Assembly: GCF_007828955.1 (NCBI RefSeq) | Contig: NZ_VIVR01000001.1 | Location: 4,526,001 to 4,590,000, forward strand | Length of the DNA: 64,000 nt | DNA from: Kitasatospora atroaurantiaca | GTDB taxonomy: Bacteria; Actinomycetota; Actinomycetes; Streptomycetales; Streptomycetaceae | Reading direction: 5' to 3' | Part shown: in pieces, positions 1 to 64,000 of the stretch | Numbering within the stretch: the stretch's first letter is position 1 | Layout of the letters: the number at the start of each line of letters is the position of its first letter | The notes under the pieces: generated by a model | The model's input: the letters and a program-made list of their open reading frames with translations, nothing else | Told to the model about the DNA's origin: nothing | Database searches by the model: none | Program-made: the position numbers and the translations under genes

Positions 1-48
1 GGTGAATGTCGGGTCGCCCGGTTGACGGGTCCGGGCTGTTCGGAGGGA

Positions 49-405
49 TCATCGGCCGGCCGGCGGCGTGCCGGTGCAGCGGGGGGTGCCGGCCGGTTCG
101 GCGGCCGCCGCGGAGCTTGCGGCCGGGGGAGGCGAGCCCGGACGGAGCGGCCCGGACGCCAGAGCGGTGGCGGCGGCGAGCAGCCCGGCCACCACCACCC
201 CGGGCCGGTGCCGGACGGCCTGCTGGAGCCGGTGCCGCCCACCCGCGCCACGCCGGATCGGCGGGAAGGCCGGGACGGCGCGCCGCGGCGGGACGGCGGG
301 TGCCGCCGCGGGCGCAGCGGCACGCGAGTGCTGCGGGTGCTGCGAGTGGTGGGACGACACGGTCACGGGGGAGAGGGGCAGCAGGGGCGCAAGGTACGTG
401 GTCAT
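49..405 (-). CDS. hypothetical protein with one possible membrane segment
   Basis: I do not recognise this 118-residue product. It has an Ala/Pro/Arg-rich N-terminal half, a short hydrophobic stretch (about residues 70-84, GVVVAGLLAAATALA) and a Pro/Ala/Ser-rich tail, which suggests a small membrane or exported protein. In related streptomycetes an SAF-domain (RcpC/CpaB-like) protein often sits beside fmdB, and the N-terminal half resembles the pre-SAF region of such proteins. No SAF domain follows before the stop at 49-51, so this may be a truncated or frameshifted version. A weak GAGG lies about 12 bases before the ATG. Codon composition is ambiguous, so the call is tentative. Confidence 0.35.
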   Translation of the reverse strand: MTTYLAPLLPLSPVTVSSHHSQHPQHSRAAAPAAAPAVPPRRAVPAFPPIRRGAGGRHRLQQAVRHRPGVVVAGLLAAATALASGPLRPGSPPPAASSAAAAEPAGTPRCTGTPPAGR

Positions 406-506
406 CGCTGGGCACCGCCTCGGATCGGAGTTCGCGAGCCCGGTACCGGACTCGCGAGATCAGAGTGCGGCCTCCGCAATGGACCGGGAATACCTCACCG
501 AATTCC

Positions 507-532
507 TGTGGACAACCCCGGCCTGTGGATAA
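507..532. promoter_or_regulatory. pair of DnaA-box-like nonamers
   Basis: TGTGGACAA (507-515) and TGTGGATAA (524-532) are exact reverse complements of the DnaA boxes TTGTCCACA and TTATCCACA. They are in the same orientation with starts 17 bp apart, in the gap between the fmdB terminator and the small upstream-facing gene. The matches are seen directly; binding by DnaA is inference. Confidence 0.5.
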
Positions 533-568
533 CTGTTGTCACTCACAGGAGTGACGCAGTCGTATAAA

Positions 569-600
569 AAGGGCCCGGGATCAGAGAATCCCGGGCCCTT
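569..600 (-). terminator. intrinsic terminator of fmdB
   Basis: A perfect 13-bp stem (AAGGGCCCGGGAT and its complement) closes a 6-base loop and, read on the minus strand, is followed by TTTTTATA. It lies about 40 bp past the fmdB stop and is one of the few T-tailed terminators in this window. Confidence 0.88.
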
Positions 601-641
601 CACGCATGACGTTCCACGTGTGTCTGCGTCAGCTGGCAGCG

Positions 642-950
642 CTAGCCGGCAGCGCTGCCGCTCGTGCTCGACGCCGCAGCCGCGGGTGCGGCGGCAGTGG
701 ACGGCGCCGACGAGGTCGACGACGAGGTCGAGGAGGCCGACGACGAGGACGAGCTCACCGTGCTGCTCGACGAGGAGCGGCTGTCGGTGCGGTAGAAGCC
801 CGAGCCCTTGAAGACCACGCCCACCGCCGAGAAGACCTTGCGGAGCTTCCCCTCGCAGTCCGGGCACGTGGTCAGCGCCTCGTCGGTGAACTTCTGCACC
901 GCCTCGAGGCCGTTGCCGCACTCGGTGCACTGGTACTGGTACGTGGGCAC
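642..950 (-). CDS. FmdB family zinc-ribbon protein
   Basis: A 102-residue protein starting VPTYQY, typical of FmdB/CxxC_CxxC_SSSS regulatory proteins. A zinc ribbon is formed by C8-x2-C11 and C29-x2-C32, followed by the conserved FKGSGFY segment and then a Ser-, Ala- and Pro-rich low-complexity tail. The GTG at 950 is chosen because AGGAGG stands 7 bases upstream and the family motif begins at residue 2; an ATG farther upstream at 1010 would add 20 unlikely residues. The molecular role of the family is poorly known; it was first described as a putative regulator near formamidase genes. It is a single gene ended by the terminator at 569-600. Confidence 0.85.
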   Translation of the reverse strand: MPTYQYQCTECGNGLEAVQKFTDEALTTCPDCEGKLRKVFSAVGVVFKGSGFYRTDSRSSSSSTVSSSSSSASSTSSSTSSAPSTAAAPAAAASSTSGSAAG

Positions 951-1076
951 TTGTCTTCCTCCTGCACTTCCCCCTGGCACTCTCGCCTGATGAGTGCTAA
1001 CGACGGTCAATGATGCGGCATTCCGCTGGATCAGTCCAGCGCTCCTGGTGTGAGCTACCTCCGGCGGAGGACGGCC

Positions 1077-2375
1077 TCAGCCCTTCCCGACACCCGCCAG
1101 CGCCGGCGAGGCGCTGCTCCGGGCGACGGTGCGGCTCGGCGTGCTGGGCGCGACCAGCAGCCGTCGCAGCGACACCAGCGCGGCCAGGCCGAGCCCGGCC
1201 CCGGCCACCGGTACGACGAACCCGGCCGAAGCGCCGTACCCGTCGATCAGCTGCCCGGCCGCGGTGGAGCCCGCGGCCAGACCCAGGCCGATCGCGCCGG
1301 TCAGCCAGGTGAAGGCCTCGGTCTTGGCGCCGTCCGCGACCAGCGTCTCGACCAGGGTGTAGCCGGTGATCAGCGTCGGTGCGATGGCCAGTCCGCAGAC
1401 CAGCCCGGCGACCGCGAGGGCGGTCAGGTTGGGCATCGCCCAGAGCGTGGAGCAGCCCAGGACCAGCAGTGCGTAGCTGCCCAGCATCCGCTGCCGGGCC
1501 GAGCGCCGCCAGGCGACCATGCCGTACAGCACGCCGGCCAGCATGCTGCCGCCCGCGAAGATGCCGTAGACGGTGCCGCTGACGCCGGGCTGGCCCGCCG
1601 CCTCGGCGAAGGCGGTCACGGAGACCTGCATGGCTCCGAAGACCGTCCCGACGCCCAGGAACGAGCCGGCCAGCAGCCGTACGCCCGGCGAGGCCAGGGC
1701 GGACACCCGCCGCGCGCCCGGCACCCGCGGGTGGCGGGCCGGGGCGGTGCGGCGCTGGGCGGCGAAGGCCAGTCCGCCGACCACGGTCAGCGCGGCCTCG
1801 GCGATCAGCCCGGCGGACGGCGAGACCCCGGTCGCGATGGCGGTGGCCAGCACCGGGCCGACCACGAAGGTGAACTCGTCCGTCACGGACTCGAAGGCGA
1901 ACGCGGTGTTCAGGGTCTTGGGGGAGTCGGCGGACAGCTTGCCGACCCAGCGGGCCCGGACCATCGCGCCGATCTGCGGCACGCTGGCACCCGCCGGAGC
2001 GGCTGCCAGGAACAGCGTCCAGACCGGGGCGTGCCCCAGGGCGAGTGCGATCAGCGCACCGACCGAGAGCGCGTGCAGGGCGACGCTGGGCAGCAGCACG
2101 GCGGCCTGCCCGTACCGGTCGGCGAGCCGACCGGTCTGCGGGCCGACGAAGGCCTGGGAGACGGCGGAGACCGCCGCGACGGCGCCGGCAGTGCCGTACG
2201 AGCCGTGGGTGTCGAAGACCAGCAGCACGATGCCCAGGCTGAGCATCGCGTATGGGAGCCGCGCGGCGAAGGCGGGCACCAGGAACGTCCAGGCGCCGGG
2301 GGTGCGCAGCAGCGCACCGTAGCCAACTCGCGTCGGAATGGGGGTTTCGACCGTTCGGCGGGCCGTCACGGTCAT
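1077..2375 (-). CDS. MFS transporter
   Basis: A 432-residue, strongly hydrophobic protein with about 12 predicted membrane spans. The segment GRLADRYGQ (about residues 82-90) fits the MFS motif A loop between helices 2 and 3. The family moves small molecules across the cytoplasmic membrane by proton antiport or symport; the substrate cannot be told from sequence. The start at 2375 has CAGGAAGG 6-8 bases upstream. It is separated by about 130 bp from fmdB, which is transcribed in the same direction. Confidence 0.85.
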   Translation of the reverse strand: MTVTARRTVETPIPTRVGYGALLRTPGAWTFLVPAFAARLPYAMLSLGIVLLVFDTHGSYGTAGAVAAVSAVSQAFVGPQTGRLADRYGQAAVLLPSVALHALSVGALIALALGHAPVWTLFLAAAPAGASVPQIGAMVRARWVGKLSADSPKTLNTAFAFESVTDEFTFVVGPVLATAIATGVSPSAGLIAEAALTVVGGLAFAAQRRTAPARHPRVPGARRVSALASPGVRLLAGSFLGVGTVFGAMQVSVTAFAEAAGQPGVSGTVYGIFAGGSMLAGVLYGMVAWRRSARQRMLGSYALLVLGCSTLWAMPNLTALAVAGLVCGLAIAPTLITGYTLVETLVADGAKTEAFTWLTGAIGLGLAAGSTAAGQLIDGYGASAGFVVPVAGAGLGLAALVSLRRLLVAPSTPSRTVARSSASPALAGVGKG

Positions 2376-2677
2376 GCCTTCCTGCTGCCTGGTAGCGCGG
2401 AAGGGGCATGGGAAAGCCCCGACGGCGCCGAGAGTCGTCCTCTCGCGCGTCGACCGGGGTGATACCGGGTCCGGCTGGCCAGATCGTGGAAGCGGGGGCC
2501 AGAGGGCAGTGAAGAGTGCTGCGGACCGCGGCCGCCGAGCGGTCGCGCCAACTCTGCATCAGACAGATGTTGCGGGTGTTCAAGTAGCTGAAGAAATGAT
2601 GCTTCTCCACGATGGTACGCGCTCTGAACCAATTCGTCCGGCCAACGCAAGGTGAACGTTGCGCAAAACACACGAAC
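2376..2677. other. 302-bp gap, no gene seen
   Basis: This gap lies between the MFS gene and the antiporter gene, both read leftward. It should carry the MFS promoter and the antiporter transcript end. I see no convincing coding frame, strong hairpin with T tail or recognised operator. Confidence 0.5.
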
Positions 2678-4162
2678 CTAGCGTCCGCGAAGCCATCCGG
2701 CGAGCTTTCCGCCCTTGTCCACGGCCCGCAGCCGCCGCTCCGCCGCCTCGCTGACCTCCGGGGTGGTGACCACCAGCAGCTCGTCCCTGGCCCGCAGCAC
2801 CGTCGTCTTGTCCGGGACGAAGCTCGAGCCTTCCCGGACCACCAGCGTCACGGCGGCCCCGGCCGGCAGGCGCAGCTCGCCGACCTCGACGCCGGACATC
2901 CGGGAGGTCTCCGAGAGCGCCACCGAGAGCAGCTGGCCGTGCAGCCGCTCGAGCGGCGCCGACTCGATGCCGAGGTCCTGGCCCATCGAGCCCTCACCGA
3001 TGCGCAGCCAGCGGGCGACCAGCGGCAGCGTCGGGCCCTGGAGCAGAGTGAAGACGACGACCAGGATGAAGACGATGTTGAAGACCTCCTGCGCCTGCGG
3101 CACCTCCGCCACCAGCGGGATGGTCGCCAGCACGATGGGCACCGCGCCGCGCAGCCCGGCCCAGCTGAGCAGGGCCTGCTCGCGCCAGGGCAGCTTGAAC
3201 GGCGTCACCGTCGCCAGCACCGAGGCCGGCCGGGCCAGGAAGACCAGCACGGCGCCGATCACCAGGGCAGGCACGATCGCCGACCCCATGGTGTCGGGGC
3301 TGCAGAGCAGACCGAGCACGACGAACATGCCGATCTGCCCGATCCAGGCCAGCCCGTCGGCGAAGCCGCGGACCGCGGGGCCGTGCGGCAGCTTGGCGTT
3401 GCCGAGGATCACGGCGGCGATGTAGACGGCGAGGAAGCCGGAGCCGTGCAGCAGGGCGCCCCCCGCGTACGCCAGCACGGCCAGCGACATGACGGCGATC
3501 GGGTAGAGGCCCGAGGACGGCAGTGCGACGTGCTTGATCCCGTACGCGCCGAGCCTGCCGACCGTGTAGCCCACGGCGGCGCCGATGGCCAGCTCGCCGA
3601 TGATCGTGCCGACCAGGACGTACCAGGGGTCCAGCGGACCGGTGGTGGCGAAGGCGACCACCAGGATCACCACCGGGGCGTCGTTGAAGCCGGACTCCGC
3701 CTCGAGGAGGCCGGTCAGCCGGGACGGCAGCGGCACCATCCGCAGCACGGAGAAGACCGCGGCCGCGTCCGTGGAGGAGACGATCGCGCCGAGCAGCAGC
3801 GAGACCCGCCAGTCGAAGCCGGCCAGCCAGTGCGCCCCCGCGGCGGTGACGAAGACGCTCACCGCGACCCCGGCGGTGGCCAGCGCGGTGGCGGCCGGCA
3901 TCACCGGTCTGATGGCCCGCCAGCTGGTCTTCAGGCCGCCCTCGGCGAGGATCACCACCAGGGCCGCATAGCCGAGGACCTGGGTGAGCGAGGCGTTGTT
4001 GAAGGTGACGCCGAGGCCGTTCTGGCCCAGGGCGACGCCGATGCCCAGGTAGATCAGCAGGCTGGGCAGTCCGGAGCGGGACGAGATGCGCACGGCGACC
4101 ACCGCGACCAGGAGGATCACGGAGAACTCGAGCAGGAAGCGGTTCAGGTGGTCGACAGTCAC
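2678..4162 (-). CDS. K+/H+ (cation:proton) antiporter, CPA1 type with TrkA_C domain
   Basis: A 494-residue protein. Residues about 8-395 form the multi-span Na+/H+-exchanger fold of the CPA1 family, with the conserved SSTDAAAVFS segment (about residues 128-137) and EAESGFNDAP (about 153-162) containing the acidic ion-binding site. Residues about 410-485 look like a TrkA_C/RCK_C ligand-binding regulatory domain. This order is that of NhaP2/CvrA-type potassium/proton antiporters, which export K+ or Na+ in exchange for protons and help in pH and osmotic balance. In related antiporters the RCK_C domain can bind c-di-AMP or nucleotides; whether this one does is unknown. It is divergent from the acylase gene. 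Confidence 0.85.
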   Translation of the reverse strand: MTVDHLNRFLLEFSVILLVAVVAVRISSRSGLPSLLIYLGIGVALGQNGLGVTFNNASLTQVLGYAALVVILAEGGLKTSWRAIRPVMPAATALATAGVAVSVFVTAAGAHWLAGFDWRVSLLLGAIVSSTDAAAVFSVLRMVPLPSRLTGLLEAESGFNDAPVVILVVAFATTGPLDPWYVLVGTIIGELAIGAAVGYTVGRLGAYGIKHVALPSSGLYPIAVMSLAVLAYAGGALLHGSGFLAVYIAAVILGNAKLPHGPAVRGFADGLAWIGQIGMFVVLGLLCSPDTMGSAIVPALVIGAVLVFLARPASVLATVTPFKLPWREQALLSWAGLRGAVPIVLATIPLVAEVPQAQEVFNIVFILVVVFTLLQGPTLPLVARWLRIGEGSMGQDLGIESAPLERLHGQLLSVALSETSRMSGVEVGELRLPAGAAVTLVVREGSSFVPDKTTVLRARDELLVVTTPEVSEAAERRLRAVDKGGKLAGWLRGR

Positions 4163-4372
4163 GCAGGGGCACCTCGGCGCAGGGAGGGGGCGGCTGATGA
4201 GTCGTTACTCAGTCTAACATTTTACCTGCTCTTTGATGATCCGAGTCCGCCCAGCGAGACAGGTAAGGTCCACCTGATCCAACCGTGGACGTCCCCCGTG
4301 CATGTCCGCCACTTGAGTCGCCCTAATGTGGTGACCTGTCACGGCCGCAAACAGACCCAGCCAAGGACCCAG
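4163..4372. promoter_or_regulatory. divergent promoter region
   Basis: A 210-bp gap between divergently read genes. It holds an AT-richer block at about 4203-4240 (TCTAACATTTTACC) that stands out from the GC-rich surroundings and probably carries the promoters of one or both genes. No specific operator was recognised. Confidence 0.35.
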
Positions 4373-7090
4373 ATGCCCCGCTCGAAGAAGTTCCGGCGCG
4401 CCCGTCTGATCGTGCTCGTGCTGACCGTCCTGCTCGTGGCCGGTACGGCCGGCGCCGGCTACTGGGCCGTGAGCGCCGTCCGGGCCTCGTTCCCGGACGT
4501 GACCGGCAGCATCACGGTGGCCGGGATGTCCGCCCCGGTGGACGTGAAGCGGGACGCCAACGGGATCCCGCAGCTGTACGCCGACACGCCCGAGGACCTG
4601 TTCCGCGCCCAGGGCTACGTGCAGGCCCAGGACCGGTTCTGGGAGATGGACGTCCGACGGCACATCACCTCGGGCCGGCTCTCCGAGATGTTCGGCTCCG
4701 GCCAGGTCGAGACCGACTCCTTCCTGCGCACCATGGGCTGGCGCCAGGTGGCCCAGCAGGAGTTCGACACCCAGCTCTCCGCCGACGCCAAGAAGTACCT
4801 GCAGGCGTACGCGGACGGCGTGAACGTCTGGCTCGGCCAGCACCCCGGTGGCCAGAGCGCATCGTTGGAGTACGCACTGCTCGGTGCGGTGAACGGCGAC
4901 TACAAGCCCGAGCGGTGGAGCCCCGTCGACTCGGTGGCCTGGCTCAAGGCGATGGCCTGGAACCTCTCCGGCAACATGCAGGAGGAGATCGACCGCTCGC
5001 TGCTGGCGCAGGACTTCAGCCAGGACAAGATCGCCCAGCTCTACCCGGACTACCCGTACGCCCGCAACGGCACCATCGTGAAGACCGGAAGCGTCGCGCC
5101 CGACGGCGGCTACAAGCCGGCCGACGGGTCCGCGACCCAGGTGCCGCTCGCCCAGGGCCGCGCCGCCACCAAGGCCCTGCTGCAGGACCTCTCGGGCAAG
5201 ATGGCGGCCGTGCCGCAGCTGCTCGGCCCGCAGGGCCAGGGCATCGGCTCCAACTCGTGGGTGGTCAGTGGTGACCACACCACCACCGGCAAGCCGCTGC
5301 TCGCCAACGACCCGCACCTCGGCCCCGGCCTGCCCTCCGTCTGGTACCAGATGGGCCTGCACTGCCGGACCGTCAGCAACACCTGCGCGTACGACACCGC
5401 CGGCTTCACCTTCGCCGGCATGCCCGGCGTCGTGATCGGCCACAACCAGAACATCTCCTGGGGCTTCACCAACCTCGGCGCCGACGTCACCGACCTCTAC
5501 CTGGAGAAGGTCACCGGCCCGGACACCTACCAGGTCGACGGCAAGGACGTGAAGTTCGAGACCCGCAGGGAGACCATCAAGGTCGCCGGTGGCACGGACC
5601 GCACCATCACCGTCCGCACCACCAACCACGGCCCGCTGATCTCCGACCAGAGCTCCGAGCAGCAGAACGTCGGCAAGTACGCCCCGGCCGGGAACGCCGC
5701 GCCCGACCGCGCGGCCGGCTACGGCGTCGCCCTGCAGTGGACGGCCCTCACGCCGGGCAGGACCATGGACGCCGTCTTCAAGCTGGACCGCGCCGCCGGC
5801 TGGGACGACTTCCGGTCGGCCGCAGCCGACTTCGCCGTCCCCGCCCAGAACCTGATCTACGCCGACACCAAGGGCAACATCGGCTACCAGGCCCCCGGCA
5901 TGATCCCCCAGCGCGCCAAGGGCGACGGCCGCTACCCCGCCCCGGGCTGGGACCCGGCCTACGACTGGAAGAAGGACTACGTCCCCTTCAAGTCCCTGCC
6001 CTACAGCTTCAACCCCGCGACCGGCTACATCGTCACCGCCAACCAGGCCGTGGTCGACCCGACGTACCGGTACCTGCTCACCACCGACTGGGAGTACGGC
6101 ACCCGCGCCAAGGAGATCACCGACCAGATCGAGTCCCGCCTCAAGAACGGCGGCAAGATCTCCCCGGACGACATGCAGTCCATGCAGCTCGACAACACCA
6201 GCGTGATGGCCAAGACGCTCGTCCCGCTGCTGCTCAAGGTCAACGTCTCCGACCCGTACGTCCGCGAGGCGCAGGACCTGCTCAAGGACTGGAACTACCA
6301 CCAGGACGCCGACTCGGCCGCCGCCGCGTACTACAACGCCGTCTGGCGCCAGCTGCTCACCCTCGCCTTCGGCCAGAAGTTCCCGGCCGACATCAGGGCC
6401 AAGGGCGACTGCCTGCTGGTCCGCCAGAAGACCAACAGCACCCTGCCGGACGACGCGCTGAACGGCACGCCGACCGCCGTCACCGAGTGCGGCACCCGCA
6501 ACGCGGGCCAGGCGCAGCCCGACGGCGGCGACCGGTGGACCGAGGTCGTACGCAACCTGCTGACCCAGCCCGGCGACGGCTGGTGGGACTACATCGACTC
6601 CGACCACCTCCAGCAGCACGGCCTGAACAACCTCCTCGGCGAGGCCCTCAAGAACGCCCGCCGGGATCTCACCTCCAAGCTCAGCAAGGACATCTCCACC
6701 TGGAGCTGGGGCCGTCTGCACACCCTGACGCTCAAGGAGCAGACGCTCGGCAGCGACGACTCCTCGATCGCCTCCGGCCTGGTGCACCGCCTGCTGAACC
6801 GCGGGCCGTACCAGCTCTCCGGTGGCACCGCGGCCGTCGACGCGGCGGGGTGGAACGCGGCGGCCGGGTACCAGGTGGACTGGATCCCCTCGATGCGCAT
6901 GGTGGTCGACCTCAGCGACTTCAACGCCTCCCGCTGGATCAACGTCGGCGGGGCGTCGGGCCACGCCTTCCACCCCAACTACAACGACCAGACCGAGCTG
7001 TGGGCCGCGGGCAAGCTGCTGCCGTGGGCCTGGTCGGCGGACGCGGTGGAGCAGGCGACCAAGCACAAGCTGGTCCTCAGCGCAGGCTGA
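4373..7090 (+). CDS. penicillin acylase family protein (Ntn hydrolase)
   Basis: A 905-residue protein of the S45 family. Residues about 9-31 form a signal or anchor helix after a basic N-terminus (PRSKKFRRARL), so it acts outside the membrane. The alpha-subunit part contains DANGIPQLYA and YVQAQDRFWEMD. At 293-296, GSNSW matches the autocleavage site; Ser293 would become the N-terminal nucleophile of the beta subunit after maturation. The family hydrolyses amides such as acyl side chains of beta-lactams, acyl-homoserine lactones or cyclic lipopeptides; the substrate here is unknown. The ATG at 4373 is chosen because it opens the signal sequence and has AAGGACC 5-8 bases upstream; the frame stays open far upstream but that part overlaps the antiporter gene. 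It ends convergently against the folate gene. Confidence 0.9.
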   Translation: MPRSKKFRRARLIVLVLTVLLVAGTAGAGYWAVSAVRASFPDVTGSITVAGMSAPVDVKRDANGIPQLYADTPEDLFRAQGYVQAQDRFWEMDVRRHITSGRLSEMFGSGQVETDSFLRTMGWRQVAQQEFDTQLSADAKKYLQAYADGVNVWLGQHPGGQSASLEYALLGAVNGDYKPERWSPVDSVAWLKAMAWNLSGNMQEEIDRSLLAQDFSQDKIAQLYPDYPYARNGTIVKTGSVAPDGGYKPADGSATQVPLAQGRAATKALLQDLSGKMAAVPQLLGPQGQGIGSNSWVVSGDHTTTGKPLLANDPHLGPGLPSVWYQMGLHCRTVSNTCAYDTAGFTFAGMPGVVIGHNQNISWGFTNLGADVTDLYLEKVTGPDTYQVDGKDVKFETRRETIKVAGGTDRTITVRTTNHGPLISDQSSEQQNVGKYAPAGNAAPDRAAGYGVALQWTALTPGRTMDAVFKLDRAAGWDDFRSAAADFAVPAQNLIYADTKGNIGYQAPGMIPQRAKGDGRYPAPGWDPAYDWKKDYVPFKSLPYSFNPATGYIVTANQAVVDPTYRYLLTTDWEYGTRAKEITDQIESRLKNGGKISPDDMQSMQLDNTSVMAKTLVPLLLKVNVSDPYVREAQDLLKDWNYHQDADSAAAAYYNAVWRQLLTLAFGQKFPADIRAKGDCLLVRQKTNSTLPDDALNGTPTAVTECGTRNAGQAQPDGGDRWTEVVRNLLTQPGDGWWDYIDSDHLQQHGLNNLLGEALKNARRDLTSKLSKDISTWSWGRLHTLTLKEQTLGSDDSSIASGLVHRLLNRGPYQLSGGTAAVDAAGWNAAAGYQVDWIPSMRMVVDLSDFNASRWINVGGASGHAFHPNYNDQTELWAAGKLLPWAWSADAVEQATKHKLVLSAG

Positions 7091-7130
7091 CCGGAGGCGC
7101 CGGCCAACTTTTCAGGGGCGGGCCAACCTT

Positions 7131-7207
7131 CAGGGCGCGAGGAACTGCGCGAAGCGGAAGGGCATAGGTAGTCGCCTTCCGATCTCGCGCAGTTCCTCGC
7201 GCCCCTG
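7131..7207. repeat. palindromic intergenic repeat, copy 1
   Basis: Long arms of GCGCGAGGAACTGCGCGA type pair across a centre carrying CGGAAGG/CCTTCCG. Its reverse complement closely matches the element at 37615-37694 and, less closely, that at 57021-57124, so it is a dispersed family in two orientations. It sits between two convergent genes and could end both transcripts. Confidence 0.85.
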
Positions 7208-7237
7208 TTTTGGCTGACCGGCTGCACAAGTCGGTCG

Positions 7238-7831
7238 TCAGCGTGGGTTGGTCCAGTGGACGCCCGACGGGGTGATCGCGGCGTCGACGGGGAGGTCGTG
7301 GGGTTCGGCGGGGACTTCGTCGAGGAGTTCGTGCTCGTACAACAGGGTGGCCAGCAGCGGCTTCGCCTGAGCCCGGGTCAGGCGGGCCAGGACCCGGTCG
7401 TACGAGCCGCCGCCCCGGCCCAGCCGCAGGCCGCGGCGGTCCACCGCCAGGCCCGGCAGCAGCACCAGCGCCGCCTCGCACACCGCGTCGGGCCCGAGCC
7501 GGGGCCCGGTCGGCTCCAGCAGCCCGCGGGACGCCGGAGCGAGCTGCCCGGCTCCCCGGTACTCCGCCCAGTCCAGGTCGTTGTCGGGCAGCAGGACCGG
7601 CAGCAGCACCCGGACACCCTGCGCGCGCAGCGCATCCAGCAGCGGCCTGGTCCCCGGCTCGGCGCCGACCGAGACGTACGCGGCCACCGTCCGGCCCGGC
7701 ACAACGAGCCCGGCGGCGTGTTCCGACAGTCCGGCGGCGGCACTTTCCCGCCATTCGGGCGACAGTGCCCGGCGGTCCGCGAGCAGCCGTGACCTCAGCG
7801 CGGCCTTCTCGTTGTGCAATGGATCCTCCAT
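7238..7831 (-). CDS. 5-formyltetrahydrofolate cyclo-ligase
   Basis: A 197-residue cytoplasmic enzyme that converts 5-formyl-THF to 5,10-methenyl-THF with ATP. Family features are an N-terminal basic helix (KAALRSRLLADRRAL), the substrate segment LLPVLLPDNDLDWAEY and the C-terminal nucleotide loop GLRLGRGGGSYDRVL, followed by a conserved HDLPVDAAITP segment. Two starts are plausible. The ATG at 7831 has only a weak GGAG, while a TTG four codons in (TTG CAC AAC) has GGAGG 5 bases before it, inside the first codons. In related genomes the gene neighbours galU and moeA, as here. It is divergent from the GGDEF gene, with 60 bp between. Confidence 0.88.
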   Translation of the reverse strand: MEDPLHNEKAALRSRLLADRRALSPEWRESAAAGLSEHAAGLVVPGRTVAAYVSVGAEPGTRPLLDALRAQGVRVLLPVLLPDNDLDWAEYRGAGQLAPASRGLLEPTGPRLGPDAVCEAALVLLPGLAVDRRGLRLGRGGGSYDRVLARLTRAQAKPLLATLLYEHELLDEVPAEPHDLPVDAAITPSGVHWTNPR

Positions 7832-7891
7832 GGTTTCGCTCCCGCCGGCGTCGAGCGCCGGCTCAAGAGCCTGACATGCGGAAGGCGTCGG

Positions 7892-8755
7892 ATGTCCACC
7901 CCGCTCCTGGTCCAGGCCCTGGCCGTGCTGAGCGCCCCCGCGCTGGCCACCGCCGCGGTCTCCGGGCTGCGCCTGCGCCGGGCCGCCGCGAGCGCCGCCG
8001 CCCGCGAGGCCGGGCTGCGCCGGCAGGTCGCCGAGCTGGAGGCCGAGCGTGACGTCCTGCAGCGCACCGCCTCCTGCGACCCGCTGACCGGCGTGTGGAA
8101 CTACCGCCACCTCCAGCTCACCCTGGACCGCGAGATCGAGCGGGTGCGCCGGCTCGAAGCCGCCGAGCAGGCGCGCCCGCTGGCTCTGCTGATGCTGGAG
8201 ATCGCGGGCTTCGAGGCGGTGGTCGCCGAGCACGGGCGCGGCCGGGGCAACGCGATACTCCGAGACCTCGCCCAGCGCCTCAGCGTGGAGATCCGCCGCT
8301 CGGACACCCTCGGCCGGTACGGCGGGGAGGAGTTCCTGGTGGTGCTGCCGCACACCGACCTGAACGGTGCGGTGCACGTCGCCGAGCGGCTCTGCTGGTC
8401 CGTGCGCCGGCACCAGCTGCTCGACTGGTCGCCGTCGGGTCCCGAGCCGAGCCGCCCGGCCGGGGGCAACGGGCTGACGGCCGCCGTGGGCATCGCGGTG
8501 ATGCCGGCCGACGGTGCGCACGCCGCGGTGCTGCTGCGCTCCGCCGACCGCGCCCTGGGCCATGCCCGGGCGGCGGGCGGCGACTGCTGGCGCGGCGCCG
8601 GGCCACGGCCCGGTCCGGACGGGACCGCCGGAGCGGACGAGGCGCCCGAAAACCCCGGTAATCTGTCGCCCTGTGCCGGAGAGGCTCCCCTCACCTCCGC
8701 CGGTGCTGCCAACACCGCTGCCGCTGTGGCTGCTGCGCGCGACGGGGTCTCATGA
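7892..8755 (+). CDS. GGDEF domain protein, possibly degenerate diguanylate cyclase
   Basis: A 287-residue protein. One N-terminal membrane helix (about 5-25) is followed by a short coiled coil (about 31-57) and a GGDEF domain (about 58-245) beginning CDPLTGVWN. The signature loop is GGEEF at 144-148, and an inhibitory-site RxxD (R135-D138) lies five residues before it, as in product-inhibited diguanylate cyclases that make c-di-GMP. The usual metal-binding DxD segment reads LEIAGF (E103, A105), so activity is uncertain and it may only bind nucleotide. The tail is Ala/Gly-rich. The ATG at 7892 is preferred because GGAAGG lies 7-12 bases upstream and it opens the membrane helix. Confidence 0.8.
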   Translation: MSTPLLVQALAVLSAPALATAAVSGLRLRRAAASAAAREAGLRRQVAELEAERDVLQRTASCDPLTGVWNYRHLQLTLDREIERVRRLEAAEQARPLALLMLEIAGFEAVVAEHGRGRGNAILRDLAQRLSVEIRRSDTLGRYGGEEFLVVLPHTDLNGAVHVAERLCWSVRRHQLLDWSPSGPEPSRPAGGNGLTAAVGIAVMPADGAHAAVLLRSADRALGHARAAGGDCWRGAGPRPGPDGTAGADEAPENPGNLSPCAGEAPLTSAGAANTAAAVAAARDGVS

Positions 8756-8826
8756 CCGGACAGGGCTTCATGACCGGTTAACCCTGCTCTCAGCTCGGCG
8801 GAAACACGCCTTAGTAAGGTCAACGC

Positions 8827-9747
8827 ATGACTGAGACGAACGCCCGCATCCCCGTCACGAAGGCCGTTGTGCCTGCTGCCGGTCTGGGGACCCGCTTCCT
8901 GCCGGCCACCAAGGCGACACCCAAGGAGATGCTGCCGGTCGTCGACAAGCCTGCCATCCAGTACGTCGTGGAGGAGGCTGCCGCCGCCGGCCTCTCCGAC
9001 ATACTGATGGTCACCGGCCGCAACAAGCGAGCCCTCGAGGACCACTTCGACCGGGCGTACGAGCTCGAGGAGCTGCTCGCCCGTAAGGGTGACCACGACC
9101 GGCTGCGCCGCGTCCAGGAGTCCGTCCAGCTCGCCAACATGCACTACGTCCGCCAGGGCGACCCCAAGGGCCTCGGCCACGCCGTCCTGGTCGCCGAGCA
9201 GCACGTGGCCGGCCAGCCCTTCGCCGTCCTGCTCGGCGACGACCTGATCGACCCGCGCGACCCGCTGCTCTCCCGCATGATCGAGGTGCAGCAGGAGCTG
9301 GGCGGCTCCGTCGTGGCGCTGATGGAGGTCGACCCCTCCCAGATCCACCTGTACGGCTGCGCCGCGGTGAAGCCCAACGGCTTCGGTGAGGACGTCTTCC
9401 GGATCACCGACCTGGTCGAGAAGCCCGAGACCGCCGACGCCCCGTCGAACTACGCCGTGATCGGGCGCTACATCCTCGACCCGGCCGTCTTCGACGTGCT
9501 GCGCGAGACCGCGCCCGGCCGCGGCGGCGAGATCCAGCTCACCGACGCCCTGCGCGAGCTCGCCTCCCGTGACGAGACCGCCGGCGGCCCGGTGCACGGT
9601 GTGCTGTTCAAGGGCCGCCGCTACGACACCGGCGACCGCGCGGACTACCTTCGCGCTATCGTCCGACTGGCGTGCGAGCGTGAGGACCTCGGCCCGGAGT
9701 TCCGCTCCTGGCTCAAGGACTTCGTGGCCACCGAGATGCAGGGCTGA
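8827..9747 (+). CDS. galU: UTP-glucose-1-phosphate uridylyltransferase
   Basis: A 306-residue cytoplasmic enzyme that makes UDP-glucose from UTP and glucose-1-phosphate. The nucleotide-binding segment GLGTRFLPATKATPKEML is at about 18-35. VDKPAIQYVVEEA, the Asp-bearing LLGDDLI and the substrate loop ITDLVEKPE follow in the expected order, and length fits the family. The product feeds cell-wall glycopolymers and the Leloir pathway, whose galTEK genes are also in this window. AAGG stands 8-10 bases before the ATG. It heads the run with glp, moaC and mog; the 25-bp gap to glp suggests one transcript. Confidence 0.95.
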   Translation: MTETNARIPVTKAVVPAAGLGTRFLPATKATPKEMLPVVDKPAIQYVVEEAAAAGLSDILMVTGRNKRALEDHFDRAYELEELLARKGDHDRLRRVQESVQLANMHYVRQGDPKGLGHAVLVAEQHVAGQPFAVLLGDDLIDPRDPLLSRMIEVQQELGGSVVALMEVDPSQIHLYGCAAVKPNGFGEDVFRITDLVEKPETADAPSNYAVIGRYILDPAVFDVLRETAPGRGGEIQLTDALRELASRDETAGGPVHGVLFKGRRYDTGDRADYLRAIVRLACEREDLGPEFRSWLKDFVATEMQG

Positions 9748-9772
9748 CGACTGAGAAGGCGAGTGTGAGGCG

Positions 9773-11077
9773 ATGACCGGGTCCACGGAGAGCAGCTGCT
9801 GCACGGAGGCCGAGGGCCCGGTCCCCCGCATGTGGACGGTCGACGAGCACCTCGCCGACGTCCTCGGGCACATCGCGCCGCTGCCCTCGATCGAGCTCCA
9901 ACTGCTCGACGCCCAGGGCTGCCACCTCGACGAGGACGTGGTCGCGGCCGGCGACCTGCCGCCCTTCGACAACAGCTCGATGGACGGCTACGCGGTCCGC
10001 ACCGCCGACACCGCGGGCGCCACCTCGCAGTACCCGTCGGTGCTCACCGTCGTCGGGGACATCGCGGCGGGCGCGGGCGAACTGCCCAAGATCGGCCCCG
10101 GCCAGGCCGCCCGGATCATGACCGGCGCGCCGATGCCCCCCGGCGCCGAGGCCGTCGCCCCCGTCGAGTGGACGGACGGCGGCACCGGCTCCGGCCGGGC
10201 CGCCGACAGCATGGGTGCGCCCGTCGAGAACGAGGAGGTCCGGGTACTCCGCCCGGTCACCGAGGGAGCCCACATCCGCCGCCGGGGCAGCGACATCGCG
10301 GCGGGGGACCAGGTCCTCACCACCGGCACCCTGCTCGGCCCCACCCAGCTCGGCCTGCTCGCCGCCATCGGCCGCGGCACCGTCCGGGTCCGCCCGCGCC
10401 CGCGCGTCGTGGTGCTCTCGACCGGCAGCGAACTCGTCCAGCCCGGCGATCCGGTGGGCCCGGGCCAGATCTCCGACTCCAACAGCTACACCCTCACGGC
10501 CGCGGCCCGGGACGCCGGTGCCATCGCCTACCGGGTCGGCGGCGTCCCCGACGACGCGGCGGTCCTGCGCGCCGTGCTGGAGGACCAGCTCGGCCGGGCC
10601 GACCTGATCGTGACCAGCGGCGGGGTCAGCGTCGGCGCGTACGACGTGGTCAAGGAGGTCTTCGAGAGCTACGGCGGCGTCGACTTCCGCCGGCTGAGGA
10701 TGCAGCCCGGCAAGCCGCAGGGCTTCGGCCGGATCGGCGACGGCGTCCCCCTGCTGGCCCTGCCCGGGAACCCGGTCAGCTCGTACATCTCCTTCGAGCT
10801 CTTCGTCCGGCCGGTGATCCGCACAATGCTCGGCGCGCCCGACATCCACCGGCCGGTCGTGCAGGCCGTCTGCGGCGCCGACCTGCGGTCCCCGGCGGGG
10901 CGGCGGCAGTTCCTGCGCGGCTGGTACTCCCCGGACGGCTCGGTGCAGGCGGTCGGCGGCGAGGGATCGCACCTGGTCGGCGCGCTCGCCCGGGCCAACT
11001 GCCTGATCACCGTCCCCGAGGACACCACCTCCGTGGCGGCCGGCAGCACCGTTGATGTGGTCCTTCTGACGGACTGA
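9773..11077 (+). CDS. glp: gephyrin-like molybdotransferase Glp (MoeA family)
   Basis: A 434-residue MoeA-family protein. It has [14 protein letters not shown] near residues 63-76, the GxPMPPGADAVxPxE-type segment (about 118-131), a central MogA-like domain with LSTGSELV and TSGGVSVG, and the LPGNPVSS loop. MoeA enzymes insert molybdate into adenylylated molybdopterin. In actinobacteria this locus encodes Glp, a MoeA homologue described in Corynebacterium as binding FtsZ and a membrane receptor, GlpR. The location four genes before sepX/glpR supports that reading, but a pure cofactor role cannot be excluded. Confidence 0.88.
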
Positions 11078-11192
11078 CCGCACGGCGAGCGAGGAGTGTC
11101 GGCGCCGGATACGAGCGCCCGGAGGCGAGCCGAGCCAAGGGGCGGGGAGGTACGGTAGCGCGGTATTCGCACCGTACCCCTGGAGTTTTCCC

Positions 11193-11690
11193 GTGACCGC
11201 ACCCAACGGCGACCGCCTCACCCACGTCGACGACACCGGCGCCGCCCGAATGGTCGACGTCTCCGAGAAGGCCACCACCGTACGGACCGCGGTGGCCGCC
11301 GGGCGGGTGCGGGTCGCGCCACGCGTGGTCGAGCTGCTGCGCGGCGAGGGCGTCCCCAAGGGCGATGCCCTCGCCGTTGCGCGGATCGCCGGGATCATGG
11401 GCGCCAAGAAGACCCCGGACCTCATCCCGCTCTGTCACCCGATCGCCATCTCCGGTGTGAAGGTCGAGCTCGCCGTGACCGACGAGGCCGTCGAGATCAC
11501 CGCCACCGTGAAGACCGCCGACCGGACGGGCGTCGAGATGGAGGCCCTGACGGCGGTCGCCGTCGCCGGGCTGACCGTGATCGACATGGTGAAGGCCGTC
11601 GACAAGGGCGCCACCATCGAGGACGTCCGCGTGCTCACCAAGACCGGCGGCAAGAGCGGCGACTGGCATGCCCCGGAGGTCTCCCGATGA
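11193..11690 (+). CDS. moaC: cyclic pyranopterin monophosphate synthase
   Basis: A 165-residue enzyme of molybdenum cofactor synthesis that, after MoaA, forms cyclic pyranopterin monophosphate. It shows [10 protein letters not shown] near the N-terminus, PLCHPI with the conserved His, a [11 protein letters not shown] segment and DMVKAVDKG with catalytic Asp/Lys residues. The GTG at 11193 has GGAG 8-11 bases upstream. The 115-bp gap from glp suggests its own promoter or a processing site. It overlaps the next gene by 4 bp (ATGA), a sign of translational coupling. Confidence 0.95.
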
Positions 11691-12208
11691 GGGCCCTCGC
11701 CGTCACCGTCTCCAACCGCGCCTCCGCCGGGGTGTACGAGGACAAGGGCGGCCCGCTGCTGGTCGCCGGCCTGCGCGGGATGGGCTTCGAGGTCGACGGC
11801 CCTGAGGTCGTCCCCGACGGCGAGCCCGTCGAGGCGGCGCTGCGCGCGGCCGTCGCCGCCGGCTACGACGTCGTGCTCACCACCGGCGGCACCGGCATCT
11901 CGCCGATGGACCTCACTCCCGAGATGACCGCCCGGGTGATCGACCGTCAGATCCCCGGCATCGCCGAGGCCATCAGGGCGTACGGACGGGAGAAGGTACC
12001 CACCTCCGCCCTGTCCCGGGGGCTGGCAGGCCTCGCCGGACGTACCCTGATCGTCAACCTTCCGGGATCGACCGGCGGGGTCAAGGACGGCCTCGCGGTA
12101 CTGACGCCGCTGCTGGCGCACGCCGTGGACCAGCTCGGCGGAGGCGACCACCCCAGGCCCGATGCCGCTGCCGATACCGGTGCCGCGGCCGAGGGGAGAG
12201 CGCGCTGA
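11687..12208 (+). CDS. mog: molybdenum cofactor biosynthesis protein MogA/MoaB
   Basis: A 173-residue MogA/MoaB-fold protein that adenylylates molybdopterin before molybdate insertion. The family signature [15 protein letters not shown] is at about 65-79, with [13 protein letters not shown] near 124-136. The start ATG overlaps the moaC stop (ATGA). The last 25 residues are a Pro/Ala-rich extension. The stop overlaps the putative CTG start of the next gene, so moaC, mog and the acetyltransferase are probably translated as a coupled set. Confidence 0.92.
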
Positions 12209-12831
12209 ACGCCGGATGGCAGGTCGAGCTCCACGAGGGGGACGTCGCCCTGCGCCCGATCCGGGTCCGTGACCAGCGCTCCTGGCAGGACGTCAGCCGG
12301 CGCAACCGGGACTGGCTGCGCCGCTGGGAGGCGACCGTCCCGCCCGCCCTGCCGGGGCGTGCGGCCGGGCCCCGGCCGACGTACCGGCAGATGGTGCGAT
12401 ACCTGCGCGGCGAGGCCGCGGCCGGCCGGATGCTGCCCTTCGTCGTGCTCCACAAGGGCCAACTGGTCGGCCAGCTCACGGTGGGCGGCATCACCTGGGG
12501 GTCGATGTGCTCGGCCAATGTCGGCTACTGGGTCGACGAGTCGGTGGCCGGCCGGGGCATCATGCCAACGGCGGTGGCGCTTTCCGTGGACTATTGCTTC
12601 TCGGTTCTCGGCCTGCACCGGATCGAGGTCTGCATCCGGCCGGAGAACCGGCCGAGCCGGCGGGTGGTGGAAAAGCTGGGCTTCCGCGAGGAGGGAATGC
12701 GCCCACGCTATCTCCACATCGACGGTGACTGGCGGGACCACCTGGTGTACGCACTGACGGTCGAGGAGGTCCCGGAGGGGATGCTGGAGCGCTGGCGGTC
12801 GGTCAGGCGGAGTGGCGCGTACGGTAATTGA
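12205..12831 (+). CDS. GNAT family N-acetyltransferase (RimJ/RimL-like), probable CTG start
   Basis: A 208-residue acetyltransferase if read from CTG at 12205. The opening [20 protein letters not shown] fits the conserved start of these actinobacterial proteins. The acetyl-CoA fold carries VGYWVDESVAGRGIMPTAVA (motif A) and RIEVCIRPENRPSRRVVEKLGF (motif B), as in enzymes that acetylate ribosomal-protein N-termini. There is no ATG, GTG or TTG in frame before residue 63 (ATG at 12391), and starting there would remove part of the fold. GAGGGGAGAG lies 5-14 bases before the CTG, which overlaps the mog stop. The target protein is unknown. Its place between Moco genes and sepX is conserved in streptomycetes. 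Confidence 0.82.
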   Translation: MNAGWQVELHEGDVALRPIRVRDQRSWQDVSRRNRDWLRRWEATVPPALPGRAAGPRPTYRQMVRYLRGEAAAGRMLPFVVLHKGQLVGQLTVGGITWGSMCSANVGYWVDESVAGRGIMPTAVALSVDYCFSVLGLHRIEVCIRPENRPSRRVVEKLGFREEGMRPRYLHIDGDWRDHLVYALTVEEVPEGMLERWRSVRRSGAYGN

Positions 12832-12858
12832 ATATATGTTCGAAATAGATATCGATAT
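12828..12858. promoter_or_regulatory. AT-rich block with LexA-like site and ATATCGATAT palindrome
   Basis: In GC-rich surroundings, about 12826-12905 is unusually AT-rich. TTGAATATATGTTCGA (12828-12843) matches the actinobacterial SOS box TCGAAC-N4-GTTCGA with a perfect right half and a left half 4/6. ATATCGATAT (12849-12858) is a perfect palindrome. Both lie 125-150 bp before sepX and over the stop of the acetyltransferase gene. A regulator for sepX is inference. Confidence 0.35.
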
Positions 12859-12981
12859 GGCATCGGTGCCCCGGCGAGTGGTCACAAATACCGGCAAAAT
12901 AGTCGGAGAATCAGCTTGATCACACGACACGCCGTGCCAAATTGCTGCCAGGCCTTCCCCCGCGCCCGTACCGTGTGAAAC

Positions 12982-14199
12982 GTGAGCAGTAGCGGCCTTA
13001 TCTACGCGGTCATCGTAGGGGCCTGGGCTGCCTATCTGGTGCCGATGTGGCTCCGCAGGCAGGACGAGCTCAACGAGGCACGTCCGACGGAACGCTTCAG
13101 TACCGCGATCCGCCTGCTGGCCGGTCGTTCGGCCATGGAGCGGCGGGCGTCCCGGGCCCTTGGCGACGACACGCGCGACGACGACTCGACCTCGACCTCG
13201 GCTTCGGCCCCGGATGCGAGCCCGACCTCGGTGTCCACCCCTCCGTCCACCTCCATGTCCACGTCCGCCGAGGAACCGCCCGCACCGGGCGAGGCCGCGG
13301 CGGAGTCTGCTCCGGACCCCGCCCCTGCCGCACCGGTGGCGGCGGAGCGTGAGCCGGTACGCCATGAGCCCGTACGCCATGAGCCCGTACGCCGCGATGC
13401 CGCCCAGCGTGAGGCTGCCAAACGCGAGGCCGCCCAGCGCGATGAACCGCGCCGCTCGGCCGAGCGGCGGGCCCGGCTGCTGGCGCGACGCCGCCGGATG
13501 GTCACCACGCTCTTCATGGCCTTCGCGGTCGGTGCGGTGGTCGCGGCGGTCGCGGGTGTGGCCTTCCTCTGGGTCCCGGCCCTGCCGGCGGCCCTCCTCA
13601 CCCTCTACATCGGCCACCTCCGGCGGCTCGAGCGCCAGCGGTACGAGGTCAAGCTGGACCGCGTCCGTGCTGCCCAGGCCGCCGAGCGACTCCGGGACCG
13701 CGAACGGGCACGCTCACGCGAGCACCCACGCGAGCACCCACGCGAGCACTCGCGGGAGCAGGAGGAGCGTCCGGAGCAGGGCCGGCGCCGCACCCCCCAC
13801 GATGCGGCGCACCCGGCCGACGCCGGGCGCCCGCACCTCCGCCTGGCCGCCGACCCCGCCGAGCATGCCGACGGTGGAGAGCAGGGCGCCCAGCCCGAGA
13901 CCCGGGCCTCCGCCCTGGTCGAGGCGACCGACCACGAGGAGTGGGTGGACGGCATGCGCGAACGCAGCGCGGCCGGCCCCGACTCCTGGGAGCCCGTCCC
14001 CGTCCCGCTGCCGACGTACGTGACGGCCCCGGTCGCCCCCCGCGTCAGCCGCGGCCTCGACCTCGGCGCTCGCGGTACCTGGGACTCCGGCCGTCCCGCC
14101 GAGTCCCGGAACACCCCGCTCTTCGACCAGTACGCGGACGCGGCCCCGCCGCCGCCCGAGGACGACTACGTGACCCGCCCCCGGGCCGCCAACGAGTAA
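12982..14199 (+). CDS. sepX: divisome membrane protein SepX/GlpR
   Basis: A 405-residue protein. An N-terminal membrane helix (about 5-22, LIYAVIVGAWAAYLVPMW) is followed by the conserved RRQDELNEARPTERF segment, a long acidic then Pro/Ala-rich linker, two helices at about 174-212 and a disordered Glu/Arg-rich C-terminal half. This layout is that of SepX of Streptomyces and GlpR of Corynebacterium, membrane proteins of the septum that bind FtsZ partners and Glp. Short in-frame tandem repeats (EPVRH three times near 13350-13400; EHPR near 13710-13760) lie in the linkers. GTG at 12982 is taken because it opens the conserved N-terminus. The gene ends with the hairpin at 14221. Confidence 0.88.
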   Translation: MSSSGLIYAVIVGAWAAYLVPMWLRRQDELNEARPTERFSTAIRLLAGRSAMERRASRALGDDTRDDDSTSTSASAPDASPTSVSTPPSTSMSTSAEEPPAPGEAAAESAPDPAPAAPVAAEREPVRHEPVRHEPVRRDAAQREAAKREAAQRDEPRRSAERRARLLARRRRMVTTLFMAFAVGAVVAAVAGVAFLWVPALPAALLTLYIGHLRRLERQRYEVKLDRVRAAQAAERLRDRERARSREHPREHPREHSREQEERPEQGRRRTPHDAAHPADAGRPHLRLAADPAEHADGGEQGAQPETRASALVEATDHEEWVDGMRERSAAGPDSWEPVPVPLPTYVTAPVAPRVSRGLDLGARGTWDSGRPAESRNTPLFDQYADAAPPPPEDDYVTRPRAANE

Positions 14200-14220
14200 C
14201 CCGATCCCCCGCCTCACCCC

Positions 14221-14255
14221 CGCCCCGCCGCCGGTCAGCGCCCTGCGGCGGGGCG
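14221..14255 (+). terminator. hairpin after sepX
   Basis: CGCCCCGCCG pairs exactly with CGGCGGGGCG across a 15-base loop, 22 bp past the sepX stop. No T tract follows, which is common in streptomycetes. Confidence 0.6.
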
Positions 14256-14314
14256 GCCCGCCTCCGGGGGTGGTCACGAGCCCTCCTCGGAAGGTGCTAA
14301 AGTTTCTTCTCGTT

Positions 14315-14467
<153 letters not shown>

Positions 14468-14648
14468 GTTGTGTGGGCTTGTTCGAGGCGCTGTCCGAAC
14501 TCGGCCCGCCTTCGCGAGTGACGTCCGGCGGTCTGCGGCGGTGGTTCGGGGGTGGTCCGAGGTGCGGGAGGCATGCCGGGGCCGCCGCTGGGCGGGTGGC
14601 CAACGGCGGCTGGGGGCCGGAGTCTGCGGGAAGCGGACGGACTGTTCG

Positions 14649-15796
14649 TCAGTCGGTAGGTGGGGGAATTCCGTTGGTGGTGAGTGGCATCGGGGTGAGC
14701 CCGTCATAGTCCTGGCCGCAGTCGGCCTCGATGAGTTCGGAGCTGCTGGTGCGGGTCCAGTCGTGCAGGATCTGCAGGTTGATCATGCAGATCATCAGGG
14801 CGAGCAGGATGCTCTGGGCGACGCGGCCGTGGGCGAGGCGCTTCTTGGGGTCGGCGATGTTGATGCGGTGGCCTTTGGCCCGGCCGTTCAGGCCCTCGTT
14901 GTGCGCCCGGATGGGCTTGTAGGCGTCGTGCCAATCGGGGCTGAGGTGGTGGCGGTCCTGGCGGAACTTGTCGAGTTTGCCCAGGTCGCCGGGGTGGACG
15001 GTGATCGTCGGCTTCTCGCAGATCCGCGGCAGTTCCTTCTTCGGCGGTGGTCGCAGGCGCTCGGCGGGGCTGATCTGGATGCTCGGCTTGGCGGAGGGGT
15101 GGGCCGCCGTGGAGCGGGCGTTGGTGAGGTCCACGACGACGGGGAGGCCGGCCTGGGGTTGGTGAACGCGGTTGAAGCGGGGGCACGTGACCGAGGGCGA
15201 GGGGCCGGCGGCGGGCACTGCAGGCGGATGGTCCCGTTCGGGTCCGGGCCCTGCTTGTGCTTGAGGAAGTAGGGCTCGCGCCGGGCGAGGCGTTCTTGAA
15301 GCTTCTCGTCGGGGTCGCGGACGGTTTTGTCGTCCGGGCCGGTGGTCGCGTTCGCGAGCGCATCGGGCATGCCGGGGCAGGCAAGGGTGCCGTCGACGAG
15401 GATGGCGCCGAGGTGGGTGCCCTGTTTGCCGCGCTGGTTCTGCTTGTAGTCGAGGGCGAGCTGGTAGCCCAGGCGGCGGGCGTCCAGCTGGAAGTGCTCG
15501 GTGGTCTGGTCGGTGTAGGCGCGGTCGGCGGCCAGCAGGCGGAGGGGGAGGTCGAGCGGGGCCAGGGCGGTGAGTGCGTGGACGGCGTTGGGGCCGATGC
15601 GCTTGCCCGGGGTGTCCAGGACTGCCCCGAGGGCGAGCTGGGGGTGCTTGCTGACTCGCTTGCCGGCATGGGGGTGGCCGGTGGGGTGGCGTCGGCTGGC
15701 GGCGACCGGGACCGTCAGGCTGTGGCCGAAGACGCCCTCGGACGCACCCGGGCTGAAATGCCGGCCCGCTGTCGTCTCGATCGAGCCGAGCCCGCC
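14649..15796 (-). pseudogene. DDE transposase-like pseudogene, 5'-truncated and frameshifted
   Basis: Reading leftward, one frame encodes a conserved DDE-type segment (LLAADRAYTDQTTEHFQL, then LGYQLALDYKQNQRG, then EKLQERLARREPYF). At about 15216-15222 the frame must shift by one base to continue as PAAGPSPSVTCPRF and then as NEGLNGRAKGHRI, whose Glu would complete the DDE triad, and ADPKKRLAHGRVAQ. The N-terminal half expected for this large streptomycete family is absent upstream of about 15796. So the gene is truncated and frameshifted and cannot make an active enzyme. A second, shorter remnant of the same family lies at 20551-20890. Confidence 0.7.
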
Positions 15797-15852
15797 GGGT
15801 AATTCGCTCGCGCCGTACGACCCCCGCTCCCTACCATCGTGCTCACCACCAA

Positions 15853-15931
15853 GCGTTGAGCGCTGGGACGCAAGTTGGGCTGTAACCCCTGCTCTCTCCG
15901 GGATGGCGAGGTTCGATTCCTCGGCAACGCA
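15853..15931 (+). tRNA. tRNA-like gene, Tyr-type anticodon GTA, possibly degenerate
   Basis: GCGTTG at the 5' end pairs with CAACGC at the 3' end, CGAGG-TTCGATT-CCTCG forms a proper T-arm, and GGG-CTGTAAC-CCC gives an anticodon loop reading GTA (Tyr). A class II-like variable arm lies between. The D-arm is poor (at best GCG/CGC), pair 7:66 is A-G and pair 28:42 is T-T. It is either a decayed tRNA or an unusual mobile-element tRNA. It ends one base before the tRNA-Trp. Confidence 0.4.
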
Positions 15932-15932
15932 C

Positions 15933-16005
15933 TGGTCCGTAGCTCAGTTGGCAGAGCAGCCGTCTCCAAAGCGGCGTGTCGCAGGTTCGAGTCCTGCCGG
16001 GTCAG
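15933..16005 (+). tRNA. tRNA-Trp(CCA), unusual acceptor stem
   Basis: Cloverleaf: TGGTCCG pairs with CGGGTCA (including two G-T pairs and a rare U1:A72 end pair), D-arm GCTC/GAGC, anticodon loop CTCCAAA giving CCA, T-arm GCAGG-TTCGAGT-CCTGC and discriminator G73, as expected for tryptophan. CCA is not encoded. It looks foldable but differs from the housekeeping actinobacterial tRNA-Trp and lies among mobile remnants, so it may be an extra, imported copy. Confidence 0.75.
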
Positions 16006-16124
16006 CCGAAACCGTCCGGCGGCGCTGGTGCTTCCGGTGCGTGTGCGACTCGCTAGACTCCGCCTGCTTGGCGACTCCTGTGATGGTCATAGGAGTCGGG
16101 CCTGTTTGCATCTGGGGGGAGTTC

Positions 16125-19100
16125 ATGAAACTGCTGCCGTTCGTCAGAAGAGTGCGACACAGACAGGGCAGAGGTGGCGCAATCGCCTCCGGTGCCCTGC
16201 TGCTCACCGTCCTGGCCTCGCTGGTCGGCCAGACCAGCCCCGCCTACGCGGCGGCGCTGTCGCCGGCGGCCACCAGCACGCCGCAGCCGGACAGCGCGGC
16301 GGCGGCCCCGTCGGCCGGAGCGGCGAGCGCCGCCCCCGCGGACTCGTCGCCGCAGACCGCGCCGAAGACGAAAGCCGTGCCGAAGCTCGACCCCAAGGCC
16401 GAGCACGAGGCCGTGGCACGGGCGCTCCAGCAGGCCGATCCAACTGGTCCATGCCCGGCGGCCCTTGACCCGCAGACCGTGGTCAGCTGCTCGATCGACC
16501 CGAACCAGACCGTCTCCTTCCCAGTGACGCTCAAGCAGAAGGACCTGGTCCTCGTCCAGGTCAGCTCGACGGCCTACTGGATCTACCCCTCACTGGTGGC
16601 TCCGGACGGAACCGCCGTGACCTGCGACAGGCCCGGCGTCAGCTCGAACGGCTGGCTGCGCTGCCCCACTAGCCAGGCCGGCATCTACACCCTGAAGGTG
16701 AAGAGCAACGAGAGCCTGCAGACTGCCATCGCGGTCTCGTACGTTCCGCTGCTCTCCATGACCGGCTGCAAGAGTGTCAACGCCGCCGACCGTACCCTCG
16801 CGGCCCCGACCGTCTTCCACGGCTCGCTGCCGCTCGGCATGGCGGCCGACTGCTACGACCTGAACATGGCGGCCGGCGAGGTGCTGCGCAGCCACAGCTC
16901 CTCGTACCGGGTCGTCCAGACCGTCTACGACGCGACCGGTGCGAACCTCTGCAACACGCAGTACGACCAGCGCACCAGCTTCGACTGCACGCTCACCGGC
17001 ACGGCGCCGTTCCGGCTGACCGTTCAGCCGGTCTTCGGCGGGGCCGAGACCTATGACTACATCGCGGCACGGCTCTCCACGCCGGAGGGATGCGTGACGG
17101 TGGAGCCGCAGGCGTACGGCGACTCGCCGGACCTCACGGCCACCGCGCGCTGCCGCACCCTGCGGGTGCCGGCGGCCTCCCACTATTCCTTCAACTCGGC
17201 GTCGGCCGCCACGGCCCCCTCCGGCGGGCTGTTCAAGACCGACGGCACTCCGCTGACCGCCGGGGGGTGCGCGATCGGATCCTGCGACCTCGCCGCCGGT
17301 GACTACATCTGGGCGGTCAATCCGGAGGTTGCCGACGCCGGTGCGTTCGGCATGGCCTTCCACTCGGCCACGGAGACCCGCGGCTGCACCGCGACCGCTG
17401 ACAACGGTCTGGTGTCCGGCGCGGCCAAGGGCACGTTCGGCGGGCCTGGGCAGCAGCTCTGCCTGACCCTGCCGACCGCCGCCGGGAAGGGCCTGTACCT
17501 GCTCAACCGGCCGCCAGCCGACGGCACCAGCGTCGCCGTCGAGGTCGACGACGCGAACGGCGCCAAGCAGTGCGACAACGGGGGCTACTCGTACGCCGTC
17601 TGCAAGCTGACCGGCACCGCACCGTTCCGCGCGGTGCTGCGCGGGACGCCGGCCAAGGCCTACCAGCTGGTGATCAACCGGACCGGCGAGGCGGCCGGGT
17701 GCACCACTTGGCCGCAGTCGAAGTTCGGTGGCGCCTGGGGCGCGGAGATCGCGCTGACGGCGGACGTCCAGCAGGCCTGCCTGAGCCTGCCGGCCGACCA
17801 GCACTCCACCGCCGAGATGTACGACTACACCAACACCAAGAACCAGGCGTACGCCTCGATTCAGTTCGCCGACGCGGCGGGCAATGCGCCGACCTGCACG
17901 AACATCGGCGGTAGCTCCACCGGCAGCTGTGCGTTCACCGCCAGTGTCCCGTACACCGCGATGCTGGTGGGAGTCGGCTGGCAGGCCACGGACACCTACA
18001 AGCTGGTGCGCCGCGACCTCTCGCCGACGGCGACCTGCCCGACTCCGGCCTCGATGACGGTCGGCGGACCGTCCATGCCGTTCGACCTGACCTCGGCGCT
18101 GGACTCCCGCTGCATCCGGGTCACCGGCGCTGCCACGGACAGGTTCTGGTTCAGCGCGCGGACCCTCGGCTCGCGCTACGACCCCTCCACGCTCCTCATG
18201 GTCGTCGACGCCAACGGCAAGTTCGTCTGCACCCAGTGGGGCATCGCCTGTCGGGTCACCGGATCGACCTCCTACGTGGTGATCGTGCTGGCCTCCGGGT
18301 ACAAGGGCAGCACCATCCACACCAATGTGGACACCTGGAAGGTCGGTACGGCGGAAGGCTGGGCGCCAGAGTGCGCGGGGAACAAGATCTCGGTCGACGG
18401 CTTCCCGCTGCGCAGCGGGGTGCTGACCGAGTCCTCGACCGCCTACTGCGCCGTGGTCGACATGAAGCCCAACCAGGCCTTCAACGTCGTCGGCACCGCG
18501 AGCGCCACCGGCGTCGAGAACCCGTACCTGACCGTAGTCGGAAACACGGACTGGGTGGACTACAACCTCACGTACCAGTGCGGCGGTTCGTACGGCACGT
18601 TCGGCGCCAGGTGCCAGGCCACCAGCAATTCCGTGGCAGGCCAGGCAGTCCTGGTCCTGAGCGCCGCCAAGGTGGCGACGCCGGTCGAGTACAGCGTGCA
18701 GGGTGTCTGCGACTCCGGCTGCACTCGTCAGGCTGGCCCGCAGCTGGACCGGGTCACCCCCGCGACCGGCGCCGCCGGCACGCTGACCCAGGCTGTCGTC
18801 CACGGCACCGGCTTCACCCTGGGTACCAAGGTGAAGCTGGCCCATAGCGAGAGCTGGGACAGCAACCAGCCGGTCATGAAGCCGGTCTCGGTCAGCGCCG
18901 ACGGCACCGCGCTCAACGTGCTGGTCGACACCAACGGTCTGACGGCAGGCATGTACGACGTGGTGCTGGACGGCGTCGGCTACACCCAGGGGACGCCCTC
19001 GCCGGGCTACTTCCCGAAGGCGTACACCGTGACAGCCGCGGCGAACCCGGCCAAGAGTCGGCTCGTCCCGATCACGCCGTCGCGGTTCCTGGACACCCGT

Positions 19101-20165
19101 GAGGGCATCGGTGCCCCGAAGGCGCGGGTCGGCCAGGGCGGTGTGGTGTCGCTGCAGGTGGCGGGTGTGAAGGGCATCCCGGCGACCGGGGTGACCGCGG
19201 TGGTGATGAACGTGACCGCGGTGAACCCGACGAACGCCGGTTACGTCACCGTTTACCCGGACGGCCAGGCGGTGCCGGGGGTCTCGAACCTCAACTTCAC
19301 GGCCGGCCAGATCGTCCCCAACCTGGTGACCGTGCCGGTCGCCAACGGGAAGGTCGACCTGCGCAACGCCTGGGGTTCGGTCGACCTGGTCGCCGACGTC
19401 ACCGGCTACTACACCGACGGCAGCACCGGGTCCGCGCTGACCCCGATCACGCCGTCGCGGTTCCTGGACACCCGTGAGGGCATCGGTGCCCCGAAGGCGC
19501 GGGTCGGCCAGGGCGGTGTGGTGTCGCTGCAGGTGGCGGGTGTGAAGGGCATCCCGGCGACCGGGGTGACCGCGGTGGTGATGAACGTGACCGCGGTGAA
19601 CCCGACGAACGCCGGTTACGTCACCGTTTACCCGGACGGCCAGGCGGTGCCGGGGGTCTCGAACCTCAACTTCACGGCCGGCCAGATCGTCCCCAACCTG
19701 GTGGTGGTCCCCGTCGTGAACGGGAAGGTCGACGTGCGCAACGCCTGGGGTTCGGTCGACCTGGTCGCCGACGTCACCGGGTACTACTCGGCCACCGGGT
19801 CGACGTACTCCGCCGCCGGCCCGGTCCGGCTGCTGGACACCCGGCTGGGCATCGGTGCCCGGGCCGGCGCGGTCGGCCAGGGCGGCCTGGTCAGCATCCA
19901 GTTGTCCGGGGTGGCGGGCGTTCCGGCGACCGGCGTGACCGCCGTCGTGCTGAACGTCACGGTCACCGACCCGACCAAGAGCAGCTACCTGACCGTCTAC
20001 CCGCACGGAATCGACCGGCCGGGGGTCTCCAACCTCAATTACACGGCTGGCCAGACCGTCCCCAACCTGGTGGTGGTCCCGGTCGTGGACGGCCGGGTGA
20101 CCTTCGCCAACGCCTGGGGTGACGCCCACGTGATCGCCGACCTGAACGGCTACTTCGCGTCCTGA
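16125..20165 (+). CDS. large secreted modular protein with IPT/TIG-like domain and triplicated C-terminal module
   Basis: A 1346-residue protein. A signal peptide (about 1-42, ending SPAYAA) is followed by a Pro/Ala/Ser-rich linker (about 43-100). From about 105 to 865 run repeated beta-rich modules of roughly 130 residues with paired cysteines and recurring LTGTAPFR-like lines. Residues about 870-970 look like an IPT/TIG domain (DRVTPATGAAGT). The C-terminus holds three copies of a roughly 120-residue module (about 981-1104, 1106-1226 and 1230-1346), each with RFLDTR or RLLDTR and ending VADVTGYY or similar. No LPxTG anchor or membrane tail is visible, so it is probably released or wall-bound by its modules. 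The start has GGGGGGAG 5 bases upstream. Function is unknown; adhesion or matrix roles are guesses. Confidence 0.75.
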   Translation: MKLLPFVRRVRHRQGRGGAIASGALLLTVLASLVGQTSPAYAAALSPAATSTPQPDSAAAAPSAGAASAAPADSSPQTAPKTKAVPKLDPKAEHEAVARALQQADPTGPCPAALDPQTVVSCSIDPNQTVSFPVTLKQKDLVLVQVSSTAYWIYPSLVAPDGTAVTCDRPGVSSNGWLRCPTSQAGIYTLKVKSNESLQTAIAVSYVPLLSMTGCKSVNAADRTLAAPTVFHGSLPLGMAADCYDLNMAAGEVLRSHSSSYRVVQTVYDATGANLCNTQYDQRTSFDCTLTGTAPFRLTVQPVFGGAETYDYIAARLSTPEGCVTVEPQAYGDSPDLTATARCRTLRVPAASHYSFNSASAATAPSGGLFKTDGTPLTAGGCAIGSCDLAAGDYIWAVNPEVADAGAFGMAFHSATETRGCTATADNGLVSGAAKGTFGGPGQQLCLTLPTAAGKGLYLLNRPPADGTSVAVEVDDANGAKQCDNGGYSYAVCKLTGTAPFRAVLRGTPAKAYQLVINRTGEAAGCTTWPQSKFGGAWGAEIALTADVQQACLSLPADQHSTAEMYDYTNTKNQAYASIQFADAAGNAPTCTNIGGSSTGSCAFTASVPYTAMLVGVGWQATDTYKLVRRDLSPTATCPTPASMTVGGPSMPFDLTSALDSRCIRVTGAATDRFWFSARTLGSRYDPSTLLMVVDANGKFVCTQWGIACRVTGSTSYVVIVLASGYKGSTIHTNVDTWKVGTAEGWAPECAGNKISVDGFPLRSGVLTESSTAYCAVVDMKPNQAFNVVGTASATGVENPYLTVVGNTDWVDYNLTYQCGGSYGTFGARCQATSNSVAGQAVLVLSAAKVATPVEYSVQGVCDSGCTRQAGPQLDRVTPATGAAGTLTQAVVHGTGFTLGTKVKLAHSESWDSNQPVMKPVSVSADGTALNVLVDTNGLTAGMYDVVLDGVGYTQGTPSPGYFPKAYTVTAAANPAKSRLVPITPSRFLDTREGIGAPKARVGQGGVVSLQVAGVKGIPATGVTAVVMNVTAVNPTNAGYVTVYPDGQAVPGVSNLNFTAGQIVPNLVTVPVANGKVDLRNAWGSVDLVADVTGYYTDGSTGSALTPITPSRFLDTREGIGAPKARVGQGGVVSLQVAGVKGIPATGVTAVVMNVTAVNPTNAGYVTVYPDGQAVPGVSNLNFTAGQIVPNLVVVPVVNGKVDVRNAWGSVDLVADVTGYYSATGSTYSAAGPVRLLDTRLGIGARAGAVGQGGLVSIQLSGVAGVPATGVTAVVLNVTVTDPTKSSYLTVYPHGIDRPGVSNLNYTAGQTVPNLVVVPVVDGRVTFANAWGDAHVIADLNGYFAS
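19067..19328 (+). repeat. 262-bp perfect direct repeat, unit 1
   Basis: Identical base for base to 19442-19703, offset 375 bp (125 codons). It lies within the first C-terminal module of the secreted protein. Identity stops abruptly at 19329. Confidence 0.9.
19442..19703 (+). repeat. 262-bp perfect direct repeat, unit 2
   Basis: Second copy of the 19067-19328 unit. The third module, beginning near 19804, is homologous in protein but well diverged in DNA. Confidence 0.9.
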
Positions 20166-20182
20166 TCCCGATCGGCACCGAC

Positions 20183-20224
20183 TGCCGCGCCGCCCGACCC
20201 GGACGGCGCGGCAGCGTGCTTTTC
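20183..20224 (+). terminator. terminator of the secreted protein gene
   Basis: An 11-bp perfect stem (CTGCCGCGCCG with CGGCGCGGCAG), 11-base loop, then CGTGCTTT. It starts 17 bp past the stop. Confidence 0.75.
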
Positions 20225-20366
20225 AGGCCTCGCCCTGCGGATCGGGGTTCCCGAGATCTCCTCCGATCAGCGTCTTCACCCGCGCCGGCGTCCACCGCTG
20301 ATACGCCCAGCTATGGGTCAGCGGACTGCGCTCCAACTCCCGTTCAAGCCTGGCAATCTGCTTCAC
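20223..20366 (-). pseudogene. IS630-like transposase remnant
   Basis: A leftward frame reads QIARLERELERSPLTHSWAY, then QRWTPARVKTLIGGDLG, and stops at 20223. This resembles the winged-helix N-terminal part of IS630-type transposases (LE-x-L-x-GP-x-xHGW...QRWTLARVKTLI). Only about 45 residues are left and no catalytic domain follows, so it is a fragment. The assignment rests on recalled motif similarity. Confidence 0.4.
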
Positions 20367-20468
20367 ACAACCTCCAGCGACTCAGTTTCGGGAAACGATC
20401 ACCTGCCCGGCGGGAAGCGATCTTCAACCGGTGCTTCGCGGTCCTGGTCACGGTCACGCGTGAACACC

Positions 20469-20550
20469 CCACCCAACGACCGTTCACGAGTTAGCTCGGG
20501 AGCGGTTGACGAGATCCCGCCCAGCCCATGTGGCTGGGCGGGATTTCTGC
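20469..20550 (+). repeat. 82-bp direct repeat, copy B
   Basis: Near-identical partner of 14386-14467, here without a tRNA in front. The hairpin inside it is fully paired. It marks the right side of the 6.1-kb segment holding the transposase pseudogene, the two odd tRNAs and the secreted protein gene. Confidence 0.85.
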
Positions 20551-20890
20551 TTTCCGCGGGCCCGTTCGAGGCGGTGTGCGAACTCGGTGGGCCGGCCGCG
20601 GCCGGGAGAGAGGGTCTTCAGGACGCGGCAGGACTGCTCGTCAGGGGGATTGCGGCGGGCGGCTGTTCGGGTGGCTGGTGATCGTGACGGGTCTTCACCG
20701 GCGTCGTCGCTGGGCGGCTGATCCAGGTCGGGCGTCCGGCTGCCGGTGGTGCGCTGCCAGTCGTGGCGGATCTGCAGGTTGAGGGTGCAGATCATCAGCG
20801 CGATCAGGATGGTCTGGGCGACCCGGCCGTGGGCGAGGCGCTTCTTCGGCTCGGCGATGTCGAGTCGGTGGCTCATGGCCCTGCCGTTGA
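20551..20890 (-). pseudogene. second transposase remnant, same family as 14649-15796
   Basis: A leftward frame contains LDIAEPKKRLAHGRVAQ and then ILIALMICTLNLQIRHDW, matching the C-terminal end of the pseudogene at 14649-15796 residue for residue in most places. Upstream of about 20890 the similarity stops, so only the last 60-120 codons survive. The 3' flank also resembles that of the first copy. No gene is visible from here to 21125. Confidence 0.65.
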
Positions 20891-21125
20891 TGGCGGCTGG
20901 GTGGGAAGGACGCTGCCCGCGCCACCCGCTCGGTCCCAACCGGAACCGCACCCGGCTCACCCTCACGCATCGACAACCCCGAACCCCCGAAAACAGGGCG
21001 ACGGCCTCCGAGCACAAGTCTCGAAGACCGTCGTCACTCACCGCAGCCGATCACTCGCAATTCGCCAACAGCATCGACGGGCTGTCCGGCCGGGCGAATC
21101 GGTCGGATCGCGGTGCGTACCTGGC

Positions 21126-22043
21126 TCAGACGGTGTAGTACCCGAAGACGTCGACGACCAGGTCAGTGGAGCCGGTGCCGGTGTTCCAGACGTCGATGAT
21201 GCCGCCGGGGCCGGGCGTCGCGTGGACCAGGTTCGACACGGTCTCGCCCTTCTTCCAGTTCAGCGTGGAGACCAGCGGCCGGTTCGGCCGGCCGGCGTAC
21301 TTGCCCTTGTACGCATCGATGTTGTTCGGGTCCGGCGAGACGGTGAGGTAGCCGCCCCCGGTGGTGTTGGTGACGGTGGTGTTGAGGACGAACCCGGTGT
21401 CGCCCGGGTCACCGAACCGCGAGTAGATGTGGTACCGGCTGCTGTCGTACGGCGGCCCCTTGCCCCAGCTCCGCGTGTCCAGCCAACGGAACGGGGTGAT
21501 CGGCAGGTAGGCGCTGGCGCGGGCCGGGCTGTAGTAGCCGACGACGTCCACGACCACGTCGGCCGAGCCCCAGCTGCCGTTGTAGATCTTGATCTTCCCG
21601 TCCGCTCCGACCGGCGCGATCACCGCGTTGGCGATGGTCTGGCCGGGGCTGTAGTTCCGGTTGGACGCCGTCGGCAGCCCGGTCCCGTTCGGGAAGACCG
21701 TCAGGGAGCCGCCGCCCTGCGGGCCCGTCACGGTGACGTTCAACGCCACGGCGGTGACGCCGTCGGCGGGCAGCGGGCCCACGTTGTTGCCGGCGATCTG
21801 CACGGTGAACGAACCGCCGCTGCGCACCGAGCCCTTGGCCGTGCCGACCCCGAGCCTGGTGTCCACCAGGCGGCCCGGGTTGGTGGCGGTGTAGCCATTG
21901 GAGAACGAGCGGGCGAAGTAGCCGGTGATGTCGGCGATCAGATCCACCGAACCCTTGCCGCCGTTGTAGAACCACTTCTCCGTTCAGACCGATCGGAGTG
22001 ATCGTCAGGTTGGGCAACCGCCCGTGATCGCATTCCGGGCCCG
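21126..22043 (-). pseudogene. truncated, frameshifted gene of RxxDTR-type secreted modules
   Basis: The main frame (21126-21947) encodes two full modules of the kind found at the C-terminus of the 16125-20165 product (RLVDTRLGVGTAKGSV ... WGSADVVVDVVGYYSP; then FRWLDTR ... STDLVVDVFGYYTV). Upstream, an earlier module end (PNLTITPIGLNG) is in another frame; a one-base loss near 21967-21985 separates it from YNGGKGSVDLIADITGYF. No start codon, signal peptide or N-terminal region remains before the divergent gene at 22104. It is a decayed remnant of a larger secreted protein. Confidence 0.7.
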
Positions 22044-22103
22044 GGCCGGTCGTCACGCCAACGGGCTATCGACGGCCGTTTCCCCCGATGGGACTCTGGT
22101 GAG

Positions 22104-23837
22104 ATGGCAGAGTTCGCTGTCCCGGGTAAGCCGAAGGCCGACACCACCACCAGGGCCCCCAGACCCGCGGACGTCGCCCGGGCGCCGCTCCATGAGGGTG
22201 GCAGCGGCCTGCCCGGTGGCATCCGGGCGGACCTGGAGCGCGCGTTCGGTGCCGACTTCTCGGGCGTCTCGGTGAGGGGTAGCGGCGCTACGGGCGGTGT
22301 GCAGGGCACCGCACGCGACGAGGAAGTCCGGATCGCCCCGATGGACACCGCCGGCTACCCGCGCGAGCACCGACGTCTGCTCGCCCACGAGTTCGCGCAC
22401 GTCCTCCAACAGCGACACGGGCTGCAGCAGCAACACGGTGGTGCCGCGCCCGTGGGTCACGGCTCGACGGCGTCCTTGGAGAACGAGGCGCGGCAGGCAG
22501 CCGACGTTGTCGCGGCCGGCGGCCGGGCGTCCGTCTCCGGTGCGGCGCCGGTCGGCGCAGCACAGCACTCCGAGCTGTCGGAGACGGTGCGCACGGCCGC
22601 AACCAAAGGCGCCGTGTTCGACGCCCTACGCTCCCAACCCGCGGAGCAACGTGCCGACCCCGCGGTGCTCCGCGAGGTACGCGCCCGCTTCGCCCAGCAG
22701 CCCGATGACCTGTGGCTCGCCGAGACGATCGTCCGGTCCGGTCCTGAGCCCCTGTGGAGTGCGGCTGACCTGACAGAACGCAGTCGGCGGGCCACCGGTA
22801 CGCACCCGTGGGCGGCTGAGGCGGGCAACATCGCCGCCGGGGTGGTGGATCCTGATCCGGACGTCGGCACCGGCCGTGTGGCACCGCGAAAGATCGACCC
22901 CATTCCCGTGTACCTGTTCCCGGGGACCGAGCCAGACCTTCGAGCCCTGATCATCGGTGGCGTGCACGGGAACGAGCCCGAGGGGCGGGAGGTCGTCGAG
23001 CGGCTGCGCGCCCAACTGGCCAAGGAGTCGGCGGAGGGCAGGCCGCCCAGGTTCACCACGATCCTCGTCCCCGAACTGATCGTCGCCACCCACCACCCCT
23101 ATGGCGAGCGCCCGGCGTTCGAGACACGCCTGCTGCCGGCGGGAAGTGCGCGATCCAAGCCGGGAAAGGTCGAGCCGAACCGGAACCTGCCCTTCCCCGG
23201 TGTGAGCTACCAGGAAGCGCGGAAGCTGGGCGCAGGCGGGAAGCCCGAGCTGGAAACACTGCCGAGCGACGAGCACGGCAACCCGATCTACAGCGAGAAA
23301 CCCCGGACTCCGCGCGACACCTCTAAGTTCTCCACCAGCAGCGAGCGGATGCTGCCCGAGACACGCGCTCTGCTCAGCCTGATGGAGCGCTTCAATCCCC
23401 AGCGGATTGTCAGCGTCCATGCGCACCGACTCACGAAGGGGGTCGGTGACGCACCTGGCGTTTTCGTGGACCCTCGGGGGATCGACCCGCGCACAGGGGC
23501 GGTCAAGGACTCGGCGGCGGTGACCGCCGACGACGCGCTCACCACCGAACTGATGTCCCGGGCCGTCGCGTACGTGCCCACATCCCTGCGGGCCGGTTCG
23601 TTCGCCGGGAACGCTCCCCGCCCCGGTACCTCCACGTCCAACGTGCGCTACAGCACGTCAGCTCACGGCGAGGGCAACTCGTTGGGTATGTACGGACCGG
23701 TGCCCACCTCTGCCCGGCAGGGCGCGACCACCATCACCGTCGAGGTTCCGGAGTTGACGGACAAGGCGGACCTCGACCAGGTTGTCGCCGCACACGCCAA
23801 GGCCATCGACGAGATCATCCTCCGGGACGGCAAGTGA
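22104..23837 (+). CDS. DUF4157 (eCIS core) domain fused to an M14 metallopeptidase-like domain
   Basis: A 577-residue protein with no signal peptide. Residues about 34-110 form a DUF4157/eCIS-core domain with LLAHEFAHVLQQ (HExxH at 95-99). A linker of about 150 residues follows. Residues about 265-570 resemble M14 peptidases of the MpaA/AstE-like branch: GGVHGNEPEG (zinc ligands H288 and E291), EPNRNLPFPG (357-366), SVHAH (third ligand, probably H439) and TITVEVPE (general base E547). MpaA-type enzymes cut peptide amide bonds of murein peptides. DUF4157 proteins are common cargo or companions of contractile injection systems, so this could be a delivered wall-cutting effector, but no injection-system genes lie in this window. 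It is divergent from the remnant at 21126-22043. Confidence 0.78.
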   Translation: MAEFAVPGKPKADTTTRAPRPADVARAPLHEGGSGLPGGIRADLERAFGADFSGVSVRGSGATGGVQGTARDEEVRIAPMDTAGYPREHRRLLAHEFAHVLQQRHGLQQQHGGAAPVGHGSTASLENEARQAADVVAAGGRASVSGAAPVGAAQHSELSETVRTAATKGAVFDALRSQPAEQRADPAVLREVRARFAQQPDDLWLAETIVRSGPEPLWSAADLTERSRRATGTHPWAAEAGNIAAGVVDPDPDVGTGRVAPRKIDPIPVYLFPGTEPDLRALIIGGVHGNEPEGREVVERLRAQLAKESAEGRPPRFTTILVPELIVATHHPYGERPAFETRLLPAGSARSKPGKVEPNRNLPFPGVSYQEARKLGAGGKPELETLPSDEHGNPIYSEKPRTPRDTSKFSTSSERMLPETRALLSLMERFNPQRIVSVHAHRLTKGVGDAPGVFVDPRGIDPRTGAVKDSAAVTADDALTTELMSRAVAYVPTSLRAGSFAGNAPRPGTSTSNVRYSTSAHGEGNSLGMYGPVPTSARQGATTITVEVPELTDKADLDQVVAAHAKAIDEIILRDGK

Positions 23838-23894
23838 CCGATCGGCTCGACACCTGTTCGTCCGGCCGGGCCGTGGGCCCGGCCGGACGGGTGT

Positions 23895-24803
23895 TCAGGA
23901 GCGGTACTGGTCGTACTGGGGTGCCGGGGCCTGACGGGGGACGGGCGCCGGGGCGGCCGGGCGGCGGTGGCCGCGCGGGTGGCGGGTGAGGGTGTAGCCC
24001 GCGACGCCGGCCAGGGCGGCCAGCGCGCCGCCGCCGAGGGTCCAGAACCAGCGGGTGTTCCAGCCCGAGAAGAGGTCGGAGTACCAGTGGGACTCGGCCT
24101 CGGCCGGTGCCGCCGCCCGGCTGGTCGCGGCGGCGGTGGGAGCGGCCGCGCCCGGCGCGGCGGTGGAGCCCGCGTTCACCGGCGGCACCAGCGGGGCCTT
24201 CAGCTCGCCGCCCTCGGGCTGGGCGTCGTCCGCCCCGCCCTTGGCGGTGACCCGCACCTGCACCTGTGCGGCCAGGCCGAGGTCCTGGGCCTGGACGTCG
24301 CTCACGGACAGCCGGACGTAGTAGGTGCCAGGCAGCGGGTCACCCGACCACGGCTCGGCCCAGGAACGGATCTGACGGAGCGTGCAGCTCATGGTCACCG
24401 ATGCGGCGGCCGTCTCGGCGGTCGCGTCCTGCGGCCCGGCCGTGCACGACTGCCTGCGGCGCAGCCCGTCGAACAGCTCGACCGACCAGGTCTGGGCCCC
24501 GTGCCGGTCGGCCGCGGGCGGCAGGGTGACGGTGACCTTGACGGTGTCGGTCTGGCCCTCGGCGGCGGCGAAGGCCCAGTACAGGTAGTCGCCGGTGGAG
24601 GCGGCCACCTGGGCGTCCTGGCCCGGCGCGAGGGTGGTTGCGGTCAGGAAGGACGTACCCGCGGCGGTCACGACGGGAGCCGCGGAACCGGACGGGGACG
24701 GCGAGGCGGAGGAGGAGGCGGACGGCGAGGCGGCCGCGGCGGCCGGGGCCAGCGCGGGCACCAGGCCGACGGCGAGCAGAGCTGCCTTGAGAGAGGTACG
24801 CAT
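23895..24803 (-). CDS. secreted, C-terminally anchored protein following a vWA gene
   Basis: A 302-residue protein. A signal peptide (1-24) is followed by a Ser/Pro/Ala linker and a beta-rich domain (about 45-190) with DYLYWAFAAAEGQTD and TYYVRLSVSDV lines like pre-peptidase C-type sandwiches. After an Ala/Pro linker comes one membrane helix (about 252-272) and a short Arg-rich tail. I do not recognise a named family. It starts 2 bp after the stop of the vWA gene, so the two are translated together and likely act together at the cell surface. Confidence 0.75.
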   Translation of the reverse strand: MRTSLKAALLAVGLVPALAPAAAAASPSASSSASPSPSGSAAPVVTAAGTSFLTATTLAPGQDAQVAASTGDYLYWAFAAAEGQTDTVKVTVTLPPAADRHGAQTWSVELFDGLRRRQSCTAGPQDATAETAAASVTMSCTLRQIRSWAEPWSGDPLPGTYYVRLSVSDVQAQDLGLAAQVQVRVTAKGGADDAQPEGGELKAPLVPPVNAGSTAAPGAAAPTAAATSRAAAPAEAESHWYSDLFSGWNTRWFWTLGGGALAALAGVAGYTLTRHPRGHRRPAAPAPVPRQAPAPQYDQYRS

Positions 24804-24805
24804 GG

Positions 24806-26140
24806 TCAGTTCTCCCGCCAGACAGCGATCCGCCAGCGTGCGATCCAGCCGAAGACCAGGCCGGTCAGCAGTCCGGCACCGGTCAGCACCAGCAGCAGCA
24901 CCCAGCCCCGGCCGAGCCCGGCGGCGGGGCCGTCGGGGGCGGGGGAGGCAGCGGCCACGTCCACCGTCAGTTCGAGCGGCAGACCGGGCTCGGCCTGCAC
25001 ACCCGGCTGGGCGGCGAAGGAGTTGCTGACGACCAGGCAGACGGCACGGTCGGCCGAGGAACCGGATCCGGAGGAAGACGGAGAGGAAGAGGCAGACGCG
25101 GACGCGGAGCCGGCAGAGGGCGCCGACCAGCGCACGCCGGTCGAGGCGACGTCCGTACGGCCGCTCCCGGCGTCCGTCCCGCGCACCAGCTCCTGGCCGC
25201 TCGCGTCGGTGGCCTGCAGCAGCACGCCGTAGTCCCGGGCGACGGCGCGGTCGAGCGAGACGCTGACCGAGGCGCGCAGCTCCTGGCCGGGCTTGACGGG
25301 CACGCGGTAGACCCGGTGCTCGGAGAACTTCTCCCGGTCGCTGTAGACGCCGGGGGTCAGCAGCGGTGCGGTGGCGCACTTGTCGGTGCCGGTGGCCTTG
25401 GCGGGCGTCACCTTGTAGGTGTCCCCGGCGCGGCCGACCAGCTGCTTGACCTTGCCGGTCAGCTGTTCCTGGGTGCGCACGTCGGTGTAGGTGCCACCGG
25501 TGGCGTTCGCGATGCAGAGCAGCTGCTGGCGGGTCTTGTCGTCGTGCGACAGGCCGAGCGTGTCGACCACCAGGTGGGTTCCCTGGGCGGCCAGTTCGCG
25601 GGCCACCTCGCACGGGTCCGGCGGGGCGCAGGAGTCCTCGCCGTCGGTGATCAGCACCACCCGGCGGGTGGTGGTACCGGTGCCGAGGTCCTGGGCGGCG
25701 CCGCGCAGGGCCAGGCCGATCGGGGTCCAGCCGGTGGGCCGCAGGGTGGCCACCGCGGTCTTGGCCTCGACCTTGTTGGTCTTCCCGATCGGGTAGAGCT
25801 GCTTGGTGTCCTTGCAGCCCTCGGTCTTGTCGTTGCCGGGGTAGGTCGCGCCGAGCGTCCGGATGCCGAACTCGGTCTCGGCCGGCAGGGCGTCGATCAC
25901 CTCGTTCAGGGACTGCTGGGCGACCGCCATCCGGCTCTTGCCCTGGATGTCGGTGGCCCGCATCGAGCCGCTGACGTCGAGGACGAGGTCGACTCGGGGG
26001 GCCTCGGAGGAGGTGGGCGTGGTTTCGTCGGCGTGGGCGGGTGCGGCGCTGAGCATGGCGCCGGCGGATATCGCCAGAGCTCCCAGCAGGCCGCCCAGCC
26101 GGGCCGGCAATCGTCGTGTGGTGATCGTCACGGCCCGCAT
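24806..26140 (-). CDS. secreted von Willebrand factor A domain protein
   Basis: A 444-residue protein. A signal peptide (about 1-37, ending PAHA) precedes a vWA domain (about 49-235) with MIDAS metal site DVSGSM (D55, S57, S59) and the later TDGEDSC line. A second beta-rich domain follows (about 255-400, interrupted by a Ser-rich linker), then a C-terminal membrane helix (WVLLLVLTGAGLLTGLVFGW) and a basic tail. Proteins of this kind sit on the outer face of the membrane and bind ligands through the metal site; the ligand is unknown. The ATG at 26140 opens the signal sequence. The gene is divergent from the ABC genes at 26220. Confidence 0.82.
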   Translation of the reverse strand: MRAVTITTRRLPARLGGLLGALAISAGAMLSAAPAHADETTPTSSEAPRVDLVLDVSGSMRATDIQGKSRMAVAQQSLNEVIDALPAETEFGIRTLGATYPGNDKTEGCKDTKQLYPIGKTNKVEAKTAVATLRPTGWTPIGLALRGAAQDLGTGTTTRRVVLITDGEDSCAPPDPCEVARELAAQGTHLVVDTLGLSHDDKTRQQLLCIANATGGTYTDVRTQEQLTGKVKQLVGRAGDTYKVTPAKATGTDKCATAPLLTPGVYSDREKFSEHRVYRVPVKPGQELRASVSVSLDRAVARDYGVLLQATDASGQELVRGTDAGSGRTDVASTGVRWSAPSAGSASASASSSPSSSGSGSSADRAVCLVVSNSFAAQPGVQAEPGLPLELTVDVAAASPAPDGPAAGLGRGWVLLLVLTGAGLLTGLVFGWIARWRIAVWREN

Positions 26141-26219
26141 CCTATGGATCCTCAGTTCGGAAAGACCAATGCGGCCGGATGGGCGAACTAGGCTGCTGGG
26201 CAAGGTGAAAGGGTTGCCG

Positions 26220-27038
26220 GTGAGACTCCACGGAATCAGCAAGAGGTACGGTCGCCGCTCGCCGTGGATCCTGCGCGGGGTCGATCTCGCGGTCGGCCCG
26301 GGCGAGCTGGTGCGGATCGAGGGGGCGAACGGGAGCGGCAAGTCCACCTTGCTGAGGCTGATCGCGGGGGTCGAGCCGCCGAGCGCGGGGCGGGTCGAGG
26401 TGACGGGTCGTCGGGCCTACGTTCCCGAACGCTTCCCGCCCGCGCTGCCCTTCGATGCGCAGACGTACCTGCACCACCTCGGCCGGATCCACGGCCTCTC
26501 GGCGGCCGAGGCGGCCCGCCGGGCCGGCCACTGGCTGGACCGTTTCGGCATCGCCGACCGGGCCGGCACCCCGCTGAGCGAGCTGTCCAAGGGCACCTGT
26601 CAGAAGGTCGCGGTCGCCCAGGCCCTGCTGGCGGAGGCCGATGTCCTCCTGCTGGACGAAGCCTGGACGGGCCTGGACCAGGCGGCGCGCGCCACGCTGG
26701 ACGAGGCCGCCGCCGAACGTGCGGCCCGGGGCGGCCGGGTGCTCTTCGTCGACCACGACCCCAACCGCCTCGCGGGCCTGACCACCTTCGCCCACGCGGT
26801 GCGGGGCGGCGAGCTCCGGCTCGTCGAAACGGCAGCCGAGGAGGGCCCGCTGGTGCGCGTCGAGGTGGAGGGCGAGCTGCCCGAGTGGCTGCCGGGCACC
26901 CCCGTCCGCAAGCCGCTCGAGGACGGCGCCACCCTGCTGGAGGTGCGGGCCCGGCACTCGGACGCACTGCTGCGCCTCCTGCTCACCGGCCGACGGCCCG
27001 CCCACATCCGGTCCGTCCGGCAGGAGGAGGCGCAGTGA
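26220..27038 (+). CDS. ABC transporter ATP-binding protein
   Basis: A 272-residue ABC ATPase. Walker A GANGSGKST (35-43), signature LSKGTCQK, Walker B LLLDEAWTGLD and H-loop VDHDP appear in order. It resembles CcmA/YxlF-type export ATPases. The GTG at 26220 has AAAGGG 6 bases before it; an in-frame GTG at 26205 is an alternative adding five residues. The stop overlaps the GTG of the permease gene, so the two are coupled. Substrate unknown. Confidence 0.88.
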   Translation: MRLHGISKRYGRRSPWILRGVDLAVGPGELVRIEGANGSGKSTLLRLIAGVEPPSAGRVEVTGRRAYVPERFPPALPFDAQTYLHHLGRIHGLSAAEAARRAGHWLDRFGIADRAGTPLSELSKGTCQKVAVAQALLAEADVLLLDEAWTGLDQAARATLDEAAAERAARGGRVLFVDHDPNRLAGLTTFAHAVRGGELRLVETAAEEGPLVRVEVEGELPEWLPGTPVRKPLEDGATLLEVRARHSDALLRLLLTGRRPAHIRSVRQEEAQ

Positions 27039-27709
27039 ACGTCCTGATCCGCTATCAGCTGGAGCTGCTGCTGCGCTCCCAGCGATGGCTGCCGCCCTTC
27101 CTGGCGTACGTCCTGCTGATGGTGATCGGAGTGACCGCAGGAGAGGCACTGCTCGGCGCGTACGGCTTCGGCACGGCCGTACTGCTACCGATCACCGCCT
27201 GGTACGTGCGCTGCACCGCGACGGCGGAGCCCGCCGCCGCGCGGGCCTGCCTGGCCGCGGCGGTCGGACAGCCCCGGGTGCATCTCGCCGCCCTGCTGGC
27301 CGCGCTGATCGCGGGTCTGACCCTGGGCCTGACCGGGCTGCTCGCGGTCTGGGCGATCAGCGGACGGGTCGCCGCGAAGCCGCACGCCGCCGACCCGCCC
27401 CTTCGGGACGCGCTGCTCGCCGGACTGCTCGGCACGGTGGTGTGCGTGCTGCTCGGCGTCCTGGTGGGTGCGCTGTGCAGCCGTCCGGTGCTGCTGCGCT
27501 CGCAGTACGGCATCCCGGCGAGCCTCGGTACGGCCGTCCTGGTGCTGGTGGCGAGCGGTTCCCCGGCGAACGCGGTCGTACGGTCGCTGATCACGGCGTC
27601 CCGCACCGCGAAGGTGACCTTCCCGGTGGCGGCCCTGGCCGAGTCCGTCGCGCTGGCCGCCCTGGCGGTTGCCGGGGCGGCCGTGCTCGCGGGACGCCGT
27701 ACGGAGTAG
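27035..27709 (+). CDS. ABC transporter permease
   Basis: A 224-residue protein with about six membrane helices, partner of the ATPase before it. GTG at 27035 overlaps the preceding stop (GTGA) and has AGGAGGAGG 5-8 bases upstream. The short length fits single-domain permeases of small type 2 exporters. No substrate can be read from sequence. Confidence 0.85.
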   Translation: MNVLIRYQLELLLRSQRWLPPFLAYVLLMVIGVTAGEALLGAYGFGTAVLLPITAWYVRCTATAEPAAARACLAAAVGQPRVHLAALLAALIAGLTLGLTGLLAVWAISGRVAAKPHAADPPLRDALLAGLLGTVVCVLLGVLVGALCSRPVLLRSQYGIPASLGTAVLVLVASGSPANAVVRSLITASRTAKVTFPVAALAESVALAALAVAGAAVLAGRRTE

Positions 27710-27712
27710 CTG

Positions 27713-28264
27713 CTACAGGCCGGGGATCTGCCGGGCGGCGAAGGCCTGGCGGACCGTCGCGGCGGCCTGGTCGCCGTACATGCTGCGCGCGGTGGCCACC
27801 GTGCGGCGCAGGCAGTGGACCGGGCCGGCCGTGTAGCCGGTGGAGTCCCAGTCGGCGACGCAGGCCTCGTCGGTGAGCCGGGGCCGGCCGTACTTGGCGT
27901 CCGCGTTCTGGCCGACCGAGACGGCCAGGCCTCGGCGTCGTCCACCCCGCCCTTGCCGAAGCGGATCTCGTTCTTGGTGTCGGTGAAGAAGGAGTTGTCC
28001 GAGCCCCACTGGTCGAGGCGGACGTTCTGCGGCTTGTTGTTGGCGCCGGGCAGCTCGCTGCCGAAGCCGAGGCTCTGCAGGTACTCCTGCGCCTCGTTGA
28101 CCCAGAAGTACGCCATCACCTGCTCGAACTCGTCGGCGTGGCGGGTGTAGCGGAAGTCCCCGGTGGCGGAGTAGGCCGGCGAGCCGGTCTCCGAGCGGAC
28201 GTTGACCCACTTGCCGGAGAGGTAGCCGCTGCCGTCCAGGTGCGCGAAGAGAGCCGTCTGCCGG
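27713..28264 (-). pseudogene. secreted metallopeptidase pseudogene lacking its HExxH segment
   Basis: The upstream frame reads TALFAHLDGSGYLSGKWV, DFRYTRHADEFEQVMAYFW and NEIRFGKGGVDDAE, typical of a streptomycete M4/M36-like (gluzincin) peptidase just before the catalytic helix. At about 27930 it is joined, out of frame, to LAVSVGQNADAKYG and TDEACVADWDSTGY, which lie after the catalytic helix in intact relatives. The stretch that should carry HEYGH is missing, the frame is broken, and the N-terminus is cut off at about 28264. The gene has decayed by at least three events. Confidence 0.75.
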
Positions 28265-28265
28265 A

Positions 28266-28310
28266 AATATTGCGGCCGATGGCTTCGCCTTCAGTAAGGC
28301 GGCCAATATC
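28266..28310. promoter_or_regulatory. AT-rich imperfect inverted repeat
   Basis: AATATTGCGGCC (28266-28277) faces GGCGGCCAATATC (28298-28310). The arms are complementary with one bulge, and a small GGCTTCGCC hairpin lies in the centre. It sits exactly at the broken 5' end of the peptidase pseudogene and 114 bp before rodA. It could be an insertion scar or a promoter-linked operator. Confidence 0.35.
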
Positions 28311-28423
28311 GGACACACCAGCATCAACGCCAATAAATATGGCTAATCCTCGTTAGGGTGCAGAGGTGTCAGCCCTGCTCACCCCCGCGCAGCTGAGCAC
28401 CTCCGAGCCCGACAGGACGGCCA

Positions 28424-29773
28424 GTGGCCTCACCCTCCGCAGTAGCCAGGGCCGGCGCGCCGAGCCGCCCGGTCAAGAGCCGCCGCAACACCGAACTCGT
28501 GCTGGTGCTCGCCGCCGTGCTGATCTCCGCCTTCGGTTACGTCGAGGTCGGCGCCAACATCGACGGGAAGGCTCCCTCGGATGCGGTCGGGTACGGGGTC
28601 GCCCTGGGGGTGCTCGCTCTGCTCGCGCACGGGGTGACCCGCTGGAAGGCCCGGTACGCCGACCCGCTGCTGCTGCCGATCGGGATCCTGCTCAACGGCA
28701 TCGGACTGGTGGTCATCTACCGGCTGGACCGGGCCACCCCCGGCAGCGAGGCGGCGCCCACCCAGCTGCTCTGGTCCACCCTCGGGGTCGCCCTCTACAT
28801 CGCTGTCGTCCTCCTGCTGCGCGACCACAAGATCCTGCAGCGGTACGCCTACATCGGCGCGCTGGTCGCCCTCGTCCTGCTGGTCCTGCCGATCTTCTTC
28901 CCGCCGGTCTACGGCTCACGGATCTGGATCACCATCGGGCCGCTGTCGTTCCAGCCGGGCGAGTTCGCCAAGATCCTGCTGGCGGTCTTCTTCGCCGCGT
29001 ACCTCGCGGTGCACCGGGACGCGCTCGCACTGACCGGCCGCCGGATCTGGAGGTTCCAGCTGCCGCTGGGCCGGGTGCTGGGCCCGGTGCTGCTGATCTG
29101 GGCGGCCTTCGTCGGCGTCCTGGTGCTGGAGACCGACCTCGGCACCTCGCTGCTGTTCTTCGGGCTCTTCGTGATCATGCTGTACGTGGCCACCGCGCGC
29201 AGCGGCTGGATCGCCATCGGCCTGTTCCTGGCGGCGGTGGCGGCCGTCGGCGTCGGCTGGCTCTCGCCGCACGTGCACAGCCGGGTCACCGACTGGCTCG
29301 ACCCGCTCGGTTCGATCGCCGCGGGCCAGGGGGCCAACCAGATCGCCCAGTCGCTGTTCGCCTTCGCCTGGGGCGCCATTCTCGGGACCGGGCTGGGCGT
29401 GGGCCACTCGATCCTGATCGGCTTCGCCGCCAAGTCCGACTTCATCCTCGCCACCATCGGCGAGGAGCTCGGTCTGGTCGGCCTGGTGGCGGTCTTCCTG
29501 CTCTACGCCCTCCTGGTCTCGCGCGGCTTCCGTACCGGGATCGCACTCAGGGACCCGTTCGGGCGGCTGCTGGCGATCGGCCTGGCCGCGATCGTCGGCC
29601 TGCAGGTCTTCGTGGTCGCCGGCGGCGTGCTCGACCTCATTCCGCTGACCGGGATGACGCTGCCGTTCATCGCCCAGGGCGGCTCCTCGGTGGTGACCAA
29701 CTGGATCATCGTGGCGCTGCTGGTCCGGATGAGCGACCTCGCCCGCCGCCCGCTGCCGGAGGCGATGCCGTGA
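28424..29773 (+). CDS. FtsW/RodA/SpoVE family peptidoglycan glycosyltransferase
   Basis: A 449-residue membrane protein with about 12 helices and the SEDS-family lines PGEFAKILLA (about 182-191), ETDLGTSLLFF and GVLDLIPLTGMTLPFIAQGGSS (near 405-426). SEDS proteins polymerise lipid II glycan strands and work with a class B PBP. The next gene is such a PBP and overlaps by 3 bp, so the pair is a coupled synthase module like the one near pknB in actinobacteria; this may be a paralogue of it. The GTG at 28424 has GGACGG about 4-9 bases upstream. Confidence 0.9.
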   Translation: MASPSAVARAGAPSRPVKSRRNTELVLVLAAVLISAFGYVEVGANIDGKAPSDAVGYGVALGVLALLAHGVTRWKARYADPLLLPIGILLNGIGLVVIYRLDRATPGSEAAPTQLLWSTLGVALYIAVVLLLRDHKILQRYAYIGALVALVLLVLPIFFPPVYGSRIWITIGPLSFQPGEFAKILLAVFFAAYLAVHRDALALTGRRIWRFQLPLGRVLGPVLLIWAAFVGVLVLETDLGTSLLFFGLFVIMLYVATARSGWIAIGLFLAAVAAVGVGWLSPHVHSRVTDWLDPLGSIAAGQGANQIAQSLFAFAWGAILGTGLGVGHSILIGFAAKSDFILATIGEELGLVGLVAVFLLYALLVSRGFRTGIALRDPFGRLLAIGLAAIVGLQVFVVAGGVLDLIPLTGMTLPFIAQGGSSVVTNWIIVALLVRMSDLARRPLPEAMP

Positions 29774-31287
29774 AGCGCTCGGGTCCCAAGGCCTCGACCA
29801 ACGGCCCGCAGGGCCTGCCCGGCATCTCCGCCACCGGCCGCCGGGCCGGCACCTTCTGCCTGCTGCTGATCGTCGCGCTGGCCGTGCAGGCCACCCGGGT
29901 CCAGGTGTTCCGGGCCGACTCGCTCGACCACAACCCGGCCAACCAGCGGCTCACCATCCAGCGGTACGACCAGCCCCGCGGCAACATCCTGGCCGGCGCC
30001 GAGCCGGTCACCGGCTCCACCCCCACGGGCGGCCGCTATAACTACAAGCGCACCTACACGGACGGCCCCCAGTACGCCGCTGTCACCGGGTACTCCTCGC
30101 AGACCTACGGCAACACCCAGATCGAGGGCATCGAGGACGACCTGCTCAGCGGCACCGACAGCCGCCTCGCGAGCTGGGCGGTCTGGGACGAGATCGCCCG
30201 CAAGCAGAACCCCGGCGGCGACGTCTGGACCACCATCGACAAGGCCGCCCAGCAGGCCGCCATGAAGGGCCTGGGCAGCCAGAAGGGCGCCGTCGCCGCG
30301 ATCGAGCCGGCCACCGGGAAGATCCTCGCGCTGGCCAGCACCCCCTCGTACGACCCGGGCTCCTTCGCCGGCTCCTCGGCCGCGGACCAGGAGGCCTGGA
30401 ACAAGCTGCAGGCCGACACCAACCAGCCGATGCTCAACCGGGCGCTGCGTCAGATCTACCCGCCCGGCTCCACCTTCAAGGTGGTCACGGCCGCGGCCGC
30501 GCTGGCCAACGGCGTGGTCGCCGACATCAACGCGGGCACCGGCGCTCCGTACCCGTACATCATGCCGGGCACCACGACGGAGCTGGTCAACGACACCACC
30601 GCCTGCGACCGGCCCAACCTCTCGCTCGACACGGCGATGGTGCTCTCCTGCAACAGCGTCATGGGCTATCTCGGTGTGCAGGTCGGCCTGGGCAAGATGG
30701 TGTCGATGGCGGAGAACCTCGGCTTCAACGACGCCAAGCTGGACATCCCCGTCCGGGCCGCGCGCAGCAACTTCGACACGAAGATGAACCGGTCGCAGGT
30801 CGCGCTGTCCTCCATCGGGCAGTTCGACACCGCCGCCACGCCGCTGGTGATGGCCATGGTCGCGGCGGGCGTCGCCAACAACGGCAAGGTGATGTATCCA
30901 CAGCTTGTGGACAAGCTGACGAAGAGTGACGGCAGCGCCGTCCAGGTCATGAAGCCCGTCACGTACAAGCAGGCGATGAGCGCCTCGGTCGCGGCCGAGG
31001 TGCAGCAGCTGATGACCGACGTGGTGGAGAACGGCACCGGCCGGAACGCCCGGATCAGCGGCGCGACCGTCGGCGGCAAGACCGGCACCGCCCAGCACGG
31101 GGTGGCCAACTCGGCCACCCCGTACGCCTGGTTCATCTCCTGGGCCAAGCCGAGCGGCTCCGGCGGTGTTCCGCCGGTCGCCGTCGCCGTGGTGATCGCG
31201 GACAGTGAGGCGACCGACGTCACCGGTGGCGGGCTGGCGGCGCCGATCGCCAGATCGGTGATGCAGGCGGTCCTGAAGGGGAGTTGA
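29770..31287 (+). CDS. class B penicillin-binding protein (PbpA-like transpeptidase)
   Basis: A 505-residue protein. One N-terminal membrane helix (about 25-42), an N-terminal pedestal domain and a transpeptidase domain with STFK (234-237, nucleophile Ser234), SCN (293-295) and KTG (437-439). It cross-links peptidoglycan outside the membrane and is the target of beta-lactams. The GTG at 29770 overlaps the stop of the SEDS gene, as expected for a synthase pair. The KTG-flanking and C-terminal regions are intact. Confidence 0.92.
   Translation: MKRSGPKASTNGPQGLPGISATGRRAGTFCLLLIVALAVQATRVQVFRADSLDHNPANQRLTIQRYDQPRGNILAGAEPVTGSTPTGGRYNYKRTYTDGPQYAAVTGYSSQTYGNTQIEGIEDDLLSGTDSRLASWAVWDEIARKQNPGGDVWTTIDKAAQQAAMKGLGSQKGAVAAIEPATGKILALASTPSYDPGSFAGSSAADQEAWNKLQADTNQPMLNRALRQIYPPGSTFKVVTAAAALANGVVADINAGTGAPYPYIMPGTTTELVNDTTACDRPNLSLDTAMVLSCNSVMGYLGVQVGLGKMVSMAENLGFNDAKLDIPVRAARSNFDTKMNRSQVALSSIGQFDTAATPLVMAMVAAGVANNGKVMYPQLVDKLTKSDGSAVQVMKPVTYKQAMSASVAAEVQQLMTDVVENGTGRNARISGATVGGKTGTAQHGVANSATPYAWFISWAKPSGSGGVPPVAVAVVIADSEATDVTGGGLAAPIARSVMQAVLKGS
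30894..30914. promoter_or_regulatory. inverted pair of DnaA-box-like sites inside the PBP gene
   Basis: GTATCCACA (8/9 to TTATCCACA) and TGTGGACAA (perfect reverse box) face each other 3 bp apart within coding sequence. Coding constraint may explain it; binding is unproven. Confidence 0.3.
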
Positions 31288-31289
31288 GC

Positions 31290-31309
31290 CCCCCTCGGCC
31301 GAGCGGGGG
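31290..31309 (+). terminator. hairpin after the PBP gene
   Basis: CCCCCTCGG and CCGAGCGGGGG form a tight palindromic stem two bases past the PBP stop, without a T tract. Confidence 0.5.
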
Positions 31310-31465
31310 TCCCCGCCGAGCCGCCGCCGTGCCCGGACCGTGAGATGTGACAGCACCGTGACTGCCGAGGTGATGGGCGTCACACCTTGTGCGAAGCGGC
31401 TCGGCTAGCGTGTGGACCTTCGGCTCGCGTCACCTGACGCGATCGATCACCGGGGGGTCAACTGC

Positions 31466-31525
31466 CATGCCCACGCAACCGCATGGGACATCTGTTCGCG
31501 CGGCCACGGCGGGTCGGCATGGCTG
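31466..31525 (+). CDS. possible 19-codon leader ORF
   Basis: An ATG with GGGGGGT 9-15 bases upstream opens MPTQPHGTSVRAATAGRHG, and its TGA overlaps the ATG at 31519 (ATGGCTGA). It may couple translation to the glycosyltransferase gene, which has no good ribosome site of its own. It could also be chance. Confidence 0.35.
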
Positions 31526-32826
31526 ACCTGGCACCGGGCGGACGGCTGCGGACGATACTCCGGGCCCCCACGGCCACGGCCGGTGTCGCTGCGGCGCTGC
31601 TGCTGGCCCTCTTCGCGATCGTCCGTCACTTCCACGGCTTCTCGATGGTCGACATGCTGGTGTACCAGGCCGAGGGGGAGGCGGTCACGGGCGGTCAGGA
31701 CCTCTACGCGATGCGGCTGCCGGGGTGGGACCTGCCGGCCACCTACCCGCCCTTCGCGGCGATCCTCTTCGTGCCGACCACCTGGTTCGCCGTCCCGACC
31801 CTGCGCCTGCTGGTGACCCTGGTCAACGTCGCCCTGCTGGCCCTGCTCGCGCACTTCTCCTTCCGGCTCGTCGGCTGGCCCCGGCGCGGGCACCGGGCGG
31901 CGGCGGTACTGCTCGCCACCGGGCTCGGCGTCTTCCTGGAGCCCGTCTACACGACCTTCCAGTACGGGCAGGTCAACCTGGTCATCGCCTGCCTGGTGAT
32001 GTGGGACCTGACCCGCTCCGACGCCAACCGCCTCAAGGGCGTCGGTATCGGCCTCGCCATGGGTATCAAGATCACGCCGGGGGCCTTCGCCGTCTACCTG
32101 CTGCTCACCGGCCGCGTCCGGGCCGCCCTGCTCTCCGGAGCGACCTTCCTGGCGACGGTGGTGCTCGGCGGGCTGGCCCTGCCCGGCGACTCGTACGGGT
32201 TCTGGACCACGTACCTGTGGGACTCCCGCAGGGTCGGCATCACCGAGCTGGTGGACAACCAGTCGCTGCGCGGAGCCCTGGCCCGGCTGTTCTCCACCAA
32301 CCACCCGGGCCTGCTCGCCTCCGCGGCCGGGGCAGCCGTCGCGGTGGCCGGGCTGACGGTGGCCGTACTCGCCGCCCGGTCGGGGCGGTTCCTGCGCCGG
32401 CCCGAGGCCTGGGGCGTGGTCTGCACCGCGATCACCGCGGTGCTGGTCTCGCCGATCAGCTGGACCCACCACTGGGTCTGGTGCGTACCCCTGCTGGTGC
32501 TGCTCTGCGCCGAAGCGGCCCAGGAGGCGGCACGGTCCGTACCCGGGCGCCGCCGGCCCTGGCGGACGACCCTGGCGCTGGTGGCGGCGGTGTTCCTCTC
32601 CCACGCCCTCTGGTCCGTCCCGAAGAGGTCGGGGCTGGGCATCGAGCCGTACTGGCAACCCGTCGCCTCCGTCTACGCCTTGACGGGCCTGGCCGTGCTC
32701 GGGCTGGCGGCCGTCCGCCTGCGCCGGGCGTACCGCAGAAGCCGGCAGCTGCAGCCGGTCCTCGCCGATGCGGCACTGATCACCGCAGGCCTGCCCGCCG
32801 ACCGCCCCCTGACCAAGCAGATATGA
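31519..32826 (+). CDS. GT87 family (DUF2029) membrane glycosyltransferase
   Basis: A 435-residue protein with about ten membrane helices. After the first helix comes HFHGFSMVDMLVYQAEGEAV, where the Asp fits the catalytic acidic residue of GT-C enzymes, and PATYPPFAAILF follows, the typical YPP motif of GT87 polyprenol-phosphomannose-dependent mannosyltransferases. These add mannose to lipid-linked or wall glycans on the outer face. The ATG at 31519 is preferred because it overlaps the stop of a short ORF with a strong ribosome site; an ATG at 31483 in frame has none. It is followed 1 bp later by the DUF2079 gene. Confidence 0.8.
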   Translation: MADLAPGGRLRTILRAPTATAGVAAALLLALFAIVRHFHGFSMVDMLVYQAEGEAVTGGQDLYAMRLPGWDLPATYPPFAAILFVPTTWFAVPTLRLLVTLVNVALLALLAHFSFRLVGWPRRGHRAAAVLLATGLGVFLEPVYTTFQYGQVNLVIACLVMWDLTRSDANRLKGVGIGLAMGIKITPGAFAVYLLLTGRVRAALLSGATFLATVVLGGLALPGDSYGFWTTYLWDSRRVGITELVDNQSLRGALARLFSTNHPGLLASAAGAAVAVAGLTVAVLAARSGRFLRRPEAWGVVCTAITAVLVSPISWTHHWVWCVPLLVLLCAEAAQEAARSVPGRRRPWRTTLALVAAVFLSHALWSVPKRSGLGIEPYWQPVASVYALTGLAVLGLAAVRLRRAYRRSRQLQPVLADAALITAGLPADRPLTKQI

Positions 32827-32827
32827 C

Positions 32828-34432
32828 GTGACACTCCAGTCAGACCTCAGGCCCGCCCCTGCTGTGGTGATCCGCAGCCGGGTCGTGGCCGTCCTCCCGC
32901 CCGCCCGTCGCCGCACCCTTCTGCTGACGCTGCTCTGCTTCGCCGTCAGCCTCGCCATCGGCCTGCAGAAGTGGTCCGCCGTCCAGCTGGGCGGCTTCGA
33001 CCTCGGCATCTTCGACCAGGGTGTGCGCGGCTACGCGCACTTCGGGCTGCCGACCTCGGCGCTGAAGAGCTTCCACCACGAGTTCCCGCCGGGCTTCTCC
33101 CTGCTGGGCGACCACTTCTCGCCGGTCCTGGCCCTGTTGGCGCCGCTGTACTGGCTCTGGGACGACCCGCGCTCCCTGATCCTCGGTCAGGCGCTGCTCT
33201 TCGCGGCCGGTGTCCCGCTGATCCGCCGGATCGCCGCACGCAGCTTCGCGGCGGCCGACGCGCGCACCACTCGTCGCGCCACCGATCTGGCCGGCCTGGT
33301 GTACGGGCTCGGCTGGCCCCTGCTGATCGCGGCCCGGGGCGGCTTCCACGAGGTCGCCTTTGCCGTGCCCCTCACACTGCTCATGCTCGAACGCGGCCAG
33401 GCGCGCCGGTACGCCACGGCGGCCGTCGCGGCGGTTCTGCTGTGCTGCACGAAGGAAGACCTCGGGCTGATGGTCGGCGCCTTCGGGCTGGTCCTCATCC
33501 TCAGGGCCCGCCGCAGCCACGACCGGCGTGGCCTCGCGTACGGCCTGGGCCTGCTGCTCGGCGGTCCGCTCGCGGCGGTGGCCGCCATCCGGTGGCTGAT
33601 ACCCGCCATGGGCGGGCAGCCCGGCTACTACTGGAACTACGGCGAGCTCGGGCCCGACGCCGGCTCGGCCGCGGCCCACGTCCTGGGTGACCCGCTGCTG
33701 CTGGTGCAGGCGGCCTTCGGCGCACCGCTCAAGCCCCTGCTGCTGCTCTGGCTCGTCGGCACCACGCTCGCCCTGCCGCTGCGTTCGGCGACGGTGCTCT
33801 GCGCCGCGCCGCTGATCGCCGAGCGAATACTCTCCGACAACCCCAACCACTGGTCGATCGCCCGCCACTACGACGCCTTCCTCTGGCCCATCCTGCTCAC
33901 CGCCGCGCTGGAGGCACTCGGCCGGCTGTACGCCGACGAGCGCACCCGCCGTACCTCGCGCCGGCTCGGCGTGGCCGTGGCGGGACTCGCGCTGGCGGCC
34001 GCCGTGCCGCTGGGGCTGGTCGGCCTGTTCACGCCGTCCCAGTGGCAGCCGAAGGCCGGCGAGGCGGCGCTGGTCCGAGCGGCCGCGCAGATCCCCGACG
34101 GCGCCTCGGTGGAGGCGGACAACCAGGCCGCGCCCCGCCTCACCGCCCGCACGGACGTCGTGCTGGTCGACGGCACCCCGCGCGGCCGCGAGTACGTCCT
34201 GACCAGGTCCGACAAGCGCTCGTTCCCCTTCGCCACCGACCGGGAGCAGGCGGCGCGGATCGACCTGCTGCTGGCCCACGGCTACCGGCAGATCTGGGCC
34301 GAGGACGGCGTGGTGCTGCTGCACCGGACCGGTACGGAACCCGTCCCGGGCGTCCACGTCCCGGGCCCGGACAGCGTGCCGGTCCAGGACGTGGTGCCCT
34401 CCGATGTGGGCCACAACCTCTTCCGGGGCTGA
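32828..34432 (+). CDS. DUF2079 membrane protein
   Basis: A 534-residue protein with about 11 membrane helices and the DUF2079 lines FDLGIFDQGVRGY (near 56-68), LLGDHFSPVLALLAP (near 91-105) and a later NPNHWSIARHYDAFLWP. The family resembles GT-C glycosyltransferases, with the acidic D-x-G-I-F-D site on the first outer loop. A soluble C-terminal part (about 410-534) follows. The GTG start lies 1 bp past the preceding GT87 stop, so both are likely co-translated and act in the same envelope glycan pathway. Precise substrate unknown. Confidence 0.82.
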   Translation: MTLQSDLRPAPAVVIRSRVVAVLPPARRRTLLLTLLCFAVSLAIGLQKWSAVQLGGFDLGIFDQGVRGYAHFGLPTSALKSFHHEFPPGFSLLGDHFSPVLALLAPLYWLWDDPRSLILGQALLFAAGVPLIRRIAARSFAAADARTTRRATDLAGLVYGLGWPLLIAARGGFHEVAFAVPLTLLMLERGQARRYATAAVAAVLLCCTKEDLGLMVGAFGLVLILRARRSHDRRGLAYGLGLLLGGPLAAVAAIRWLIPAMGGQPGYYWNYGELGPDAGSAAAHVLGDPLLLVQAAFGAPLKPLLLLWLVGTTLALPLRSATVLCAAPLIAERILSDNPNHWSIARHYDAFLWPILLTAALEALGRLYADERTRRTSRRLGVAVAGLALAAAVPLGLVGLFTPSQWQPKAGEAALVRAAAQIPDGASVEADNQAAPRLTARTDVVLVDGTPRGREYVLTRSDKRSFPFATDREQAARIDLLLAHGYRQIWAEDGVVLLHRTGTEPVPGVHVPGPDSVPVQDVVPSDVGHNLFRG

Positions 34433-34657
34433 GACCTAGCCTGCCGCGCCCCGCTGCGCCGCCTGCGAACTGTCCGGTTTGTCCAGAGCCGTATGACGAT
34501 TCGTACAAGGCGGACTGCGGGGTGCAACCGTTTGCGTGACTGGTGCATTCGCGGGGTACTGTCCCATCTTTGTTCGGTTGGTCCGCGTTGTCTCCCCACG
34601 AGGCATCTGCGGAGCAGCCGCTAGGACACCCTCCCCCGCCTAGAAGGAACCACCGCG

Positions 34658-36139
34658 TTGACCTCCCACAGCTCCCTCGGTGAGCGTCTGTTCAGACGGA
34701 AGCCGGTCGCCAGTCTCATCGCCGAGAGCGGGGCCGCCGACGCCCTGCCCGCCGGGGCGCCCGAGGAGGGCGGCCGCTCCGGGATCCATCTGCGCCGATC
34801 GATCGGGCTGTGGCAGCTCTCCTCGATCGGTATCGGGGCGACGGTCGGCACCGGGATCTTCTTCGTGCTGAGCAGCGCGGTGCCCGAGGCCGGCCCCGCG
34901 GTCATCCTGTCCTTCCTGATCGCCGCCGTCACGGCCGGCCTCACCGCCCTCTGTTACGCCGAGATGGCCTCCGCCATCCCGGTCTCGGGCTCCTCGTACT
35001 CGTACGCCTACGCGACCCTGGGCGAGGTCGTCGCCTTCGGGGTGGGCGTCTGCCTGCTGCTCGAGTACGGCGTCTCGGCCTCCGCGATCGCGGTGAGCTG
35101 GGGGCAGTACCTCAACAAGTTCTTCGACCTGGCCTTCGGCTTCCAGATCCCCGACTGGATGGCGGCCCCGCCCGGCGACGGCGGCTACTTCAACCTGCCG
35201 GCCGTGATCCTGGTGGCCATGGTGGTCTTCCTGCTGATCCGCGGCGTGGGCGAGTCGGCCAAGGTCAACGCGACCATGGTGGGCATCAAGATCGTCATCC
35301 TGGTGCTCTTCATCGCGATCGGCCTGACCGGCTTCCACTCCGGCAACCTCCGCGACTTCATGCCGCTGGGCTTCGGCGGCGTGCAGGTGGCCGCGTCCAG
35401 CATCTTCTTCTCGTTCATCGGCCTGGACGCCGTGTCCACCGCCGGCGAGGAGGTCAAGAACCCGCGCCGCACCCTGCCGCTGGCGATCATCATCTCGCTG
35501 GTCGTGGTGACCCTGCTGTACGTCGGCGTCGCGCTCGCCGCGATCGGCGCCCAGCACTGGCAGCTGTTCGACGGCCAGGAGGCCGGGCTCGCCCAGATCC
35601 TCCAGGACATCACCGGTCAGACCTGGCCGGCCATGCTGTTCGCGATCGGCGCCATCATCTCGATCTTCAGCGTCACCCTGGTCGTGATCTACGGCCAGAC
35701 CCGGATCCTGTACTCGATGGGCCGCGACGGCATGCTGCCCAAGAAGTTCGCCGAGGTCTCGCCGCGTACCGGCACGCCGGTCTGGAACACCGTGGTGGTC
35801 GGCATCGCCGTGGCCGTCCTGGCCGCCTTCGTGCCGCTGGACATCCTGACCGACCTGACCAGCCTGGGCACCCTGGTCGCCTTCTCGGTCGTCTCGGTCG
35901 GCGTGATCATCCTGCGCCGCACCCAGCCGGACCTGCCGCGCGGCTTCAAGGTGCCCGGCTACCCGGTCGTCCCGCTGCTCAGCGTCGGCTTCTGCGCCTA
36001 CCTGATCTACGGGCTGCACCCGCTGACCTACCTGTTCTTCGGGATCGCGCTCGCCCTGGCCGCCGCCGTCTACTTCGGCTACAGCATCAAGCACTCCCGG
36101 CTGAACCAGCCCGAGCCCGAGCTCGCGAAGGTCGCCTGA
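34658..36139 (+). CDS. APC family amino acid permease (cationic amino acid transporter type)
   Basis: A 493-residue transporter with about 12-13 helices. After a soluble lead of about 48 residues comes IGIGATVGTGIFFVLS, the unwound first helix that holds the substrate carboxylate in APC transporters, then YAEMASAIPVSGSSYSYAYATLGE. FSFIGLDAVSTAGEEVKNPRR (near 250-270) is typical of the CAT/YfnA branch. It imports amino acids with protons. The start is TTG at 34658 with AGAAGGAAC upstream. A strong hairpin at 36148-36183 ends it. Confidence 0.88.
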   Translation: MTSHSSLGERLFRRKPVASLIAESGAADALPAGAPEEGGRSGIHLRRSIGLWQLSSIGIGATVGTGIFFVLSSAVPEAGPAVILSFLIAAVTAGLTALCYAEMASAIPVSGSSYSYAYATLGEVVAFGVGVCLLLEYGVSASAIAVSWGQYLNKFFDLAFGFQIPDWMAAPPGDGGYFNLPAVILVAMVVFLLIRGVGESAKVNATMVGIKIVILVLFIAIGLTGFHSGNLRDFMPLGFGGVQVAASSIFFSFIGLDAVSTAGEEVKNPRRTLPLAIIISLVVVTLLYVGVALAAIGAQHWQLFDGQEAGLAQILQDITGQTWPAMLFAIGAIISIFSVTLVVIYGQTRILYSMGRDGMLPKKFAEVSPRTGTPVWNTVVVGIAVAVLAAFVPLDILTDLTSLGTLVAFSVVSVGVIILRRTQPDLPRGFKVPGYPVVPLLSVGFCAYLIYGLHPLTYLFFGIALALAAAVYFGYSIKHSRLNQPEPELAKVA

Positions 36140-36147
36140 CCCCTGCC

Positions 36148-36183
36148 GTGCGGGCTGCCGAGGATGTTCTTGGCAGCCCGCAC
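36148..36183 (+). terminator. hairpin after the amino acid permease
   Basis: A 12-bp perfect stem (GTGCGGGCTGCC with GGCAGCCCGCAC), 12-base loop, 8 bp past the stop. No T tract. Confidence 0.7.
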
Positions 36184-36252
36184 GCAAGAGCTGCACACAA
36201 CAAGCGCTCTGCCTCCCACGACAGCACACATATGACGCCCTAACCTTCCACC

Positions 36253-37584
36253 ATGGTGAGCACCCGTACGTCCGACGTCCCGGAGCGGGCGGGAAGCACC
36301 CGTTTCGACGTGTGGGAGCCCGGACGCGGCTCCTGGTGGTGGTTCCTCCGGTACCGCCCCGGCCGTGCCGGCCGCCTGCTCGGGCGAAGATCCGTGCCGG
36401 CGCTCGGCTGCGCCGTCGCGGCCGGCTGGGCGGAGGCCTTCCCGCTCGTCTCCGACATCCCCAACCAGGTCTTCTGGGGCACCACCGCCGCCCCCGCGTA
36501 CGCCCTGGCGGGCCTGTTCTGCCTGACCCTGCCGCGCCGGATCGCCTACCGGGCGGCCGCCGCCGTGGCCCTGCTCGGCGCCGTCCTGGTCCCGCTGGTG
36601 GTCCTGGCCCTGCGCGGCCTGCACCAGTCCGAGGTGATGGTGGTCGAACGCTCGGCCCACCTGCTGCTGCACACCGGAACGCCGTACCTGCCCGACCCGG
36701 TCGTGGTCACCGACTACAACCCGTACCTGCCCGCGATGACGCTCTTCGGCCTTCCGCGGGCGGCGCTGGGCAGCTCGAACCCGGTCGCCCTGGTGGCCGG
36801 CGACGCCCGGATCTGGTTCGCGCTGACCTTCCTGAGCTGTCTGCTGGTCTGCTGGCGACTGCTGCGCCCGAGCGGGGAGGGGTCCGCCCTGCTGTCGCTG
36901 GCGGCCCTGACCGCCTCACCGCTGATCGGCCTCACCCTGGCCGTCGGCGGGGTCGACCTGCCGCTGATCGGGGTCTGCTGTCTGGCGATGGCGCTGGCCG
37001 CCCGGGGCCGGGCCGTCCCGGCAGGGCTGGTCCTCGCCCTCGCCTGCACCCTTAAGTGGACGGCCTGGCCGGCCCTGCCGGTGGCCGTCCTGCTGCTCTG
37101 GCGGCTGTACGGGCGGCGCCCGGCCGCCCGCGCCACCCTCACCGCCGTCGCGGTGAGCACCGCCGTGATCCTGCCGTTCGTCCTGACCCAGGCCCAGGCC
37201 CTGCGCGAGCAGGTGGTCCGCTTCCCGCTCGGCCTGACGGCCGTGCACACCCCGGCGGGCAGCCCGCTGCCCGGCAAGATACTGGCCGGCTTCGGCCCGA
37301 TCGGCCACACCATCTCGCTGACCCTGCTCTGTCTGGGGGGCCTGGCCGTCGCCCTCTGGCTGCTGGCCTACCCGCCGACCTCGGCGGTCGCCGCCTGCGA
37401 CCTGCTGGCCGCCGGGCTCACCGTGGCCTTCATGCTCGCCCCGGCGGGCCGCTTCGGGTACCTCGCACTGCCGACCGTCCTGGTCCTCTGGCCCCGCCTC
37501 GCCGCGGGCGCCCTCCCGTTCCACCGCCGGCCACCCCGCTCACCGCGGCCACCGGTCACCACCCTGACGGGGATACAGCTCTAG
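36253..37584 (+). CDS. GT87-like membrane glycosyltransferase
   Basis: A 443-residue protein with about ten membrane helices. The first outer loop carries SEVMVVERSAHLLLHTGTPY and then VVTDYNPYLPAMTLFGLPR, where an acidic residue and the YNPYLP line replace the usual YPP of GT87/DUF2029 enzymes. A conserved LKWTAWP line occurs mid-protein. It is probably a polyprenol-phosphate-dependent sugar transferase acting outside; donor and acceptor unknown. No clear ribosome site precedes the ATG at 36253. A palindromic repeat follows the gene. Confidence 0.7.
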   Translation: MVSTRTSDVPERAGSTRFDVWEPGRGSWWWFLRYRPGRAGRLLGRRSVPALGCAVAAGWAEAFPLVSDIPNQVFWGTTAAPAYALAGLFCLTLPRRIAYRAAAAVALLGAVLVPLVVLALRGLHQSEVMVVERSAHLLLHTGTPYLPDPVVVTDYNPYLPAMTLFGLPRAALGSSNPVALVAGDARIWFALTFLSCLLVCWRLLRPSGEGSALLSLAALTASPLIGLTLAVGGVDLPLIGVCCLAMALAARGRAVPAGLVLALACTLKWTAWPALPVAVLLLWRLYGRRPAARATLTAVAVSTAVILPFVLTQAQALREQVVRFPLGLTAVHTPAGSPLPGKILAGFGPIGHTISLTLLCLGGLAVALWLLAYPPTSAVAACDLLAAGLTVAFMLAPAGRFGYLALPTVLVLWPRLAAGALPFHRRPPRSPRPPVTTLTGIQL

Positions 37585-37614
37585 CTTTTGGGCATGCGGC
37601 CGGCCATGCACTGT

Positions 37615-37694
37615 CCAGGGGCGCGGGGAACTGCGCGAGATCGGAAGGCGACGACCTGTGCCCTACCGCTTCGCGCAGTTCCCCGCGCCCCTGG
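37615..37694. repeat. palindromic intergenic repeat, copy 2
   Basis: Arms GGGGCGCGGGGAACTGCGCGA and its near-complement enclose GATCGGAAGGC. It is the reverse-orientation match of 7131-7207 and lies between two genes read in the same direction. It could act as a terminator of the preceding gene. Confidence 0.88.
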
Positions 37695-37788
37695 GGTTGC
37701 CGTACCTGCGTGGCCTGACACCGGCTCAGCCGTCCGGTACGGGACGATGGCCCGGACGGACAGGTGCGGGTGGCGTGGGAGTCGTGGC

Positions 37789-39360
37789 ATGGGTGAGCAG
37801 CAGGGTTCGGGGACCAACCGGCGGCGGTTTCTCGGGCTGGCGGTCGGTACGGCGGCCGCGCTGAGCGCGTGCGGCCCGGGCGGGGGCCGCCCGGCCGGCC
37901 CGGCGGCCGCCGAGCTCGGCACCCAGCCTTCCGCCGTCACCCCGAGACCGAGCCCGTCCGCCACCCAGGCCGAGAACGAGCGCCCGGGCAACGCCGACTG
38001 GGGCGTCTCGGCCGCAGGCCCGCAGCAGGCCGTCGAGGGCTTCGCCGACCGGGTGAGCGTGCTCCCCGGCGAGCAGTTCGGCCTGCACGTCTCCACCACC
38101 GCACCCGGCTTCACCGTCTCGGCGTACCGGATGGGCTGGTACGGCGGCGCCCGGGCCCGCCTGGTCTGGCGCTCGGAGCGGGTGCCCGGCAGCAGGCAGC
38201 CGGACGCCACCGTCGACCAGCGCACCCGGACGGTGCGCACCGGCTGGGCGCGGACCACCACCGTCGACACCAAGGGCTGGCCCGAGGGCAGCTACCTGCT
38301 GCGCCTGGACGCCGAGGGCGGGGCAGGCCAGCGGTTCGTTCCGATCACCGTCCGCTCCCGCTCCACCACCGGGAAGACCGTGATCGTGAACGCCGTGGCC
38401 ACCTGGCAGGCCTACAACGAGTGGGGCGGTTACAACCTGTACAACGGCCCGACCGGCGGCCTGGCGACCCGCTCGCTGGAGGTCACCTTCGACCGCCCGT
38501 ACAAGTACGACGACGGCGCCGGGCTCTTCCTGGTGTACGAGGCCCCGCTGATCGCCCTGGCCGAGCGGCTCGGCATCCCGCTCGCGTACACCACCGGCGT
38601 GGACCTCGCCCGCGAGCCCGAGCTGTTGCACGGCGCGGCGGCCGTGGTCTCGCTGGGCCACGACGAGTACTGGTCCCCCGAGCAGCGGCAGCACGTCACC
38701 GCCGCCCGGGACGCCGGGACCAACGTGGCGATCCTGGGGGCCAACTGCTGCTACCGCCGGGTCCGCTTCGAGCCGTCCGAGCTGGGCCCCGACCGCACCG
38801 TGGTCTGCTACAAGGGCGCGTACGCGGACGACCCCGGCTACCGCGCCGGCAAGCCCGCCACCACCGACTTCCGCGCCCAGCCCGGCGCCGATCCGGAGAG
38901 CTCGCTGCTCGGGGTGATCTACGACGGGTACCCGGTGGACGCCCCGTACGTGGTTACCAACCCCGGCCACTGGCTCTTCGCCGGTACGGGGGTGAAGAGC
39001 GGCGACAGCTTCCCGCACCTGGTCGGCGTGGAGTACGACCGGGTGATCACGAGCTTTCCGACGCCCCGGCCGATCGAGATCCTGGCGCACTCCCCGGTGG
39101 TCTGCGAGGGCCGGCACAGCTTCGCCGACTCGGCGTACTACACCACGCCCGGCGGTGCCGGGGTCTTCGCGAGTGGCACCATGCGCTGGGTCGAGGCGCT
39201 GGACGCCCACGGCCCGGGCGGCTCCAAGGCCGACCACGGGATGGACGCCAGGGCCGGGGAGCTCACCCGGAAGGTCACCGAGAACCTGCTCAGGGCCTTT
39301 GCCGCCGGGCCGGCGGCGAAGGCCCACCCCGCCAATGACAACCTGCCCGCCAACGGCTAG
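37789..39360 (+). CDS. Tat-exported N,N-dimethylformamidase beta-subunit-like lipoprotein
   Basis: A 523-residue protein. A twin-arginine signal (NRRRFLGLAVG, 10-20) is followed by lipobox LSAC with Cys28, then a Ser/Pro linker, so a folded lipoprotein on the outer membrane face. Residues about 75-170 form a beta-sandwich (FTVSAYRMGWYGG), and about 180-510 match the dimethylformamidase beta-subunit-like domain: VATWQAYNEWGGYNLYN, VSLGHDEYWSPEQR and VGVEYDRV. Proteins of this family are widespread in actinobacteria and their substrates are mostly unknown; true formamidase activity should not be assumed. The stop overlaps the stop of the convergent PBP gene by sharing CTAG. Confidence 0.82.
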   Translation: MGEQQGSGTNRRRFLGLAVGTAAALSACGPGGGRPAGPAAAELGTQPSAVTPRPSPSATQAENERPGNADWGVSAAGPQQAVEGFADRVSVLPGEQFGLHVSTTAPGFTVSAYRMGWYGGARARLVWRSERVPGSRQPDATVDQRTRTVRTGWARTTTVDTKGWPEGSYLLRLDAEGGAGQRFVPITVRSRSTTGKTVIVNAVATWQAYNEWGGYNLYNGPTGGLATRSLEVTFDRPYKYDDGAGLFLVYEAPLIALAERLGIPLAYTTGVDLAREPELLHGAAAVVSLGHDEYWSPEQRQHVTAARDAGTNVAILGANCCYRRVRFEPSELGPDRTVVCYKGAYADDPGYRAGKPATTDFRAQPGADPESSLLGVIYDGYPVDAPYVVTNPGHWLFAGTGVKSGDSFPHLVGVEYDRVITSFPTPRPIEILAHSPVVCEGRHSFADSAYYTTPGGAGVFASGTMRWVEALDAHGPGGSKADHGMDARAGELTRKVTENLLRAFAAGPAAKAHPANDNLPANG

Positions 39361-40991
39361 CCGCGGTTGCCGGCCTGCAGCACCAGCGCCGCCGCAGGAC
39401 CGGCCGCGTCTGCACCATGGCCACCGCCGCCGACCTCCACGGCGACGGCCAGATTCCCGCGGAAGGAGGTGAACCAGCTGTTGTCGTTCTGACCGTTGAC
39501 CTGCGCGGTGCCGGTCTTGGCCCCGGCGTCACCCGGAATGCCGTCGATCTTGGCGGCGGTGCCGCTGGTGACGGTCTGGCGCATCATCTGGCGCAGCGCC
39601 TGCAGGGTGCCCGAGGAGAGCTTCCGCTCGGCGGACATCTGCTCCGAGCCGGGGATCAGGATCGGCTGGTGGAAGGTCCCGTTCTGCACGGTGGCGGCGA
39701 CGGAGGCCATCGACAGCGAGCTCATCGTGATGCTGCCCTGGCCGATGAACTGGGCGGCCCGCTGGTTGGGGTTGGCGGGGGCGGGCACCTTCGCGGGAGC
39801 CAGCACCAGGCCGGTCTTCCAGGCCGGGCCGAGGCCGAAGACCTGCTTCGCCGTGTCCTCCAGCTCGCTGCCCTTGAGGTTGGCCATCCCGGCCCTGATG
39901 AAGGCGGTGTTGCAGGACTGGGCGAAGTCCTTCGTCATGCTCCAGTCCTCGTGGCCGCCGTCGAAGTCGTTCTTGAAGTGCTGGCCCATCACCGTGAGGT
40001 CATCAGGGCAGGACATCGCGGCGTCCGCGCTGACGCCGGCCTCCAGCAGCGCGGCGGCTGTGAGCACCTTCATGGTCGAACCGGGGGCGGTGGCGCCCAG
40101 GAAGGCGCGGTTCTGGCCGGTGGTCGGCGCGTTGGCGATGGCCAGGATGTTGCCGGTGCTGGGCTCGATGGCGACCAGTGAGGCGGGCCGGCTGCCGCCC
40201 GCGGAGGCCTGCTGCACCGCCTTCTCGGCCTGGGCCTGCAGCCCGGCGTCCAGGGTCAGCTTGAGGGACTGCCCGGCCTTGGGGTCCTTGATCGTGAACA
40301 GCTGCTCGGCAGGCTTCGCCCCGGCGTCGTCGCTGATCACCACGCCGGTCCCGGCGTCGCCCGGGTTGCCGGCGGCCTTCTCCTTGAGGGAGGTGAGCAG
40401 CGGGGTCAGCGAGGGGAAGTTCAGCGGCTTGCTGTTGCGGTCCAGCACCGTGCCGGACGCGGCGTAGACGGGCTTCACCGAGATGGTCTCGCCGGCGTCC
40501 AGCTTCGGGTGGATCACGCTCGGCGCCCAGTGCACGGCGGCCTTGCCGTCGCTCATCTTCACCAGGCCGAGCAGGCCGTCGTACGTCCAGGGGTTCCCGG
40601 TCTCGGCGAACTCGACCTTCGCCTTGAAGGTGAGCGACACCTGGTTGGCGGCGGACGCGGTGCCCGGCCCACCGGCGGCCAGGGAGATCGCGCTCGGCTT
40701 GACCTTGTCCTTGAAACCCGTGAGCGCCAGGAGGGCCGCGTCCGGCTTGTCGGTCTGCGCGGAGGCACCCGACAGATCGCCCTTGGCCCAGGCGTCCAGG
40801 AAGGCCTTGGCCCCGGCCGCCGCCTGGTCCGCGGTGGGCGCCTCGGCCACCACCGTCCGCGGCTTGGGCGGTCCGGACTTCGACTCGGAGCCCCCGGTCA
40901 GTGCGGTGGCGATGTTGTACGCCCCGTACCCCCCGACCGCGAGCATGCCGGTACAGACGGTGGCGATGCCTATTTTCACGCCCTTGTTCAT
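39357..40991 (-). CDS. class B penicillin-binding protein with MecA_N-like domain
   Basis: A 544-residue protein. An N-terminal membrane helix (about 6-28) precedes an NTF2-like MecA_N region (about 45-150, with FLDAWAKGDLSGA), then a pedestal and a transpeptidase domain with STMK (nucleophile Ser305), SCN and KTG (492-494). MecA_N domains occur in PBP2a of staphylococci and PBP3 of bacilli, which can have low beta-lactam affinity; that property here is inference. The ATG at 40991 has GGGGGAAC upstream. It ends convergently with the lipoprotein gene, the two stop codons overlapping. Together with pmt it forms the expected envelope neighbourhood. Confidence 0.9.
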   Translation of the reverse strand: MNKGVKIGIATVCTGMLAVGGYGAYNIATALTGGSESKSGPPKPRTVVAEAPTADQAAAGAKAFLDAWAKGDLSGASAQTDKPDAALLALTGFKDKVKPSAISLAAGGPGTASAANQVSLTFKAKVEFAETGNPWTYDGLLGLVKMSDGKAAVHWAPSVIHPKLDAGETISVKPVYAASGTVLDRNSKPLNFPSLTPLLTSLKEKAAGNPGDAGTGVVISDDAGAKPAEQLFTIKDPKAGQSLKLTLDAGLQAQAEKAVQQASAGGSRPASLVAIEPSTGNILAIANAPTTGQNRAFLGATAPGSTMKVLTAAALLEAGVSADAAMSCPDDLTVMGQHFKNDFDGGHEDWSMTKDFAQSCNTAFIRAGMANLKGSELEDTAKQVFGLGPAWKTGLVLAPAKVPAPANPNQRAAQFIGQGSITMSSLSMASVAATVQNGTFHQPILIPGSEQMSAERKLSSGTLQALRQMMRQTVTSGTAAKIDGIPGDAGAKTGTAQVNGQNDNSWFTSFRGNLAVAVEVGGGGHGADAAGPAAALVLQAGNRG

Positions 40992-41051
40992 GGTGCCGTT
41001 CCCCCCCATGGGTAATGCGATGGCCGACCCGGTCACCCCGGGCCGCGAGCG

Positions 41052-42899
41052 TCAGATCCAACTGGTGAACCACATCCGGGCCCGCCAGTCGTCCATCGGA
41101 ATCGTCTCTCCCGTATACAGCGGGTAGAAGTACAGAAAGTTCCACATGACAGCCAGAATCAGCAGCCCGGCTCCTGTGGCGCCGATCACACGCCGGTCCC
41201 GCGAGGCGTTCGCCGGGCCGATCAGGGCCCCGATCATCATGGTCACGGCGAGCACCAGGAACGGGACGAAGGCCACCGCGTAGAACAGGAAGATCGTCCG
41301 CTGCTGGTACATGAACCACGGCAGGTACCCGGCCGCCAGGCCGCACAGGATCGCCCCTGCTCGCCAGTCCCGGCGCAGCGCCCAGCGGTACAGGCAGTAC
41401 AGCAGCGCCACGACGCCCGCCCACCACAGCAGCGGCGTGCCGATCCCGAGCACCTCGCGGGCGCACTCGCTCGCCCGGCAGCCGGGCTGGCCGGACTTCG
41501 GCGACTCGTAGAAGTACGACACCGGCCGGCCCAGCACCAGCCAGCTCCACGGGTTCGACTGGTAGGTGTGCGGGCTGGTCAGGTGGGTGTGGAAGTCGTA
41601 CATCGTGGCGTGGTAGTGCCAGAGGCTGCGCAGCGCGTCCGGCACCCAGGTCATGTCCACCTGGAACGGCATCTTGATGCCCTGGACGTACTCCGGGGAC
41701 AGCCCCGCCCGGTGCACCGCCCAGTCGCGGCCGTAGCCGCCCTGGCCGGGGACGCTGCTGCTGAGGAACCAGCCCGTCCAGGAGGCCAGGTACACCGAGG
41801 CGGCCACCAGCGGCATCACCAGCAGGGCCAGGGACGCGTCCCAGATCCCGAAGGCCAGCCAGCGCCTCGCCCCCGCCAGCCGCCGTGCGCTCGCGTCCCA
41901 GAGGGCACCGAGCAGCCAGAAGGCCGCCAGCATGTACAGGCCGCTCCACTTGGTCGCGCAGGTCAGCCCGATGCAGACCGCCGCAGCCAGCCGGTACGGG
42001 CGCCAGCCGAGGAAGAGCCACTCCCCGCCCGGCTCCGTCTCCAGCCGGCGGGCGATCAGGCCGCGCGTGCGGTCGCGGTCCAGTAGCAGGAAGCCGAAGG
42101 CGGCCAGGCACCAGAACATCACCACCAGGTCGAGCAGCGCCGCCCGGCTCATCACGAAGTGCAGGCCGTCCACCGACAGCAGCAGCCCGGCCACACAGCC
42201 GAGCAGGGTGGAGCGGAACAGCCGCCGCCCGATCCGGGCGATCATCAGGATCGACAGCGTGCCGAGCACCGCCATCATGAACCGCCACCCGAACGGGTTC
42301 ATCCCGTACAGCTGCTCGCCCAGCCCGATCAGCCACTTCCCGACCGGCGGGTGGACGATGTACGACGGGTCGGTCCGGAACGGGATGGACTGGTCGGGGG
42401 CCATGATCTTCGCGTTGGCGTCGTCCGGCCAGGCGATCTCGTAGCCGCCGTGCCAGAGCGCGTAGGCGTCCTTGGCGTAGTACGTCTCGTCGAAGATCAG
42501 TGCGCTCGGCTCGCCGAGGTTGCTGAAGCGCAGTACCCCGCCGAAGAGCGCCACAGCGAGCGGCCCGAGCCAGCCCGACCAGCGGCAGAGCCAGGACCAG
42601 AGCGCGGCCGGGAGCACGATGCCCCACCCGGCGAGCAGCGGTGACGGTTCCACCCGGCGCGGCGTCACCCCGGGGCCGTCCGGCATGGGGGGCATCAGCT
42701 GCTCGGCCAGGTCCGGCCGCTCGGGCGCCCGGTAGCCGTACCTGGCCAGGCCGCGCTGCCAGGCGGAGCGCACCGGCCCGGCCTCGCGCGGCGCCGGTAC
42801 GACGGACTCCGCCGTCGGCCCGTCGGCCGTGCCCACGCTCAGCAGACCCACGCCACCCTGCTCGGTGTGGTCCACGCCAGTAGGCGTCTCAGGTGCCAT
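41052..42899 (-). CDS. pmt: dolichyl-phosphate-mannose-type protein O-mannosyltransferase
   Basis: A 615-residue membrane protein. A soluble lead of about 90 residues is followed by about ten helices. The first outer loop has IFDETYYAKDAY, with the catalytic D137-E138 pair of PMT enzymes, and later VHPPVGKWLI, ATKWSGLY and YHATMYDFHTHL, all typical of GT39. It transfers mannose from polyprenyl-phosphate-mannose to Thr/Ser of exported proteins. The ATG at 42899 is preferred to one seven codons earlier (42920) by spacing and conservation; neither has a strong ribosome site. It is divergent from rsmI across 240 bp. Confidence 0.9.
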   Translation of the reverse strand: MAPETPTGVDHTEQGGVGLLSVGTADGPTAESVVPAPREAGPVRSAWQRGLARYGYRAPERPDLAEQLMPPMPDGPGVTPRRVEPSPLLAGWGIVLPAALWSWLCRWSGWLGPLAVALFGGVLRFSNLGEPSALIFDETYYAKDAYALWHGGYEIAWPDDANAKIMAPDQSIPFRTDPSYIVHPPVGKWLIGLGEQLYGMNPFGWRFMMAVLGTLSILMIARIGRRLFRSTLLGCVAGLLLSVDGLHFVMSRAALLDLVVMFWCLAAFGFLLLDRDRTRGLIARRLETEPGGEWLFLGWRPYRLAAAVCIGLTCATKWSGLYMLAAFWLLGALWDASARRLAGARRWLAFGIWDASLALLVMPLVAASVYLASWTGWFLSSSVPGQGGYGRDWAVHRAGLSPEYVQGIKMPFQVDMTWVPDALRSLWHYHATMYDFHTHLTSPHTYQSNPWSWLVLGRPVSYFYESPKSGQPGCRASECAREVLGIGTPLLWWAGVVALLYCLYRWALRRDWRAGAILCGLAAGYLPWFMYQQRTIFLFYAVAFVPFLVLAVTMMIGALIGPANASRDRRVIGATGAGLLILAVMWNFLYFYPLYTGETIPMDDWRARMWFTSWI

Positions 42900-43139
42900 G
42901 TCGCCGCTCACCCGCCACATCGTAGGGGCGGCTCATGAGCGGGCAATGCTCTCCTCGCAAGCTGCCCGGTTCGTCACCATTGCCCAGGCACCCCCGCGCT
43001 TCTTCCGGTCGCCTCCGGGGGCTCTGACCCGGCGCCGGCGCTCCTCGCTCCGGCGCTCCCTCCTTCGTCGGTCTCTTGTCGCTCGTCACTTTCGGCACCG
43101 GCGCCCCCTGCGGCTCTTGCTTGCTGCGAGGATGGGCCC

Positions 43140-43985
43140 GTGACAGGTGTACTCGTACTCGCAGGGACCCCCATCGGCGACGTCTCGGACGCCCCGCCCC
43201 GGCTGCTCACCGAACTGGCCTCGGCGGACGTGATCGCGGCCGAGGACACCCGGCGGCTGCGCCGCCTCACCCAGGCGCTCGGAGTGACCCCGGTGGGCCG
43301 GGTGGTCTCCTACTTCGAGGGCAACGAGGTGGCCCGCACCCCGGAGCTGATCGAAGCGCTGCTCGGCGGGGCGCGCGTGCTGCTGGTGACCGACGCCGGG
43401 ATGCCCTCGGTCTCCGACCCCGGCTACCGGCTGGTGGACGCGGCCGTCGCGGCCGACATCAAGGTCACCGCCGTGCCCGGCCCCTCCGCCGTGCTCACCG
43501 CACTGGCCCTCTCCGGGCTGCCGGTGGACCGCTTCACCTTCGAGGGCTTCCTGCCGCGCAAGACCGGTGACCGCGCCCGCCAGCTCGCCGAGGTCGCCGC
43601 CGAGCCCCGCACCATGGTCTTCTTCGAGGCCCCGCACCGGATCGCCGAGGCCCTCGCCGCGATGGCCGAGGCCTTCGGCCCCGAGCGCCCCGCCGCCGTC
43701 TGCCGCGAACTGACCAAGACGTACGAGGAGGTCAAGCGCGGCCCGCTCGGTGAGCTCGCCGCGTGGGCGGCCGGCGGCGTCAAGGGCGAGATCACCGTCG
43801 TCGTCGCGGGCGCCCCGCCGGCCGCTCCGCAGTCGCTGACCCCCGAGGAGCTGGCCCGCCGGGTCGCCGTCCGCGAGGAGGCGGGGGAGCGCCGCAAGGA
43901 GGCCATCGCGGCCGTCGCGGCGGAGCTGGGGCTGCCCAAGCGGGAGGTCTTCGATGCGGTCGTGGCGGCGAAGACCCGCAGTTGA
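43140..43985 (+). CDS. rsmI: 16S rRNA (cytidine1402-2'-O)-methyltransferase
   Basis: A 281-residue SAM-dependent enzyme of the tetrapyrrole-methylase fold that methylates C1402 of 16S rRNA at the decoding site. The N-terminal LVLAGTPIGDVSDAPPR (near 4-20) and IAAEDTRRLRRL are diagnostic, as are LVTDAGMPSVSDPGYRLV and FEGFLPRKTGDR. The C-terminal region is a short helical extension. The GTG start fits the conserved N-terminus. It is divergent from pmt. Confidence 0.93.
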   Translation: MTGVLVLAGTPIGDVSDAPPRLLTELASADVIAAEDTRRLRRLTQALGVTPVGRVVSYFEGNEVARTPELIEALLGGARVLLVTDAGMPSVSDPGYRLVDAAVAADIKVTAVPGPSAVLTALALSGLPVDRFTFEGFLPRKTGDRARQLAEVAAEPRTMVFFEAPHRIAEALAAMAEAFGPERPAAVCRELTKTYEEVKRGPLGELAAWAAGGVKGEITVVVAGAPPAAPQSLTPEELARRVAVREEAGERRKEAIAAVAAELGLPKREVFDAVVAAKTRS

Positions 43986-44198
43986 GCGTGGGTGCCGGTG
44001 AGGTGGGAGACGCGTACCGTGGAGAGGAGCACTCCCTAAACGCCGGTTGAGCTGAAGCTTTGGCCCCGACTTCGTACAGGCATCCCCAATTCGCCGCCAA
44101 GTCTTGGCAAGCCGGGTGGCGGAGTGCAGCTCCTGGGCATTCCCTGGGATGGAAAGACCCGAGCCGGGCGACCGTCCGGCGGGCGCTGGGAGACGGCT

Positions 44199-44651
44199 AT
44201 GAGCGAGACGATCGGTAGCCCTCTGAGTGGCAATGCAGTGCGCGACACCGCGCCGAGCGGCCTCGGACTGACCACCCGGCCGCAGGCCCCCGTGGAGACC
44301 GTCCGGGAGGCGTACTCCTTCGCCTGCCTGAGCTGCGGCTACGGGTGGGAGCAGGCGTACGACATCGAGCACCGCATGGCCCGGGACGGACACATGGTGA
44401 TCGAGTACTACGCCAACGGTGTCCGAGTGCCCTCACCGCTGCTCAAGCCGACCTGCCCTGGTTGCGGCGGACACACCGTGCGGATCATGCGCGAGGGCCG
44501 CGTGGCCACCGCCGAGAGCTCGTCGGTCCCGGCGCCGGGCTTCGCGCCCCACGCCGAACCCGCCACGCCCGAGCAGCCCAGGCCGCAGGCCCGCACCGAG
44601 CACCGCTCGGTCAGGTCCTGGCTGCAGTCCAAGCTCGGCAAGAGCGCCTGA
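44199..44651 (+). CDS. zinc-ribbon protein of unknown function
   Basis: A 150-residue protein that I do not recognise by name. Two CxxC pairs (C43-C46 in CLSCGYGWE and C86-C89 in CPGCGGH) are about 40 residues apart and should bind one zinc. Between them is a conserved-looking YDIEHRMARDGHMVIEYY segment. The C-terminal third is Pro/Ala-rich and ends in a basic helix (RSWLQSKLG). GGGAG is 6-10 bases before the ATG; an ATG at 44124 would add 25 residues. A strong terminator separates it from metG, so it is probably monocistronic. The 213-bp leader upstream holds several small hairpins. Confidence 0.72.
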   Translation: MSETIGSPLSGNAVRDTAPSGLGLTTRPQAPVETVREAYSFACLSCGYGWEQAYDIEHRMARDGHMVIEYYANGVRVPSPLLKPTCPGCGGHTVRIMREGRVATAESSSVPAPGFAPHAEPATPEQPRPQARTEHRSVRSWLQSKLGKSA

Positions 44652-44662
44652 GCCCGAGCGCG

Positions 44663-44699
44663 GGAACCACCCCCGAAGTAATGGGTCGAGGGTGGTTCC
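44663..44699 (+). terminator. terminator before metG
   Basis: A stem of 14 bp with one mismatch (GGAACCACCCCCGA with TCGAGGGTGGTTCC) and a 9-base loop, then TTCGCG. It isolates metG from the zinc-ribbon gene. Confidence 0.75.
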
Positions 44700-44723
44700 T
44701 TCGCGCGGCTAAGATTTCTGACC

Positions 44724-46343
44724 ATGGCGGCCACTGCAGACCACAGCACCACCGGGGCTTCGAACTCGGCGTACTACGTCACCACCCCGATCTACTACGT
44801 GAACGATCGCCCGCACCTGGGCCACGCGTACACGACCGTCGCGGGCGACGTGCTCACGCGCTGGCACCGCCAGCGCGGCGAGAAGGTGTGGTACCTCACC
44901 GGTACGGACGAGCACGGCCAGAAGATCCTGCGGACGGCCGAGGCCAACGGCGTCACCCCGCAGGAGTGGTGCGACAAGCTGGTCGAGGAGGCCTGGAAGC
45001 CGCTCTGGCAGCACCTGGGCATCGCCAACGACGACTTCATCCGGACGACCCAGCCGCGGCACACCGCCCGCGTGCAGGAGTTCGTCCAGGACCTGCACGA
45101 CAAGGGCGAGATCTACAAGGGCGGCTACTCCGGCCCGTACTGCGTCGGCTGCGAGGAGTACAAGCTCCCGAACGAGCTGCTCCCCGGTGCGACGGACGAC
45201 GAGAAGCTCTGCCCGATCCACAAGAAGCCGGTCGAGTGGCTGGAGGAGGAGAACTACTTCTTCCGTCTCTCCGCGTACGGCCCGAAGCTGCTCGAGTTCT
45301 ACGCCGCCAACCCCGACTTCATCGCGCCCGCCTCGGCGCGCAACGAGGTGCTGCGCTTCGTCGAGCAGGGCCTGCAGGACCTCTCGATCTCCCGCTCCAC
45401 CTTCAACTGGGGTGTGCCGCTGCCCTGGGACGAGAAGCACGTCCTCTACGTGTGGGTGGACGCACTGCAGAACTACATCACCGCCGCCGGGTACGGCGCG
45501 GACCCGGAGCGCTTCGCCGAGCTGTGGCCGGCCTCGGTGCACCTGGTCGGCAAGGACATCCTGCGGTTCCACGCGGTGATCTGGCCGGCGATGCTGATGG
45601 CCGCCGGGCTGCCGTTGCCCAAGCGCGTGGTCGCCAACGGCTGGCTGATGGTCGGCGGCGAGAAGATGAGCAAGTCCAACCTGACCGGCATCGCGCCGCA
45701 GGACCTCACCTCGCACTTCGGCGTGGACGCCTACCGCTACTACTTCCTGCGGGCGATCCCGTTCGGCACCGACGGTTCCTTCTCCTGGGAGGACTTCGGC
45801 GCCCGGTACACCTCCGAGCTGGCCAACGACTTCGGCAACCTCGCCTCGCGCGTCGCCGCCATGGTCGGCAAGTACTTCGAGGGCTCGCTGCCGGCCGCCA
45901 CCGCCGCCGGTGACGCCGAGCAGGCCGTCGCCGACGGTCTGGTGACCGCGGTCCGGGTGGCCGACCGGAAGATCGGTGAGGACCTGGACTTCGCCGGCGG
46001 CATCGCGGCGATCTTCGAGTTCATCAAGCAGGTCAACGGCTACCTCACCGAGCAGGAGCCGTGGAAGGTCGCCAAGGACGAGTCGGCCGAGGGCCAGGCG
46101 CGCCTCGCGACCATCCTCTACACCGCCGCCGAGGCGCTGCGGGCGACGGCCGTGCTGCTCAACCCGGTGATGCCGACGGCCGCCCAGAAGCTGTGGGACT
46201 CGCTGGGTGCGGAGGCGGGCCTGGGTTCGCTCGCCGACCAGACCATCGCCGCCGTCGCCGACTGGGGCCGCCTGCCGGTGGGCTCCACCGTCACCAAGGG
46301 CGACATCCTGTTCCCGCGCCTCGAAGAGAAGCCGACCGCCTGA
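44724..46343 (+). CDS. metG: methionyl-tRNA synthetase
   Basis: A 539-residue class I synthetase that charges tRNA-Met. It has the HIGH-type motif HLGH (about 31-34), a zinc knuckle region with CVGCEEY and CPIH, NWGVPLPWDEKHVLYVWVDAL for methionine binding and KMSKS (near 314-318). The C-terminal helical anticodon domain is complete, and there is no trailing Trbp111 domain. The gene starts the metG-tatD-rsmA-ispE run; its TGA overlaps the tatD ATG by one base (TGATG). Confidence 0.96.
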   Translation: MAATADHSTTGASNSAYYVTTPIYYVNDRPHLGHAYTTVAGDVLTRWHRQRGEKVWYLTGTDEHGQKILRTAEANGVTPQEWCDKLVEEAWKPLWQHLGIANDDFIRTTQPRHTARVQEFVQDLHDKGEIYKGGYSGPYCVGCEEYKLPNELLPGATDDEKLCPIHKKPVEWLEEENYFFRLSAYGPKLLEFYAANPDFIAPASARNEVLRFVEQGLQDLSISRSTFNWGVPLPWDEKHVLYVWVDALQNYITAAGYGADPERFAELWPASVHLVGKDILRFHAVIWPAMLMAAGLPLPKRVVANGWLMVGGEKMSKSNLTGIAPQDLTSHFGVDAYRYYFLRAIPFGTDGSFSWEDFGARYTSELANDFGNLASRVAAMVGKYFEGSLPAATAAGDAEQAVADGLVTAVRVADRKIGEDLDFAGGIAAIFEFIKQVNGYLTEQEPWKVAKDESAEGQARLATILYTAAEALRATAVLLNPVMPTAAQKLWDSLGAEAGLGSLADQTIAAVADWGRLPVGSTVTKGDILFPRLEEKPTA

Positions 46344-47218
46344 TGGCCTCCCCCGACGACCGGTCGACCCCACCGCCGCTGCCCGCCCCGCTGGCGGTGG
46401 CGGTGGCCGACTCGCACACCCACCTGGACATGCAGTCCGGCACCCCGGCCGCGAGCCTCGCCAAGGCCGCGTCGGTCGGCGTGACGGCGGTCGTCCAGGT
46501 GGGCTGCGACGTGCCCGGCTCGCGCTGGGCCGCCTCGCTGGCGGCCGAGTTCGACGCCGTGCACGCGGCCGTCGCCCTGCACCCCAACGAGGCGCCCCGC
46601 CTCGTCCTGGGTGACCCCGACGGCTGGTCGGGCAGGAAGCGCACGCCCGGCGGCCACCAGGCGCTGGACGCCGCGCTCGCCGAGATAGACGCGCTCGCCG
46701 CCCTGCCGCAGGTGAAGGCCGTCGGCGAGACCGGGCTCGACTATTTCCGCACCGGGCCCGAGGGCGTGGACATCCAGAAGGAGTCCTTCCGCCGCCACAT
46801 CGAGATCGCCAAGCGCCACGGCAAGGCGCTGGTGATCCACGACCGGGACGCCCACCAGGACGTCATCGAGTTGCTGCTGGCGGAGGGCGCCCCCGAGCGC
46901 ACGGTCTTCCACTGCTACTCCGGCGATGCCGAGATGGCCAAGATCTGCGCCGAGCACGGCTGGTACCTCTCCTTCGCCGGGCCGGTCACCTTCAAGGCCA
47001 ACCAGCCGCTGCGCGACGCCCTCACCGTCACCCCGCTCGACCGGGTGCTGATCGAGACCGACGCCCCCTTCCTCACCCCGCACCCGTACCGGGGCCGCCC
47101 CAACGCCCCGTACCTGATCCCGGTCACGCTGCGGTCGATGGCGGAGACCCTCGGGCTGCACGAGGACGAGCTCGCCACGGCGATCGCCGCCAACACGGCG
47201 CGCGCCTTCGGGTACTGA
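46343..47218 (+). CDS. TatD family hydrolase
   Basis: A 291-residue metal-dependent hydrolase of the amidohydrolase fold. DSHTHLD (about 23-29) supplies two metal ligands, GETGLDYFR (near 132-140) the Glu, VIHDRDAH the next His, FHCYSG another and ETDAPFLTP the Asp. Family members are 3'-5' exonucleases acting on DNA or RNA and quality-control factors. The start overlaps the metG stop. In most actinobacteria an rpfB gene comes next; here only 20 bp separate tatD from rsmA. Confidence 0.92.
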
Positions 47219-47238
47219 GGCGCACGTATCCTTGCGGG

Positions 47239-48120
47239 GTGAGCAGCACCGATCCCACCCCTGACAGCCACCTCCTGGGCGCCTCCGACATCCGGGAGCT
47301 GGCCGCCACGCTGGGCGTGAAGCCGACCAAGCAGCGCGGGCAGAACTTCGTCATCGACGGCAACACGGTCCGGCGCATCGTCCGGGCCGCCGAGGTGACC
47401 GGCGAGGACGCGGTGGTCGAGGTCGGCCCCGGGCTCGGCTCGCTCACCCTCGCGCTGCTGGAGGTCGCGGCGCACGTGACGGCGGTGGAGATCGACCCGC
47501 TGCTCGCGCAGCACCTCCCCACCACCATCGCCGCCCGGATGCCCGGGCGCGCCAAGGACTTCGACCTCGTCCTCAGCGATGCCATGGAGGTCACCGAACT
47601 CCCCGGCCCGCCGCCCACCGCGCTGGTCGCCAACCTCCCCTACAACGTCGCCGTCCCCGTGCTGCTGCACATGCTGGCGACCTTCCCCAGCATCGAGCGC
47701 ACGCTGGTGATGGTGCAGAGCGAGGTCGCCGACCGGCTCGCGGCCAAGCCCGGCAACAAGGTCTACGGGGTGCCCTCGGTCAAGGCCAACTGGTACGCGG
47801 ACGTGAAGCGCTCCGGGGCCATCGGCCGGAACGTCTTCTGGCCCGCGCCCAACGTCGACTCCGGTCTGGTCTCGCTGGTGCGCCGGCAGCCGCCCGCGAC
47901 CTCGGCCACCCGCCAGGAGGTCTTCGCGGTCGTGGACGCCGCCTTCGCCCAGCGCCGCAAGACCCTGCGGGCCGCGCTGGCCGGCTGGGCGGGCTCCCCG
48001 GCCGCCGCCGAGCAGGCGCTGGCCGCCGCCGGCATCGACCACAAGCTGCGCGGCGAGATGCTGACGGTGGAACAGTTCGCCGCCATCGCCGAGCACAAGC
48101 CGAAGGTACCGGTCCTGTGA
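47239..48120 (+). CDS. rsmA: 16S rRNA (adenine1518-N6/adenine1519-N6)-dimethyltransferase
   Basis: A 293-residue KsgA-type methyltransferase that dimethylates two adjacent adenines near the 3' end of 16S rRNA during ribosome assembly. It has KKxxGQNFxID-like [10 protein letters not shown] (near 34-43), SAM loop [11 protein letters not shown] and the catalytic NLPYNV line (near 134-139). The C-terminal helical domain is complete. It starts with GTG just after a 20-bp gap from tatD and overlaps ispE by 4 bp (GTGA). Confidence 0.95.
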
Positions 48121-49064
48121 TCACTGTTCGGGTCCCCGCCAAGGTCAACGTCCAGCTCGGCGTCGGCGGACTGCGCGCCGACGGCTTCCACGACCTGGCC
48201 AACGTCTTCTTCGCGGTCGCCCTCGGCGACGAGGTGACCGCCACCCCGGGCGAGGGCGTCACCCTCTCCTGCACGGGCCCGGACGCGGCGAGCGTCCCGC
48301 TGGACGACACCAACCTCGCCGCCCGCGCGGCCCGCCTGCTCGCCGCCCACCACGGCATCGAGCCGGGCGTCCACCTGCACATCGCCAAGTCCATCCCGGT
48401 GGCCGGCGGCATGGCGGGCGGCAGCGCCGACGGGGCCGCCGCCCTGGTCGCCTGCGACGCCCTCTGGGGCCTGAACACGCCCATGGACGTCCTCCTCGAC
48501 CTCGCCGCCGAGCTCGGTTCCGACGTCCCCTTCGCCCTGATCGGCGGCGTCGCGCTGGGCCGGGGCCGGGGCGAGATCCTGGAGCCGCTGCCCGTCACCG
48601 GCACCTTCCACTGGGTCTTCGCCGTCGCCGACGGCGGCCTCTCCACCCCGGCCGTCTTCCGCGAGTGCGACCGCCTCCGCGACGAGGCCTTTGTCGGCTC
48701 TGCCGACCAGGGGGCGGGGTCGGGCTCCGCCGCCACCGAGGTCCCCACCCCGGACGCCGACGCCGCCCTGCTCGCCGCCCTCGCCGACGGTGACCCGGCC
48801 GCCCTCGCGGCTGCTCTCACCAACGACCTCCAGCCCGCCGCCCTCTCCCTGCGCCCGGCCCTCGCCGACACCCTCCGCGCGGGCACCGACGCCGGTGCCA
48901 TCGGCGCGCTGGTCTCCGGCTCCGGCCCCACCTGCGCCTTCCTCGCCAAGGACGCCGAAGCGGCGGCCGCCATCGCCAAGGCCCTCACCGGCTCCGGCAC
49001 CTGCCGCACTGCCCATGCAACGTACGGCCCCGTCCCCGGCGCACAGGTTCAGCCCGGCGTTTGA
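48117..49064 (+). CDS. ispE: 4-diphosphocytidyl-2-C-methyl-D-erythritol kinase
   Basis: A 315-residue GHMP kinase of the non-mevalonate isoprenoid pathway, phosphorylating CDP-methylerythritol. [11 protein letters not shown] (4-14) is the substrate start motif, [17 protein letters not shown] (near 96-112) the ATP loop and [10 protein letters not shown] (near 263-272) the third GHMP motif. A 20-residue Gly/Ser/Ala insert sits near 197-215. The GTG start overlaps the rsmA stop. Conserved partner of rsmA in actinobacteria. Confidence 0.95.
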
Positions 49065-49377
49065 CCGGCCGCCCTGGCCCCGCGGGCCGAGGCGCTCACC
49101 GGACCGACGACGCCCGGGGGGTGTCCGCGTCCAGAGCACCGGCCTGCCGGGATGCGAGACCGGCCCCGGCCAGCTCGCCACCTGGGGCCGCGCGCTCACC
49201 GACCGGGTCGACGCCTTCGGCTTCAACCGGAACCGGGAGGGCCGGTCCAGCAAGACCATCACCTTCGACTGGTCCGGGCCGGACCGAGACGGCGAACTCG
49301 CGGGCCGACCACTCCCACTACTCTTGGGAAGATCGGGGCATTCCCCGACGTCATCCGATCCCAGGAGCGCAGCAGCA
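49065..49377 (+). other. 313-bp gap with a protein-like fragment, no intact gene
   Basis: One frame (about 49150-49320) reads like protein: PGQLATWGRALTDRVDAFGF, then SSKTITFDWSGPDRDGE. It has no start codon of its own and no recognised family, and it is open into the ABC-F gene. It may be the remnant of a lost gene or chance. The right end must hold the ABC-F promoter and AGGAG at about 49362. Confidence 0.3.
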
Positions 49378-51180
49378 GTGGCCGTCAATCTTGCCACCAT
49401 CGAGTCCGTCACGAAGGTCTACGGCACTCGTGCCCTGCTCGACGGGGTCAGCCTCGGGGTCAGCGAGGGCGACCGGATCGGGGTTGTCGGGCGCAACGGC
49501 GACGGCAAGACCACGCTGATCCGGATGCTCGCCAAGCTGGAGGAGCCGGACACCGGGCGGATCACCCACTCCGGCGGCCTGCAGATGGCCGTGCTCACCC
49601 AGCACGACTCGCTCGACCCGAAGGCCACCATCCGCCACGAGGTGATCGCCGACCGGGCGGACCACGAGTGGCTCGGCGACTCCCGGATCCGGGACATCAT
49701 CCAGGGCCTCTTCGGCGGTCTCGACCTGCCGGGCTTCGACCAGGGCCTGGACACCGTGATCGGCCCGCTCTCCGGTGGCGAGCGCCGCCGGATCGCCCTG
49801 GCCAAGCTGCTGCTCGGCGAGCCCGACCTGATCGTCCTGGACGAGCCCACCAACCACCTCGACGTCGAGGGCATCGCCTGGCTCGCCCAGCACCTGCAGA
49901 ACCGCCGCTCCGCCCTCGTCTGCGTGACCCACGACCGCTGGTTCCTGGACCAGGTCTGCAGCCGGATGTGGGACGTCCAGCGCGGCGAGGTCCACGAGTA
50001 CGAGGGCGGCTACTCCGACTACGTCTTCGCCCGCGCCGAGCGCTCGCGGATCGAGGCCACCGAGGAGACCAAGCGGCAGAACCTGGCCCGCAAGGAGCTC
50101 GCCTGGCTGCGCCGCGGCGCCCCCGCCCGTACCTCGAAGCCGCGGTACCGGATCGAGGCCGCCAACGCGCTGATCGCCGACGTCCCGGAGCCGCGCGACA
50201 AGAGCGAGCTGATGAAGTTCGCCAACGCACGCCTGGGCCGTACCGTCTTCGAGCTCGAGGACGTCACGATCAAGGCCGGGCCCAAGCTGCTCCTGGAGCA
50301 CCTCACCTTCAACCTCGGCCCCGGTGACCGGATCGGCCTGCTCGGCGTCAACGGCGCCGGCAAGACCTCGCTGCTGCGGGCCATGCAGGCCGCGTTCGCA
50401 ACCGAGGGCGACGTGCAGCCCGCGTCCGGTGTGATCAAGGTCGGCAAGACCGTCCGGCTGGCGTACCTCTCGCAGGAGATCGCGGAGCTCGACCCGGCGA
50501 CCCGGGTGCTGCAGGCGGTCGAGCAGATCCGTGGCCGGGTCGACCTCGGCAAGGGCCGGGAGATGAGTGCCGGTCAGCTCTGCGAGCAGTTCGGCTTCGG
50601 CAAGGACAAGCAGTGGACGCCGGTCGGCGACCTCTCCGGTGGCGAGCGCCGCCGGCTGCAGCTGCTGCGCCTGCTGATGGACGAGCCGAACGTGCTGTTC
50701 CTCGACGAGCCCACCAACGACCTCGACATCGAGACCCTCAACCAGCTGGAGGACCTGCTCGACGGCTGGCCGGGCTCGATGGTCGTGATCAGCCACGACC
50801 GGTTCTTCATCGAGCGGACCACGGACACCGTGCACGCCCTGCTCGGCGACAAGCGCCTGCGGATGCTGCCGAACGGCGTGGACGAGTACCTGGAGCGCCG
50901 GGCCAGGATCGCCGAGGCGGCGGTGCCCGCGCTGGCCGCGCCGGCTGCGGCCAAGCCCGCCGGTGACACCCGGCTGGCGAAGAAGGAGATGCAGAAGCTG
51001 GAGCGGCAGATCGCCAAGCTGGACCAGCAGGAGTCCAAGCTGCACACCCAGCTCGCCGAGCACGCCGCCGACTTCTCCAAGGTCGCGGAGCTGGACGCCC
51101 AGCTGCGCAAGGTCAAGGAGGAGAAGGAGGAGCTGGAGCTCGGCTGGATGGAGCTCGCCGAGCAGGTCGAGCAGGGCTGA
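49378..51180 (+). CDS. ABC-F family ATPase (Uup-like)
   Basis: A 600-residue protein with two ABC domains and no membrane part. Domain 1 has Walker A GRNGDGKT (38-45), LSGGERRR and LDEPTNHLD; domain 2 has GVNGAGKTS, LSGGERRRL and LDEPTNDLD. The interdomain linker (about 215-285) is Arg-rich and the C-terminus (about 535-600) is a Lys/Glu coiled coil, as in Uup. ABC-F proteins act on ribosomes in the E-site or give antibiotic resistance by ribosome protection; nothing marks this one as a resistance type. The GTG start follows AGGAG by about 12 bases. It follows ispE as in related genomes and ends convergently with the FUSC gene. Confidence 0.9.
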   Translation: MAVNLATIESVTKVYGTRALLDGVSLGVSEGDRIGVVGRNGDGKTTLIRMLAKLEEPDTGRITHSGGLQMAVLTQHDSLDPKATIRHEVIADRADHEWLGDSRIRDIIQGLFGGLDLPGFDQGLDTVIGPLSGGERRRIALAKLLLGEPDLIVLDEPTNHLDVEGIAWLAQHLQNRRSALVCVTHDRWFLDQVCSRMWDVQRGEVHEYEGGYSDYVFARAERSRIEATEETKRQNLARKELAWLRRGAPARTSKPRYRIEAANALIADVPEPRDKSELMKFANARLGRTVFELEDVTIKAGPKLLLEHLTFNLGPGDRIGLLGVNGAGKTSLLRAMQAAFATEGDVQPASGVIKVGKTVRLAYLSQEIAELDPATRVLQAVEQIRGRVDLGKGREMSAGQLCEQFGFGKDKQWTPVGDLSGGERRRLQLLRLLMDEPNVLFLDEPTNDLDIETLNQLEDLLDGWPGSMVVISHDRFFIERTTDTVHALLGDKRLRMLPNGVDEYLERRARIAEAAVPALAAPAAAKPAGDTRLAKKEMQKLERQIAKLDQQESKLHTQLAEHAADFSKVAELDAQLRKVKEEKEELELGWMELAEQVEQG

Positions 51181-51195
51181 CGCAACTGCGTAGCC

Positions 51196-53136
51196 CTAGG
51201 GACTCGCCCTCAGCAGGATCTCGAGTTCGTGTGCCGCACGGGCCAGTGCGCTGAGCGCCGGGTCGTGCGGGCCGGCCGGGCGTGCGGCGAGGCCGGTGGG
51301 CGGGCGGTGTGCCCGGGCGGCCCCGGTGAGGTGGTCGAGTGCGGCGAACACCCGTGCCGCTTCGGCGGGTTCGGGTTCGCGGCCGCCGTAGCGGATCTGC
51401 GCGGCGTACGCGGCGACCGCGCCGCTCAGCCGCTCCAGCGCCGCGGTCGCCGGCAGCCACTGCTCGGCGAGGCGCCCGGCGGGCGGCGGTTCGGTGAGCC
51501 CGTGCTGCACCTCCTGGCGGGCGTCGGCCAGCGCCCGGTACGCCGTCCGCCGCAGCCAGACCTCGGCGACCGGCGCCCGGCGCTCCTCGACCACCGAGGC
51601 CAGGTACTCGCGCAGCGCGGTGGTGGCGGCCGCGATCCGCGGCTCGATCCGGTGCGGGGGCCGCTCGGGCCAGAGCACGTAGCCGAAGACCAGCACGATC
51701 ACGCTGGCCAGCGTGGTGTCCAGGACGCGCGGCCAGAACTCCGCCGCCCCGCTCCCGCCGCCGAGTTGGACCAGGACCAGCGCCATCGGGGTCATCACGG
51801 CCGTGTTCAGCCCGTAGTGCGCGGCGGCCGACCACGGCAGCAGGGCGACGCAGACCGAGGCGATCGCGGCCAGCGCCCACTGGTCGGTGGTGAGCAGGAG
51901 CAGCGCCGCCGTGACGGCCACCCCGAGCACCGTGCCGACCGAGCGGCTGACGGCCCGTAGGAAGACCGAACCGAGGTCCGGCTTGAGTACGAACGCGACC
52001 GTCATCGGCACCCAGTAGCTCCGGCTCAGCGGGAGCCCGGCGGTGACCGCCTCGGCCACCGCGATGCAGAGCGCGACCCGCAGGCCGTACCGGACGGAGC
52101 CGCCGGAGAGCAGCCGGACCCGCAGCCGCCACGGGTCGGGGGGCGGGGCCGAGGCGGTGTCGAGGACGGCCGGGCGGCCCGCGACCGTGTCGGCGGCGGC
52201 CCGCAGGGCGACGTCCAGGGCCTTGAGGGCGGGGGTGCCGGGCTCCCAGACGGGGTACTCGGGCTGGGGGCCGCCCAGCACGGCCCGGGCGAGCTCGCCG
52301 GGGAGGGCGGCGACCTCGGCAGGTACCGGCCGCCAGGCCCAGAGCAGCCCGCTGGCGGCCTCGGTCGCGGCCAGCGCCGCGTGGTAGCTCCGGCGCAACT
52401 GCCCGACGTGGGGCGGTTCCTGGCGGCCGGGGCGGAGGTGCGGGAGCAGGTCCTGCACCTGGTTGAGCCGGGCGGTCAGCAGCTGCCGCGACCTGGCGCC
52501 CTGCGGGGTGCCGAGAGTCGCGAGCATGCCGCCGAGGGCGTCGTACGCCGCCGCCAGCGCCCGGCGGCGCGGGTCCGCCTGCGGGCGGGGACGGTACGGC
52601 AGGCCGAGCAGCACCACGTACGCGGCGCCGAGCAGCATCATCGGCGGCGCGGCCCACCAGGGGTGCGGCAGTGCCATGCCGCCGCCCAGCGAGGCGGAGA
52701 CCAGCAGCAGCATCCCGGCGGCCGAACCGCGCGGACCGGTCGCGCTGACGGCCCCGGAGGCGAAGGCGACGGTGGTCAGGGCCAGGCCGACGGTGAGCGG
52801 GCCGGAGCGGTGGTGCTGGAGTGCGGCGCCGATCAGCATGCCCAGGGCGGAGGCGAGCAGGGCGGAGGCGATCCGCGGGGCCCGGAGGTGGATCGGCTCG
52901 ACGCGGTCGTTCATGGTCGCGTGCATCGCGCCGAGCCCGGCGAAGACGCCGAGGTCGAGGCGCCCGGTGAGCAGGCCGAGGAAGAGCGGGGTCGCCATGC
53001 CCAGGGCGGCCCGGACCATCAGGGCGCGGGGCAGCGGCGGTCTGGCCGGCCGGGCGGCGCGGGCCCACCAGGCGGGGGAGCGGCCGGGGGCTGACAAGGG
53101 ATCACATGCCTTCCGTAGGCCGCGCCGCCCCGTCAC
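51196..53136 (-). CDS. FUSC family membrane protein
   Basis: A 646-residue protein with two groups of about five to six membrane helices (about 40-170 and 365-490), each followed by a soluble helical region, the order seen in FUSC/aromatic acid exporter (AaeB/YccS-like) proteins. The second group has SRSYWVPMTVAFVLKPDLGSVF, the FUSC signature. Roles suggested for the family include efflux of aromatic acids; no substrate is evident. The GTG at 53136 lies 18 bp past the small membrane protein gene, so the two probably form an operon. The ribosome site is weak. Confidence 0.82.
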   Translation of the reverse strand: MTGRRGLRKACDPLSAPGRSPAWWARAARPARPPLPRALMVRAALGMATPLFLGLLTGRLDLGVFAGLGAMHATMNDRVEPIHLRAPRIASALLASALGMLIGAALQHHRSGPLTVGLALTTVAFASGAVSATGPRGSAAGMLLLVSASLGGGMALPHPWWAAPPMMLLGAAYVVLLGLPYRPRPQADPRRRALAAAYDALGGMLATLGTPQGARSRQLLTARLNQVQDLLPHLRPGRQEPPHVGQLRRSYHAALAATEAASGLLWAWRPVPAEVAALPGELARAVLGGPQPEYPVWEPGTPALKALDVALRAAADTVAGRPAVLDTASAPPPDPWRLRVRLLSGGSVRYGLRVALCIAVAEAVTAGLPLSRSYWVPMTVAFVLKPDLGSVFLRAVSRSVGTVLGVAVTAALLLLTTDQWALAAIASVCVALLPWSAAAHYGLNTAVMTPMALVLVQLGGGSGAAEFWPRVLDTTLASVIVLVFGYVLWPERPPHRIEPRIAAATTALREYLASVVEERRAPVAEVWLRRTAYRALADARQEVQHGLTEPPPAGRLAEQWLPATAALERLSGAVAAYAAQIRYGGREPEPAEAARVFAALDHLTGAARAHRPPTGLAARPAGPHDPALSALARAAHELEILLRASP

Positions 53137-53154
53137 GACAGCCGCGCGGCGCCC

Positions 53155-53367
53155 TCAGCGCCTGGGGCGGAACCGGCGGACGGTCTCGCAGCAGGAGAGG
53201 AGCACCAGCACCCCGCCGGCGACGGCCCAGCCGATCGATCCGCCCTCGCGGTGCTGGGTCACACCGAGGTCCAGCAGGAAGAGGTTGAGCGCCAGGCAGG
53301 ACACCGCGAACACCTTGTCGAAGACGCCGCCGTGATCGGACGCATCCGCGTCGAACAGGTCTTCCAT
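53155..53367 (-). CDS. small two-helix membrane protein
   Basis: A 70-residue protein. After an acidic N-terminus (MEDLFDADASDHGG) come two hydrophobic segments (about 17-33 and 46-61) and a basic tail (RRFRPRR). I do not recognise it. The ATG at 53367 has AAAGGGCGAG just upstream; a GTG at 53427 would add 20 residues without hydrophobicity. Close spacing to the FUSC gene suggests joint expression. Confidence 0.65.
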   Translation of the reverse strand: MEDLFDADASDHGGVFDKVFAVSCLALNLFLLDLGVTQHREGGSIGWAVAGGVLVLLSCCETVRRFRPRR

Positions 53368-53512
53368 GCTCGCCCTTTCCTGGCCGGGAGCGCACACAAT
53401 AGCGCCCTCGGCCGGGCCGCGCACCACCCCCGGCGGACGTCAGGTCGTACGCTCCCGAATCACCCGTGTGCGTGCTGTCGGCGCAGGTCAGGACGCCGCC
53501 AGTGTGGGCGGC

Positions 53513-54856
53513 ATGACATCTGACACCTCATCGGCGGTCGCCGCGGGCCCTGGCCTGCGCCGGGTCGCGGCGGCCGCGCTGATCGGCACCACGATCGAGT
53601 TCTACGACTTCTTCATCTACGGCACCGCCGCCGCCCTGGTCTTCGGTCCGGTCTTCTTCCCCGAGCTCGGCGCCACCGGTGCCCTGCTCGCGGCCTTCTC
53701 CGTCTACGCCGTGGCCTTCCTGGCCCGGCCGCTCGGCGCGCTGCTGTTCGGCCACTTCGGCGACCGGCTGGGCCGCAAGGCGACCCTGGTGGTCTCGCTC
53801 CTGCTGATGGGCGTCTCGACGGCGGCGGTCGGGCTGCTGCCCGGGTACCGCGACTGGGGGATCTGGGCACCGCTCCTGCTGGTCCTGCTGCGGATCTGCC
53901 AGGGCGTGGGCCTCGGCGGGGAGTGGGGCGGGGCCGCGCTGCTGCTGGCCGAGCACGCCCCGCCCGAGCGGCGCGGCCGGTACGGCGCGTACCTGCAACT
54001 CGGGCCCTGCGCCGGGTTCTTCCTGGCGACCGGGGTGTTCCTGGCGCTGTCGGAGGGGCTCAGCGAGGCGGCCTTCACGGGCTGGGGCTGGCGGCTGCCG
54101 TTCCTGGCCTCGCTGGGGCTGGTCGCGGTCGGGCTCTTCGTCCGGCTGCGGATCACCGAGACGCCGGTGTTCCGCGAGGAGGCCGAACGGGCCGAGGCCC
54201 CCGCGCTGGACGTGCTGCGCGAGCACGGCCGCACGGTGCTGCTGGGCGGTGGCGCGATCATGGTCGGGTACGCGCTGTTCTACCTGACCACCACCTATGC
54301 CCTCGCCTACGCGACCGCCGGGTTGGGTGCGGCGCGCGGGTTGGTGCTGGGGCTGCTGATGGTGGGCGCCGTCGCCAAGGGGGCGGCGGCCTGGTTCACC
54401 GCGGGGCGCAGCGACCGCTGGGGCCGGCGCCGCGGGCTGCAGGCCGCCACCGTGCTGGCGACCGCGTGGGCGCTGGTGCTGTTCCCGCTGCTGGAGACGG
54501 TACGGACGCCGCTGGTGGCGCTCGCCCTGGTGGGCGCGATGGCGGTGCTGGGCTGCCTGTTCGGTCCGGTGGCGGCGTACCTGCCGGAGCTGTTCCCGAC
54601 CCGGGTCCGCTACACGGGTGCGGCGCTCACGTACAACATCGGCGGGGTGGTCGGCGGGGCGACGGCGCCGCTGGTGGCCACCCGGCTGACCGGGGCGTAC
54701 GGCACGGCCGAGCCGGTCGGCTGGTACCTGGCCGGGGTCGGGTTGGTGTCGCTGCTCTGTCTGTGGGCGCTGCCGGAGACCCGCGGCAGCGACCTGTCGC
54801 GGGTGCGCGAGCGCCGCGCCCGCGCGGTGGGCGCGGGCGCGGCGTACGAGGGGTGA
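53513..54856 (+). CDS. MFS transporter, metabolite:H+ symporter (MHS) type
   Basis: A 447-residue transporter with 12 helices. The opening LIGTTIEFYDFFIYGTAAAL (near 24-43) is the hallmark of the MHS branch (ProP, ShiA, KgtP), with FGHFGDRLGRKATLV for motif A and GVGLGGEWGGAALLLAEHAP. Members import osmolytes or organic acids such as proline, betaine, shikimate or 2-oxoglutarate; which one cannot be decided. It is divergent from the small membrane protein gene at 53367. Confidence 0.88.
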   Translation: MTSDTSSAVAAGPGLRRVAAAALIGTTIEFYDFFIYGTAAALVFGPVFFPELGATGALLAAFSVYAVAFLARPLGALLFGHFGDRLGRKATLVVSLLLMGVSTAAVGLLPGYRDWGIWAPLLLVLLRICQGVGLGGEWGGAALLLAEHAPPERRGRYGAYLQLGPCAGFFLATGVFLALSEGLSEAAFTGWGWRLPFLASLGLVAVGLFVRLRITETPVFREEAERAEAPALDVLREHGRTVLLGGGAIMVGYALFYLTTTYALAYATAGLGAARGLVLGLLMVGAVAKGAAAWFTAGRSDRWGRRRGLQAATVLATAWALVLFPLLETVRTPLVALALVGAMAVLGCLFGPVAAYLPELFPTRVRYTGAALTYNIGGVVGGATAPLVATRLTGAYGTAEPVGWYLAGVGLVSLLCLWALPETRGSDLSRVRERRARAVGAGAAYEG

Positions 54857-54873
54857 CGAGGGGTGACGAGGAG

Positions 54874-55470
54874 TCAGACGGCGAGCGCGGCGCGCCCGGC
54901 GACCACGACCGCGGTCTGCTTGGCGACCCGCTCGCCCAGGTGCTCGGCGGTGGCTATGTCGGACTTGTGGACACCGTCCGGGCCCGCGTCCTGGTTGGTC
55001 TGGGCGCCGGCGCCCAGGAAGACGCCGAGGCGGTTGAGGTCGTTCTCGGAGGCGGTGGAGGAGTTCCAGCCCGGGTGCAGACCGAGGCTCACCCACTGCA
55101 TGCCGTGCTGGGCGGCGAGGACGGTGAAGAACTGCAGGGTGTGCAGCTTGTCGCCGCTCTTGGAGGCGGAGTTGGTGAAGCCGGCCGCGACCTTGTCCTT
55201 CCAGGCCATGGTGAACCAGCGCTTGGAGGTCGCCTCGGCGAAGGTGTGAAAGGCGCCCGAGGCGGTGCCCATGTAGGTGGGCGAGCCGAAGATGATCGCG
55301 TCGGCGGCGTCCAGCTGCTCCCACTGCTCGTCGGTGATGGTGTCCACGGCGACCTGGACGACCTCGGCGCCGGCCGCGGCGGCACCGCGGGCGACCGCCT
55401 CGGCGAGCACGGCGGTGTGGCCGTAGCCGGAGTGGAAGGCGATGGCGACGGTGGGGCGGGTGGTGGTCAT
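54874..55470 (-). CDS. flavodoxin-like NAD(P)H:quinone oxidoreductase (WrbA-like)
   Basis: A 198-residue FMN protein. The flavin phosphate loop IAFHSGYGHTAVLAEAVA (near 10-27) and the second loop FGSPTYMGTASGAFH (near 65-79) match WrbA and other NADPH-dependent FMN reductases. AGFTNSASKSGDKLHTLQ also fits. It reduces quinones with two electrons and protects against oxidative or electrophile stress. The ATG at 55470 has GGAG about 11 bases upstream. It is divergent from an HxlR regulator across a palindromic operator, so it is likely its target. Confidence 0.88.
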   Translation of the reverse strand: MTTTRPTVAIAFHSGYGHTAVLAEAVARGAAAAGAEVVQVAVDTITDEQWEQLDAADAIIFGSPTYMGTASGAFHTFAEATSKRWFTMAWKDKVAAGFTNSASKSGDKLHTLQFFTVLAAQHGMQWVSLGLHPGWNSSTASENDLNRLGVFLGAGAQTNQDAGPDGVHKSDIATAEHLGERVAKQTAVVVAGRAALAV

Positions 55471-55529
55471 GGCGGAGTGACTCCTGGGAAGAGGTGGGTG
55501 CCCGGGCTGCAGGCCCGGGCTGGCGGTCT

Positions 55530-55554
55530 CCAATATAGACCAAGTCTCTATTGG
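55530..55554. promoter_or_regulatory. HxlR-type operator palindrome
   Basis: CCAATATAGAC and GTCTCTATTGG, separated by CAA, are complementary at 10 of 11 positions. The site is centred between the divergent oxidoreductase and HxlR genes, 44 bp before the HxlR start. The position and symmetry suit a dimeric winged-helix repressor that controls both genes. Confidence 0.75.
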
Positions 55555-55597
55555 TTACCAGGGGGCGAATGGAGACCTGTCCCGTTACTCTGGAGTC

Positions 55598-55996
55598 ATG
55601 ACCACGCAGCAGCAGGATTCCGAGTTCGACGTCTTCGCCGCGTTCTGTCCCGGCCGGGACGTCTTCGCGGAACTCGCCGACAAGTGGTCGCTGCTGCTCC
55701 TGGCGAGCCTCTACAAGCTCGGTGAGCAGCGCTTCTCCGAGCTGCAGCGCTCGGTCGGCGGGGTGAGCCGCAAGATGCTCACCCAGTCCCTGCGCACGCT
55801 GGAGCGGGACGGGCTGGTGCTGCGCACCGTCCACCCCGAGACGCCGCCGCGGGTGGTCTACGGCCTGCTGCCGCTCGGCCGTACGCTGGCCGAGCGGGTG
55901 GTGCCCATCGGGGACTGGGTCGAGGCCAACAGCCCGGCGGTGCTGGCCGCGCGGGCGGGCTTCGACGAGGTGCACGGCGGCGGCGTGGGCGGCTGA
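55598..55996 (+). CDS. HxlR family transcriptional regulator
   Basis: A 132-residue winged-helix protein. CPGRDVFAELADKWSLLLL (near 17-35) is the family start, with a Cys that in redox-sensing members (YodB, HypR) reacts with quinones. RFSELQRSVGGVSRKMLTQSLRTLERDGLV is the recognition part. It probably represses the divergent flavodoxin-like oxidoreductase through the palindrome at 55530-55554 and responds to quinone or aldehyde stress; the single N-terminal Cys makes this reasonable but unproven. Confidence 0.9.
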   Translation: MTTQQQDSEFDVFAAFCPGRDVFAELADKWSLLLLASLYKLGEQRFSELQRSVGGVSRKMLTQSLRTLERDGLVLRTVHPETPPRVVYGLLPLGRTLAERVVPIGDWVEANSPAVLAARAGFDEVHGGGVGG

Positions 55997-56064
55997 GCCC
56001 GGGGGCCGGCCGATTTCACGTTCCGGCCGATGACCATGTAATGTCTTCCTCGTTCGACCGGTTC

Positions 56065-56140
56065 GCCCCTATAGCTCAGTCGGTAGAGCGTCTCCATGGT
56101 AAGGAGAAGGTCTGCGGTTCGATTCCGCATGGGGGCTCCA
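56065..56140 (+). tRNA. tRNA-Thr(GGT)
   Basis: Acceptor GCCCCTA pairs with TGGGGGC, the anticodon stem TCTCC/GGAGA closes loop ATGGTAA with anticodon GGT, and the T-loop is TTCGATT. Discriminator T is followed by an encoded CCA at 56138-56140. Confidence 0.95.
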
Positions 56141-56147
56141 CAGTACG

Positions 56148-56175
56148 AAGGCTCCCGCCGAAAGGCGGGGGCCTT
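56148..56175 (+). terminator. tRNA-Thr terminator
   Basis: A 12-bp stem (AAGGCTCCCGCC with GGCGGGGGCCTT), GAAA loop, then CTGTGTTT. Confidence 0.85.
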
Positions 56176-56315
56176 CTGTGTTTCCGGATCGGACCACGCG
56201 GCGGGCCTACGCGGCCTAGCGGGCCGGGCCCGGTTTGCGCTGTGATGGTGCGTCAATGACGGCCCGCCGTGGTGGCGGGGCGTACGGGCGGGCCGGACGG
56301 GACTGGGAGGGCGCC

Positions 56316-56984
56316 ATGGGCGTTCGGCTCGTGGTGGTCGACGACCACCGGCTGCTGGCCGAGGCACTGGCCACGGCCCTGCAGTTGCGCGGCCACCGGG
56401 TGCTCGCACTGGGCTCGCCGTCCCGCGCGATCGGCGAGCTGGTCATCGGCCGGCGGCCCGAGGTCTGTGTGCTCGGGGTGGCCGGACCGGGGGAGCCGGA
56501 CGTCTTCGAACCCGTACGCCGGCTGCGGCGGGAGCGCCCCGAGATCGCCGTCGTCGTGCTCGGCCCGGTCGGCGAACCCGGCCGGGTGGCCGCCGCGTTC
56601 GCGGCCGGCGCCGCCGGGTACGTGCGCAGCGACGAGCGCATCGAGGTGGTCGAGCGGGCGATCGTCCGGGTCCGCACCGGTGAGGCGGCGGTTGCCGTCG
56701 AGGTGCTCCAGGGTGCGTTCGAGCGGCTGCTGCGGCCGCCGGTGGAGCCGGACGACGACGCCCTCCGGCTGCTGCGGGTGCTGACGCGCCGTGAGATCCA
56801 GGTGCTGGCCCGGATCGCCGAGGGCGAGGACACCGCCGCCATCGCGGCCGGGATGGGGATCGCCTCCAGCACCGCCCGTACCCACGTCCAGCGCGTCCTG
56901 ATGAAGCTCGGTGCCCGCACCCGCCTCGAAGCCGCCGCCGTCGCCGCCCGAACCGGCCTCCTCGACCGGGTCCACCGGGCCTAG
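56316..56984 (+). CDS. LuxR-type response regulator with degenerate receiver domain
   Basis: A 222-residue protein. An N-terminal receiver domain (about 3-118) has the acidic pair D9-D10 in VVVDDHRLLAEAL, but the phosphoacceptor position reads VCVLGVAG with Gly54 in place of Asp, so it should not be phosphorylated in the normal way. The C-terminal LuxR/NarL helix-turn-helix (about 155-215) has LTRREIQVLARIAEGEDTAA and STARTHVQRVLMKLGA. No sensor kinase lies next to it. Such aspartate-less regulators often respond to ligands or proteins. The ATG at 56316 has GGGAGG 7-12 bases upstream. Confidence 0.85.
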   Translation: MGVRLVVVDDHRLLAEALATALQLRGHRVLALGSPSRAIGELVIGRRPEVCVLGVAGPGEPDVFEPVRRLRRERPEIAVVVLGPVGEPGRVAAAFAAGAAGYVRSDERIEVVERAIVRVRTGEAAVAVEVLQGAFERLLRPPVEPDDDALRLLRVLTRREIQVLARIAEGEDTAAIAAGMGIASSTARTHVQRVLMKLGARTRLEAAAVAARTGLLDRVHRA

Positions 56985-57020
56985 CGGCCCCGCCGCTGGT
57001 TGCACCGACAGGGGTATCCC

Positions 57021-57124
57021 AGGGGCGCGAGGACTGCGCGAGATCGGAAGGCACCGGCCTGTAGCCTCCCGCCTCGCGCAGTTCTCCCCCAGCCTTCGGC
57101 CGGGAGGTGCCCCCACGCGCCCCT
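57021..57124. repeat. palindromic intergenic repeat, copy 3, with insert
   Basis: Arms AGGGGCGCGAGGACTGCGCGA and TCGCGCAGTTC...GCGCCCCT enclose GATCGGAAGGC as in copy 2. The right arm is interrupted by about 25 bp (CAGCCTTCGGCCGGGAGG and CCCCC), itself a hairpin motif. It lies between a regulator gene and galTEK. Confidence 0.82.
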
Positions 57125-57183
57125 GTGGTTGGCCCGCCGCCTCAGCTTTCCCGCCCCGTGGTGCTTCGGCATGCCCTTCGGTG

Positions 57184-57211
57184 TTGACTCATGGTGGTTT
57201 CTGTTTGATTA
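57184..57211 (+). promoter_or_regulatory. probable galTEK promoter
   Basis: TTGACT (57184-57189) and TGATTA (57206-57211) with a 16-bp spacer lie about 34 bp before the galT start in a locally AT-rich segment. TTTGATTATGTTCCC over the -10 region resembles half-sites used by DeoR-type sugar repressors; that is inference. Confidence 0.5.
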
Positions 57212-57244
57212 TGTTCCCGTTAGAGGACAGGGAAGGCGGAGGCC

Positions 57245-58348
57245 GTGAAGAAGACCACGACCAAGCTCGCGGACGGCCGCGAGCTCATCTACTTCGACGC
57301 GGACGACTCCGCCGCCAGGGACTCCACCGACCTGCGCCCGTTGGAGCCCACCACCGCCCTGTCGGAGATCCGCCGCGACCCGGCGACCGGCGACTGGGTC
57401 ACCATCGCCGCCCACCGGCAGGGCCGGATCTACCACCCCCCGGCCGACGAGTGCCCGCTCTGCCCGTCCCGGGACGGCCGGCGCAGCGAGATCCCGGCCC
57501 CGGACTACGACGTCGCGGTGTTCGAGAACCGCTTCCCCTCCCTCGCCTCCGAGGCCGCCGCCCACGTCACCGGCAGCGACGACCCCCTGCAGACCCGCGC
57601 CCCCGGCGCCGGCCGCTGCGAGGTGGTCTGCTTCACCGCCGACCACGGGGCCTCCTTCGCGGACCTCACCGAGGCCAAGGCCCGCCTGGTCCTGGAGGCC
57701 TGGACGGACCGCACCGCCGAACTCTCCGCCCTCCCCGGCGTCCAGCAGGTCTTCTGCTTCGAGAACCGCGGCGCGGAGATCGGCGTGACCCTGGCCCACC
57801 CGCACGGCCAGATCTACGCCTTCCCCTTCGTCGCCCCGCGCACCACCAAGATGATCGGCGCCGCCGAGGCCCACCGCGCACGCACCGGCCGCAACCTCTT
57901 CGAGGACCTGCTCGCCGCCGAGCTGGCCGACCCCGTCCGGGTGGTCATCGCGGGCGAACACTGGACGGCCTTCGTCCCCTACGCCGCACGCTGGCCGTAC
58001 GAGGTTCACCTCTACCCCAACCGCCGGGTCGCCGACCTCACCCGCCTCACCGCCGCGGAACGCGCCGAATTCCCCCGGGTCTACCTCGAACTGCTCCGCC
58101 GCTTTGACCGTCTGTTCACAGAGGCGGGTCACAATGCCCAGGCCGCACCGACGCCGTACATCGCAGCCTGGCACCAGGCTCCGGCCCTCCGAGGGGAGGA
58201 GCTGGCGCTGCATCTGGAGCTGTTCACGATCCGTCGTACGGTAGGCAAGCTCAAGTTCCTCGCCGGGGTCGAATCCGGCATGGACGCGTTCGTCAACGAT
58301 GTGTCGCCCGAGGCGGCGGCACAGCGCCTGCGGGAGGTCGCAAGATGA
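57245..58348 (+). CDS. galT: galactose-1-phosphate uridylyltransferase
   Basis: A 367-residue Leloir enzyme that swaps UMP between UDP-glucose and galactose-1-phosphate. The zinc-binding CPLCPSR is near 65-71, and the active-site HPHGQ is at 185-189, with His187 as the UMP-bearing nucleophile. AAWHQAP late in the sequence is also typical. The GTG at 57245 has GGAAGGCGGAGG just upstream. It opens the galTEK operon and overlaps galE by 4 bp (ATGA). Confidence 0.95.
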
Positions 58349-59307
58349 GTAAGTACCTGGTCACGGGTGGCGCCGGCTACGTCGGAAGTGTCGTCGCCGC
58401 ACACCTGCTGGAGGCCGGCCACCAGGTCACGGTGCTCGACGACCTCTCCACCGGCTTCCGCGAGGGCGTCCCGGCCGGCGCCGAGTTCGTCCGGGGCCGC
58501 ATCCAGGACGCCTCCGACGTGCTCGACGCCTCCTTCGACGGCGTCCTGCACTTCGCCGCCTCCTCCCAGGTCGGCGAGTCCGTCGCCGACCCGGAGAAGT
58601 ACTGGCGCAACAACGTGGCCGGCTCCCTCGAGCTGGTCGGCGCGATGCGCAAGGCCGGCGTGCGCAAGCTGGTCTTCTCCTCCACCGCCGCCGTCTACGG
58701 CGAGCCCGAGGTGGTCCCGATCGCCGAGACCGCCCGCACCTCCCCGACCAACACGTACGGCGCCACCAAGCTGGCCGTCGACCACCTCATCACCAGCGAG
58801 GCCGTCGCCCACGGCCTGGCCGCCGTCTCGCTGCGCTACTTCAACGTGGCCGGCGCCTACGGAAAGTACGGCGAGCGCCACGACCCGGAGTCGCACCTGA
58901 TCCCGCTGGTCTTCCAGGCCGCCCTCGGACAGCGCCCGCACATCGCCGTCTACGGCGACGACTACCCGACCCCCGACGGCACCTGCATCCGCGACTACAT
59001 CCACGTCGCCGACCTCGCCGAGGCCCACCTGCTCGCCCTGGGCGCCGCCAAGCCCGGCGAGCACCTGATCTGCAACCTCGGCAACGGCAGCGGCTTCTCG
59101 GTCCGCGAGGTCATCGAGTCCGTCCGCCGCGTGACCGGCCGTGAGATCCCCGTCGTCACCGCCGAGCGTCGCCCCGGCGACCCCGCCGTCCTGGTCGCCT
59201 CCGCGCAGCGCGCCCACGACGCCCTCGGCTGGCGCCCAAGCCGCCCGGAGCTCGACGACATCGTCGCCGATGCCTGGAAGTTCACTCTGGAGAAGCACCT
59301 TGACTGA
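58345..59307 (+). CDS. galE: UDP-glucose 4-epimerase
   Basis: A 320-residue NAD-dependent short-chain dehydrogenase/epimerase that interconverts UDP-galactose and UDP-glucose. The Rossmann loop is TGGAGYVGS (7-15). The catalytic line has SSTAAVYG and later YGATK (Tyr and Lys of YxxxK). [10 protein letters not shown] and [11 protein letters not shown] follow as expected. It is the middle gene of galTEK, overlapping galT by 4 bp and galK by 8 bp. Confidence 0.95.
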
Positions 59308-60430
59308 TTTCCAGTCCGTGTTCGGCGCCGCCCCGGCAGGGGGCTGGGCGGCGCCCGGCCGGGTCAACCTGATCGGCGAGCACACCGACTACAACGACGG
59401 CTTCGTCCTCCCCGTCGCCCTCCCGCACACCGCCCGTGCTGCTGTCCGCCGCCGCGACGACGGCCTGCTGCGGCTCCACAGCGAGCAGGGCGACGGCACG
59501 GTCACCGAACTCGGGGTCGCCGAGCTCACGCCCGGCGCGGTCGACGGCTGGGCCAAGTACCCTGCCGCCGTGGTCTGGGCCCTGCGCGAGGCCGGCCACG
59601 AGGTCGGCGGGGCCGACCTCTGGATCGACAGCGACGTCCCCACCGGCGCGGGGCTCTCCTCCTCCGCCGCCCTGGAGTGCGTGGTGGCCACCGCCTACAA
59701 CGACCTCCACGAACTCGGCCTCACCGCGCCCGAGTTGGCCCTGATCGCGCAGCGCGCCGAGAACGCCTTCGTCGGCGTTCCGTGCGGCGTGATGGATCAG
59801 ATGGCCTCCATGTGCTGTGCCGAGGGCGGCGCGCTCTTCCTCGACACCCGCGACCTCTCCCAGCGCCAGGTGCCGCTCGACCTCGCCGGGCACGGCCTGC
59901 GGCTGCTGGTCATCGACACCCGCGTCAAGCACGACCTCGCCGACGGCGCGTACGCGGAACTGCGGGCCGGCTGCGAGCGGGCCGCGGAGCTGCTCGGTCT
60001 GCGCGCCCTGCGCGACCTCCCGGCCGCCAGGCTGGAGACCGCCCTTGACCGGCTCCCCGCCGAACTCCGGCCGCTGGTACGGCATGTGGTGACCGAGGGC
60101 GCCCGCGTCGAGCGGGCCGTCGCCCTGCTGGACGCCGGGGACCTGGCCGGCCTCGGCCCGATCCTGACCGCCGGACACGCCTCGCTCCGGGACGACTACC
60201 GGGTCTCCTGCCCCGAGACCGACCTCGCGGCGGCCACCGCCGTGCAGGCCGGCGCACTCGGCGCCCGGATGACCGGCGGCGGCTTCGGCGGCTCCGTGCT
60301 CGCCCTGGTCGAGGACGGCGCGCTCGACCAGGTCGCCGCCGCCGTCACCACCGCCTTCACCGAGGCCGGCTACGCCGCCCCCCGGACCTTCGCCGCCACC
60401 CCCGCCGCGGGCGCCCGTCGCATCAGCTGA
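59300..60430 (+). CDS. galK: galactokinase
   Basis: A 376-residue GHMP kinase that phosphorylates galactose at C1. Substrate signature [15 protein letters not shown] is near 20-34, ATP loop [13 protein letters not shown] near 114-126, and [13 protein letters not shown] near 323-335. The start is TTG at 59300, inside the galE end, with GGAGAAG 5-11 bases upstream; the overlap points to translational coupling. The operon ends at the hairpin 60441-60481. Confidence 0.94.
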
Positions 60431-60440
60431 TCCACCCCGC

Positions 60441-60481
60441 CCGCCCGGCCCGCAGAGCTGACGCTCCGTCGGGTCGGGCGG
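60441..60481 (+). terminator. galTEK terminator
   Basis: A 12-bp stem (CCGCCCGGCCCG with CGGGTCGGGCGG, one G-T pair) and a 17-base loop, 10 bp past galK. No T tract. Confidence 0.7.
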
Positions 60482-60609
60482 ACTGCTGTGAAGAGCCAAC
60501 TCCTCAGGCATGGACGAAACTTCACCAAACCCCCACCGAGTCGCCCCCTAGCCCGTACGCTGAGTCCGGTACCGGTGGGGGTCGGCACCTGAGCAGGGGG
60601 GACGACAGC

Positions 60610-61515
60610 ATGGGGCGGATTCGCGTCCTGGTGGTCGACGACCACCGCATCTTTGCCGAGGCACTCGCGGCGGCACTCGCCGCAGAGCCGGACGTCGAGG
60701 TCGGCGCAGCCGGCAGCGCGCCCGCGGCCGAACGCGCCCTGGAGCGCGCCGCTGCCGAGGGCCGCGCGTTCGACGTGATCCTCATCGACGCCGACCTGGG
60801 CCCGGGCAACCCGGTACCGCCGCGCAGGCCGCGCCCGCTCGCCGAGGCCGACCAGCGCCGCCTGGCCGCGCCGCCCGTCCTGCCGGTGCCCCGCCGCCCG
60901 CCGTTCCTCGCGCAGACCGCGGCACAGCGGTCGCCCGTACTCGCAGGCCAGGGCGCCACCAGCGCCGACGGCCTCGCCCTGCTCGCCCGCGTCTGCCGCA
61001 GCCACCCCGCGCTGCGCGCCGTCGTGCTCGCCACCGAGGACGACCCCCGCCGTGCCGTACGCGCCCTGCAGGCCGGCGCGCTCGGCTGGGTCGCCAAGGA
61101 CAGCTCACTCCCTCGGCTGATGGCCGTGGTCCGCGGTGTGCTGCGCGATGAGACCCACCTCCCGCCGGCCCTCCTCACCGGAGTGGTACGGGAGTTGACC
61201 GCAGCCCGACGCGACCGCACCGAGAGCGAACGGCTGGTGGAGACGCTCACCCCCCGCGAGGAGGAGGTGCTGCGCTGTATGGTCGCCGGCCTCGGCCGGC
61301 AGGCGGTCGCCGAGCGGCTCTACCTCTCGCCGCACACGGTGCGCACCCATATGCAGAACGTCCTCGGCAAGCTGGGGGTGCACTCCACCCTCGCCGCCGT
61401 CGCCGTGGCCCGACGGGCGGGTGTCAGCCCCTCCGAACCCCCGGCGCCCTCACCGGCGCCCGCCAAACCCACCACGCCGACCGTCGCCTCGACCCCAGGC
61501 CCCGGCGCCGGCTGA
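60610..61515 (+). CDS. LuxR-type response regulator with a large insert in the receiver domain
   Basis: A 301-residue protein. The receiver has D10-D11 and a proper phosphoacceptor D60 in VILIDADLG, then a Pro/Arg-rich insert of about 45 residues (about 64-112) before the fold resumes at GLALLARVC, with VVLATEDD and GWVAKDSS giving the later Thr and Lys. A LuxR helix-turn-helix (about 212-272) contains LTPREEEVLRCMVAG and SPHTVRTHMQNVLGKLGV. A Pro/Ala tail ends it. No kinase is adjacent. GGGGGG lies about 10 bases before the ATG. It shares its opening (VVDDHR-x-x-AEAL) with the regulator at 56316. Confidence 0.86.
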   Translation: MGRIRVLVVDDHRIFAEALAAALAAEPDVEVGAAGSAPAAERALERAAAEGRAFDVILIDADLGPGNPVPPRRPRPLAEADQRRLAAPPVLPVPRRPPFLAQTAAQRSPVLAGQGATSADGLALLARVCRSHPALRAVVLATEDDPRRAVRALQAGALGWVAKDSSLPRLMAVVRGVLRDETHLPPALLTGVVRELTAARRDRTESERLVETLTPREEEVLRCMVAGLGRQAVAERLYLSPHTVRTHMQNVLGKLGVHSTLAAVAVARRAGVSPSEPPAPSPAPAKPTTPTVASTPGPGAG

Positions 61516-61572
61516 CCGGCCCCCCTCACACCCAGGTACCGACTCCGTCAGGTCAGGGAATCCGGAGGACAG

Positions 61573-63117
61573 ATGTCGCCGTACAGCAATGCCGCACGCC
61601 TGAATCCGCTCGAAAGCCGGCTGCCGAGGCGGGCTGATGGTGCATCAGGCCTGCGGACCCTCGTGGTCGGAGGCGGGGCCGCCGGCACCGCACTGGTCCG
61701 CGACCTCGGCCGCACGCCCGAGTTCGGCCTCACCGCCGTCGGGGTGCTCGACGACGACCCCGCCAAGGCCGGCAGCCATGTCGACGCCGTACCGGTCCTC
61801 GGCGCCCTCGCCGACCTGACCGAGCTGGCCGTCGAACACCGCGCCCAGGTCGTCGTGCTGGCCATCCCGGGCCTCGCCCACCAGAAGGTCCGCACCCTCG
61901 CCACCGCGGCCGCCGCAGCCGGCGCCGCCGTACGCTACCTGCCCTCCTTCCTCTCCGCGCTGCGCCGCGAGGTGGTCGGCTCCGACCTGCGCAGCCTGGA
62001 CGTCAACAAGCTGATCGGCCGGCACGAGGTGCACGTCGTCTCGTCCGACGTCCGGGCCGTGATCGAGGGCCGCCGGGTACTGGTCACCGGCGCCGGCGGA
62101 TCGATCGGCAGTGAACTCTGCCGCCAGGTCCACGCCTTCGGCCCGTCCGAGCTCTACATGCTCGACCACGACGAGTCCAACCTGCACCGGCTCCAGCTGG
62201 AGATCTGGGGCGAGGCCCTGCTCACCGACGACTCCCTGGTCATCGCCGACATCCGGGACCGCCCGCGGATCCAGCAGATCTTCCGCGACCTCAAGCCCGA
62301 GGTGGTCTTCCACGCCGCCGCCCACAAGCACCTGCCGCTGCTGGAGCGCCACCCGTCCGAGGCGGTGAAGTCCAATGTGCTCGGCACCGACAACCTGGTC
62401 GAGGCGGCGCTGGCCACCGGCGTCGAGCGCTTCGTGCTGATCTCCACCGACAAGGCCGCCGACCCGACCTCCGTGCTCGGCGCCAGCAAGCGGCTGGCCG
62501 AGCTGATCGTCCAGGCCAATGCCAGGGACGCCCGCAACCTCGGCACCGGGGTGTTCTCCGCCGTCCGCTTCGGCAACGTGCTCGGCTCGCGCGGCTCGCT
62601 GCTCTCGGTCCTGGCCGAACAGCTGCGCAGCGGCACCCCGGTGACGGTCACCCACCCCGATGTCACCCGCTTCTTCATGACCATCGAGGAGGCCGTCGGC
62701 CTGGTCCTGGAAGCCGGGCGGATGGCCCACGGCGGAGAGGTGTTCGTACTCGACATGGGCGAGCCGGTCCGGATCGTCGACCTGGTGCACAACTTCGCCC
62801 GGCAGGTGCAGCTCGGCGCCGAGGACGTGGAGATCCGCTACACCGGTCTGCGCGCGGGGGAGAAGCTCAACGAGGCGCTGTTCTCGGAGGGCGAGGAACG
62901 CCTGCCCACCGCGCACGCCAGGATCTACGCCACCCTCGCCGAACCCTCCGCGGGCCCCGAGGACCTGGCGGGCGGTCTGACCGGCCTGTACGAGGCGGCG
63001 GCGGGCAACAGCGATGCCGAGGTCCGCCGCCGCCTCGCCGAGCTCCTGCCCGGCTACCGCACCCCCGAGGAGCTGCCCGAACCGGCGCTGAGCACGCCGT
63101 ACCCGGACGGCTTCTGA
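61573..63117 (+). CDS. soluble CapD/PglF-like nucleotide-sugar dehydratase or epimerase
   Basis: A 514-residue protein. Residues about 27-130 form a CoA-binding-like Rossmann domain (RTLVVGGGAAGTALVRDL). Residues about 165-450 form an extended SDR domain with VTGAGGSIGSELCRQ, HAAAHKHLPLLE and ISTDKAADPTSVLGASKRLAE, where the Lys replaces the Tyr/Lys pair as in UDP-GlcNAc 4,6-dehydratases. Usual CapD/PglF proteins have four membrane helices in front; these are absent, so it should be cytosolic. It likely makes an activated deoxy-sugar for surface glycans. No other glycan genes follow in the window. Confidence 0.85.
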   Translation: MSPYSNAARLNPLESRLPRRADGASGLRTLVVGGGAAGTALVRDLGRTPEFGLTAVGVLDDDPAKAGSHVDAVPVLGALADLTELAVEHRAQVVVLAIPGLAHQKVRTLATAAAAAGAAVRYLPSFLSALRREVVGSDLRSLDVNKLIGRHEVHVVSSDVRAVIEGRRVLVTGAGGSIGSELCRQVHAFGPSELYMLDHDESNLHRLQLEIWGEALLTDDSLVIADIRDRPRIQQIFRDLKPEVVFHAAAHKHLPLLERHPSEAVKSNVLGTDNLVEAALATGVERFVLISTDKAADPTSVLGASKRLAELIVQANARDARNLGTGVFSAVRFGNVLGSRGSLLSVLAEQLRSGTPVTVTHPDVTRFFMTIEEAVGLVLEAGRMAHGGEVFVLDMGEPVRIVDLVHNFARQVQLGAEDVEIRYTGLRAGEKLNEALFSEGEERLPTAHARIYATLAEPSAGPEDLAGGLTGLYEAAAGNSDAEVRRRLAELLPGYRTPEELPEPALSTPYPDGF

Positions 63118-63130
63118 CGGCGCGGCCCGG

Positions 63131-64000
63131 TCACCAGTGCCGCTCGAAGTGGGCGAGCAGCAGGTTCGGGTCCTTGACGGTGGTGGGGAAGGACGCGCTG
63201 GTGACGTACACGCGGTCGCCGCGCACCGCCACGGAGGTGGGGTCCGCCAGCCCGTCCTGCTGGGTGAGCACGACCGAGTGGGCGCCGTCGGAGGTCACGA
63301 AGTCGACCTCGTTGGGGGCGTTCAGGGCGGCGAACAGGTCGTCGCGGTGCCCGGTGAAGCCGAAGTCGTCGATGCCGTCGAGCCCGGTGGCCCGGGTCTC
63401 GATCGGTGCGGCGGACCCGTCCGGGCAGATCGGGATGCGCAGCACCGTCCCCCGGTCGGAGTTGGCCACCCAGATGGCGCCGTTGTGGTTCCTGATGCCG
63501 TTGGCGCCGATGAAGGTGAGCGGTTCCAGCTCGGTCCCGGTGGCCCAGGCGGTCGGTGCACCGCCGTGCACCGGGACCCGCCAGACGGTGCCCAGCTCCG
63601 AGTCGGCGGAGTAGAGCAGGCCGTGCCGGCGGTCGAGGGTGAGGCCGTTGGGAAGCCCGGTCGGCGGGAGGGCCGCGATCTGCTCGGGCGTGCCGCCGGG
63701 GACGATCCGCCAGATGCCGGTCAGCTTGTCGCCGGTGGCGTAGTTGACGTAGAGGGTGCCGTCCCCGGCCCGGGCGATGCCGGTGACCGCCGCGAAGCCG
63801 ATCTTCGGGGTGGACGCCACGGCCGGGGCGGGCAGTTCGGCCAGGATGTCCGTGTGGCCGTCGAGACCGACCCTGGCGACCTGCCGGCTGACCGCGAAGG
63901 TCACGTCGGCCGAGCCGTCCGGCTCGAGGACGAGGTTCTCCGCAGTCTGGCCGGCGTTGAAGTCGAAGTGCTTGACGACGTGCGGGTCGGACAGCGGAGG
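63131..64000 (-). CDS. ScyD/SMP-30-like beta-propeller protein, partial
   Basis: The C-terminal 289 residues of a gene whose start lies beyond the window's right edge; the frame is open through 64000. It shows repeated beta-propeller blades (GIARAGDGTLYVNYAT; GLTLDRRHGLLYSADSELG; GANGIRNHNGAIWVANSDRG; DPTSVAVRGDRVYVTSAS) as in ScyD/ScyE-type and gluconolactonase-like proteins. These are usually exported in actinobacteria; the signal peptide would be outside the window. It is convergent with the CapD-like gene, 13 bp apart. Function unknown. Confidence 0.75.
   Translation of the reverse strand, partial: PPLSDPHVVKHFDFNAGQTAENLVLEPDGSADVTFAVSRQVARVGLDGHTDILAELPAPAVASTPKIGFAAVTGIARAGDGTLYVNYATGDKLTGIWRIVPGGTPEQIAALPPTGLPNGLTLDRRHGLLYSADSELGTVWRVPVHGGAPTAWATGTELEPLTFIGANGIRNHNGAIWVANSDRGTVLRIPICPDGSAAPIETRATGLDGIDDFGFTGHRDDLFAALNAPNEVDFVTSDGAHSVVLTQQDGLADPTSVAVRGDRVYVTSASFPTTVKDPNLLLAHFERHW

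Follow-up and report, generated by a model that had tools for sequence, protein, structure and literature searches.

The absence of rpfB from its place between tatD and rsmA in Kitasatospora atroaurantiaca reflects a genuine loss of the gene, which is old and has occurred repeatedly, and losses of this kind are already known from firmicutes. Taken as a whole, the account that we favour has in our estimate a probability of about 85%, viz. that rpfB was ancestrally present at this place, that it was lost stepwise in the branch comprising Kitasatospora and Streptacidiphilus, with a stage in part of Kitasatospora at which Uma2-family genes stood at the site, and that the putative promoter of rsmA was spared by the deletions.

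The tatD-rsmA junction in K. atroaurantiaca

The DNA analysed here (the window) is a stretch of 64,000 nucleotides, bases 4,526,001-4,590,000 of a genome that consists of a single contig of 7,871,666 bases (G000). Within it, tatD ends with TGA, rsmA starts with GTG, and the spacer between them, GGCGCACGTATCCTTGCGGG, is 20 bp long and contains no rpfB, while the order metG-tatD-rsmA-ispE is intact and rsmA and ispE overlap by 4 bp (Table 1). The original prediction had described just such a 20-bp gap with rpfB missing and all other members in order, and it is borne out by the exact coordinates and by Pfam matches for all four genes, the last of which is presumably ispE, a name that we take from its place after rsmA. 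Among named RsmA proteins, the one nearest to the window copy comes from Kitasatospora sp. MAP5-34 (94%), and metG copies that are 86-93% identical are found upstream of tatD in nine of the ten loci L006-L015, the exception being L013, in which none was found.

Table 1. Features of the tatD-rsmA region (window positions) and Rpf proteins encoded in the K. atroaurantiaca genome
Feature	Location	Strand	Evidence or type
metG, methionyl-tRNA synthetase	44724..46343	+	PF09334 (tRNA-synt_1g), 361 bits
tatD, TatD-family DNase	46343..47218	+	PF01026 (TatD_DNase), 240 bits
tatD-rsmA junction, 20 bp, site of rpfB in relatives; contains putative rsmA core promoter	47219..47238	+	sequence and junction comparison
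putative -10 box (TATCCT) for leaderless transcription of rsmA, 12 to 7 bp upstream of GTG	47227..47232	+	conservation
rsmA (ksgA), 16S rRNA adenine dimethyltransferase	47239..48120	+	PF00398 (RrnaAD), 155 bits
ispE, 4-diphosphocytidyl-2-C-methylerythritol kinase	48117..49064	+	GHMP kinase N and C domains
L001, 300 aa	about 54 kb downstream of junction		Rpf-LysM
L002, 248 aa	G000:C1:5880948		Rpf-LysM
L005, 113 aa	beside L002		Rpf-only, short form
L003, 275 aa	G000:C1:260790		Rpf-LysM
L004, 381 aa from start used	L004:1393-2538, G000:C1 near 1176222		Rpf-LysM-NLPC_P60

Absence of rpfB throughout the genus Kitasatospora

A recent deletion of rpfB confined to this strain or species, which the very short and tidy 20-bp junction could suggest, is extremely improbable in view of the results for other members of the genus. 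In the genus sample of 70 Kitasatospora genomes, in which the window genome is counted, DUF348 was found in none when 23 candidates were scored per genome, the same depth of scoring at which it was found in 161 of 297 family genomes. When all candidates were scored, it was again absent from 37 of 37 Kitasatospora genomes, with 21 of the 61 genomes in that scan being positive. Matches to G5 over the cut-off were likewise seen in 0/70, the single match below it being in G033. Further, no rpf match was found upstream of rsmA in any of the 69 other Kitasatospora regions (2.5 kb each; tblastn, E 1e-3) using a query that did detect the divergent Rpf of seven loci of the genus g16. Junctions of 17-26 bp are also present in nine relatives (L111, L120, L123, L127, L129, L138, L150, L157 and L158), and rpf is lacking in all ten of the named loci L006-L015. 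These loci, of which five carry the genus name Kitasatospora and the other five Streptomyces, overlap the genus sample and are not independent of it. Upstream of rsmA, tatD is found in 68 of the 69 other Kitasatospora genomes; in the exception, G218 (L109), the junction is rearranged and a protein kinase gene with TPR repeats stands in the place of tatD on the rsmA strand (L109:212-2356). The absence of rpfB thus looks like an old, genus-wide trait of Kitasatospora, neither recent nor local. A literature search combining Kitasatospora with rpfB or resuscitation-promoting factor found no title on such a loss of rpfB.

Search for rpfB elsewhere in the genome

If rpfB had been relocated to another place in the genome, then the Rpf gene L001, which lies downstream of the junction (Table 1), would be the candidate to consider. 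However, its product is an Rpf-LysM protein without DUF348 or G5, and although it is the best match in this genome to an RpfB-type Rpf domain used as query, the identity is 39%. The genome search for PF06737 that had been put forward as a check recovered five Rpf proteins, all of them elsewhere and none of the RpfB type: four have LysM, one of these four also has NLPC_P60, and none has DUF348 or G5. The best DUF348 (PF03990) match in the genome scored 16.6 bits (E 0.067), below the cut-off of 24, in a search admitting E values up to 10, and no G5 (PF07501) match was obtained at E 0.1 with 6/6 candidates scored. Across the genus, the six best matches to the RpfB-type query, which were made into loci (L187-L192, 47-53% identity), do not have the pattern of the RpfB type, and the ends of most of these proteins look by eye like those of Rpf-LysM proteins. 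It is therefore very improbable that rpfB was relocated. Of the clean deletion or relocation of a wall-lytic factor that had been suggested at first, the loss of the factor stands for the lineage, whereas relocation (no DUF348 or G5) and a private deletion (0/70) do not. As a separate observation, the DNA of L002 and L003 is 95% identical over 787 bp, one copy lying within 0.3 Mb of the contig end, and this pair looks like a recent duplication.

Ancestral state of the site

The genes tatD, rpf and rsmA are found in one stretch in 7 of the 10 outgroup loci (order and class; L087, L089, L090, L091, L093, L094 and L095), all three genes not being shown in L086, L088 and L092. An rpf match adjoins rsmA in 61 of the 70 other named loci L016-L085, and among the nine without such a match are L051 and L085, whose sequence starts at the edge of a contig. 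Where the RpfB at the site was scanned (L016 from Yinghuangia, L020 and L033 from Streptomyces), it consists in 3/3 cases of three DUF348, one G5 and one Rpf domain. Because the outgroups carry the gene at this very place, its absence from Kitasatospora represents a loss. The original prediction had set against such a loss the case of a lineage trait, with close relatives also lacking rpfB here and the gene ancestrally elsewhere; the relatives do lack it, but the outgroup loci place the ancestral gene here and not elsewhere. As to the conserved run metG-tatD-rpfB-rsmA-ispE from which that prediction started, it holds for rpf in the outgroups and named loci but not for metG. The latter adjoins tatD also in L016, L017, L022 and L081, but in the remainder of L018-L080 and L082-L085, almost entirely Streptomyces, it was not found upstream of tatD. 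The junction of metG and tatD is a second point at which this run has changed.

It could alternatively be supposed that rpfB was never present in this branch and was gained by Streptomyces and others, and in the family scan (23 candidates scored per genome) DUF348 was indeed not seen in 10 of the 17 genera (g1, g16, g17, g21, g24, g25, g26, g28, g29 and g30). However, besides the outgroup loci, a gain of this kind is opposed by the RpfB-like remnant at the site in the Streptacidiphilus group and by a passage in the survey of Ravagnani et al. (2005, PMC1084345), according to which the place between tatD and ksgA is taken in both phyla by rpfB or its firmicute counterpart. Such a gain is accordingly most unlikely. 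The same survey, in the part bearing on this point, already names species that have lost the rpfB counterpart with the neighbouring genes intact.

Reduction of rpfB in the family Streptomycetaceae

The rpfB site exists in four states in the family: a full RpfB, an Rpf domain only, a membrane segment with one DUF348, and no rpf. The Rpf-only state is seen in L081 and L178-L184, whose proteins of 218-317 aa have by eye an RpfB-like N-terminal segment, and the site genes of the Streptacidiphilus group encode Rpf without DUF348 or G5 in 5/5 scanned. In these comparisons, g16 is read as Streptacidiphilus, as S. carbonis (L081) falls among the g16 rows of the tree, and g23 as Streptomyces, as the row of G278 is identical in the tree to that of S. 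atratus L047. The third state, a membrane segment with one DUF348 and no Rpf match, is found in L047, L063, L066 and L070 as well as in L208-L212 (5/5), the Pfam scan of this form having been done for L047 and L210. One example of how this form ends is provided by L047, L066 and L070, in which the sequence directly before rsmA, CGGCCGTAGGCTT, is identical to the end of the intact rpfB of L037, and the stretch preceding it is decayed (57-61% identity to L037 over the aligned 157-180 bp). The fourth state, in which rpf was not found at the site, is represented by Kitasatospora, by g25 (L175-L177) and g17 (L185), with 2.7-3.6 kb of other sequence at the site in L176 and L177, by S. smyrnaeus and S. 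spirodelae (L064 and L084), and by 15/15 further DUF348-negative genomes (L193-L207; four of g23, eight of g20, two of g21 and one of g26).

A tree based on TatD and RsmA with 79 chosen rows shows 11 changes in the presence or absence of rpf and 13 changes among the four states, the number of losses resting on this two-gene tree of chosen rows, in which several nodes are weak and the long row L105 is probably misplaced. Kitasatospora and the Streptacidiphilus rows come out as sister groups, with support of 100/96 (95/94 in another tree). With the direction of the state changes taken from the outgroups, rpfB looks to have been lost or trimmed repeatedly, and in different ways, across the Streptomycetaceae.

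These states suggest the following course of events for the branch of interest. The ancestral order would have been tatD-rpfB-rsmA-ispE, with an RpfB consisting of a membrane segment, three DUF348, G5 and Rpf. The DUF348 and G5 parts, which comparison finds missing, would then have been lost in the Kitasatospora/Streptacidiphilus branch, and of the two lineages Streptacidiphilus would have kept the Rpf-only gene, with the whole gene being lost, probably as a later step, in an ancestor of the sampled Kitasatospora.

Uma2-family genes at the junction

In many members of Kitasatospora the site is occupied by a gene of the Uma2 family or by a piece of one. Of the 70 Kitasatospora junctions, 20 contain a full Uma2 gene, 6 a 5'-truncated copy, 4 a 3'-end piece only and 39 none, and 1 is rearranged. 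The script classes for 69 junctions were 22 full, 8 part and 39 none, the 30 positives then being split by the start of the alignment. L128 is the weakest of the four tail-only cases, and its tail continues without a stop. All six truncated copies keep the end that is next to rsmA. PF05685 was confirmed by Pfam in two copies of different type, which are 27% identical over 117 aa, and the second type was seen in one genome (L108), which is the nearest tree row to the window.

Rows with these genes are spread irregularly over the genus tree, where the Uma2 state changes 18 times. Uma2 distances and metG-tatD distances for 19 sequences are loosely correlated (r = 0.35, with none of 2,000 permutations giving a value as high). 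We read these results as indicating that much of the genus probably had Uma2 genes early on, which were then trimmed repeatedly, with some exchange of alleles; alternatively, they may have been gained repeatedly. Further, in the Uma2 proteins of L114, L122, L126, L130 and L160 the C-terminal parts appear by eye to be nearly identical and the N-terminal parts quite different, as if the junction Uma2 alleles recombine within the genus.

Because a Uma2 gene or piece fills the site in 30 of the 70 Kitasatospora junctions, the 20-bp spacing in the window may be secondary. If, however, the lineage of the window never passed through a Uma2 stage, then its junction would be the direct product of the deletion of rpfB, and to this we assign roughly even odds. 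The window junction is one of the 39 counted above that have no trace of Uma2, presence changes often on the tree, and the nearest relative has a Uma2 gene of a different type, while L120 and L127, which stand with L108 and the window genome in one supported set of four, have none. On the other side, rows near the window carry Uma2 (full genes in L106 and L108, a tail in L107), and the truncated copies retain the end adjoining rsmA. In the account that we favour, Uma2-family genes would have taken up the site in some Kitasatospora after the loss of rpfB, and several of them, whose remnants are seen, would have been trimmed from the 5' end.

A putative leaderless promoter of rsmA

Within the 20-bp junction lies a putative -10 box for rsmA. 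The motif TA[TG]CCT occupies positions -12 to -7 relative to the GTG in 69/69 Kitasatospora junctions (the window included and L109 left out), a result that is partly built in because the GTG start was chosen with the help of the motif. In the loci L016-L085, which include the two starting at the edge of a contig (L051 and L085), TA..CT was found between -14 and -10 relative to an in-frame start for 64 of the 67 anchored loci, as against 3 of the 18,292 other ATG or GTG in the same loci; for this count the frame was fixed from the protein and several in-frame starts were allowed per locus, 3 of the 70 being without an anchor. For S. coelicolor, a passage in PMC4895711 gives TANNNT at -10 and reports 21% of primary starts to be leaderless. 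The spacing of the -10 TANNNT in the window, together with its conservation, allows transcription to start at the rsmA start codon, and we infer that rsmA has a putative leaderless promoter of its own.

The position of this box relative to rpfB differs among loci that retain the gene. As read from the sequence, it lies inside the last rpfB codons in L025, L033, L036, L037 and L071, where the rpfB stop overlaps the rsmA start; rpfB ends before the box in others, e.g. L020 and L041. In the junctions of other rpfB losers, TANNCT was seen by eye in 11 of 13, L206 having TAAGGT and none being seen in L200. In the junctions examined, the deletions would accordingly nearly always have spared the TANNCT box before the rsmA start, and we infer that the promoter limits rpfB deletions on their right side. 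Since rsmA seems to own a promoter, rpfB could probably be removed without silencing rsmA-ispE. This arrangement differs from that in M. tuberculosis, where, according to a passage in PMC6009663, rpfB belongs to a single operon together with ksgA and ispE and no start site separates rpfB from ksgA, whereas rsmA here has a putative promoter of its own.

The remaining Rpf proteins

With rpfB lost, the wall-cutting task would be left to the other Rpf proteins, i.e. four LysM-anchored proteins, one of them with NlpC/P60, and one short protein. The number of PF06737 matches per Kitasatospora genome has a median of 7.5, a mean of 7.70 and a range of 4-16 (n=70). For g23, genomes with DUF348 have a median of 5 and a mean of 5.23 (n=130) and those without a mean of 3.83 (n=23), and for g20 the means are 5.63 with DUF348 (n=19) and 4.25 without (n=16). 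In these counts, for which at most 18 candidates were scored per genome and which are compared without correction for kinship, the losers in g23 and g20 have about one match fewer and Kitasatospora has more, yet the window genome has five. We considered compensation by Rpf copy number in Kitasatospora and set it aside for the window genome, whose five matches are no more than in S. coelicolor, for which a passage in PMC5693915 reports five Rpf proteins and a mutant without all five that still germinates. In one Kitasatospora genome, four Rpf matches of equal score in equal 173-aa frames (G024:C1:690190, 704609, 1793211 and 7206480) suggest a recent amplification.

Long Rpf proteins, hand-picked from the PF06737 matches, differ in their peptidase part. 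Those from g23 have an M23 peptidase in 5/5 scanned, with LysM just under the cut-off in L224, and two further ones from g20 and g28 have M23-like ends, as judged from the ends. Those from Kitasatospora (four) and g16 (one) have NLPC_P60 in 5/5 scanned. The Rpf-LysM-NlpC/P60 protein L004 and the M23 form of the five Streptomyces proteins thus represent a swap of the peptidase part. Among the matches listed, most of the best alignments of the NlpC/P60 form in 41 Streptomyces-group genomes stop before the NlpC part; however, the form is not exclusive to the Kitasatospora/Streptacidiphilus branch, as in 4 of the 41 (G342, G347, G353 and G354) the alignment extends to residue 420-423 of 444.

Relationship to known systems and significance

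With respect to the RpfB of Streptomyces and Mycobacterium (DUF348-G5-Rpf, in the order tatD-rpfB-ksgA-ispE), the neighbours and their order on both sides are the same here, but the gene itself is missing. Four of the five Rpf proteins here resemble the Rpf-LysM proteins of Streptomyces, which we take to be of the RpfA type, and the fifth is a short Rpf-only protein; compared with the long Rpf proteins of Streptomyces (M23 in the five scanned), one protein here has a C-terminal NlpC/P60 peptidase. A closer parallel to the loss is the firmicute loss of spsB/rpfB from tatD-(rnmV)-ksgA (Ravagnani et al. 2005), where, in the portion of the survey that deals with it, a wall gene is likewise gone and its neighbours are in order. 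However, the loss reported here concerns sporulating actinobacteria, extends to all sampled members of a genus and is repeated in the family, and it differs further from that portion of the survey in the cut-down forms of the gene, in the occupation of the site by Uma2 genes in some members of the genus and in the retention of a putative rsmA promoter.

Walls of Kitasatospora mix LL- and meso-DAP, RipA is an NlpC/P60 enzyme, and DUF348 may restrain RpfB. Mycobacterial RpfB is described in a passage of PMC4255298 as acting with RipA. A broader proposal, which we offer as speculation and regard as rather unlikely to hold in full, is that the piecemeal dismantling of RpfB was enabled by rsmA's own promoter, which in some lineages lies inside the end of rpfB and survives there when the gene decays, and that the tethered DUF348-Rpf protein was replaced in Kitasatospora and Streptacidiphilus by a larger set of secreted LysM-Rpf proteins. 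This set would include Rpf-NlpC/P60 fusions, which would combine a partnership like that of RpfB and RipA in one chain and might be tied to the mixed wall of Kitasatospora.

The neighbourhood of rpfB, which is conserved from firmicutes to actinobacteria, has been read in passages of PMC1084345 and PMC6009663 as a unit linking the re-opening of the wall with ribosome maturation. A spore-forming family in which rpfB has been lost, halved or trimmed in sister lineages provides a set of natural mutants for the role of DUF348 and G5, and the same natural mutants bear on whether the link to rsmA matters. The main interest of these results, beyond the 20-bp gap alone, lies in the graded dismantling of RpfB within one family together with a putative promoter that survives it.
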